Shown here piece after piece: positions 1 through 37,501 of a DNA stretch of 37,501 nt. The notes under the pieces are model-generated. The model was not told the DNA's origin, did no database searches, and saw only the letters and a list, made by a program, of their open reading frames with translations. Both the position numbers and the translations under genes were made by a program. Position 1 is the stretch's first letter. Each line of letters begins with the position of its first letter. The stretch is from Promethearchaeota archaeon (lineage in GTDB: Archaea; Asgardarchaeota; Lokiarchaeia; Sigyniarchaeales; SOKP01), in the NCBI GenBank assembly GCA_011364925.1, contig RDOA01000021.1, positions 1 through 37,501 of the forward strand, written 5' to 3'.

Positions 1-141
1 ATCGATAATGAGTTTATAAATAAGTGGTATCGGATACTAGATGTTTCAAAATCAAAGGGAATTCTAAATAATAATAAAGATAATGAGAAGTTCGACAAAA
101 ATATGAATCTCTTAAAAGGTAAAGTATCTACCTATAATTAG
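1..141 (+). CDS. 3' end of an unidentified protein gene (partial)
   Basis: An open frame runs from the first base of the window to a TAG at 139-141 and gives the last 46 residues of a protein that begins outside the window. The tail is hydrophilic, rich in Asn and Lys, and ends in Ser-Thr-Tyr-Asn. No domain is recognisable in it. It converges with the minus-strand dehydratase gene ending at 162, leaving 20 bp between the two stop codons. That it is coding is inferred only from the absence of stops and the convergent spacing; it could be a chance open stretch. Confidence 0.4.
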   Translation: MDNEFINKWYRILDVSKSKGILNNNKDNEKFDKNMNLLKGKVSTYN

Positions 142-161
142 TAGTACCGAGTAATAGAACA

Positions 162-1517
162 TTATCTGAACATTTCCATAAAAGCTCCAAGACGAGTTTT
201 AACTTGTTCTACATTTTCTCCGATCTTGTTAAAAGTAATTGCGGTTGTTGGTATTTCAAGTTCTCGTCTTACTTTTTCTCTCAACATAGTGTAACAATTT
301 GATATTGAATGACAACCAAATAACTGGAAAAAGATTAAACCATCAGCATTTAAATCCCTTGCCATTCTTAAATAAGAATCTGTCAATTTATCGTTATCGC
401 AACCTATTCCTGTTTCTGTAGCGTTCATGAGAAAGCGAGCGTATTCTTCAGCTGGATTTGAATGACTTGAAGTAGGAATTTCCTCTAGCATTCTTAACAG
501 TTCCCAATCGGCATATAAAGCTCTTCCCCCTAACTCATAGATAATTTCATGACTTTTTGGCTCCCATCCTCCGAACATTGGTGTTACGAATATTCGAGGC
601 CTGTCAGCCACATCCATACCAATACCCTTTCTTATTCTTTCTCGCATTTCTCGTTCGAGAGCCATGATGTTGTCCCGGTACCTTGGCGCGTTCGAGTTAT
701 AATCTTGAAATGAAATGCTTAGCAAAGCCATGATTTCACTAAATGTTGCAGGATTACACGGGTAAAAGTCAGAAGCGCTAATTTCATAAATAATATTTTT
801 GTAGGCTCTTTTTACTTGATTCCCAATTTTGAAGTGATCTCGTATCTGGTTATCTGTAATCGTTTTACCTGTTAAGTTTTCAAATTCCTTGATTGCGTTG
901 CTAACATTATTAGTTAACAATTCTATTGCGTTTCCAATGTTTCGGGGAGGGATATCGACCCAGATTTGCTTAGGACCTTTGTTTATTGCTTTTAGAGACT
1001 CCAAATATTTATTGTAAGCACTACAACGAATTGTAACATTAAGGCAAGCGTCCACATTGCTTCCTTTAGTTACGTGCATTCCAACTAAACTTTTTAATCC
1101 ATAACAGAAATCGCTTGAGATTCCATTCTCAATTCCAATATCGTACATTTCGTTGTATTTTTTATTTATAACATCGATTACATCCTCAATAATATCGTCC
1201 ACAATTTTGCTTATTTCGTTGATTCCAAGATTCCTAATAAAGCCTAGAAAATTTGATACTGTGTTCCAACCAAAAATACTTGAGGCCGAACCTAAGTATG
1301 TAAGATATTGGCTAATCTCAAATTGATGCATTCTTATTGGAAAAACAGGGATCGTTCCAGCTGCAAAAGCTAAATCTGAAAATGGTAGGGTAACCGCTAC
1401 TAATTTTTCTTTTTCTCGGAATTTTTTCCTCTTTAAGTAGTTACGCCCAGTAAGCAAATTATAAGCCATGCGTAATACACTGCTGAATTGTATAATCTCG
1501 TCAGCAATTAAACTCAT
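162..1517 (-). CDS. 2-hydroxyacyl-CoA dehydratase family subunit (HgdA/BcrB-C-like), distal subunit
   Basis: A 451-residue member of the 2-hydroxyacyl-CoA dehydratase / benzoyl-CoA reductase family, whose subunits bind a [4Fe-4S] cluster and remove water from, or reduce, acyl-CoA thioesters by ketyl-radical chemistry. Visible family marks are an N-terminal segment around residues 35-60 on a pathway shared with the partner subunit, Cys138 in SSDFCYGLK, Cys165, and the C-terminal part with FQLFGCHS (Cys402), where most relatives have a His-Arg-Ser-Cys type motif, followed by a final TRLGAFMEMF helix. The ATG overlaps the stop of the upstream subunit gene by four bases (ATGA, 1514-1517), so the two are translationally coupled and probably form a heterodimer. 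The substrate cannot be read from sequence; amino-acid fermentation (for example 2-hydroxyglutaryl-CoA) and aryl-CoA reduction are both possible. Confidence 0.85.
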   Translation of the reverse strand: MSLIADEIIQFSSVLRMAYNLLTGRNYLKRKKFREKEKLVAVTLPFSDLAFAAGTIPVFPIRMHQFEISQYLTYLGSASSIFGWNTVSNFLGFIRNLGINEISKIVDDIIEDVIDVINKKYNEMYDIGIENGISSDFCYGLKSLVGMHVTKGSNVDACLNVTIRCSAYNKYLESLKAINKGPKQIWVDIPPRNIGNAIELLTNNVSNAIKEFENLTGKTITDNQIRDHFKIGNQVKRAYKNIIYEISASDFYPCNPATFSEIMALLSISFQDYNSNAPRYRDNIMALEREMRERIRKGIGMDVADRPRIFVTPMFGGWEPKSHEIIYELGGRALYADWELLRMLEEIPTSSHSNPAEEYARFLMNATETGIGCDNDKLTDSYLRMARDLNADGLIFFQLFGCHSISNCYTMLREKVRRELEIPTTAITFNKIGENVEQVKTRLGAFMEMFR

Positions 1518-2653
1518 TCCATCATCTCCAAATACGCTTCAATTCTAGTCAATAACTGACCACTATTTGCTCGTGAATAATCTCGCTCTAAATTTAGCAC
1601 TGATATTCCTTTTTCTTGCAGTCGTTCTTTCAAGAAAGAGGATAATAAAGAAATATGGTCACAAAATTTAATGATGTGGTTTATTACACCTAATTTTCGT
1701 CCTTTTGTTTTAGTATATTTTTGGTAATAATTCTCAATTAAAGCTACTTTCTGTTCGAGAAAATTAGGTACAGTGTGGTCCCCATAGATGTTATCCTTAA
1801 ATTTTAAAACTAACAAATCTAAAGGATCTTTTTCCGTTTGTATACTACTATCGTTTATAATCTGGGAAGAATAATGACTTCCGATCCAAGTATCGAAAAA
1901 AATAATATTTCCTCCTCCTTCCTCAATCAAATCGACCAGATTATCGTTAACAAAGATTGAGCAACCGGTAAATAATATATCTTTTGAAGTCTCTAATAAA
2001 GAGGATGGGTTTTCTCTAACATACTGAATAAACTTTTCTAAATCGGGTTGAAACTCAGGACCGTAAAGCATCGCTCTCTGTAAGACTTTTAGTTTTTCTG
2101 ATCCTAGTATCTCCAATTCATTTACTTTTAGCAGGACTCTTTTAAATTCATTATATTTGTTTATACTCTCAAAAAGCTTCTCGTTAGTTATTTCAGTTCC
2201 GGTAATCGCTTCAAGTCTTTTCTTTAGTTCTAATAGTTCTAATTTAAAATATTTCAAACTGCTATTATTTTTTGTATAGGGAACATAAAAATCCAATCGT
2301 GGAATATTAAAATGTTTGGATATAATTTCTGACACACATATGTCGGAAACACAATGATTAGATACAATGAAAAAATCTACTAAATCTAAAAAGCTAAAAA
2401 TGTTAGGTTTTGTTGAATACAATCCAATACAAGATTGAGCAAACGCACAAGTAGACGGAGGTAAAAAATTGTGGCTAGCATCCATCAGATCGTCGTTACC
2501 TCCAAACATCATCCTTAAAGGAAAAAAACCAGCAGCATCAAGCAATTCTTCGGGGATGTTATCGTGGGCTAAATAAGCAACAATTTTAACTCCGTTTGCT
2601 TTTTTTTCCTTAAGAAATAAGGAAAGATCCGATAGTAAACTTAGATCGTCCAT
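1514..2653 (-). CDS. 2-hydroxyacyl-CoA dehydratase family subunit (HgdB/BcrC-like)
   Basis: A 379-residue partner subunit of the same dehydratase family. The N-terminus has the typical IPEELLDAAGFFPLR segment (residues 33-47). Cys69 and Cys75 lie in PSTCAFAQSC, where family members keep a cluster-ligand cysteine, and further cysteines occur at 101, 106, 231 (FTGCS) and 331. The C-terminus ends in the characteristic LTRIEAYLEMM helix. It sits 113 bp downstream of the activase gene and overlaps the next subunit gene by 4 bp, so the order is activase, this subunit, second subunit, all transcribed leftwards. No electron-transfer gene (ferredoxin, Etf) or CoA-transferase is present within the window next to them. 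Substrate specificity is unknown. Confidence 0.85.
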   Translation of the reverse strand: MDDLSLLSDLSLFLKEKKANGVKIVAYLAHDNIPEELLDAAGFFPLRMMFGGNDDLMDASHNFLPPSTCAFAQSCIGLYSTKPNIFSFLDLVDFFIVSNHCVSDICVSEIISKHFNIPRLDFYVPYTKNNSSLKYFKLELLELKKRLEAITGTEITNEKLFESINKYNEFKRVLLKVNELEILGSEKLKVLQRAMLYGPEFQPDLEKFIQYVRENPSSLLETSKDILFTGCSIFVNDNLVDLIEEGGGNIIFFDTWIGSHYSSQIINDSSIQTEKDPLDLLVLKFKDNIYGDHTVPNFLEQKVALIENYYQKYTKTKGRKLGVINHIIKFCDHISLLSSFLKERLQEKGISVLNLERDYSRANSGQLLTRIEAYLEMME

Positions 2654-2766
2654 AATTTAAAATTCGATAATTCAAGCGTATTTATCAGAAAAAGGTTAAT
2701 TCTTTATAAAAGTTTACCGACTTAAAATATAGATAATAATATTAATTTAGATAAGTTTTATTAGTT

Positions 2767-3552
2767 TCAATTAGTGTTATTTTCCTGAGCAATTAATGCG
2801 GCGCCAATGGCTCCTGTTAATTGGGGAAATTCTGGGGTTTCGATTTCATACCCTAGTTCCTCTTCTAAATATTTTTTCACTGCTGGATTTTTAGCAACGC
2901 CTCCACAAAATACTAATTTTGGACCAACTCCAATGCGTTTTGCCATACCAGCAACTCTTCTTGCAATGGATCTATGAATTCCACTCGCAATTTCTTCTTT
3001 TGAGGCCCCTCGAGCAAATAAACTAATAACTTCACTTTCTGCAAAAACCGTGCATGTAGAACTAATTGACGCTGATTTATTAGATTTTAGAGCCAGATCC
3101 CCAAACTGATCAATAGGGACTTCTAAAGCGTGAGCCATGACTTCTAAGAACCTACCAGTCCCCGCTGCACATTTATCGTTCATCTGAAAATCGACTACAT
3201 TTCCTGTTTTCTTAGAGATTACGATTGCTTTACTGTCTTGACCTCCAATATCAATAACTGAATGAACATCTGGAAAGAAAAATTGTGTACCTTTTGCGTG
3301 AGCAGTTATTTCAGTTACCCGGTCATCTGCAATGTCAATTGTGTTTCTACCGTATCCTGTACTCATCAGGAATACTTCTTCTCTATTTAAATCATTCTTT
3401 TTAAGGAGATCATCGAATAAATTATGTCCAATTCTTTTAAAGTCGTATGTAGATCTTTCCGTTCTGTGATCGATTAATCTTCCCTCACTAATAAGAACAA
3501 TCTTAGTCGCTAAAGAGCCAATATCGATACCTATAAAAGCTTTCAATTTCAA
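2767..3552 (-). CDS. 2-hydroxyacyl-CoA dehydratase activase (HgdC/BadF-BadG-BcrA-BcrD ATPase family)
   Basis: A 261-residue ATP-dependent archerase that passes one low-potential electron to its dehydratase. The fold is ASKHA: the phosphate-1 motif GIDIGSLATK is at residues 8-17, the STGYGR loop at 64-69, DIGGQDSKA at 101-109 and the C-terminal adenosine loop FCGGVAKNP near 215. Cys128 (NDKCAAGTG) and Cys167 (SSTCTVFAESE) match the two cysteines that hold the homodimer-bridging [4Fe-4S] cluster in HgdC. Length is normal for the family. Two in-frame TTG codons compete as start (3552 and 3546); a GCTGAT site directly before the first favours the second by the spacing seen elsewhere in this window. 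It heads the leftward operon with the two dehydratase subunits, so its partner is almost certainly encoded next door. Confidence 0.93.
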   Translation of the reverse strand: MKLKAFIGIDIGSLATKIVLISEGRLIDHRTERSTYDFKRIGHNLFDDLLKKNDLNREEVFLMSTGYGRNTIDIADDRVTEITAHAKGTQFFFPDVHSVIDIGGQDSKAIVISKKTGNVVDFQMNDKCAAGTGRFLEVMAHALEVPIDQFGDLALKSNKSASISSTCTVFAESEVISLFARGASKEEIASGIHRSIARRVAGMAKRIGVGPKLVFCGGVAKNPAVKKYLEEELGYEIETPEFPQLTGAIGAALIAQENNTN

Positions 3553-3628
3553 TCAGCTTCATAAACTGAGTTTTTGTAGAGAAATTGTTCTAAAAATTTT
3601 AATCTTTCGAAAGTAAATTTAAGCCGTT

Positions 3629-4345
3629 TCAGTTAAGAAGAAGAATTGATATAATCATAGTTATGCTAAAAGCAGCTAACATTTGGATGATATTTTTCGA
3701 TATTGATTCTTTTGAAATAAATCCTATAAAACTTCCGAGCATAACTATACAAATAAAGATGATTATGAAGGAAAAGATAAAAGTGTGAAAATTTGCCTTC
3801 TCCGTAAAGAAGAAAGGAAAAAGTGGGAATAAGCCTCCCAGAAAAGGTGCGCTACCATTTACAAGTGATACAACTATGGTTGCGAATCTTTCTGCTTTCT
3901 TCTGCAGCGTTCTTACTCTTTTTTGGTTCTTTTTCGGATTTCTTATTCTTCTTTTTCTTAAAAGTTTTTTATCTAAATTCATTGTTATCATTGCTTTTTC
4001 GATTTCTTTATATTCAAAATCAATTTCTTCTTCATTTTTTTTCTGTTCTTCAACGAAAACCATTGCTCTGTCTAACTCTAACTTTAATTTCCGTAGTTCT
4101 GCTCTTTCTGAGATGTAAGACCCACTCAACCCAGATACAAACATCGAGATCGAGGTGGCAAGTCCTGTTAAAAGAATTAGATAACTATCTATAGATAAAT
4201 GATTTCCTCTTATGATTGAAATAAAAAAACCAAGAATAATTCCTAAGATTGTTAACATCCCATCATAGAAATTATTCACAAAGTATCGACGAGCAATGGA
4301 AAAAAAATCAGTTATTTTTGCATACGTCCTTACTTTTTCAATCAT
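3629..4345 (-). CDS. VIT1/CCC1-like membrane protein, copy 1
   Basis: A 238-residue integral membrane protein resembling the VIT1/CCC1 (DUF125) metal-ion transporter family. The N-terminal half has the family pattern YDGMLTILGIILG followed by a second membrane segment with SISMFVSGLSGSYISERAE, then a cytoplasmic Glu/Lys-rich stretch (about residues 85-155) and AERFATIVVSLVNGSAPFLGG leading into two or three further hydrophobic segments. In characterised relatives the cytoplasmic domain binds Fe or Mn and the aspartate in TM1 lines the pathway. The cytoplasmic part here is unusually basic and carries few of the Glu pairs of plant VIT1, so the transported ion is uncertain. It lies downstream of a second homologue on the same strand. 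Confidence 0.6.
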   Translation of the reverse strand: MIEKVRTYAKITDFFSIARRYFVNNFYDGMLTILGIILGFFISIIRGNHLSIDSYLILLTGLATSISMFVSGLSGSYISERAELRKLKLELDRAMVFVEEQKKNEEEIDFEYKEIEKAMITMNLDKKLLRKRRIRNPKKNQKRVRTLQKKAERFATIVVSLVNGSAPFLGGLFPLFPFFFTEKANFHTFIFSFIIIFICIVMLGSFIGFISKESISKNIIQMLAAFSITMIISILLLN

Positions 4346-4497
4346 TTTACTTTAACTTAATTTTAGACCACAATAAATCTGGTGATCCTTATTACACAAA
4401 TAAGTTTTTTCAAAATATATCTTGATGTTTAACTGTTCTCAAATGTTATTTGGTTATCATCACTTTTATATATATTTGCTATTGGTTGTTGAAGCAT

Positions 4498-5280
4498 TCA
4501 AAGGGAGATTGCTAATTCTAATAAGAGAGAGACAATTAAAGTGGTAACCCCTGCTGTGACAAGGTGTAAAGCATATTTTATACGACCTCCTCCAGAGATA
4601 TTACCTAAAAAAACACCTAAGTAAACTAAAATGCCTACTAAAATGGCATAAGAAAAAATAAATTGGAATAACGATAATACAGTGCCGAAGAAAAATGGTA
4701 TTAAAGGAAGAACTGAACCTAAAACAGGAGCTCCTCCATCTACTATGGATGCAACTATAGTCGCAAACCTTTCTGATTGTTCTATTAAAGATCTTTTCCC
4801 ATTACCTTTATTTCGTTTGACGTCGATAGAATCCATATCAAGATTTTTATTATGCTTTATTTTTATGGGAGTTATCATCGCTTTTTGAATCTCTTTTTTT
4901 TCTAGCTCAAGTTCTTCATGGTTTTGTTTTCCATTTTTCGCATTGAATTCCTCTTCAATAATTACCATTTCTTTTTTTAAATCGATAATCTTCTTTTTTC
5001 GTTCAGCATCTTCAGAGAGGAATGCACCCCAGAGACCACTTATTCCAATAGCTAAAGCTGTAGAAAATCCTGTTATAACAATGATTGCAGAACTTAAATT
5101 TTGACTTGGATGAGATAAAAAGACAATGAAACTTGCACTAATAATACCAGCACAAGTAAGCGCTCCGTCAAAACAATTGTTAAAAAACTTTCTACGCGAG
5201 ATAATGCCTAAATCGGACATTTCAGAGAAACTACGCCATTTGTTCAATTTAGACTTGAAACCCATTTTGGGTAAAGACAC
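4498..5280 (-). CDS. VIT1/CCC1-like membrane protein, copy 2
   Basis: A 260-residue paralogue of the next gene on the strand, sharing the order FDGALTCAGII in TM1, a LWGAFLSEDAERKKK turn after TM2, a charged cytoplasmic middle region and AERFATIVASIVDGGAPVLG before the C-terminal membrane segments. The two proteins align end to end but differ at most positions, so this is an old tandem duplication. Start choice is unclear: GTG at 5280 overlaps an AGGTGT Shine-Dalgarno-like site, and an in-frame ATG five codons later (5265) lies 12 bases beyond it. The gap to the downstream copy is 152 bp. Metal transport is inferred from family resemblance only. Confidence 0.6.
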   Translation of the reverse strand: MSLPKMGFKSKLNKWRSFSEMSDLGIISRRKFFNNCFDGALTCAGIISASFIVFLSHPSQNLSSAIIVITGFSTALAIGISGLWGAFLSEDAERKKKIIDLKKEMVIIEEEFNAKNGKQNHEELELEKKEIQKAMITPIKIKHNKNLDMDSIDVKRNKGNGKRSLIEQSERFATIVASIVDGGAPVLGSVLPLIPFFFGTVLSLFQFIFSYAILVGILVYLGVFLGNISGGGRIKYALHLVTAGVTTLIVSLLLELAISL

Positions 5281-5479
5281 CTAATTCATGTACTAAGAAT
5301 TATAGTTAGAATAATTCAAAAGTTACTATAACTCTTATAAGGTATTAATACTATTAATCTTTTTTCAATGAATTTTCCAGATTTTTTATAGATTCGATAT
5401 TTATATTTAAAAACTGATGATTTTTATTTACTTAATCATATAATATGCATAGAAAAATTATCTTATACAGATTCTTAAA

Positions 5480-6124
5480 ATGTCATCAAATCGAAAGGTT
5501 AAAGAAGAAATCATTACGCTTCTTATAGAGCATTCTAGAATAATTTACGATGTTACTAGTGATATGGGCGTATATTACTCCAGTTGGGCAGAAGATTTTG
5601 AATCTAACAAAGAAAATCTAGAAAAGAAAAAAACTAAAATGCAAATATCGGAAGAAGAAGCTGACGAGTTAAAAATTAGGCTAATAAAAAACTTTTCAGA
5701 GGCAGAGGCTTTTAACATGGGGGCTTATGTGAACTTAGTTCTAAGAATGGATGTCATCCTTAATTATCCCCTTGAGTTTGTCGATATGTTGACTAATATA
5801 AAAATTAAAGGCAAAAACGCAAAGGAAATTAAGAAGAGGTATCACAAATTATTGAACCAAGTTTTAGAAATGGTTGACATTTTAAAGACTACTATAAAAA
5901 ACTTAAGAGATAATCCAGATGTCGTTTTTGAAAATACTACAACAATTCATGAACTGGAATCCGAGATCGACAAAACCTACAGGCAATTTCTCGAATTTAT
6001 TTACTCGAATGTTGAAGATATAAGAGTTTTATTAAGGATTAGAGATAGTATAGTTCTTTTAGAGCAGATGGCTGACCGTGTACATGATATTGCAGATGTT
6101 ATGAGAGTTTTATTGTATCAGTGA
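5480..6124 (+). CDS. DUF47/PhoU-like helical protein
   Basis: A 214-residue all-helical protein with the pattern of the DUF47 (TIGR00153, PhoU-like) family: a first helix with LLIEHSRIIYDVT, a long charged hairpin, an EAEAFNMGAYVNLVLRMD segment around residues 75-92 and a C-terminal IRDSIVLLEQMADRVHDIADVM helix (about 190-208). PhoU-like bundles carry acidic patches that can bind metal, and often modulate phosphate carriers. No Pit-type phosphate permease gene is next to it; the neighbours are a divergent VIT1-like gene upstream and the ATPase operon 163 bp downstream. The ATG start is preceded by no obvious Shine-Dalgarno site. Regulatory function in phosphate uptake is a family-based guess. 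Confidence 0.7.
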   Translation: MSSNRKVKEEIITLLIEHSRIIYDVTSDMGVYYSSWAEDFESNKENLEKKKTKMQISEEEADELKIRLIKNFSEAEAFNMGAYVNLVLRMDVILNYPLEFVDMLTNIKIKGKNAKEIKKRYHKLLNQVLEMVDILKTTIKNLRDNPDVVFENTTTIHELESEIDKTYRQFLEFIYSNVEDIRVLLRIRDSIVLLEQMADRVHDIADVMRVLLYQ

Positions 6125-6210
6125 ACTTTACATCATCCTAAACTAGGATCTTTTTGGAAATAAATCAACTTAATTAATTTTAACAGAATTACTAATTATT
6201 ATTATAAGTA

Positions 6211-6224
6211 GAAAGATTTATACA
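6211..6224 (+). promoter_or_regulatory. Probable BRE/TATA promoter of the ATPase operon
   Basis: Purine-rich GAAAGA followed by TTTATA (6217-6222) matches the archaeal BRE plus TATA box. Transcription would be expected to start near 6245-6250, leaving a leader of about 40 bases before the atpK ATG at 6288. The call rests on motif and position only; other TATA-like stretches occur in this AT-rich gap. Confidence 0.4.
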
Positions 6225-6287
6225 CCTAAATTTATTATTCTATATTTAAAATAATTTATATAATAACAAGTAAAAGATGTAAATTCG

Positions 6288-6650
6288 ATGAATGGAAAAA
6301 AAAAATTTTATATATTACTCGGAGTTTTCCAGTTAGTACTTATAGCAATTGTATTTCTAAGCGTCGATGGCGTGGTTACATTTGTAGCAGCACAAACAAC
6401 CAGTTTTGATTATTTTGATTCTGGAACATCAGCAGCTCTGGCGATCGCAGCGTCAATAGCTCTTGCTGCGTCAGTAATAGGTAGTGGCATTGCTTTAAGA
6501 ACAGTTGGAACTGCAGCTATATCTTCCTTATCCGAGAGAGAAGAAAGTTTTTTCAAAGCATTCCTAGTTGTTGCATTATGTGAAGCTTTAGCTGTATACG
6601 GTTTGATTGTTGCAATCCTATTTTGGACAAAAATTCCTAACCCGATTTAA
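6288..6650 (+). CDS. atpK: A/V-type ATP synthase proteolipid subunit K (c-ring)
   Basis: A 120-residue proteolipid that forms the ion-carrying rotor ring. Residues 8-36 form a hydrophobic N-terminal segment ending in a VAAQ-like signal-peptidase site, so a cleaved signal peptide is likely. The mature part is one hairpin: TM1 is the Ala/Gly-rich stretch about 46-72 with GSGIA, then a polar loop with SEREESF, then TM2 (about 88-113). The single ion-binding carboxylate is Glu99 in VALCEALAVYG. The residues that would mark a Na+ site cannot be judged with confidence. It is the first gene of the operon, unlike the common archaeal order in which H, I and K precede E. Subunit C follows. Confidence 0.93.
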   Translation: MNGKKKFYILLGVFQLVLIAIVFLSVDGVVTFVAAQTTSFDYFDSGTSAALAIAASIALAASVIGSGIALRTVGTAAISSLSEREESFFKAFLVVALCEALAVYGLIVAILFWTKIPNPI

Positions 6651-6678
6651 TATCGTTTATATCATAAATTCTGAAGTT

Positions 6679-6685
6679 AGGTGAT
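6679..6685 (+). promoter_or_regulatory. Shine-Dalgarno-like AGGTGAT ahead of subunit C
   Basis: AGGTGAT matches the complement of the archaeal 16S 3' end (AGGAGGTGAT). It is followed by no in-frame ATG, GTG or TTG. In the frame of subunit C the codons just downstream are TGG, ACG, AGT, ATA, ATT, ATT. A TTG at 6688 is in another frame that meets TGA after 24 codons. Confidence 0.55.
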
Positions 6686-6700
6686 TTTTGGACGAGTATA

Positions 6701-7747
6701 ATTATTCCATCTTATGCGTATACATACATCAAAATAAATTTTTTAAAAAATTTAATAATTGATGATGCTACCTTAAGAAATCTTGAGACAATAAATGATA
6801 TCTATTTTTTTATAGAATCTATAAAGAGGTATTATCCTAATATAGAAATAAAAAATTACACAATAGAGGAACTAGAAGGAGCTTTAATTAATAATTATAT
6901 ACTCGTAGTGGGTAAAATTATCCTCTTTTCTCCCCTGAATATGAGAAGTTTTTTAAAGAAGTACTTAATGCAATTTGAAATTCAAAATCTCAAAACAATA
7001 ATTATTAGTTTAATAATAGGGCGGAATAAAGTTGAAACGAGAAAAGACATTAATTTTCTAGCAGAGGAATATTTAGACAACACAGAATTTATTGAAGATG
7101 CGCTTAAGGCTACTTCATTAGAGGAAATACAACTTTTAATGAAAAAAACACCATACAGAATACCAATAAGAGAAGGTCTTCTTTATTTAAAAGAAAAAAA
7201 GGAAGTTTTCGTCTTAGAAGCCTTTTTAGACCAATTATACTATAAGCAACTTCAATCGCAAACTCAAAATCTAACTAAAAAAGAAAAGATAATGATTTCA
7301 TTATTTGTAAGGTATAAAACAGAAATATACAATTTAAATGTGATTTATAGGGGGATCAGAAACAATATTGAGAGATCATTACTAAGACAATTTTTGGTCC
7401 ATAATTATTTATTCTTAGATGAAGGAAGAATTGAATATTTGTTAAACTTAACTAATCCAGATGATTTTGTTCTTACGATAGTAGCATTTCTTAAAGAGGC
7501 TAAAGACGCAAAACCACTTTTCTTACAACATAAAATCAATCAGGACCAAATAATAAGATCTATAGAGGAATTTTATATTACCTATTATTTTAAAAAATTT
7601 AAGATTGAAATTGGTGATATACCATACTACACTATTTCCAAAATATTGGAAGTATTGATTAAAAAAGAAAAAGAAATTAGATTTGAAATTTTACCAAATA
7701 TTATAAGAATCATTCATAAAAAGTTTAAAGTATTGGAAAAGTTGTAG
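6701..7747 (+). CDS. atpC: A/V-type ATP synthase subunit C, apparently with a non-AUG start
   Basis: Central-stalk adaptor that couples the D/F shaft to the K ring. The helical protein has family landmarks such as the segment PYRIPIREGLLYLKEKKEVF followed by EAFLDQLYYKQL, and LKKYLMQFEIQNLKTIII. The first GTG in frame is at 6908 and would remove about 70 residues, but the frame is open back to 6668 and encodes PSYAYTYIKINFLKNLII, which matches the conserved N-terminal YxYxxxRI-type segment of subunit C. No ATG, GTG or TTG exists in that stretch. ATT at 6701 (or 6704) is the best fitting start, giving 348 residues, close to family length. ACG at 6692 has better spacing from the AGGTGAT at 6679. 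A frameshift joining the TTG at 6688 is the other possibility. Confidence 0.82.
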   Translation: MIPSYAYTYIKINFLKNLIIDDATLRNLETINDIYFFIESIKRYYPNIEIKNYTIEELEGALINNYILVVGKIILFSPLNMRSFLKKYLMQFEIQNLKTIIISLIIGRNKVETRKDINFLAEEYLDNTEFIEDALKATSLEEIQLLMKKTPYRIPIREGLLYLKEKKEVFVLEAFLDQLYYKQLQSQTQNLTKKEKIMISLFVRYKTEIYNLNVIYRGIRNNIERSLLRQFLVHNYLFLDEGRIEYLLNLTNPDDFVLTIVAFLKEAKDAKPLFLQHKINQDQIIRSIEEFYITYYFKKFKIEIGDIPYYTISKILEVLIKKEKEIRFEILPNIIRIIHKKFKVLEKL

Positions 7748-7786
7748 ATTTAATAAAATTAGAAATAATAAGTCGGAGCTGTCTTA

Positions 7787-8098
7787 ATGAAAATTTTTGA
7801 ATGGGTTGAAGAGATAGAAGGAATTTATGAAGATCTAGTTGATAAAACTAGAAATGAAAGTTTAAAAGAGATACAAAAGGAAAGAAATATTCAAGATAAA
7901 TTGTTAGAAGAAACTACTCGGAAGAATCAAGAAATTATTAAAGAAGCCTTAAATACAGTCTCTAAAATACTTAGTGAAGAATCAGCTAAATTTGAAGAAT
8001 TATTAACGAATTTAAACAATAACATCGAGAAATATTATTACGATAATAGAAATGAATTAATTAATACAATGTTCAAGGAATTGGGATTTGATTTTTAA
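7787..8098 (+). CDS. atpH: A/V-type ATP synthase subunit H (peripheral stalk)
   Basis: A 103-residue, highly charged, continuously helical protein with heptad spacing along its whole length, as expected for the small peripheral-stalk subunit (called H in archaea, G in eukaryotes) that pairs with subunit E in a right-handed coiled coil. Family assignment relies on size, composition and operon position between C and F; there is little sequence signature. The ATG is preceded by GGAG eight bases upstream. Its last base of TAA and the following ATG of subunit F overlap, so translation is coupled. Confidence 0.75.
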   Translation: MKIFEWVEEIEGIYEDLVDKTRNESLKEIQKERNIQDKLLEETTRKNQEIIKEALNTVSKILSEESAKFEELLTNLNNNIEKYYYDNRNELINTMFKELGFDF

Positions 8099-8415
8099 TG
8101 CCAGAAGAAAAGATACATATTATTGGTCAAGAAGAAATAGTTACTCTTTTTGGACTTTTAGGAATTGAAGGGACTATAGTTAAACATGATGAGGATTTCA
8201 TGAAAGTTTTTGAAGATTTAACAATGAAACCATCAATTGCGATGATCATTATTAATATGGATCTAACAGATGATCTCTTTGAATTTATATTAGATTTTAA
8301 AACAAATAATAAAATTCCGTTTGTATATGTATTGCCTGACATCTTCCAACAAGATATCGTAAAACATGATAAGATTTATGATATGATTTATGATCTAATA
8401 CAAGAACTTACCTAG
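8098..8415 (+). CDS. atpF: A/V-type ATP synthase subunit F (central stalk)
   Basis: A 105-residue CheY-like alpha/beta protein that binds subunit D in the rotor shaft. It opens with the family pattern IHIIGQEEIVTLFGLLGIEG, has the mid-protein hydrophobic strand IAMIIINMDL and a later strand IPFVYVLPD, then a C-terminal helix that reaches into the head. Length is typical. Its ATG overlaps the stop of subunit H by one base, and the gene for subunit E begins 16 bases after its stop. Confidence 0.88.
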   Translation: MPEEKIHIIGQEEIVTLFGLLGIEGTIVKHDEDFMKVFEDLTMKPSIAMIIINMDLTDDLFEFILDFKTNNKIPFVYVLPDIFQQDIVKHDKIYDMIYDLIQELT

Positions 8416-8418
8416 AAT

Positions 8419-8426
8419 GAGATGAT
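8419..8426 (+). promoter_or_regulatory. Shine-Dalgarno-like GAGATGAT that places the start of subunit E at ATT 8432
   Basis: The site ends five bases before ATT at 8432, the same spacing as seen for GTGAT and the GTG of subunit I (13016-13026) and the TTG of the GH13-type gene (26449-26459). No ATG, GTG or TTG in the frame of subunit E occurs until TTG 8540. Confidence 0.55.
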
Positions 8427-8431
8427 AAATT

Positions 8432-9154
8432 ATTAGCGAAGAAGATGAAGTTAAGAAGCGGTTTGGAGAATTAGGTTTATACTTAGTTAGACAAGCTGAT
8501 AAAGAGATAAAGAAGATTAACCAGCAGACTCTTTTTCAGTTGGCAGAAATTAAAAGAAAAAATAAAGAGAGAATTTCAGAAAGTTCTATAAAAATGAAAC
8601 AGAACTTTGATGAGACTTACAATAATTTATTGAATAATTTTCTTTCCTCATCTCTTTTGAAAATTAAAGAAGCTATATTAAAAACTAAAAATAAATTAAT
8701 ATCAGATTTCATCTCAGCATTAACAAATCTAATAAACGACAAAATCAAAAAGAATTATTCGGGTTATATTGATTTTTTATTAAAAATCTTAGAAAGTACT
8801 AAAAAGATTATTGATAAACCACCAGAAATTAGAATTACATTTAATTCAAAAGATTATGGCTACTTTAGTGAAAATATGAATAAGATAGAAAAAATCCTCA
8901 AGAACAAAGTAAAGTTGATCAAATCAGAAACTGAATTTACTGGAGGATTTTTATGTGTTGTAGCCACTGGAAATATTTCCTACAATTATACAATTGAAAA
9001 TCAATTAAAAAGAAATACTACTCTTATAGAAATTAGTTTTTCAAAAATATTTTCAGATTTTGAACCAGATGTGAAAAATCTTGAAAATAAATATATTCAT
9101 TTTATTCAGAATCAAAAATTAGCTATCGATGAATATTTAAAGCATTATGAATGA
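8432..9154 (+). CDS. atpE: A/V-type ATP synthase subunit E (peripheral stalk), apparently with an ATT start
   Basis: Peripheral-stalk subunit that pairs with H and holds the A3B3 head. Residues up to about 95 form a Lys/Glu-rich coiled coil; the C-terminal part forms the alpha/beta head contacting B, with GGFLCVVATGNISYNYTIEN resembling the conserved GGxxxxxxxGxIxxxNT motif. The first conventional start, TTG at 8540, gives 204 residues, has no Shine-Dalgarno site and begins inside the coiled coil. The frame is open upstream through RQADKEIKKINQQT to ATT 8432, just after GAGATGAT. This gives 240 residues. The next upstream in-frame stop is at 8426. The end overlaps the ATG of subunit A by 8 bases. 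Confidence 0.82.
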   Translation: MSEEDEVKKRFGELGLYLVRQADKEIKKINQQTLFQLAEIKRKNKERISESSIKMKQNFDETYNNLLNNFLSSSLLKIKEAILKTKNKLISDFISALTNLINDKIKKNYSGYIDFLLKILESTKKIIDKPPEIRITFNSKDYGYFSENMNKIEKILKNKVKLIKSETEFTGGFLCVVATGNISYNYTIENQLKRNTTLIEISFSKIFSDFEPDVKNLENKYIHFIQNQKLAIDEYLKHYE

Positions 9155-10976
9155 AGTTCAAAGAAAAAAACAGTTTGGGTTCGTATCATCCATTAATGGT
9201 TCACTAATAGAGATAAAAGGGTTAGAAAATCAAGTTCGACTTAGCGATCTCGTTAGAGTGAATAATATATTAGGTGAAGTTATCCAAATTTATTCTGATC
9301 ATGTAATAGCTCAATTATTTGAGAATACTAATAATTTAAAATTAAATCAAAAAGTTACAAGTTTACAAGAACCATTATCTATGGAGCTTGGCCCTGGATT
9401 ATTGGGCACAATTTTCGATGGTATTCAAAGACCTTTAGAAGCAACTCTCTTACAATCAACAACGGGTGGATTTTTAGAAAGAGGGGCGGATTTACCCTCA
9501 TTATCGCGAACGAAAAAATGGTTGTTTAAACCATTAAAAAAGGTAGATGATTCTGTGAATACTGGTCATGTAATTGGTTTTGTCCAAGAAACTCCATTAA
9601 TTAAACATAAAATCTTGGTACCTGTCGGAGTTTCTGGAACACTAACCTATATCGCAGAAGAAGGGGAATATACTATTGTTGATGAACTTTATCGCGTAAA
9701 AAGTGGTTCAAACGAAAAAACTTTTAATATGTTTCAAAAGTGGCCAATAACTAAAAATAGACCTTACAAAAGTAGAAGTTATCCGCACGAACCTTTAATT
9801 ACAGGAATAAGGACAATAGATTTATTGTTTCCTATAGTGAAAGGCGGTACAGTTGCTGTTCCGGGGGGTTTTGGAACTGGGAAGACTGTAATTCAGCAAT
9901 CCTTAGCAAAATGGTGCGACGCGGATGTAATTGTTTTTGTAGGCTGCGGCGAGCGAGGAAATGAAATTGCTGATGTTTTAAAGCAATTTACTGAAATTAT
10001 CGATCCTAAAAGTGGGCGCCCATTACTGGAACGAATTGTTTTAATAGCAAACACTTCAAACATGCCGGTGTCTGCTCGTGAAGCTAGCATTTTTTCAGGA
10101 GTGACAATTGGAGAGTATTATAGAGATATGGGATATGATGTTGCAGTATTAGCTGACAGTACTTCACGATGGGCTGAATCCTTAAGAGAAATCTCTGGTT
10201 TATTGGAAGAAATGCCAGCAGAAGAAGGTTATCCTGCCTATTTACCGTCTAAGATTTCCAGTTTTTATGAGAGAGCGGGAGTTGTGAATATTTATAGTGA
10301 TGAAGATTCATCTAACTTTGGGTCTTTAACAATAATAGGTTCAGTTTCACCTCCCTCTGGAGATTTCAGTGAACCTGTCACTTCAACTACCAAACGCTTT
10401 GTCCAAGCTTTTTGGGCATTAGATGCAAATTTGGCTTATTCTAAGCATTATCCCGCAATAAATTGGCTCAAATCTTACTCTAAATATCCCGATTTCATAT
10501 CAGATTGGTGGTATGAAAGAGATGTTTATTGGCCGGAGATTGATATAGATTGGAATGAATGCAGAAAAGAAATCAACAATATTCTATCTCAAGAAAATGA
10601 ATTAAAAAATGTTACCCAATTAGTTGGAGAAGAAAACTTACCTGAAGATCAACAATTCATTCTTTTTATCTCAAAGTTGATTAGAAATAGTTTTTTAATC
10701 CAAAATGCGTTTGATCCAATTGATTGTTTTACAGATATTAAAAAATTAATAGAATTCACAAAAATAATTCTTTTATTATATCACGAAGGACAACAACTTA
10801 TAGCTCAAGGTTATTTGATAGATGATATTAAAGATATAAAGGTTGTTGATTACATACTGAGAATTGGACAATCTGTTCCTAACGATCAGTTAGCGGAAAT
10901 AGAACAATTAAGGAAGGATTTATCTTATGAAATTGAATCGCTAAAATTAATCCACGGTGCTTTAAAGAAAAAATGA
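9147..10976 (+). CDS. atpA: A/V-type ATP synthase catalytic subunit A (A1)
   Basis: Catalytic nucleotide-binding subunit of the A3B3 head, 609 residues, close to the family length. After the beta-barrel and the non-homologous insert it has the Walker A motif GGFGTGKT (240-247, Lys246), the catalytic-glutamate motif GCGERGNE (Glu269, Arg270), [26 protein letters not shown] and [13 protein letters not shown]. All residues known to bind or hydrolyse ATP in Thermus and Enterococcus V1 are present. The only mild departure is GGFGT where most relatives have GPFGS. ATG overlaps the end of subunit E by 8 bases, and its TGA overlaps the B start as ATGA. This is the copy expected to work in the rotary enzyme; a divergent second copy lies at 15928. 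Confidence 0.97.
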
Positions 10977-12364
10977 GTGTGATCTATAGAAAAATTAAGC
11001 AAATTATTGGACCGTTACTGTTTTTAGAAAACAAACACGATGTACAATACGGTGAAATCGTCAAAATTCGTTCTGTTGACGGTTCAGAACGCACAGGACA
11101 AGTAGTCAAGATGAATGAAGATATGATAACAATTGAGGTGTTTGAAGATACATCTGGACTCTCTTCAGAAAATGCCTCTATAACCTTTACTGAGGACTCA
11201 TTTAAAATCAAAATTTCTAGTGATATGTTTGGAAGGGTATTCAATTCTTTAGGAAAGCCAATTGATATTAATACAAAACAGGAATTAGACACAGAATTAT
11301 TAACAGAAGTAGATCGAGATATAAATGGTTTACCGATCAATCCCTTTGCACGAGATTATCCCTCTGAAGTTATCCAAACAGGAATTTCAGTGATCGATGG
11401 ACTTTTTACATTAATCAGGGGCCAAAAACTCCCTATTTTTAGCGGTCAAGGCCTACCTCATAATCTTTTAGCGGCTCAAATTGTTACTCAAGCAAAAGTA
11501 CTAACCGAAGAACCTTTCTTAATCATTTTTTGCGGCATAGGAATTATTCAAGATGAAGCTATTTTTTTCATGAAAAGGTTCCAAGAAAGTGGAAATATCC
11601 AAAATATTATATCTTTCATTAACTTCGCTGACGATCCAATTATGGAAAGATTAATCATTCCACGCGTAGCTCTTACAACTGCAGAATATTTTGCTTTTGA
11701 AAAAGACATGCATGTTCTTGTTATTCTGATTGATATGACAAATTATGCAGAAGCTCTTAGAGAATTAAGTTCAGCAAAGGAAGAAATTCCTAGTAGAAAA
11801 GGCTATCCAGGGTATTTATACACTGACTTTGCCTCTATCTATGAAAGAACAGGCAGAATTAAAGGTAAAAAGGGAACAATTACGCAAATACCAATTCTCA
11901 CAATGCCAAACGATGATATCTCTCATCCTATACCCGATACTACCGGATATATCACAGAGGGCCAACTAGTTCTTAATAGAAACTTAGATAAGACAGGTAT
12001 ATATCCTCCGTTCGAAGTATTAGCTTCAATTTCACGTCTTATGAAAGACGCCATAGGTAAAAACACTACAAGGGAAGATCATGCTGATGTTAGTTCACAA
12101 TTGCTTTCATCCTACTCGGCATCTCTTGAGACTAGAGATCTCATATCGATTGTAGGAGAAGATGGTTTAAATTATAATCAAAAAGCTTTATTAAGATTTG
12201 GAAATGAATTTGAAAGGAGTTTCTTAAATCAAGGAGATAAAGAAGAAAGAGATATTAATAAGACTTTAGATATTGCATGGAAAGCATTATCTTCCATACC
12301 TCGAAACCAGTTATTTAGAATACATCATGAATTTCTTGATAAATATTACATTGGAGGTGTGTAA
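10973..12364 (+). CDS. atpB: A/V-type ATP synthase regulatory subunit B
   Basis: Non-catalytic partner of A in the hexameric head, 463 residues, normal length. The degenerate P-loop of B subunits is present as SGQGLPHN (157-164), followed by RGYP-like [29 protein letters not shown] and [14 protein letters not shown]. The arginine finger that reaches into the A active site corresponds to Arg355 in ASISRLM. The gene starts with ATG overlapping the A stop (ATGA) and ends with TAA at 12362-12364. Subunit D follows in the same reading frame, with no ATG, GTG or TTG near its true N-terminus. Confidence 0.97.
12353..12359 (+). promoter_or_regulatory. Shine-Dalgarno GGAGGTG inside the end of atpB, ahead of subunit D
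   Basis: GGAGGTG is one of the strongest Shine-Dalgarno matches in the window. It lies 5 bases before TTA 12365 and 11 bases before ATT 12371, both in the frame of subunit D. The first ATG in frame is 50 bases away. Confidence 0.6.
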
Positions 12365-12370
12365 TTACCG

Positions 12371-13003
12371 ATTAGTTTTAGAGAGGTAAAACCTACCAAG
12401 ACCAACTTAATGAGCCTAACTAAGAAATTAAATTTTGCTGAAAAGGGTGAAAACTTTCTAAAATTTAAATTAGAGCAAATTATAATAGAAGTTAAACAAA
12501 ATTGGAAGAATTATGTTTCGCATCGCGAAAAATTTATTGAACTATATAAAGACACGATGATTAAACTAAATAATACATACAAAGATATGGGAAAAAGAAA
12601 TTACATATTAATAAGTAAGTTAAGTAGCATTCAATTTACGCCTAAAATAAATGTAAGGTACAGTAAGAAAATTGGCACCTTAATACCCGTTATAGACTAT
12701 GAATTGATAAGAGAGGAATTTCTTCCTGCTTATTCTTTTGAAAACACAAGTTATTATCTGGATGACCTAATAGTTGTTTTAATAGAATTTTTTGAGAAAC
12801 TCATTAATTTGGCTATGTACGAGGATATTATGCTGAATTTAGCTAAAAATTACAAAAAGATAAATCGCAGGATACTTGGTTTGAAGAATGTAATCATTCC
12901 ACAATTAGTTTATGACATTAAGAAAATTAAAGATATTTTGGAAGAAAATGAAAGAGAAAATTATGTTCGATTAAAAAATACAAAAGATTTGATTAATAGA
13001 TAA
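12371..13003 (+). CDS. atpD: A/V-type ATP synthase subunit D (rotor shaft), apparently with an ATT start
   Basis: Central shaft of the rotor, 210 residues if started at ATT 12371. Subunit D proteins begin with a short leader and the signature VxPTRxxLxxLxxxLxxAxxG. Here EVKPTKTNL is encoded upstream of the first ATG (12410), and the downstream part reads MSLTKKLNFAEKGENFLKFK. Starting at the ATG would delete half of the signature. Between the B stop and 12410 there is no ATG, GTG or TTG; codons are TTA, CCG, ATT, AGT and onward. The two long terminal helices that form the coiled-coil shaft and the central Pro-Val-Ile-containing segment are present. It follows B in the same frame, seven bases after its stop. 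Confidence 0.87.
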   Translation: MSFREVKPTKTNLMSLTKKLNFAEKGENFLKFKLEQIIIEVKQNWKNYVSHREKFIELYKDTMIKLNNTYKDMGKRNYILISKLSSIQFTPKINVRYSKKIGTLIPVIDYELIREEFLPAYSFENTSYYLDDLIVVLIEFFEKLINLAMYEDIMLNLAKNYKKINRRILGLKNVIIPQLVYDIKKIKDILEENERENYVRLKNTKDLINR

Positions 13004-13025
13004 AAGGAATGAGTAGTGATTATAA

Positions 13026-15326
13026 GTGGCTAAAAAAAATGTTATGGTACTTTTTAAAGTAAGTTTGAGTCTTAAATATAAGGATATGCTTCTACAGCAC
13101 CTTTCCCAATTAAAACAAGTACATATTAAGCCAAAGACAGAAAAAAGCGGTAGCTATGAAATGGATAAAGAGCTGTTTGAAAGAATTAAAAATTTAAGCC
13201 AAAATGTAGACAACTTATATAAAGACCTTAATATTACTGAATCTGATTTCCAAAAATTATCGTTTGCAGAAAATAACAGACCAAAATTTAAGGCAAAAGA
13301 TATAAACGACTTAATTAACCAATTATCAAGCGAAATTAATTATTTTTCAAATCGGATTAACGAATTAAAAAGATATAAATCTTTAATTGAAGTTGAATTA
13401 GATAAAATAAATAACATCCATGGTAGCTACTTATTTTTAGAGAAATACAATTTAACTCGAGACAAATTAATGAAATTCAAGCATTTAGAATTTAAAGCAT
13501 TCACTACTTTTTCAAAAAACTTAGAAAATATAGAAATAGTTTTTGATTTTTCAAACTTTCCTAATTTCTTATATTATGATTTTTTAAGTGACGATAGATT
13601 AGCATTTTTCATAATATTTCCAAAAGATTTAGAGGCGGAATTTAAAGAGAGAATACGCTTAATACACGCTGAAGAGGTACCAATTTTAAAAAAATACTTA
13701 CTTTCAGATGGAATTAATTTTCCACGTATTGCAAAAGAAATTAAATATATTATATCCTCCTTAAATAAGAATCAGAGGGAGTTTGAACGGTTAAGAGACG
13801 ATAACCTCCTCCTGTTTGCGGCAGCTCACGAGATTATTCAAAACTTAGAGGAATATAATTGGGCATCTTATCAATTTGAAGAGTTAACATCAAGTCAATT
13901 GAGTCTAAGTTTTTACGTTCTTAAACAGAATAGTAAAGCTGTCCATCAAGGTTTAATTGATGAATTTCAAGATAAGATAAATATTGAATCTGTTGAGGTT
14001 GTAAAAAATAAAGCGGTAAAATTAGATTCAGAAAAACTATCAACGCTTCCTGTTAAAGACTCAAAGAAAGCTAAATTAAAAGAAGAAATTGAAGATAAAA
14101 AAGAACTAAAAGATGATTTGAGAGCTTCCGCACCAACAATCATGAAGAATTTTATCTTATTTAGACCGTTTGAAACAATAACAAAAATGTATGGAATTCC
14201 TTCCTATTCTGAGATTGATCCTACCCCTATCATAGCATTTACGTTTCCACTTTTATTTGGGATAATGTTTGGAGATATTGGGCATGGTATTATTTTAATA
14301 ATATGTGGATTATTGGGGGTTGTTGTATACCGAAAAAAGAAAAGTAGAGACTTTATAAATTTTTGCTGGATTATTGCTTATTGTGGTGTCGTTGCAATTA
14401 TATTTGGAACTTTATATAGTGAATTTTTTGGAATGCATGAAATTAAATTATTTAATATAGTATTCCTAGAACTACCAACGATTAACATTAAGATAGTACT
14501 TCCGTTTTTTAATATTACGATAGTAAATATCACTTTACATAATCCTCTTGGAAATATTCTGTCAGTATTTAAGTTCACAGTTCTTATTGGAGTGTTTCAC
14601 CTTAATCTAGGTTGGTTTATCCAATTTATGAATTATTGGAAACAAAAAAAGAAATACTTAGGTTTCACTGATTCTATGATTAAAATATTATTATTAATAG
14701 GAGGGACGATTTTAATATTTGTTTATGGTTTTGATATAAATTCTTGGTTTGGACCGCCTTATCCTATTTTATTAGTTATAATACCAGGAATATTATTAAT
14801 CATTTTAAAACCTATTGGTAAAGCATTACATCTCTCTTATCTAAAGAAGGAATCAGTAGGGTCGCTTCTAGGTGAAGGAACAATGGAAACTTTTGAGACT
14901 TTCTTGTCGATTTTGAGTAATGTAGCTTCTTATATTAGGTTGTTAGCGTTAGCTTTAGCCCACATTTCATTACTATTAGCAATTACAGCTATGTCAAACC
15001 TTATTCAAGGTGAAAGCTTAGTAAACCAAATAGTGTCATATATCGGTTTAGTTTTTGGCAATATTATCGTAATTTTACTTGAAGGATTACTTGTGTTTAT
15101 CAATGCGATTAGGTTGCATTTTTACGAATTTTTCTTCAAATTTTATCAAGGAACCGGAGTGGACTACATCCCGTTTTATTTAAGCGATAAATATTCAAAT
15201 GTCATTTTTGAAGTTTCCAAAGCCAAGGATATTATATCCGAAGAGATAGATAAAGAAATCGAATCAAAGAAAGGCTATCAAGCTATTTTAGAAGCGCAAA
15301 AGTATATCTCTGGAAAATATTTGTAG
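13026..15326 (+). CDS. atpI: A/V-type ATP synthase subunit I (a subunit, membrane stator)
   Basis: Membrane stator half-channel subunit, 766 residues. The N-terminal 390 or so residues form the elongated cytoplasmic domain with two antiparallel coiled-coil arms that bind the peripheral stalks. The C-terminal half has seven or eight membrane segments, starting with the conserved IIAFTFPLLFGIMFGDIGHG. The essential arginine that faces the ring glutamate corresponds to Arg638 in ASYIRLLALALAH, followed by GLLVFINAIRLHFYEFFFKF. The start is GTG at 13026, five bases after GTGAT. A Lys/Glu-rich linker (about 335-365) before the first TM is somewhat long. It follows D by 22 bp. Confidence 0.95.
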   Translation: MAKKNVMVLFKVSLSLKYKDMLLQHLSQLKQVHIKPKTEKSGSYEMDKELFERIKNLSQNVDNLYKDLNITESDFQKLSFAENNRPKFKAKDINDLINQLSSEINYFSNRINELKRYKSLIEVELDKINNIHGSYLFLEKYNLTRDKLMKFKHLEFKAFTTFSKNLENIEIVFDFSNFPNFLYYDFLSDDRLAFFIIFPKDLEAEFKERIRLIHAEEVPILKKYLLSDGINFPRIAKEIKYIISSLNKNQREFERLRDDNLLLFAAAHEIIQNLEEYNWASYQFEELTSSQLSLSFYVLKQNSKAVHQGLIDEFQDKINIESVEVVKNKAVKLDSEKLSTLPVKDSKKAKLKEEIEDKKELKDDLRASAPTIMKNFILFRPFETITKMYGIPSYSEIDPTPIIAFTFPLLFGIMFGDIGHGIILIICGLLGVVVYRKKKSRDFINFCWIIAYCGVVAIIFGTLYSEFFGMHEIKLFNIVFLELPTINIKIVLPFFNITIVNITLHNPLGNILSVFKFTVLIGVFHLNLGWFIQFMNYWKQKKKYLGFTDSMIKILLLIGGTILIFVYGFDINSWFGPPYPILLVIIPGILLIILKPIGKALHLSYLKKESVGSLLGEGTMETFETFLSILSNVASYIRLLALALAHISLLLAITAMSNLIQGESLVNQIVSYIGLVFGNIIVILLEGLLVFINAIRLHFYEFFFKFYQGTGVDYIPFYLSDKYSNVIFEVSKAKDIISEEIDKEIESKKGYQAILEAQKYISGKYL

Positions 15327-15362
15327 ATTTATTCAGAAATATGTGAATCTAAGGATATAATC

Positions 15363-15887
15363 ATGAAAGACGAAGATGTTAAAGAAATTCCAATGGAAAA
15401 AAAGAAATTTAGGGTGCTCCCCCTTTTAATTGGTTTTATTATAGCTATACTTGTTCTCTTTATTATTATGCTAATTTTTGAAATCAACCCATTTATAATC
15501 GTTATAACACTTGTTTTTGTATCTTTATTATTTGTAGGATACATCTTAAGGCGTAGAAAACAGAAATCACTCTATTCGCAATTATATCCAGACAAAAACC
15601 AAGAGATGATTCAACGTCCACAGAGAAAATTTGAATTAACAATAAAGCCCGAAAAAGAACCTTTAGAAAAGCAATTTAGGGAAGTGAACTTAGATTACGA
15701 ATATCACAAATCTATTATCAACAAATGTGAAAATTGCGGGATGACTATAACAGGTTATCAAAAAACTTGTCCCATGTGTGGTAAAGCAATCGAGACGAAA
15801 GGAGTTATCACAAAATGCAAAAATTGTGGAATGACTATTCCCAGATCAGCAAGAAGGTGTCCTATTTGTGGAGCTCGTGTAACATAA
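15363..15887 (+). CDS. Two-TM membrane protein with tandem C-terminal zinc ribbons
   Basis: A 174-residue protein not recognised as any ATPase subunit. Residues 1-16 are charged, 17-38 and 43-61 are two membrane segments, then Arg-Arg-Arg-Lys marks a cytoplasmic exit. The C-terminus carries two zinc ribbons, CxxC-x10-CxxC: Cys122/125/136/139 and Cys152/155/166/169, each with the sequence ENCGMTI or KNCGMTI and CPMCG or CPICG. The two ribbons are near-duplicates. It lies 36 bp after subunit I and 40 bp before the second A subunit, same strand, with AAGGAT six bases before the ATG, so it probably belongs to the operon transcript. A role in assembly or in holding the second A subunit at the membrane is speculative; it may be unrelated to the ATPase. 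Confidence 0.8.
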   Translation: MKDEDVKEIPMEKKKFRVLPLLIGFIIAILVLFIIMLIFEINPFIIVITLVFVSLLFVGYILRRRKQKSLYSQLYPDKNQEMIQRPQRKFELTIKPEKEPLEKQFREVNLDYEYHKSIINKCENCGMTITGYQKTCPMCGKAIETKGVITKCKNCGMTIPRSARRCPICGARVT

Positions 15888-15927
15888 AAATATAAGTATA
15901 TTGATATAATAAATAGATTTAGCAAAT

Positions 15928-17748
15928 ATGGTTATCAAGGAAAAAGAGTCAGTAGCAACAGGATTTATATCTGCAGTTAATGGTTCATTAATTGAAATTA
16001 AAGGTTTGGAAAACCGTGTTCGATTAGATGATTTATTAAAAATTAGTAACTATAATTTTTTATGCTCAGTAATCCAAATTTACTCAGATAGAATTATAGC
16101 CCAATGTTTTGAAAACACAGAGAGTATAAGACTAAAAGAAAGAGTTATTACACTTCATCAACCTTTGTCAATGGAATTAGCTCCTGGTTTATTAACAAAT
16201 GTATTTGATGGGATCCAAAGACCGTTAGATATAACCTTTGAATACTTTCAAGAAGGTAGGTTAAATAAAGGTCTTGAGTTTCCCTCCTTATCACGAACGA
16301 AAAAATGGCATTTTGTTCCAACAAGGAAAATTAAAGAATTTGTAGCCAGTGGAGATGAAATTGGAATCGTTCAAGAAACAACTTTTCTCGAACATAAAAT
16401 TATGGTCCCTCCCGGGGAATCTGGAATTCTTTCTCACCTCATTGAAGAAGGAGATTACACTATTACTGATGAGATTTATACGCTTCATAGTAATAATGAA
16501 GTAAAATCTTATTGTATGCTACAGAAATGGCCAATCACGAAAAGAAAGCCTTTTAGTGAAAAAGTGCAACCTCACGAACCATTAATAACTGGTATAAGGA
16601 TAATCGATTTATTATTTCCTGTTGCAAAGGGTGGTACTTTTGCGGTACCGGGTGGATTTGGAACTGGTAAAACGATTATACAACAAAACCTTGCTAAATA
16701 CTGCGATGCAGATTTAATCGTATTCATAGGTTGTGGAGAACCAGGCAACGAAATTGCGAATGCACTAAAGCAATTTAAAGAAACAATTGATCCGAATTCT
16801 GGACATTCTTTATTGGAGAGAATTGTCCTTATCGTAAATACTTCAAATATGCCTGTTTCAGCTCGAGAGTCCAGCCTTTTTTCGGGTATAACTATAGCAG
16901 AGTACTACAGAGACATGGGATATAATGTTGCAGTTATAGCAGACAGTATTTCACGATGGGCAGAATCTCTAAGAGAAATCTCAGGGCTTTTAGAGGAAAT
17001 GCCGGCTGAAGAAGGGTATCCTGCTTATTTACCATCAAAATTATCAAGTTTTTATGAACGTGCAGGAATCTTTACAACTTTTGGGCGCGATTCTAACGGT
17101 AAAAGAAGAACTGGGTCAATTACTATTATCGGTTCGATATCTCCTCCTGCAGGAGATTTTAGTGAGCCAGTCACATCAGCGACAAAACGGGTTGTTCAAG
17201 GAATTTGGGCTCTAGACCCTAAGTTAGCATATCTTAAGCATTATCCCGCTATTAGCTGGATAAACTCATATTCCAATTACCCTGAATCTTTGGCAGAATG
17301 GTGGGAGAAAGTAGATAATAATTGGCTTGATATAAAACTGAGTTGGGTGGAATGTAGGAAACAAGTGAATGAAATCTTAGCAAAAGAGAATGAACTTAAA
17401 TACATAACTCAATTACTCGGAGAAAAGAATTTAGCAGAAGATCAAAAATTAGAAATTTTCGCTGCTAATTTAATAAGAAATGCTTTCTTCGTCCAAAACG
17501 CTTTTAACGAGGTGGATACTTTTACATCCAGCAGAAAAATGCTGAGTCTCATTAAAGTGATTCTTCTGCTCTATAATAAAACTAAATCGCTTATTAAGCA
17601 AGGTTCTATAATAAGTGATAGAAACTGTGAGAAAGTCCTTAACGAAGTCATGCGCATTAGTCATTATGTTCCGAACGAGGATTTTAAACCAATTGAACTA
17701 CTTAAGAATAATATCAATAACGAATCCATAAGCTTAGTTTATAAGTGA
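15928..17748 (+). CDS. Second, divergent A/V-type ATPase catalytic-type subunit A (A2)
   Basis: A 606-residue paralogue of the A subunit at 9147, alignable from end to end including the non-homologous insert. Walker A is intact (GGFGTGKT, 242-249, Lys248) and so is the catalytic glutamate (Glu271), but the motif reads GCGEPGNE: the Arg after the glutamate, which contacts the nucleotide phosphate in V1 structures, is Pro272. [13 protein letters not shown] replaces [24 protein letters not shown] and [13 protein letters not shown] are retained. There is no second B, D or other subunit nearby, and no Shine-Dalgarno site in front of the ATG. Hence it either exchanges with A1 in the same head, with altered catalysis, or does something separate. 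The open frame and conservation argue against a pseudogene. Confidence 0.93.
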   Translation: MVIKEKESVATGFISAVNGSLIEIKGLENRVRLDDLLKISNYNFLCSVIQIYSDRIIAQCFENTESIRLKERVITLHQPLSMELAPGLLTNVFDGIQRPLDITFEYFQEGRLNKGLEFPSLSRTKKWHFVPTRKIKEFVASGDEIGIVQETTFLEHKIMVPPGESGILSHLIEEGDYTITDEIYTLHSNNEVKSYCMLQKWPITKRKPFSEKVQPHEPLITGIRIIDLLFPVAKGGTFAVPGGFGTGKTIIQQNLAKYCDADLIVFIGCGEPGNEIANALKQFKETIDPNSGHSLLERIVLIVNTSNMPVSARESSLFSGITIAEYYRDMGYNVAVIADSISRWAESLREISGLLEEMPAEEGYPAYLPSKLSSFYERAGIFTTFGRDSNGKRRTGSITIIGSISPPAGDFSEPVTSATKRVVQGIWALDPKLAYLKHYPAISWINSYSNYPESLAEWWEKVDNNWLDIKLSWVECRKQVNEILAKENELKYITQLLGEKNLAEDQKLEIFAANLIRNAFFVQNAFNEVDTFTSSRKMLSLIKVILLLYNKTKSLIKQGSIISDRNCEKVLNEVMRISHYVPNEDFKPIELLKNNINNESISLVYK

Positions 17749-17771
17749 AATGTATATTCATTTCTTAAAAA

Positions 17772-18374
17772 TTATGGTTTAAACCATTCAAAAAAGTAAT
17801 AACTTAATGTCAAAGGATTTGCAATTACGAACTTTTTCCTTACTGATGTAGCTAAACGACCTGCGCGAACCATGTCAATAGCACTTATTTTTGCGTCATG
17901 CGGTAACACATGAGCGATAAATGGGGAGTGCTCTAATCCTGGTCCTTTTCTATAAACTACAAAATCAGCTCCAAACTTTAGGCCAGGTCTAGGAACGTAC
18001 CCTTTTTCTCTCAAATCTTGATAAATTACGAATTTTTCTTCGAATTTATGGTGTATAGATTTACTTATCTCGTAGAATTCATCGTATGAGTAAAATTTAT
18101 CAAGCTTAGGGTCGTAAATAGTGATTTTATCGTTTTTTAATAAATATGATGCTTCAATTAACGATAATTCGGAGGGTTTCGAAAAATATTCTAATCGAGG
18201 TTTGCTTATCCCTAGAGGAGACCCAAAAAATTTCTGTTTAATGTAGAGATAAGACGCATAAATAGGATTAAAGACAATTACGCGATTATTAATAAATTTC
18301 GTTGGAATCTTTTCAGGGATATCCTTTTCTTCTATATCATCGATTGAAATTTGAGATCCTTTTTCTTCAGTCAT
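17772..18374 (-). CDS. endA: tRNA-splicing endonuclease EndA
   Basis: Cuts bulge-helix-bulge junctions to remove introns from archaeal pre-tRNA. The 200-residue length and single catalytic domain correspond to the homotetrameric (alpha4) type. The C-terminal nuclease fold carries the triad Tyr141 (ADFVVY), His149 (GPGLEHSPF) and a lysine of SVRKKFVIA (Lys180 or Lys181). The region FSYDEF-like YDEFYEIS and RPGLKFGADF are typical. The N-terminal 20 residues are acidic and variable. It converges with A2 and is divergent from the MEMO-family gene at 18485, from which it is separated by 110 bp. Confidence 0.95.
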   Translation of the reverse strand: MTEEKGSQISIDDIEEKDIPEKIPTKFINNRVIVFNPIYASYLYIKQKFFGSPLGISKPRLEYFSKPSELSLIEASYLLKNDKITIYDPKLDKFYSYDEFYEISKSIHHKFEEKFVIYQDLREKGYVPRPGLKFGADFVVYRKGPGLEHSPFIAHVLPHDAKISAIDMVRAGRLATSVRKKFVIANPLTLSYYFFEWFKP

Positions 18375-18431
18375 CTAGAAAATGATATTAAAAGTAATTT
18401 AATAATTCTTTCAATTGAGTAAACAACAGAT

Positions 18432-18444
18432 GAAAGTATAAATA
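18432..18444 (+). promoter_or_regulatory. Probable BRE/TATA promoter of the MEMO-family gene
   Basis: GAAAG followed by TATAAATA is a close match to the archaeal BRE/TATA consensus. A start of transcription about 25 bases downstream would fall near 18466, just before the AGGTGAT site at 18471-18477, giving a very short leader. Confidence 0.5.
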
Positions 18445-18484
18445 TTTCTCAATAAATGTTATTTATGATTAGGTGATAAATTTG

Positions 18485-19363
18485 GTGATAAGAAAAGCAT
18501 CACACGCGGGAAGTTGGTATCCCGGTAAAAGAGAAAGTTTAATAAAAGAAATAGAATCTTATTTCTTGGATGATAACTTCGGTCCTGGTAAACTACCTGA
18601 ATCTTTAAATCTAGAAACAAGGTCGATAATAGGAGCTACATCACCTCACGCAGGTTATTTCTTCTCTGGAAGATGTGCAGCATTCACCTATTTAAACTTA
18701 TTTAAAGAGAAAATTCCAGATACAGTTATCGTATTAGGAACAGATCATGTTGGGTATGGAGGTGTTGCACTCTTAGGAGATGGAGCGTGGGAAACTCCAC
18801 TTGGAAACTTAAATATTGATACCGAATTGTCTCAGAAGATTCTATCTACCAGCGATATAATTGTAGATGATTCCTCCGCTTTTACTGGATTCATGGAACA
18901 GGAGCATAATATCGAAATACAGCTTCCTTTCATTAAATATTGTGCTAAGGACAAAGAAGTAAAAATTGTAACTATAAAAATTAGCGGTACGAAGGACTAC
19001 TCTAAGTTCGAGGTATTAGCAAGCGATATAGCCGCTTCTATAAAAGCTCTGAATAAAGATGTTGTTATAGTAGCCTCATCTGATATGTCCCATAAAAATG
19101 TGTCCAATTCAGAGCAGTTAGATCAATTCAAAAAAATAGATCAAGCAGTAATAAATGCCTTTGTAGAATTCGATCCTAAGAAAACTCTATTAAATGCGTC
19201 CAAGACGACTGTATGTGGAGCACAAACAATAACAACCCTAATGTTAATTTGTAAGAACCTAGATTGTAATCAGGGGAAATTGTTGAAGTATTATACTAGC
19301 TCAGATATAAGAGGAGAATTTGGGTATTGTGTTGGTTATTTTTCTGGGATATTAATGAAATAA
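18485..19363 (+). CDS. MEMO-family protein (AmmeMemoRadiSam system protein B)
   Basis: A member of the MEMO1 family, related in fold to non-haem iron extradiol dioxygenases; the archaeal reaction is not established. It begins RKASHAGSWYPG, typical of the family. The three residues that bind metal in human MEMO1 have counterparts: His in SPHAGYFFSG, His in LGTDHVGYG and Cys in TTVCGAQT (His59, His92, Cys248 counting from the upstream GTG at 18473). EQEHNIEIQLPF and SSDMSH are also conserved. AGGTGAT (18471-18477) points to GTG 18485 as start rather than GTG 18473, which overlaps it; TTG 18482 is a third option. The usual partners, an AMMECR1 protein and a radical SAM protein, are not adjacent. 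Confidence 0.9.
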   Translation: MIRKASHAGSWYPGKRESLIKEIESYFLDDNFGPGKLPESLNLETRSIIGATSPHAGYFFSGRCAAFTYLNLFKEKIPDTVIVLGTDHVGYGGVALLGDGAWETPLGNLNIDTELSQKILSTSDIIVDDSSAFTGFMEQEHNIEIQLPFIKYCAKDKEVKIVTIKISGTKDYSKFEVLASDIAASIKALNKDVVIVASSDMSHKNVSNSEQLDQFKKIDQAVINAFVEFDPKKTLLNASKTTVCGAQTITTLMLICKNLDCNQGKLLKYYTSSDIRGEFGYCVGYFSGILMK

Positions 19364-19406
19364 TACAAATAAAAAAGCTAATATTAAAGAAAAGTTTTTG
19401 ATAAAC

Positions 19407-20486
19407 ATGTCAGAGGAAAATGATAAGGTTGAGGATTTTATAAGTTTATGGAAAAAGAAATTGTCTACTGAAAATACTCCTTCAGTAATTGGGGATTTAC
19501 AAAAAGAAAACGAATTATTAAGGAGTAAAATATCAGAAAACATTGAATTAATTGCAAGATCCGAGGAAATACTAAAAAAAGCTGTTGCAGAAAAAGAAAA
19601 ATTCAGAGTAGAAAAAGATGAGGCAGTGACTGAAATTAGTTTTAAATTAAACGAAGTATCCCAACAAAATGCTGAATTAGAAGGCAAAGTTAAGAGTATG
19701 ATAAGCCTCTTGCTCGAAAAAGACGAAGAAATTAAAGCTAAAGATAAATCGATATCTAACTTACAAGCTACGGTAAATTCTCAAACTCAAGCGAGTTCCA
19801 CATTAGATAATCCATTAGTAAACGAATTAAAATCGCAAATAATAGATAAGAATTCTATAATACAAGATCTAGAGGCTAAGAATTCCGACTTAACTAAGGA
19901 AATCGAGAAGCTAGATGAACAACTCATTGAAAAGTTAAGGGATAAACCTGCTGATTATGTTGTAGAAGTAAGCACTCCTGAAACTCCAGTTATTAAACCA
20001 CAACCACTTGAAGCATCTTCCACGCCACTTGAAATTTTATGCCAAGATTTACAATCAGATTTAACTAAATATAAGCGAATAATTGATAAATTAAAACAAG
20101 AAAAAACAGAGCTTAAAAACGCTTTAGAAGGAAAAGGAATTAAATTAAGTGATAATGATTTAGAGGAATTGAGAAAAGAAAACGAATCCTTAAAGAAAGA
20201 TCTAGATCAAATGCAAAAATCGCTAAGCGAAGGGAAAAAGGAAACCATATCAGCTGATACAAGTGAGTTAGAACAAGAAATTTCTAATCTCGAAAATAAA
20301 CTTAGAGAAAAAGATAGTTTAATAGCGGATTTAAAATTATCAGCGATTTCCCCAACAGAAGTTTCAGGTAATCCTATGGCAGATTTGGTTGAGAATTTGC
20401 AAGAAAATATTAACAAACTAAAAACTACGATAAACGAAAAAGACAAAAAGATTTTAGAGTTAAATAGAAGAATAGCTCAAATGTAG
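19407..20486 (+). CDS. Long coiled-coil protein with repeated modules
   Basis: A 359-residue, strongly charged protein that is coiled coil for nearly its whole length. Three similar modules each start with a Pro and end in a heptad-rich helix: NPLVNELKSQI (near residue 135), TPLEILCQDLQSDL (near 210) and NPMADLVENLQENI (near 322), separated by short Ser/Thr/Pro linkers such as STPETPVIKPQPLEASSTP. There is no signal peptide or membrane segment. Similar low-complexity coiled-coil proteins are common in Asgard genomes and no function can be assigned. An in-frame TTG three codons upstream (19398) is the alternative start. It follows the MEMO gene by 43 bp and may share its transcript. Confidence 0.8.
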   Translation: MSEENDKVEDFISLWKKKLSTENTPSVIGDLQKENELLRSKISENIELIARSEEILKKAVAEKEKFRVEKDEAVTEISFKLNEVSQQNAELEGKVKSMISLLLEKDEEIKAKDKSISNLQATVNSQTQASSTLDNPLVNELKSQIIDKNSIIQDLEAKNSDLTKEIEKLDEQLIEKLRDKPADYVVEVSTPETPVIKPQPLEASSTPLEILCQDLQSDLTKYKRIIDKLKQEKTELKNALEGKGIKLSDNDLEELRKENESLKKDLDQMQKSLSEGKKETISADTSELEQEISNLENKLREKDSLIADLKLSAISPTEVSGNPMADLVENLQENINKLKTTINEKDKKILELNRRIAQM

Positions 20487-20593
20487 TATATTACATGGAC
20501 TCTTATTTTATTTCATCTATAATGTATTTTTTTCAAGCTTATTCTATAAATAGTAAAATCTAATAGAAACAATGAGTAAGTTTTTTCAATAAT

Positions 20594-20600
20594 AGGTGAT
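20594..20600 (+). promoter_or_regulatory. AGGTGAT site upstream of the PfkB-like gene
   Basis: A full AGGTGAT match lies 14 bases before the ATG at 20615, further than the usual five to eight. The in-frame codon at 20600 is TTA and the next upstream is a TGA stop, so no better start is available. Confidence 0.4.
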
Positions 20601-20614
20601 TACCAGAAGAATAC

Positions 20615-21604
20615 ATGGCTATTCTAAGTAAAAATGTGACTCAGAACATAAATATCTGTTTTTTTGGTCATTTCGCAATTGATAGCATTGTTCGATTTAA
20701 GCAAAGAAGAAAGCCATCTTTAGGTGGGAGTGTTACTTTCGGCTCTCTCTCTTTAAAAAAATATGAGAAATCAGCAGAAATAGGAATCATTTCCAATATA
20801 GGGACTCTCAACTTTGATAAATCGCTTTTAAAGAGAATTAGACAAAATGCCATAGATCTTAGAGGTGTAATCCCGTTAGAAGTTGCTAATACTAATTTTT
20901 TATTGGATTATTCAAATCATACCAGAATCCTAACTCTAAAATCTAGGAGTCCTAATCTTAAATTTGAGGATATTCCTGATTTTTATTTCGAAAATCCACC
21001 TCAGATTGTCGTATTAGCTCCATTATGTAATGAAATTTCTTATACTTATGTTTCAAAAATATTAAATGCGTTCCCTAAAGCTTATATTGGAATAGACCTA
21101 CAAGGATTTATAAGACACATTGACAACTCTGGAAATGTGTCATATATAAGAGAAAATTCTACAATATCGAACATAACGAGAATTATAGAACTGATAGGTG
21201 ACAGGTTAATTCTTAAGGGCTCTGAAATTGAAATGAAAATACTTTCCAATGAAGAAGATCCAGAGAAAATAATGAACTCGTGCAGAGATTTCAATAATAA
21301 TGCAATATATATAATGACAATGGGAGAAGCAGGGTCAATGGTAATGAAATGTGGAGAAGATTTAATAAAAGTCCCCGCTTATAAACCCAGAAGAGTTGTT
21401 GATGAAACTGGGCCTGGGGATGTTTACCTCGCTATTTTTTTATACGAACTGATCAATTCGGATATGTCTTGGAGTAAGATAGAAGAAATAGCTCACATCG
21501 CATCAGCAGCAGCTTCTTTTTTAGTAGAAGAGAAAGGTCCCGATGGATTTGAAACTAAAAGAAAAATTATGAAAAGAGTCAGAAGTAAGAAATATATCCT
21601 TTAA
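20615..21604 (+). CDS. PfkB/ribokinase-family carbohydrate kinase
   Basis: A 329-residue kinase of the PfkB family, which phosphorylates sugars or nucleosides with ATP. The N-terminal substrate segment has GHFAIDSI and the GG motif in PSLGGSVTFGSLSL (residues 37-38). The C-terminal signature is DETGPGDVYLAIFLYEL, where Asp269 is the expected catalytic base; most relatives have GAGDAF, so here the anion-hole Ala is Pro and the following residues are Val-Tyr. KGPDGFETKRKI at the end fits PfkB tails. Substrate is unknown. The nearest relatives are probably the archaeal uncharacterised PfkB group rather than phosphofructokinases. It overlaps no neighbour and is followed 20 bp later by a membrane protein gene. 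Confidence 0.85.
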   Translation: MAILSKNVTQNINICFFGHFAIDSIVRFKQRRKPSLGGSVTFGSLSLKKYEKSAEIGIISNIGTLNFDKSLLKRIRQNAIDLRGVIPLEVANTNFLLDYSNHTRILTLKSRSPNLKFEDIPDFYFENPPQIVVLAPLCNEISYTYVSKILNAFPKAYIGIDLQGFIRHIDNSGNVSYIRENSTISNITRIIELIGDRLILKGSEIEMKILSNEEDPEKIMNSCRDFNNNAIYIMTMGEAGSMVMKCGEDLIKVPAYKPRRVVDETGPGDVYLAIFLYELINSDMSWSKIEEIAHIASAAASFLVEEKGPDGFETKRKIMKRVRSKKYIL

Positions 21605-21624
21605 TTCATTTCTTGATTTATATT

Positions 21625-22218
21625 ATGCATATCAACAGTCATTTTGCTGTAGGAGTGATATTTGCTTCAATCTTGAATTACTTTTTCAGTTTCTCTTTAC
21701 TTGAGTTTTTAATTATTATCTTATTTTCATTTATTTGTGATTTTGATGTGTTTTTCGCTAAATTCGCAATAAATCATAATCATAGAATGTTGATCTCTCA
21801 TTCGATAATTCCTGCTCTTCTTGTAATTATAATTGGAATTGTAGTAAATTTACCCGTTCTAACCTTTAGTGGTATCGCATACGCCATCCATGTAATTATT
21901 GATACTTTTGACTGGGGAACCAACTTTTTTTATTTCAATAAAAAGGTTATAGGCTGGAGATTACTGATATCTAAAGAGGAAACAGAAAATCTCTCAAATT
22001 ACTTATCAAAGTACAAAAAGGCAGAATCTTTTTTCGATTCAAAATATTATAATAACAAAGTAAGTTTAGGAATCGAAGTATTATTATTCGTCCTTATGAT
22101 AATCTTTATTACTCTTTTTGCTCTCGAGTACGCTCTTGTATCGTTGGTTTATTTTTTGGGTTTGTATTTTCATTTATCTCGGCATTTTATGTTAAAGAAA
22201 ATCGAGTCTCAGCAGTAG
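21625..22218 (+). CDS. DUF457/YdjM-like membrane protein (putative metal-dependent hydrolase)
   Basis: A polytopic membrane protein of 197 residues with the pattern of the YdjM/DUF457 family: an N-terminal HINSHFAVG in place of the usual HxxxH motif, then CDFDVFFAK, NHNHRMLISHS (compare the family HRGxTHS) and a later HVIIDTFDWGTNFF. Histidines and aspartates at membrane edges suggest a metal site, and the family is labelled metal-dependent hydrolase without a proven substrate. Four to five membrane segments are visible, with two at the C-terminus. ATG 21625 is preferred over TTG 21613 because the family begins just before the conserved His. No signal of regulation is seen. Confidence 0.65.
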   Translation: MHINSHFAVGVIFASILNYFFSFSLLEFLIIILFSFICDFDVFFAKFAINHNHRMLISHSIIPALLVIIIGIVVNLPVLTFSGIAYAIHVIIDTFDWGTNFFYFNKKVIGWRLLISKEETENLSNYLSKYKKAESFFDSKYYNNKVSLGIEVLLFVLMIIFITLFALEYALVSLVYFLGLYFHLSRHFMLKKIESQQ

Positions 22219-22320
22219 ACACTTTTTAATTAGAAGGAAAAAGATTTAAGAGCACCTTTAATGTTTACCCCATATTACATCATATTTAATAATTATTAAA
22301 AGAAAAATGCGTGAAAAGTA

Positions 22321-22758
22321 ATGTCTGAAGAAATCAAACCGAAAGTGGGAATTACTCTCGAAAAAGAAATGATTTTTAGGTGTGATCTTGGAGATATGAA
22401 AGTTAAAGATTGTTATATTGATGATACTCATAAAGATGAGGTAGATATGCTTGGTCCTAACCCATCTAGGTTGCTGGGATTAGCTTTACTAGGTTGTTTG
22501 AGTGCTAGTTTTATCTTTTGTTTGCAAAAAAAAAATCTTAGTTTAGACGATTTAAATGCTACAGCAGAGTTGACTGTAGCTCGTAATGAAAAAGGATTTT
22601 GGAGAGTAAAGAAAGTAGATGTGGAAATAAATATAAATATTAGCGATCCAGCATCTCGTAAAAGAGCAGACCAATGCAAAAAGATGTTTGAGCAATACTG
22701 TGTAGTCACTCAAGCAGTACGGGAAGGTATCGATGTTGAAGTTAATCTTAATTACTAA
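22321..22758 (+). CDS. OsmC-like protein
   Basis: A 145-residue OsmC/Ohr-fold protein. The first conserved cysteine is Cys59 in LALLGCLSASF, at the start of the central helix, and the second is Cys127 in EQYCVVTQAVREG, matching the two-cysteine arrangement of the family, in which these reduce organic hydroperoxides. Length is typical for single-domain OsmC proteins. Some archaeal members are of unknown substrate, so peroxide detoxification is only the family expectation. It converges with radA, whose stop lies ten bases away, and a GTGA-containing site precedes the ATG. Confidence 0.87.
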   Translation: MSEEIKPKVGITLEKEMIFRCDLGDMKVKDCYIDDTHKDEVDMLGPNPSRLLGLALLGCLSASFIFCLQKKNLSLDDLNATAELTVARNEKGFWRVKKVDVEININISDPASRKRADQCKKMFEQYCVVTQAVREGIDVEVNLNY

Positions 22759-22768
22759 TTTCTTTTAT

Positions 22769-23767
22769 CTAATCCTTTATTCCGTCGTCTGTTATCGAAA
22801 ATATTGCTTCTGCCTCTGCTAAGTGTGGAGCATCAATTATTTTCGCCACTCTTTGTTCACCTTTTCCTTTTCTCAGATAAACTCTTATTGTAGCTCCATG
22901 CGCAACAATATTACCTCCTGTAGCTACTGTTGGATTTCCGTAGAAAACATCCGGTTTTGAAGAGACTTGGTTGGTAAAAATTACTGCTAATTCGTCGTAT
23001 ATTTCTGTTAAACGTAATAAATCGTGAATATGGGAGTTAAGAATTTGCTGTCTATTTGCTAAAGTACCTCTTCCGACATATTCACTTCGAAAATGTCCAA
23101 TTATCGAATCGACAACTATTAATTTAATGTTTTTTTCATTAATTAGCTTCGATGCCTCTTGGATTAATAATACTTGATGATCGCTATTGTAAGCTCTACC
23201 TACGGTGATATTTTTTAACACTGTATTGTAATCCAAATCCTTTGCTTCTGCCATCTGAATTATTCTTTCTGGTCTAAAAGTAGCCTCTGTATCGATGTAT
23301 AATGCTTTCCCTTCTAGGCCTCCTTCTTCATATGGTAACTGAACATTAACGCAAAGTTGATGAGCAAGTTGAGTTTTTCCCGTTCTATATTCGCCATAAA
23401 ACTCCGTAAGAGAGCCAGGTTCTATACCACCAGCTAAAATTTCATCGAGCGTTGAACTACTTGTTGTTAAACGGTTCAGTTGTCTTCTCTTCTCCCATAT
23501 TATATCCGCGCTTTTAAAGCCCATATTTTCAATATCTTGAGCAGCTTTGATAATTTTCTGAGCAGTCTTTTCTCCAATCCCTGCCTCATCCATTAATTTA
23601 GTGATAGGATAAATAGCCAGAGTTCTAATTGACACAATGCCTGCTTCTTTTAACTTCTTTACAGTCGTATCTCCAACTCCGGGTAAATCCTTTAAATCGT
23701 AAACCACTTCAGTCTTTATCGTTCCTTTCTCTTCAGTTTCTTCAGATTCTTCATCTTTTTTTGCCAT
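22769..23767 (-). CDS. radA: DNA repair and recombination protein RadA
   Basis: Archaeal RecA/Rad51-family recombinase that forms filaments on single-stranded DNA and catalyses strand exchange. An acidic, Lys/Glu-rich N-terminus is followed by the HhH domain LKDLPGVGDTTVKKLKEAG and the polymerisation linker. Walker A is GEYRTGKT, with Tyr-Arg where bacteria and many archaea have Phe-Gly or Phe-Arg. IKLIVVDSIIGHFRSEYVGR supplies Walker B, and VFYGNPTVATGGNIVAHGAT the C-terminal part. ATG 23767 is preferred: GGTGA lies five bases ahead. An upstream ATG (23779) would overlap that site and add four residues. Length, about 332 residues, is normal. Confidence 0.97.
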   Translation of the reverse strand: MAKKDEESEETEEKGTIKTEVVYDLKDLPGVGDTTVKKLKEAGIVSIRTLAIYPITKLMDEAGIGEKTAQKIIKAAQDIENMGFKSADIIWEKRRQLNRLTTSSSTLDEILAGGIEPGSLTEFYGEYRTGKTQLAHQLCVNVQLPYEEGGLEGKALYIDTEATFRPERIIQMAEAKDLDYNTVLKNITVGRAYNSDHQVLLIQEASKLINEKNIKLIVVDSIIGHFRSEYVGRGTLANRQQILNSHIHDLLRLTEIYDELAVIFTNQVSSKPDVFYGNPTVATGGNIVAHGATIRVYLRKGKGEQRVAKIIDAPHLAEAEAIFSITDDGIKD

Positions 23768-23879
23768 ATTCTTCACCATAATTGAACTGTAAGTATTATA
23801 ATAAATAAGTTAATTGTATTTCATTAGTTTATTATCCTTAATATTTAAAAATAATAACAAAAAAATAAAAATTAAAGGT

Positions 23880-24578
23880 TTATTTCTTTTTTTTCGGGAC
23901 TTCTTTGCCGCTTCGAGTGATAATTAACAGAATGATAAATAATATCACGCTCATTAGAAAAGTTAGCACTCCCATCGCTTCGGGTAACCATATGTAACTC
24001 AAGTAGAGAAAGGGTATGATAAATAGACCGATGATAATAATGAAAACGGGCAGAGGAACCTCTTCATCTCTGAGATCAATAAGAAGTGGCACAATTACCA
24101 AAGCAATTAAGATTGTCGCCAAAATTCTAAATGTTAATAAGATTATAGGGTTTGGGAACCACGCTGCTGTTCCAAGAGACATTCTATAAATGTCTGGGAA
24201 ATAGAAAAACCAGTAAGGGTACGTATTAGTCTGCATTGAAGGAATAGAAACAGGTAATATCGCTGAAAGGATAATCTGTATTATAATACCTAAAACTAAG
24301 TACAATACGATGTCGTTGATCTCTTTTGGATTAGTTTTCCGAGCAACACCAAATAGATCTCGTAATAAACAAAGGTTCCACAGAATAAACAAGACCATAT
24401 AAACCCCAAGAGCATCAAATTGGAGAAACCATAAGACATCTGTAGGTAAAAGAGCAACTATGTACGCTAAATAGCCATATCGTTCGTTTCTTTCGAAAAG
24501 ATCAAAAATTAAAAAGATTCCAAACACTACAAATAAAGTTGCAACGATAATAATGGAATTAATATCAAATAGAGCCAC
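23880..24578 (-). CDS. Unidentified integral membrane protein
   Basis: A 232-residue protein dominated by six to seven hydrophobic segments: about 7-25, 33-50, 55-73, 90-112, 145-165, 170-188 and 193-217, ending in a Lys-rich tail with Lys-Lys-Lys-Lys that is probably cytoplasmic. A loop with polar residues and QTNTYPYWFFYFPDIYR (about 135-150) faces the other side. No catalytic or transport motif is recognisable. The GTG start at 24578 is followed by ALFDINS. It stands alone on the strand: radA is 112 bp downstream and the phosphohexomutase-like gene ends 344 bp upstream. It may be an Asgard-restricted family. Confidence 0.7.
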   Translation of the reverse strand: MALFDINSIIIVATLFVVFGIFLIFDLFERNERYGYLAYIVALLPTDVLWFLQFDALGVYMVLFILWNLCLLRDLFGVARKTNPKEINDIVLYLVLGIIIQIILSAILPVSIPSMQTNTYPYWFFYFPDIYRMSLGTAAWFPNPIILLTFRILATILIALVIVPLLIDLRDEEVPLPVFIIIIGLFIIPFLYLSYIWLPEAMGVLTFLMSVILFIILLIITRSGKEVPKKKK

Positions 24579-24922
24579 TATAATAACTTCCTTTTAATTA
24601 TTATTTTTAACTTTGTTAATAATTATATAGTAAATCTTTTTAATAATATATTTTTTGTATTCATTTAGTATTATTTTGCGAAAGATCAGTTTTTTATAAC
24701 AGTTTTATAAGAGTAACTGAAGTTTTCCCCCCAGAATATCCTTTAGAATTGTCAAAGTGATGTCAATTAATAATATTCGGATTGACACCATAATTTATAC
24801 TGCAAATTAGTATTAGTACTATTATTAAAGACTAAATTAGTAAAAAATATTTGATTTTTTGCTACTTTTTCTATTAATGCCAAATCTATACCAATTTTAT
24901 AGTAAAGAGTTTGTTCCGAAAG
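24579..24922. other. 344-bp intergenic region with an inverted repeat
   Basis: No open frame of any quality is visible. It is AT-rich and contains TGTCAAT (24761-24767) and its inverse ATTGACA (24781-24787), with a related TTGTCAA at 24750, in the only region that can carry the promoter of the membrane-protein gene at 24578. This could be an operator or a hairpin. No RNA gene was seen. Confidence 0.5.
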
Positions 24923-26308
24923 CTATAAACCAGAAATTATTTTCGATAATTTTTCTATCATTTTCTCAGATTTACTCTTATCTTCTGATTCCGCAGATAA
25001 AGTTATCGCATTCCTATTTAAAGCAACTTTAATTATAACGTACACATCATCATCTATTATTTTTAATTCATTGATAATGTCTTGGTATTTCAAATCATGT
25101 TCATCTACAAACTCAATTAACCTATTATGCATGCCTTCTACTGCTTCAGCAGAGACTGGAATTGTTTTATTTACCTTTATACCTTTAGGGAAACCTTTTG
25201 TAAGAGAACTAATTAAATCTTTTTGAATCGCCATTATTTCCAATATTTTAAGTAGAATATAATTACCATCACTGAAAGGTGAATAACTTGGAAAGTAGAA
25301 TTTTAAAGAATCTGCAGCAGCAAAACACGCTCTTTCTTGCCTTATCTGTCTCGAGAGTTCGCCCGGATAATTCTCTACAAGTTTGATTGGATGACCACTT
25401 TCTTCAATAAACTTTATCACAACAGGAGATACTGAAGGCGTTGTAATAACGGGGCTATTTTTGGAATCTTTAATTTTTTGATCGTAAGCGACAAAGAGCA
25501 TTAATAGATCTTCAAAACTAATTTCTAGTCCATTTTCGTCTAACACTAAGATACGTGAGCCATCGACATCAAAACACACCCCTAGATGACTATTAGATGC
25601 TTTTACGATATCTGCAGTATTTTTAATTGTATTTACACTTGGTACAGGTATTTTAGATCTTTCTCGATAATGAGTATTAAGCGCGATTACTTCTACCCCC
25701 ACTTCATTTATGAGTAAAGGAGTTATTCTTCCAGTTGGACTGAATGAGCAATCGACAACAATCTTTAGATCAGCATCTCCGATTTGCTTTTTATTGACAA
25801 ACTGTTCTAATGATTTTATGTATACATCTTGAGTTTGAGGGATCGCAATAATGCGACCTATTCTTCTTGGATCAACGCGTCTAATTTGAGCTGGATACGT
25901 GTTAAAAGATTTAATGATTTTTTCTATTTCTATCGGGGCTAATTCAATTCCTCCCGCATCTGCGAATCGAACTCCAACATCTTCACTATATAAATGTCCT
26001 CCAGAAAAGTATGCTCCTCCACTTGCCCCAAATCTCCTAATCGTGAATTCTAATAATGGAAAGGTACATTCTGATAGATTTAAAACATTAATTCCAGTAC
26101 TCATTATTCCTGAAGTATATCCTCTTTTTAACATACGGCTATCGTTATGATAATCTCGTCCTATAACAACAGTTTCATCCAGCTTAAAAGAGCTTCCATG
26201 AATTGAACCGATTGAGCTTGCAATCTCGGGTGTAAAAATGTAGTTTGCCTTCCCTACGATTCGACCATTCTTGTTCAATTCTTCTAAATTTTGGATACGT
26301 GGAATCAA
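24923..26308 (-). CDS. Phosphohexomutase-family protein with degenerate active site (probable pseudoenzyme)
   Basis: A 461-residue protein with the four-domain layout of alpha-D-phosphohexomutases (phosphomannomutase, GlmM): TPEIASSIG at 26-34, VVIGRDYHNDSRML at 47-60, VDCSFSPTGR at 185-194 and VFDENG-like LVLDENG around 254-260. All catalytic signatures differ. The TASHNP loop that carries the phosphoserine reads FSGGHLY (101-107), with Gly104 at the serine position. The metal loop DxDxDR reads DVDGSR (247-252), with Ser251 for the third Asp. The sugar loop GEESGH reads AAADSLK near 331-337, and the phosphate loop RxSxTEP near the C-terminus is LNRNAITLSAES. It therefore cannot use the normal mechanism. 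The TTG start follows ATGAT with five bases between. Confidence 0.8.
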   Translation of the reverse strand: MIPRIQNLEELNKNGRIVGKANYIFTPEIASSIGSIHGSSFKLDETVVIGRDYHNDSRMLKRGYTSGIMSTGINVLNLSECTFPLLEFTIRRFGASGGAYFSGGHLYSEDVGVRFADAGGIELAPIEIEKIIKSFNTYPAQIRRVDPRRIGRIIAIPQTQDVYIKSLEQFVNKKQIGDADLKIVVDCSFSPTGRITPLLINEVGVEVIALNTHYRERSKIPVPSVNTIKNTADIVKASNSHLGVCFDVDGSRILVLDENGLEISFEDLLMLFVAYDQKIKDSKNSPVITTPSVSPVVIKFIEESGHPIKLVENYPGELSRQIRQERACFAAADSLKFYFPSYSPFSDGNYILLKILEIMAIQKDLISSLTKGFPKGIKVNKTIPVSAEAVEGMHNRLIEFVDEHDLKYQDIINELKIIDDDVYVIIKVALNRNAITLSAESEDKSKSEKMIEKLSKIISGL

Positions 26309-26458
26309 TTTAAATCATTGATGTTTGGAATTTACGAATTATAAAACATAATTATTATAGCTCGTTTTACATTAATAATTTTCGTTATAAAGTCAATCAT
26401 GAAATAATAAATAGGGTATAATTAATTATAAGATTTAAAATTAATATGTGATTCTATT

Positions 26459-29400
26459 TTGAAAATTTCGAGGGACGCAAGAACTAGATACAGCTTAAAT
26501 GAATTCAAATTTACAGAAAGGGGTAATGTTGAATTTGAAGGTGATACTCATTTAGTTAGACTATTCGTTCAAAAATTAAATCAAAAAAGAGATTTAATAA
26601 ATTATCCAGAATTAGCTATTCGGATCGGTGAATTTAATGGAATAGCGTTAATATACGAAATTAATAAATTTTTACTAGATGAATACAAAAAAGAAACCAA
26701 GAATGAAAACCTAAACATCGAGCTTTTTGAACATCTTAAAAACAAAATTGGAGAATCAAAACTGAATGAGGCCTTTAATTCTTTAGTAGAAGAGTTTCCT
26801 CCAGAACAAGTATATCGAAAAGAAGTTAACGTAGAAGAATTTCTTAAAGAAAAAGTTAGAGGAGTTGAAATTAAACCTTCCTTTATTGATGAATTTATTA
26901 GTTTATGGCTTGGAAATAATAATCCTTCTTATTCACAGTTTATTGAGCTATTTGACGACGAAGTTCTCGAAAAACGGACTGCATATCGTTCAATTATTGA
27001 TGAGATTACAAATTTCTTCGATGATAAAGCAAAATTTGGCCCAAACAATCTAAACCTAATAGAAATGCTTAGTGAACCTTCTATTAAATATCCTCATTCT
27101 ATACGAGAACAGTTGGAATATATCCACGAGAATTGGGGGGATTTAGTTGGGAAATATTTGTACAGGATATTAATCGCTATTGATATAATTAGAGAAGAAG
27201 AGTTATTTAGAGGGTTAGGGCCAGGAAAATCAGAAGCTTACGATTATGACGCCCTCGAGTTTGAGAATTTTACTCTTGACAAAGAATGGATGCCCAAAGT
27301 TGTGATGATTGCTAAAAATGTGTATGTTTGGATGACTCAATTATCTAATAAGTATAACAGAAGCATATCCAAGCTGAATGAAATCCCCAACGAGGAATTG
27401 GAGCAATTAAAAGAGTGGGGTTTTACAGGGTTATGGCTTATCGGTTTATGGGAGAGAAGTCAAGCGTCTAAAACAATCAAACGATGGTGTGGTAATCCAG
27501 AAGCAGAAGCAAGTGCTTATTCAACGTACGATTATGAAATTGCTTATGATTTAGGAGGATTTGAAGCTTTTAAGAATTTAAAGGATAGAGCTATGGCAAG
27601 AGGACTTCGCCTTGCATGCGATATAGTTCCGAATCATACGGGAATAGTATCAAAATGGATAATGGAGCATCCTGATTGGTATATATCGCTCCCCTATCCT
27701 CCATTTCCCTCCTATTCATATTCCGGAGAAAATTTATCTGGTGATTCATCTATAGGTATTTATCTAGAAAATAAATATTTCAACAGAACTGATGCAGCTG
27801 TGACTTTTAAGTATGTAGATTTTCGGTCAGGACAAGAGAGATTTATTTATCATGGAAATGATGGAACTAGTTTCCCATGGAATGATACTGCTCAATTAAA
27901 CTTTTTAATTCCTGAAGTTCGAAAAGCAGTTATCGAAACTATATTACATGTATCAAGTTTATTTCCTATTATTAGGTTTGACGCAGCTATGACTCTAACA
28001 CGAAAACATTATCAACGTCTGTGGTTTCCTGTGCCTGGAACCGGGGGAGCTATTCCATCGAGAGCAGAACATGGCATTTCAAGGGAAGAATTTTATAACC
28101 TTATGCCAAAAGAATTTTGGCGTGAAGTTGTGGATACAATCAATGAGAAAAATCCTGACACTTTATTACTAGCAGAAGCTTTTTGGTTACTCGAAGGATA
28201 TTTTGTAAGGACTTTAGGAATGCACCGTGTATATAATTCTGCTTTTATGAATATGCTCCGAGACGAAGATAATGCGATGTATCGATTAGTTTTAAAAAAT
28301 ACGTTACAATTTGATCCAGAAATACTTAAAAGATTCGTTAATTTCATGAATAACCCAGACGAAGAAACTGCAATTAAGCAATTTGGAGACGGCGGTAAAT
28401 ATTTTGGAGTTTGCTTAATGATGGTTACTATGCCTGGGTTGCCTATGTTTGGACACGGTCAAATAGAGGGTTTTCACGAAAAGTATGGTATGGAATATAG
28501 ACGAGCTTATTGGGATGAAAAAGTCAATATAGGCTTGCTCAAACACCATGAAAAAATAATATTCCCAATATTAAAGAAACGGTATTTATTTGCAAATGTT
28601 GATAATTTTTTACTTTATGATTTTTGGAGTGGGAATAATGTTAACGAAGATGTGTTTGCGTATTCAAATCGAGTAAATAACGAACGCGCTTTGATAATCT
28701 ATCACAATAAGTATGCAGAAACAAAAGGTTTTATTAAAACTTCTGTTGGTTTTGTAATTAAACAAGAAGACGAAAAAGTTCAGGTCCAAAGTAGTATATC
28801 CGAAGGACTTAATTTACCTAAAGAAGGATATTGTATCTTCAAAGACTTTTTAACAGGTCTGGAATATATAAGGAGAAATCGAGATCTTTATGAGAACGGG
28901 TTGTATTTAGAGCTTCAAGCATTCCAATGCTTCGTGTTCATGGATTTCCGGATTGTTGACGATAATGAATTTTTCCATTACGCTCAGTTGTACGATCTTC
29001 TAGGAGGGAAAGGGGTATATAATCTTAACGAGACTCTTCATGAAATAATATACCAACCATTACTCGAATCATTTAAGAATATCGTTAATTTCACCAATTT
29101 TAGAGCTTTATTAGAATCCCAGGACACAGAATTGATTTTAAAGGGAATAATGCAAAAATTTAATCTATTTCTGCAAGAAGTAAAGAAATATTCTGCGAGT
29201 GATAAAAATCCAACGAAAATAGAAGAAGAAATTCGATCCAAGTTGATTTCATCTTTACAGTTATACAAAAACTCAAAGGAATTGCAGCTCTCCGATAAAT
29301 TGAGTAGTTATTTAGTAAAGCTTCTTCCTCAATCTGAATTTGAATGGGGGATATTAATTTCTTGGGTATTTATCCATCTCTTAGGAAAAGTGGTATCAGA

Positions 29401-29866
29401 AACAGATTTTGAACTTAAAAGCCGAAGTTGGTTTGATGAGTGGCGTTTATCGAAGTATATAAAAAATACATTAAATGAATTAAAAATAACTGGGGATGAG
29501 AATAAAAATGATGTTGGGTCTATAATTCAGTTAATGATTTCTCATCAAAACTGGTCAAATTCTGTAAATTTTCTCAAAAAAGATTTTCACGCCATCTTTC
29601 AAGCATTTTTTCAGGATCCTGAAACGCAAATGTTTTTAAAGGTAAACAGGTATCAAAACATTCTATGGTTTAGCGCTGAAGAGTTTGCGAGGTTTACAAG
29701 ATGGATTTGGATAATTGCTGTTATTAATAGTATTACATACAACAAAACCAATTCTAGCATGGAATTAAATGAATTAATGGTCTATTATCCAACAATTCAA
29801 AACGTCGCGAAAGCCTCAGGTTATCAAGTCAACAAGTTTTTAGAAGGTTTACAAAATTTCCCTTAA
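26459..29866 (+). CDS. Large GH13-type alpha-amylase-family protein (1135 residues)
   Basis: A 1135-residue protein with a GH13 TIM barrel in the middle, about residues 290-760, between two mostly helical regions. The barrel carries the four GH13 blocks: CDIVPNHTG; IIRFDAAMTL with nucleophile Asp508; LLAEAFW with acid/base Glu573; and FMNNPDEET with the transition-state Asp634, where His before Asp is replaced by Pro. SAYSTYDYEIAYDLGG and MPGLPMFGHGQIEG are typical of GH13 sequences. The C-terminal 280 residues are helical without a known domain. No signal peptide is present, so it acts inside the cell on an alpha-glucan or related sugar. Start TTG 26459 is placed by GTGAT five bases upstream. 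Confidence 0.85.
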   Translation: MKISRDARTRYSLNEFKFTERGNVEFEGDTHLVRLFVQKLNQKRDLINYPELAIRIGEFNGIALIYEINKFLLDEYKKETKNENLNIELFEHLKNKIGESKLNEAFNSLVEEFPPEQVYRKEVNVEEFLKEKVRGVEIKPSFIDEFISLWLGNNNPSYSQFIELFDDEVLEKRTAYRSIIDEITNFFDDKAKFGPNNLNLIEMLSEPSIKYPHSIREQLEYIHENWGDLVGKYLYRILIAIDIIREEELFRGLGPGKSEAYDYDALEFENFTLDKEWMPKVVMIAKNVYVWMTQLSNKYNRSISKLNEIPNEELEQLKEWGFTGLWLIGLWERSQASKTIKRWCGNPEAEASAYSTYDYEIAYDLGGFEAFKNLKDRAMARGLRLACDIVPNHTGIVSKWIMEHPDWYISLPYPPFPSYSYSGENLSGDSSIGIYLENKYFNRTDAAVTFKYVDFRSGQERFIYHGNDGTSFPWNDTAQLNFLIPEVRKAVIETILHVSSLFPIIRFDAAMTLTRKHYQRLWFPVPGTGGAIPSRAEHGISREEFYNLMPKEFWREVVDTINEKNPDTLLLAEAFWLLEGYFVRTLGMHRVYNSAFMNMLRDEDNAMYRLVLKNTLQFDPEILKRFVNFMNNPDEETAIKQFGDGGKYFGVCLMMVTMPGLPMFGHGQIEGFHEKYGMEYRRAYWDEKVNIGLLKHHEKIIFPILKKRYLFANVDNFLLYDFWSGNNVNEDVFAYSNRVNNERALIIYHNKYAETKGFIKTSVGFVIKQEDEKVQVQSSISEGLNLPKEGYCIFKDFLTGLEYIRRNRDLYENGLYLELQAFQCFVFMDFRIVDDNEFFHYAQLYDLLGGKGVYNLNETLHEIIYQPLLESFKNIVNFTNFRALLESQDTELILKGIMQKFNLFLQEVKKYSASDKNPTKIEEEIRSKLISSLQLYKNSKELQLSDKLSSYLVKLLPQSEFEWGILISWVFIHLLGKVVSETDFELKSRSWFDEWRLSKYIKNTLNELKITGDENKNDVGSIIQLMISHQNWSNSVNFLKKDFHAIFQAFFQDPETQMFLKVNRYQNILWFSAEEFARFTRWIWIIAVINSITYNKTNSSMELNELMVYYPTIQNVAKASGYQVNKFLEGLQNFP

Positions 29867-29891
29867 AAAGTTATCAAACGGCGCCAGATTT

Positions 29892-31040
29892 TTATATGTT
29901 TGTCCCTAAATCCAGAGTAGTGTCTCGTATTTGAGTGTCACCACTAATTTTACTATTAGGTGCTACAATTGCATTATGTAAAACGACATTTTCCCCGATT
30001 TCGCAGTTATTACACACTATTGAACCATCGATATGGCACCCCGCTCCTATGTTTACATCATCCCAGATAACACTTTTCTCTATTATTGTATCTTCACCTA
30101 TTTTAACACGGTTTCCAATAGAGGTAAGTGGCTTTATACTAACTCTGTTAAAAAGGTCAACATTCTCTCCAAAACATGTAGGTTTTTCGATACTTACATT
30201 TTGACCCGAATTGATAATCCCCATAACAAATACTCCATCGTACTCTTCTCCATTTGGAGTAATTGGCCAAGAATATTTTCGTAGTAAATCCCAATTTGCC
30301 CATAAATAAGTTTGAGCGTTTCCACAATCAAGCCAATAGTAACTCTTGACAAATCCATATAAATTATAAAAATTTTCAAGGAGATAAGGAAAAACTTCAC
30401 TACCGAAATCCATTAAATTCGTCTCATGTAATATCTCGCCGATTTCCTTTTTAAAACAATAGATTCCTGTGTTAATAACATTTGTATGCAAAAATAAGTC
30501 AGTTCTTTGAGCCATACTGCTTAAGTAAAGTTCCATAGGTGCGGGTTTTTCTAAGAATAAATATATCTTTCTATTATTATCGAGAAGAACAACGCCATAT
30601 TCGCTTGTATGACTTTCACTCGTTTTCATTGAAATGGTGCTTATTCCTCCTTTTTCTTTGTGGAAATCCATAAAATCTCTCATTGGAAGATTTGTAACGA
30701 TATCTGCCATACTCACTACTATATTCTCAGAATCTATTCTATCTTGCAATAGTCTGTATGCATCTGCAGTACCGTGACTTTTTTGAACCATGCATTCTAA
30801 CTCAACATCACCCAGTTTGTCGGGGGTCCATGTTTTTTCTATGTATTCTTTTAATTCCTTACCCATGTAAGCCAAAGCAAGTATGATGTGTTTTATATCT
30901 GCGTAAATAAGATGAGCTATGGAATAATCTACCATAGGTTTGTTCGTAACCTTCACTAGCGGTTTGGGAATCAGTGAGGTTAGAGGTAGAAGTCGTGTAC
31001 CTCTACCTCCAGCGAGAATTATGGCAGACCATTCTTTCAT
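29892..31040 (-). CDS. Sugar-phosphate nucleotidyltransferase with left-handed beta-helix domain
   Basis: Makes an NDP-sugar from NTP and a sugar-1-phosphate. The N-terminal Rossmann-like nucleotidyltransferase domain opens AIILAGGRGTRLLPLT, followed by PKPLVKVTNKPMVDYSI, and has the acidic VSMADIVTNLPM and DFGSEVFPYLLE segments. The C-terminal 120 residues are hexapeptide repeats (NVGAGCHIDGSIV, CEIGENVVLHNAIV) that form a left-handed beta-helix, as in GMP-mannose and glucose-1-phosphate adenylyltransferases. Base and sugar specificity cannot be read. ATG 31040 is chosen because GGAGGTT lies six bases ahead; TTG 31055, five codons upstream, would overlap that site. It is 69 bp downstream of the GalT-like gene on the same strand, so they probably share a transcript. 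Confidence 0.93.
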   Translation of the reverse strand: MKEWSAIILAGGRGTRLLPLTSLIPKPLVKVTNKPMVDYSIAHLIYADIKHIILALAYMGKELKEYIEKTWTPDKLGDVELECMVQKSHGTADAYRLLQDRIDSENIVVSMADIVTNLPMRDFMDFHKEKGGISTISMKTSESHTSEYGVVLLDNNRKIYLFLEKPAPMELYLSSMAQRTDLFLHTNVINTGIYCFKKEIGEILHETNLMDFGSEVFPYLLENFYNLYGFVKSYYWLDCGNAQTYLWANWDLLRKYSWPITPNGEEYDGVFVMGIINSGQNVSIEKPTCFGENVDLFNRVSIKPLTSIGNRVKIGEDTIIEKSVIWDDVNIGAGCHIDGSIVCNNCEIGENVVLHNAIVAPNSKISGDTQIRDTTLDLGTNI

Positions 31041-31109
31041 ATTGAGAACCTCCAAAAAATTAACATTAAATATATCGTGAACAATCGATATAAATCTATT
31101 AACATTCCA

Positions 31110-32342
31110 TTACATTAGATATTTTTCAATTGATTTTCGAATTTCACTCGCAGCTATATGGGGCAATTTACGCGCAACTCTCATATCTTCCACCATCTCA
31201 GCTCCTCCAATAATCTCGTGAGGAATAATATCACCGAATAAGTGAAAATTTGCATCGTAGTGAAATGGACAACAGTTAAAAAGTATATTCCGATTCTTCT
31301 CAATTGAAATATCATCCATACCTTGGAAGATAACCTTTAAAGTTTTAGCAAGATCGATAATTTGGTTGATCTTTAATTGAGAGAACCTTCGTATATGTTC
31401 GTTTGGATGAAATCGTATGTGATAGTTTCTTACTGGGCTCCCTGTGGTGTAAAATGTCCAAAATTGAGTTTCAAGAATAACGCGATCGCTATTTCCGTGT
31501 GTAGTCTGACAAAGATGACATTTATCTCCCATTTCTTTAAAAGCTTCTAAGTGTCCTTCTAGTCTACTTCCATGACCATCCATATTTAAATCAATATAAA
31601 CCTGACTATGTATACGCGGCTGTGATCCTCCTACTTTTAATCCTATATTAAAAAATGGAGATACTGGAATATCATAGAAATCTCGTTCGATTGCCTCTTC
31701 AATACAATAAAGAATTGAAGCTTTCATAGACAAGAATATACTTGCTAATATATCCTCTGGAATCAAATTAAAACATAGTGAAGGATAGAATTTCCTTGAA
31801 ATTGTGACCAAATTTATGCCTTTTGAGAGCTTTATATGTGAGGGTAATTTTTCATTTATTAATTTTTCAATATCGGGATCAACAATTCGAGCCATTGAAG
31901 GATACCTGTTAATCAGAGTTAAAGCTTTACAATCATCTGACACTCTTCGGCTTTTGTGTGGCATCTCTAAAAAGGGATTGTCTTTCCTTTTCTCGTCCTC
32001 AGCAATTATAATCGTGTAACCATCACCTAACTGGATTCCCCAATCATTATATGTAGCTTTCCCTTCAGTTACCGATGTGAAGATATCTTTGTGCCTTAGA
32101 GCAATTTTCTTGGAGCAATCATAAAATTGTCTTTTTTCTTCAGCACTAGTAAAACCATGGGGCCTGGCGCCTCTAATTGGCGAGATGTATGCGAAATGTC
32201 CATAATATTTTTTATGTTCCTTTCTAAGCCCAAAATCTTCAGTTCTTATGGCTAATGTCGATAATGGATCCCATCGCTTAGTTGGAACATCGTACGTAGT
32301 TTTACCAACAAAATTTTCCTTGCTTATAATACCCCACTCCAT
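31110..32342 (-). CDS. GalT/HIT-superfamily protein (galactose-1-phosphate uridylyltransferase-like)
   Basis: A 410-residue protein of the GalT branch of the HIT superfamily. The active-site motif appears in GLKVGGSQPRIHSQVYID, with His245 at the nucleophilic position and Gln247; the first His of the usual HPHxQ is Arg243. CHLC (275-278) is a probable zinc-binding pair, and NCCPFHYDANFHLFGDIIPH (355-374) matches the second half, where the Escherichia coli enzyme has its HxH-type site. It likely transfers a nucleotidyl group between a sugar-1-phosphate and an NDP-sugar or hydrolyses such a bond. It sits directly upstream of the nucleotidyltransferase gene, and together they suggest sugar-nucleotide metabolism. 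The arginine makes plain UDP-glucose:galactose-1-phosphate transfer uncertain. Confidence 0.82.
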   Translation of the reverse strand: MEWGIISKENFVGKTTYDVPTKRWDPLSTLAIRTEDFGLRKEHKKYYGHFAYISPIRGARPHGFTSAEEKRQFYDCSKKIALRHKDIFTSVTEGKATYNDWGIQLGDGYTIIIAEDEKRKDNPFLEMPHKSRRVSDDCKALTLINRYPSMARIVDPDIEKLINEKLPSHIKLSKGINLVTISRKFYPSLCFNLIPEDILASIFLSMKASILYCIEEAIERDFYDIPVSPFFNIGLKVGGSQPRIHSQVYIDLNMDGHGSRLEGHLEAFKEMGDKCHLCQTTHGNSDRVILETQFWTFYTTGSPVRNYHIRFHPNEHIRRFSQLKINQIIDLAKTLKVIFQGMDDISIEKNRNILFNCCPFHYDANFHLFGDIIPHEIIGGAEMVEDMRVARKLPHIAASEIRKSIEKYLM

Positions 32343-32646
32343 AAAATCAGGAAAGGGTTGCTTAGTTGTGATTTTATTACACCCTTATGTTTGCGATATT
32401 AATTTAATAAGAACTGCCACTATTAAATATTTGACTTAAACTTTGTTAGTTAATGAGTATTCTTTCTACTCAATAAAACATTTTACAATACTTAAAAAAT
32501 CATCTAGACAAATTGAAAATTTTTAGGATAAATTACTTTTATAACAATAATTTGTTCAATTTTAAAAAAAAAAGAAAAAAGAAAAAGAAACTCGTTGGTA
32601 CTACAAATTTTTCACAAAATATAATTAACTGCGTATTTAGATAATT
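32343..32646. other. 304-bp intergenic region between the GalT-like and RHH genes
   Basis: No gene is visible. It holds the upstream region of the minus-strand GalT-like gene and the 3' flank of the RHH gene. A hairpin-capable repeat, TTAATGAGTA with TACTCAATAA (32450-32459 and 32467-32476, one A-A mismatch, seven-base loop), lies about 110 bases before the GalT-like start. An A/G tract lies at 32564-32590. Confidence 0.5.
32564..32590 (-). terminator. U-rich tract, probable terminator of the RHH gene
   Basis: On the minus strand this tract reads as a run of T broken only by single C residues, starting 57 bases after the RHH stop codon. Archaeal RNA polymerase terminates on such U-rich runs without a hairpin. 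Confidence 0.45.
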
Positions 32647-32937
32647 CTAGTATTCTAACCTCTTTAAAATTTTGTAGGTTTTAAATTCTCGTACGGGTTC
32701 GGAGTTTTCATTCACTCCTTCTATTGGTACTCTTACAAAATTTTCATCGTCAAAATCTTCTATCTCGACTTCATTATATTTTGCCATATTATTAGCGAGT
32801 TTAAGTTCTTTTATAAGGAAATCTCGGACTGCACATCTAATTAGTTCTGATCGACTTGGGTACAATCCTTCTTGTCCTATTAATTTATTTATTGCATCTA
32901 CATAACTTTCAGGTACATTCACTGTTACTATTTTCAT
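32647..32937 (-). CDS. Ribbon-helix-helix transcriptional regulator (CopG/NikR N-domain type)
   Basis: A 96-residue DNA-binding protein. The first 50 residues are a textbook ribbon-helix-helix: strand MKIVTVNVPESYVDAI, then LIGQEGLYPSRSELIRCAVRDFL, which pairs into a dimer with the strand in the major groove. The C-terminal 45 residues are acidic and end in a basic patch, with no NikR-type metal-binding domain. It is transcribed alone leftwards. Its promoter region carries three ACCAAAAT boxes, one of which overlaps the expected BRE/TATA, so negative autoregulation is likely. Targets are not known. The ATG follows GGCGATTGG. Confidence 0.88.
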   Translation of the reverse strand: MKIVTVNVPESYVDAINKLIGQEGLYPSRSELIRCAVRDFLIKELKLANNMAKYNEVEIEDFDDENFVRVPIEGVNENSEPVREFKTYKILKRLEY

Positions 32938-32983
32938 CCAATCGCCTTAACCATATTTTTTTCCGATTGTTCTGTATATAATT

Positions 32984-32990
32984 ATTTATA
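32984..32990 (-). promoter_or_regulatory. TATA box of the RHH gene
   Basis: On the minus strand the sequence reads TATAAAT, preceded by a box ending TTTTGG. It is about 47 bases before the ATG, so transcription would start near 32960, which leaves a leader of about 25 bases. Confidence 0.45.
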
Positions 32991-33100
32991 CCAAAATAAT
33001 ATATAAACATTATTTTTTAGTGGGTTAATATATTATAATAAAATAATTTTTACCAAAATCTATAATATGCATAATTATTCCTTTTTTTATTAATTTTGGT
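32990..33100. promoter_or_regulatory. Three ACCAAAAT boxes upstream of the RHH gene
   Basis: ACCAAAAT occurs at 32990-32997 and 33052-33059 in the forward direction and as ATTTTGGT at 33093-33100. The first adjoins the TATA box of the minus-strand RHH gene. RHH dimers bind short repeated or inverted boxes, so these are candidate operators for autoregulation. The flanks also agree partly: TTTATACCAAAATAA and TTTTTACCAAAATCT. Confidence 0.45.
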
Positions 33101-33302
33101 TTTATTTCTAAAAGTAAAGATTTGTCCCTCGTTTCTAATGTTATCCATGAAAATATTTTTGAAAAATTTTTAAATTAAATAAAATTATTCTAGAATTTTA
33201 GATTTCTAATTTACAAAAAATGTCGAACATTTAAATTTGGATCAAAAATTTATATGTCACATTTTTCACAAGAAAATTTTGAAATGAGCAAATAATGTAA
33301 AA

Positions 33303-33357
33303 TATTGGCGGACTCGACCAACTGAGCGAACTCCAATAAGAGATATCGCTCAGCGAT
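33303..33357 (-). other. Structured element with mutually exclusive hairpins (candidate ncRNA or tRNA remnant)
   Basis: TATTGG (33303-33308) pairs with CCAATA (33333-33338) and encloses CTC/GAG; alternatively CTGAGCGA (33322-33329) pairs with TCGCTCAG (33346-33353), the two arrangements excluding each other. A third palindrome ATCGCTCAGCGAT occupies 33345-33357. On the minus strand GCTCAGTTGGTCGAGT looks like a tRNA D-arm with a four-pair stem, but no anticodon or T-arm follows. It lies downstream of the dehydrogenase gene on the same strand. Confidence 0.35.
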
Positions 33358-33485
33358 TCAATCTTCTAGATATTATGATATAATATTTGGTATTCCAACT
33401 AATATTCGCAAAATCATTAATTAATTTACGATCTTAATGTTATAGAAGAAAATTAGATAAAATTATCGTTGAAACTCCTACTAAT

Positions 33486-34511
33486 TTAATATTCCCCATC
33501 AAGACTGACAACATTAATTAGATTTTCTTGTCCCATGGCTATACGAGAAATATTTTCGACTACTTCCTCCCACCTTAACAAATCATTGAAAGGTGAATAC
33601 CCCCTATGTGGTGATAAAACAATATTATCAAGAGTATGAAAAGGAAAGTTGTAAGGGTATTTTAGGCCATCTTTATCTGGTTCTGGGTGATAATCATACC
33701 AGACATCTATAGCTGCACCTTTAATTGTTTTGTTTTTCAGTGCGTTGTAAAGATCTTCTTGATTTATTATTTCTCCTCTTGCAACATTAACAATTAACCC
33801 CTCTTCTCCCAATAATTCAATTTCTTCCGTCTTAATTAAACCTTTGGTTAAGGAAGTTACTGGGAGAGCTACTATTAATATATCGATTACTTTTAAGAAG
33901 TCGATAAGTTGTGAAAAAACATACCTATTTACCGGCGTAGGCATATCACCTTTTTGTTTACTCCAGTCGTTCCTTAAGATATGGAATTCCACATTAAAAC
34001 CTGAAAGAAATCGATGAACTTTCTGATTAATAGCTCCATAGCCTAAAAGTCCAATATTTCTAAAACGTAATGGTATTGATTGTGCATCTTTATCACCAGT
34101 GCGCCATCTTCCTTCTTTCATCCAAATGTGGTGGGGTATGGTTTTACTCATAAGAGTTAAAAGGAGTGCTACAGCATGTTGAGCTACAAAGTATGAGTTT
34201 CCATGCCCATTGATTAGTGAAATCTTCCGTTCCTTGTTTATGAGCCTAAATAAATCCAATAAGTGATTAACACCTGCACCAGGGTTGATAAAGACTTTAA
34301 GGTTAATAGCATTTTGTAAAATTGTTTTAGAGGGTCTCCAACCAATTAATACATCAACTTTAGGGACAATTTTTAATAGATTTTCTTCAGAAGTATCTTC
34401 GGGAAAAATCATCTTTACATTTGGAACATCTTTAAGATTTACTGTCAAGTAATTCTGAACTTCCTTTGAAACAGGAGAAGTAAAACAGACTGTAGTTTCC
34501 TTTACACTCAT
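33486..34511 (-). CDS. D-isomer-specific 2-hydroxyacid dehydrogenase family protein
   Basis: A 341-residue NAD-dependent oxidoreductase of the D-2-hydroxyacid dehydrogenase family. The dinucleotide-binding fold has LLGYGAINQKV (155-165). The three catalytic positions are Arg245 in VNVARGEII, Glu277 in DYHPEPD after AAIDVW, and His302 in LSPHRGYSPF. Length and layout match phosphoglycerate, lactate or glyoxylate dehydrogenases, but the substrate-binding residues are not diagnostic, so the substrate is unknown. It stands alone, convergent with nothing and divergent from the repeat-protein gene at 34635 by 123 bp. The C-terminus ends early, without an ACT domain, so it is not the long form of SerA. 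Confidence 0.9.
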   Translation of the reverse strand: MSVKETTVCFTSPVSKEVQNYLTVNLKDVPNVKMIFPEDTSEENLLKIVPKVDVLIGWRPSKTILQNAINLKVFINPGAGVNHLLDLFRLINKERKISLINGHGNSYFVAQHAVALLLTLMSKTIPHHIWMKEGRWRTGDKDAQSIPLRFRNIGLLGYGAINQKVHRFLSGFNVEFHILRNDWSKQKGDMPTPVNRYVFSQLIDFLKVIDILIVALPVTSLTKGLIKTEEIELLGEEGLIVNVARGEIINQEDLYNALKNKTIKGAAIDVWYDYHPEPDKDGLKYPYNFPFHTLDNIVLSPHRGYSPFNDLLRWEEVVENISRIAMGQENLINVVSLDGEY

Positions 34512-34594
34512 TATATCTTCACAATAATCTTGAATATAAAAATATAATACCTACTATATTTTAAATAAATTTTTATATTCTTTTCGTTGCTATA

Positions 34595-34602
34595 TTTATA
34601 AA
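34595..34602 (+). promoter_or_regulatory. Probable TATA box of the repeat-zinc-ribbon gene
   Basis: TTTATAAA lies 33 bases before the TTG start at 34635, so transcription would start within ten bases of the gene; AAGGTA at 34622-34627 provides a Shine-Dalgarno-like site. Confidence 0.4.
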
Positions 34603-34634
34603 AAGAAACTAACCGAAAGAGTAAGGTATAGAAA

Positions 34635-36023
34635 TTGTCAGAAGCGAAACTGTTTGAAATCTTTATAAATAGTCTAAATTTCGATGTAAGCGAATATCTA
34701 GTTGACGAGCTTACAGATCTTCAAAAAGATATCATAAACGATGCTACTTTCATTCTAAAAGATAATATTGTAGGAGAAGTAAAATCTTTTGGAGGATCCG
34801 TGAAAAAGAACGAGGAAAAGTTTAAAGAGTTTATGAAACAAGCCGAAGCAGAGCTTGAAGATGACAAGTATAAAGATATAAAAAAAAAGTTAAAAGAATA
34901 CCTTAAAAAACTTTCAGAATTAGTAATTAAAACTTGCGTAGCAATAATTCCCGTAAAAGAAATGCCATGGGTTGATGTAGTCTTTCGGACGATCCCCCGG
35001 ATTGTATATGATGATAAAGTAGAACTTTTAGATAATTCTATTGCCTACTACGGAGAGATTAAATGCTTTTTAGGGAGAACCACTTTATTCGGGAAGATCA
35101 AAGATCAAGATCCCTTATTTGCTCCTTTCACGGGAAATTTAGACCTTGGAGGCTACAAATTAGATACATCAAAAGAAGAACCTAAATCTCATATATTTCC
35201 TTATATCGGTGCTCTAATAAATTCGCTAGAATCTGTTATAGTAAAAAATCAACTGGCCAAATATCACGAAGAATTTCAAAGGCACGGGGATCCTATATGC
35301 GATTTTTTAATGAAAGACGATGAACTAATCAATTCAATGAAAAAAGTTTCCACTGCTTTAGATTCTGGAAGAATTTCATCAGACATAGCCGTGAGTAGTA
35401 TTGTCGTACCTTTACCATCTGATAAAAAAAGTATTGTAATAGTAATTGACGAAAATCCAGAAAATTCTCGATATGGAAATTGTTTTGAAGCTACACTAAG
35501 ATTATCCGCTTCGTGTTGCCAAGTCCCTTCACAAGGTCAACAAGAACAGTCTCAAGGCGCCCCTATTTCCACACCCTCTACAGGGGGCGTTAGAACCCCT
35601 GGAGGGCAAGAATTGAAAACTTGGACTGCAGAAGAACTCGCAAATGAGGCTCAGAAAAGATTAGCAGGTCAGCCAGATCTTCCAGCTTGGAGTGAAGAGG
35701 AATTAGTAAAATTCTCTGAAGAGCGAGGATCCGGTATACCTGAAGGGATGGAAGTTTGGAAAGAAGATGAACTTTTGGAGTTAGCAGAAAAGAGAAGAAG
35801 AGGAGGTTTAAATATTCCTGAATGGGAACCCGATCAGGATATGGCAGAATGTGCTAGTTGTGGATATAGTTTAAGGCCTGGTTGGACGACATGTCCCGTG
35901 TGTGACACTCCTGTTGGAGAAGTACCTTCTAAAGAGGAAAAAGAAGAACCAGAAGTTAATCCTGAAGAAGATCAAAAAGACGTTTCAGAAAAAGAAATTG
36001 ATGATGATGAGGATTTAGATTAA
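34635..36023 (+). CDS. Protein with tryptophan-led 22-residue repeats and a C-terminal zinc ribbon
   Basis: A 462-residue protein not assigned to a known family. The first 300 residues are mixed alpha/beta, with a Lys-rich helical start (55-95). After a Gln/Ser/Pro/Gly linker (297-325) come tandem repeats led by Trp330 (WTAEELANEAQKR), Trp352 (WSEEELVKFSEER) and Trp375 (WKEDELLELAEKR), with a truncated fourth at Trp397, a period of 22-23 residues. A zinc ribbon follows: Cys406, Cys409, Cys420 and Cys423 (CASCGYSLRPGWTTCPVC). The last 40 residues are strongly acidic. The TTG start follows AAGGTA by seven bases. Its neighbour is the small GTPase, 158 bp downstream with its own TATA-like box; a shared pathway is possible but not shown. 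Confidence 0.75.
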   Translation: MSEAKLFEIFINSLNFDVSEYLVDELTDLQKDIINDATFILKDNIVGEVKSFGGSVKKNEEKFKEFMKQAEAELEDDKYKDIKKKLKEYLKKLSELVIKTCVAIIPVKEMPWVDVVFRTIPRIVYDDKVELLDNSIAYYGEIKCFLGRTTLFGKIKDQDPLFAPFTGNLDLGGYKLDTSKEEPKSHIFPYIGALINSLESVIVKNQLAKYHEEFQRHGDPICDFLMKDDELINSMKKVSTALDSGRISSDIAVSSIVVPLPSDKKSIVIVIDENPENSRYGNCFEATLRLSASCCQVPSQGQQEQSQGAPISTPSTGGVRTPGGQELKTWTAEELANEAQKRLAGQPDLPAWSEEELVKFSEERGSGIPEGMEVWKEDELLELAEKRRRGGLNIPEWEPDQDMAECASCGYSLRPGWTTCPVCDTPVGEVPSKEEKEEPEVNPEEDQKDVSEKEIDDDEDLD

Positions 36024-36103
36024 TAGTTGTTTTTTATACTTCCACCCTCTTAATTTATAATACTTTTTTTATGCTTGTTTTTTAATGAATCAATAGCATA
36101 AAC

Positions 36104-36110
36104 TTTATAA
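36104..36110 (+). promoter_or_regulatory. Probable TATA box of the small GTPase gene
   Basis: TTTATAA preceded by AAAC lies 72 bases before the TTG start at 36182; transcription would begin near 36135, giving a leader of about 45 bases. Confidence 0.35.
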
Positions 36111-36181
36111 GAAGGTTTAATCTTCCAATTCCAAACTTTTTTTAAGCATTTTTTATTTACATCCTTAAGGGAATAAGTGAT

Positions 36182-37225
36182 TTGGAGAATTCTGTGTTAC
36201 AAAAAATATTTCTTTTAAAACGTAAAAATCCTCACGATCTAAACAATCTTGATATCTATAGTTATCCCGAAGACATAGTTACTAAAGAGAATAATGATAT
36301 TGTGTTAAAAATCATTAATGGACATGATCATGGATCCCAATCAACCAAATGTAAGGAAAATATAAGAAGCGATAGAACTTCAGAAAGAAATACTAATCCT
36401 TTCGTAATCAGCAGCCCTATTTCGCAAGTTATTGGAAATCAAAACATTTTTACAATCTGCGTCAATTCTGAAATGCTTATTGGACTAATGTTTGAAAAAG
36501 ATGATAACCCCTTCGATTACAAAGAAATTTTTGAAGATTTGACAAATGAACTCCTTAATTCAGAACGATGTTGTTATTTTAAAGATGAGGTAGAAATTGA
36601 AAACTTCTTAATAACCTTATTTATTGATATAAAGCGTTTTGGTGACGAAATTCTTGAAGAAGCTTTAGATGTTTCATTCCAACCCTCAGGATTATTCACA
36701 AAAGTGTTTCTTTTTGGAATTGATAATGTTGGAAAGACATCATTAACTCGAAGACTAAAAACGGGTCAATATAACGACAATTTTTTTACACCAAATAAAA
36801 ACTTTAACATTGAATATATCCAAAGAGAAGACGGGCTTTTATCTATATGGGATAGCCCTGGACAGAGTACATTTAGAGAACGATGGTTATTAGGACTTCA
36901 AGATTCAAACATAATTATTTATATGATAGATGTCGCTAACCAATTGCGGTTCGAAGAATCAAAAAGCGAATTCTGGAAAATAATAAATCAGAATGAATTT
37001 AAAGACATCCCTCTTCTAATTTTGGGAAATAAAATCGATTTACTTAATCATAGCAATAATAATGATAATAGCGAATCTTTTGAAAGAACGAGAAAAGAAA
37101 TTATCCAATACTTTGATTTTGATAAATTAGAAAATAGTAATTGGAAGTTCATATTCACATCTGTTAAAACGAGTTATAATATTGAAGGGGTATTGAACAT
37201 GATCTTCAAACTAGTCTCTGAGTGA
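36182..37225 (+). CDS. Small GTPase of the Arf/Ras superfamily with N-terminal extension
   Basis: A 347-residue GTPase, of a group abundant in Asgard archaea. The G domain is about residues 170-347: G1 GIDNVGKT (179-186), a G2 threonine near 203, G3 WDSPGQ (223-228, the Arf-like WDxxGQ form), G4 NKID (283-286) and G5 TSVKT (326-330). The DNVGKTSLTRRL stretch and ERWLLGLQDSNIIIYMID are Arf/Rag-like. The N-terminal 165 residues are not an Arf amphipathic helix: residues 73-125 (strands such as IFTICVNSEMLIGLMF, then DYKEIFEDLTNEL) look like a longin- or roadblock-type domain, which is inference. There is no C-terminal prenylation cysteine. TTG 36182 abuts GTGAT, with AAGGGA eight bases ahead; GTG 36194 is an alternative. 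Confidence 0.88.
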   Translation: MENSVLQKIFLLKRKNPHDLNNLDIYSYPEDIVTKENNDIVLKIINGHDHGSQSTKCKENIRSDRTSERNTNPFVISSPISQVIGNQNIFTICVNSEMLIGLMFEKDDNPFDYKEIFEDLTNELLNSERCCYFKDEVEIENFLITLFIDIKRFGDEILEEALDVSFQPSGLFTKVFLFGIDNVGKTSLTRRLKTGQYNDNFFTPNKNFNIEYIQREDGLLSIWDSPGQSTFRERWLLGLQDSNIIIYMIDVANQLRFEESKSEFWKIINQNEFKDIPLLILGNKIDLLNHSNNNDNSESFERTRKEIIQYFDFDKLENSNWKFIFTSVKTSYNIEGVLNMIFKLVSE

Positions 37226-37257
37226 GCTTTACGATTATACTTTCTTATATCCATAAA

Positions 37258-37265
37258 TTTATATA
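37258..37265 (+). promoter_or_regulatory. Probable TATA box of the partial gene at the window end
   Basis: TTTATATA lies about 80 bases before the ATG at 37346 and about 30 bases after the GTPase stop, which suggests a separate transcript. Confidence 0.35.
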
Positions 37266-37345
37266 GCTAGCCATTTAAATTTCTATTATATTACTTTAAA
37301 AATATGATTAAGTAAGATTCCCGATTACTCGACAAGGTAAATATC

Positions 37346-37501
37346 ATGTTCAAAAGATTAAAAAAAGAACTCCAGATAAATATTGAAGAAAAGGAAGGAC
37401 AACTCTTCTTAGGCGATAAGAATAAAGATATGAGGCTTGTAATGCTTCGCCCTAACGAAATTATGGAATTTTGCGAATTTGCTGGAACAAACGCCGAAGA
37501 T
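37346..37501 (+). CDS. 5' end of a protein gene, possibly V4R-domain type (partial)
   Basis: An ATG preceded by AAGGT with seven bases between opens a frame of 52 codons that runs off the window. The text LVMLRPNEIMEFCEFAGTNAED resembles the N-terminal stretch of some archaeal V4R (4-vinyl-reductase, small-molecule-binding) domain proteins, but too little is present for a firm call. The first 20 residues are a charged helix. It follows the GTPase gene by 120 bp and has a TATA-like box of its own. Confidence 0.6.
   Translation, partial: MFKRLKKELQINIEEKEGQLFLGDKNKDMRLVMLRPNEIMEFCEFAGTNAED

Follow-up and report, generated by a model that had tools for sequence, protein, structure and literature searches.

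Descriptions of rotary ATPases assign them three equivalent catalytic sites. In eukaryotic V-ATPases, isoforms of the A or B subunit are encoded by a second head-subunit gene and share their partners, and to our knowledge the known isoforms retain the catalytic residues. The B subunit of the A/V-type enzymes and the α subunit of the F-type enzymes are anciently diverged paralogues of the catalytic subunit; no longer catalytic themselves, they take alternate places with it in the ring (PMC10656485).

A conserved Arg of the catalytic subunit contacts the phosphates of the nucleotide. In the T. thermophilus V/A-ATPase, A/R258 bonds the triphosphate upon closure of the site (PMC8904598), and in E. 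hirae ATP is held in the bindable site by R262 of the A subunit (PMC6371843). The βR182Q replacement in E. coli F1 lowers the ATPase activity from 42 to 0.020 units, i.e., an approximately 2000-fold loss, and ATP synthesis, binding of Pi and formation of the transition state are all lost; with βR182K the activity is near 0.25 (PMC3268026). F1 with crippled catalytic residues still rotates, at a rate reduced by three to four orders of magnitude (PMC5380711). Together, the studies of R262, R258 and βR182 back the phosphate contact that a first-pass annotation of the present locus had assigned to this Arg. Here, we describe an operon of a Lokiarchaeal ATPase in which a second A subunit, A2, carries Pro at the corresponding position.

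A second A subunit in the ATPase operon

The window, i.e., the whole stretch of 37,501 nucleotides that was analysed, comprises bases 1–37501 of a 54,302-base contig in a 100% complete assembly of 3.9 Mb and 112 contigs. The operon has the order K-C-H-F-E-A1-B-D-I-Z-A2 on the plus strand, and begins with the rotor-ring subunit K/c (6288–6650), the C/AC39 subunit (6908–7747) and a small coiled-coil protein (7787–8098) that is a probable peripheral-stalk H/G subunit by position and composition; Pfam gives no match for it, so the name H is by position alone. These are followed by the rotor subunit F (8098–8415), the peripheral-stalk subunit E (8540–9154), A1 (9147–10976), the B subunit (10973–12364), in which the arginine-finger motif SISR is retained, the rotor subunit D (12410–13003), the membrane stator subunit I/a (13026–15326), the membrane protein Z with a double zinc ribbon (15363–15887), and A2 (15928–17748) as the last co-directional gene. 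A convergent gene for a tRNA-intron endonuclease on the minus strand (17772–18374) marks the operon boundary, and in several genomes lacking A2 this gene directly adjoins Z. Z ends 40 bases before A2 and is conserved between I and A2; it belongs to the operon across the host family, both with and without A2. Upstream of K, a 214-residue protein (5480–6124), found at this position in most of the host family, has no match in Pfam or NCBIfam, and looks by eye like a PhoU/DUF47 protein.

The A2 reading frame starts with ATG and encodes 606 amino acids followed by a stop codon. Homology to A subunits extends over the full length and all domains: NCBIfam PRK04192 matches residues 10–600 with 693 bits (cut-off 470), A subunits in the PDB are matched with E values down to 2.8e-166, and A2 is 61% identical to A1 and 33% identical to B. 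Both A2 (681) and A1 (750) score below the stricter equivalog cut-off of TIGR01043 (972 bits). An AlphaFold model of A2 (13 rows) has a mean pLDDT of 52, too low for use. The host genome contains exactly three PF00006 proteins, namely A1, A2 and B, all on the contig of the window, and hence a second B is absent from the genome. This agrees with the first-pass annotation, which had noted a full-length second A at the end of the operon, no second B, and a canonical A1; the latter reads GCGERGNE and ADSTSRW. As had also been noted, A2 retains Lys248 in GGFGTGKT, a Walker A motif of the form GxxxxGK(T/S), and Glu271 in GCGEPGNE, followed by Pro272 (codon CCA, 16741–16743, plus strand) in place of Arg; the third motif reads ADSISRW, with Ile341.

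Compared with archaeal and V-type A subunits (PRK04192; PDB codes 3vr2 from E. hirae, 3a5c from T. thermophilus and 1vdz from P. horikoshii), A2 has the same length, domain order, Walker A motif, Glu and most invariant residues, but it always has Pro for the Arg of GERGNE, lacks a partner B of its own, and has a mostly reversed charge in the DELSEED-like loop. By these features, A2 is an A subunit in build that falls outside the full catalytic definition. Like B and α, it is a paralogue of the catalytic subunit with predicted loss of catalysis; unlike them, it is much younger, would have lost catalysis independently, and remains A-like with the Walker A motif and Glu kept. Since the non-catalytic B is defined by loss of Walker A and an arginine finger S-x-S-R supplied in trans, A2, judged by its Walker A motif and its 33% identity to B, is not a B subunit. 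The eukaryotic isoforms resemble A2 in being encoded by a second head-subunit gene, but in A2 the catalytic Arg is gone. Genomes with multiple A genes also occur in other Asgard genera, which have second complete A+B operons (f12); there, each A adjoins its own B and the Arg is kept in the records fetched, whereas A2 is a lone A in a genome with one B.

Residues that set A2 apart

Residue 272 is Pro in all 37 A2 sequences that cover the site, and Arg in all A1 of the host family (56/56) and all A subunits from other Asgards (35/35), while Lys248 and Glu271 are universal in the A sequences compared, including 37/37 A2. The presence of Pro272 in 37 of 37 A2 from separate assemblies excludes chance, and the use of all four Pro codons (CCT 17, CCA 12, CCG 5 and CCC 3) implies that selection acts on the amino acid. 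Pro is thus conserved among the A2 relatives, and in none of them has Arg been restored. The first-pass annotation had coupled Pro272 with Ile for Thr in ADSTSRW; this second change is present in the A2 of the window, but it is not conserved, and is rejected as a defining A2 change with Ile in only 21 of the 37 sequences (Thr in 15, Met in 1).

Other positions separate the two proteins as well. Leu317 is found in 37/37 A2, where A1 has Ile or Met; residue 422 is Val or Leu in A2, Phe in A1 and varied in other Asgards; and Asn278 is present in 32/37 A2 at a position that is invariably Asp in A1. At residue 500 the charge is reversed, from Glu in 54/56 A1 to Lys or Arg in 32/36 A2, and Lys500 is the residue in the A2 of the window. 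This residue lies in the sequence LLGEKNLAED, which, by our own alignment, we take to be the counterpart of the rotor-contact loop ILGMDELSEED of F1 β. Of 198 columns that are invariant in A1, 165 (83%) are kept in A2, across all domains, and the C-terminal region is the part of A2 that is least conserved relative to A1. The alignment of A sequences contains no new fixed basic residue close to GEPGNE in A2.

Distribution and history of A2

A search of 228 genomes from the phylum of the host, with approximately 100 loci fetched and their gene order drawn, located second A copies in the host family. A motif search with TGYGGNGARCCNGGNAAYGAR gave 37 of the 228 genomes, with one match each, all in the host family and distributed over six genera. 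In a scan of 84,980 species for the exact string GCGEPGNE, which ACGEPGNE-type variants (three genomes) escape, 52 stretches were found, 32 of which are A-type ATPase frames; every one of these bears the title Lokiarchaeota or Lokiarchaeia and is metagenome-assembled, with none from cultured strains. The remaining 20 pattern matches are short or unrelated frames, and GEPGNE in other phyla was rejected. With 37 genomes carrying A2, an artefact specific to one assembly, or a gene limited to it, was likewise rejected.

At 35 loci, Z is immediately followed by A2, in most cases with a spacing of 16–58 bases. The adjacency that the first-pass annotation had proposed to check applies to these loci but not to G104, where A2 (L088) is on a contig other than that of the operon, so operon linkage is not strictly required; this A2 is more diverged (54% identity to its own A1) and still reads GEPGNE. 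In G123, a single contig carries A1-B-D at 2.19 Mb (L063) and I-Z-A2 at 3.05 Mb (L064), i.e., a split operon or a misassembly. Two ATPase operons, with A2 detected in only one of them, are found in G148 (L051, L052), which may be a mixed bin. In G143, placed in the host genus, the sole A/B pair is a distant one (L058; ~44–50%), as if from another lineage. No PF00006 protein is found in G116, G109, G157, G152, G110, G159 and G161, some of which are 92–98% complete, and the head is absent or unassembled there. In five genes (L094, L095, L096, L097 and L112), A1 contains an insertion of ~540 residues, read as an intein, between the P-loop Lys and Thr; four of these are in the host family, all four in genomes without A2.

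Several relatives lack A2. On a tree of B, I, D and C, its presence requires three changes, and it is retained in 32/32 genomes of the main clade, with no loss within this clade; A2-bearing G099, which shares its genus with two A2-less genomes, had too short a sequence for the tree and would add one change. In G113 and G117, the 1.1–1.2 kb between Z and the endonuclease gene were considered as a possible relic of A2; tblastn finds no A2 remnant there, and the translation reads as an inositol-phosphatase-like gene on the opposite strand.

Pairwise dN/dS values (Nei-Gojobori) are ~0.06–0.25 for A2 and ~0.06–0.19 for A1 in the same genome pairs, and ~0.09–0.19 for A2 in pairs with low dS, except one pair at dS 0.07 (0.28); with many dS values near saturation, they are safe to an order of magnitude only. 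Relaxed selection with dN/dS near 1, which the first-pass annotation had named as a possible refutation, is not what is observed, and neither are the other two refuting conditions it had named, an A2 confined to this assembly and a restored Arg; with open frames and dN/dS ~0.1, A2 as a pseudogene was rejected. In a tree of 112 A proteins, the A2 sequences are almost united, with two A1 of one genus placed inside with weak support. The likelihood is higher when the A2 rows are held together, and the AU test favours one A2 clade, without significance; a single origin of A2 is thus not rejected. In the two genomes concerned (L060 in G096 and L062 in G095), A1 and A2 are 81% identical, compared with 54–70% elsewhere, and residues 272, 317, 422, 436, 500 and 568 still differ between A1 and A2 in the usual way. 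This fits a partial homogenisation, possibly by gene conversion, with selection on the diagnostic sites; alternatively, the pair may have diverged slowly. At the level of sequence, the comparisons show A2 to be an A duplicate from one Lokiarchaea family, retained by purifying selection and with the change of Arg272 to Pro fixed.

Possible roles of A2 in the motor

With Walker A and the catalytic Glu kept, A2 probably still binds Mg-ATP. In the absence of the Arg, which contacts the γ-phosphate and is needed to bind Pi, A2 would hydrolyse or synthesize ATP at a small fraction of the A1 rate, and by homology with the E. coli, E. hirae and T. thermophilus enzymes we consider reduced catalysis very probable. 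Having no B of its own and sharing the operon, A2 most likely fills an A position beside A1 in the A3B3 head; from the operon position and the 165 invariant columns retained, we regard this placement as slightly favoured. Mixed heads would then carry one or more tight-binding, non-turning sites, and such sites could slow or gate rotation; a role of A2 as a brake or gating subunit is a tentative proposal that we hold below even odds. The exchange of Glu500 for Lys or Arg suggests that the rotor coupling of A2 may be retuned through the altered DELSEED-like loop. For the account as a whole, i.e., a duplicated A2 with weakened catalysis, placed beside A1 in the head and slowing or gating rotation, we estimate a probability of roughly 0.5.

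Partner subunits were inspected for residues co-evolving with A2. No B column cleanly separates A2-bearing from A2-less genomes, and B thus gives no co-evolution signal. In F, an acidic C-terminus correlates with the presence of A2 (31 vs 14 sequences); however, the A2-bearing G105, G133, G148, G118 and G119 carry Lys there or close by, and the correlation is explained by lineage. Co-evolution of A2 with residues of B, D, C, E, F, H and I was therefore rejected. The silence of B counts against a place of A2 in the head, as do the existence of relatives that lack A2 and the G104 gene outside the operon. It would fit a function of A2 outside the ring, where A2 might assist assembly or hold the place of B/A1, sequester B or DF as a regulator, or form a separate homo-oligomer or A2/B oligomer that serves a different purpose. 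The location of the gene away from the operon in G104 and the weak conservation of the C-terminal region point the same way, but the gene otherwise sits within the ATPase operon, and the A1-invariant residues of the N-terminal barrel, nucleotide-binding and C-terminal domains are mostly retained, beyond the need of a pure chaperone, which makes a role outside the ring rather unlikely.

It is also conceivable that A2 is a competent isoform in which Pro272 is compensated elsewhere, and that full A2/B heads serve other conditions. Walker A, Glu271, all other catalytic residues and the B arginine finger are retained, and dN/dS resembles that of A1; against this, replacement of the Arg by Lys or Gln already cripples E. 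coli F1 (PMC3268026), and no new fixed basic residue has arisen beside the motif, so that we consider compensation improbable. The absence of A2 from some relatives could indicate that the duplicate is decaying or of very recent date, or an artefact of assembly; with 37 assemblies, open frames, a fixed Pro, low dN/dS and conserved synteny, this is the least credible explanation, and we give it almost no weight. Among these readings, a weakened A2 in a head shared with A1 is the one we prefer.

A stronger form of the shared head is an obligately asymmetric Lokiarchaeal motor: a dedicated, catalytically dead but nucleotide-binding A2 with its own rotor-contact loop would occupy one of the three catalytic positions, or a number of them that is regulated. 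We put this forward as a possible but doubtful extension; if true, A2 would represent a third class of head subunit besides the catalytic and non-catalytic ones. We found no description of an A-subunit paralogue in Asgard archaea in the openly accessible literature searched, and a rotary ATPase with this kind of A pair is not known to us. A2 would be a form of regulation absent from that literature, and its hosts are archaea with kinship to the ancestors of eukaryotes. A paralogue with a disabled site, kept for long beside a normal A, would be a natural experiment on the number of sites that the motor needs, and the genes of a single operon make this question approachable in vitro.
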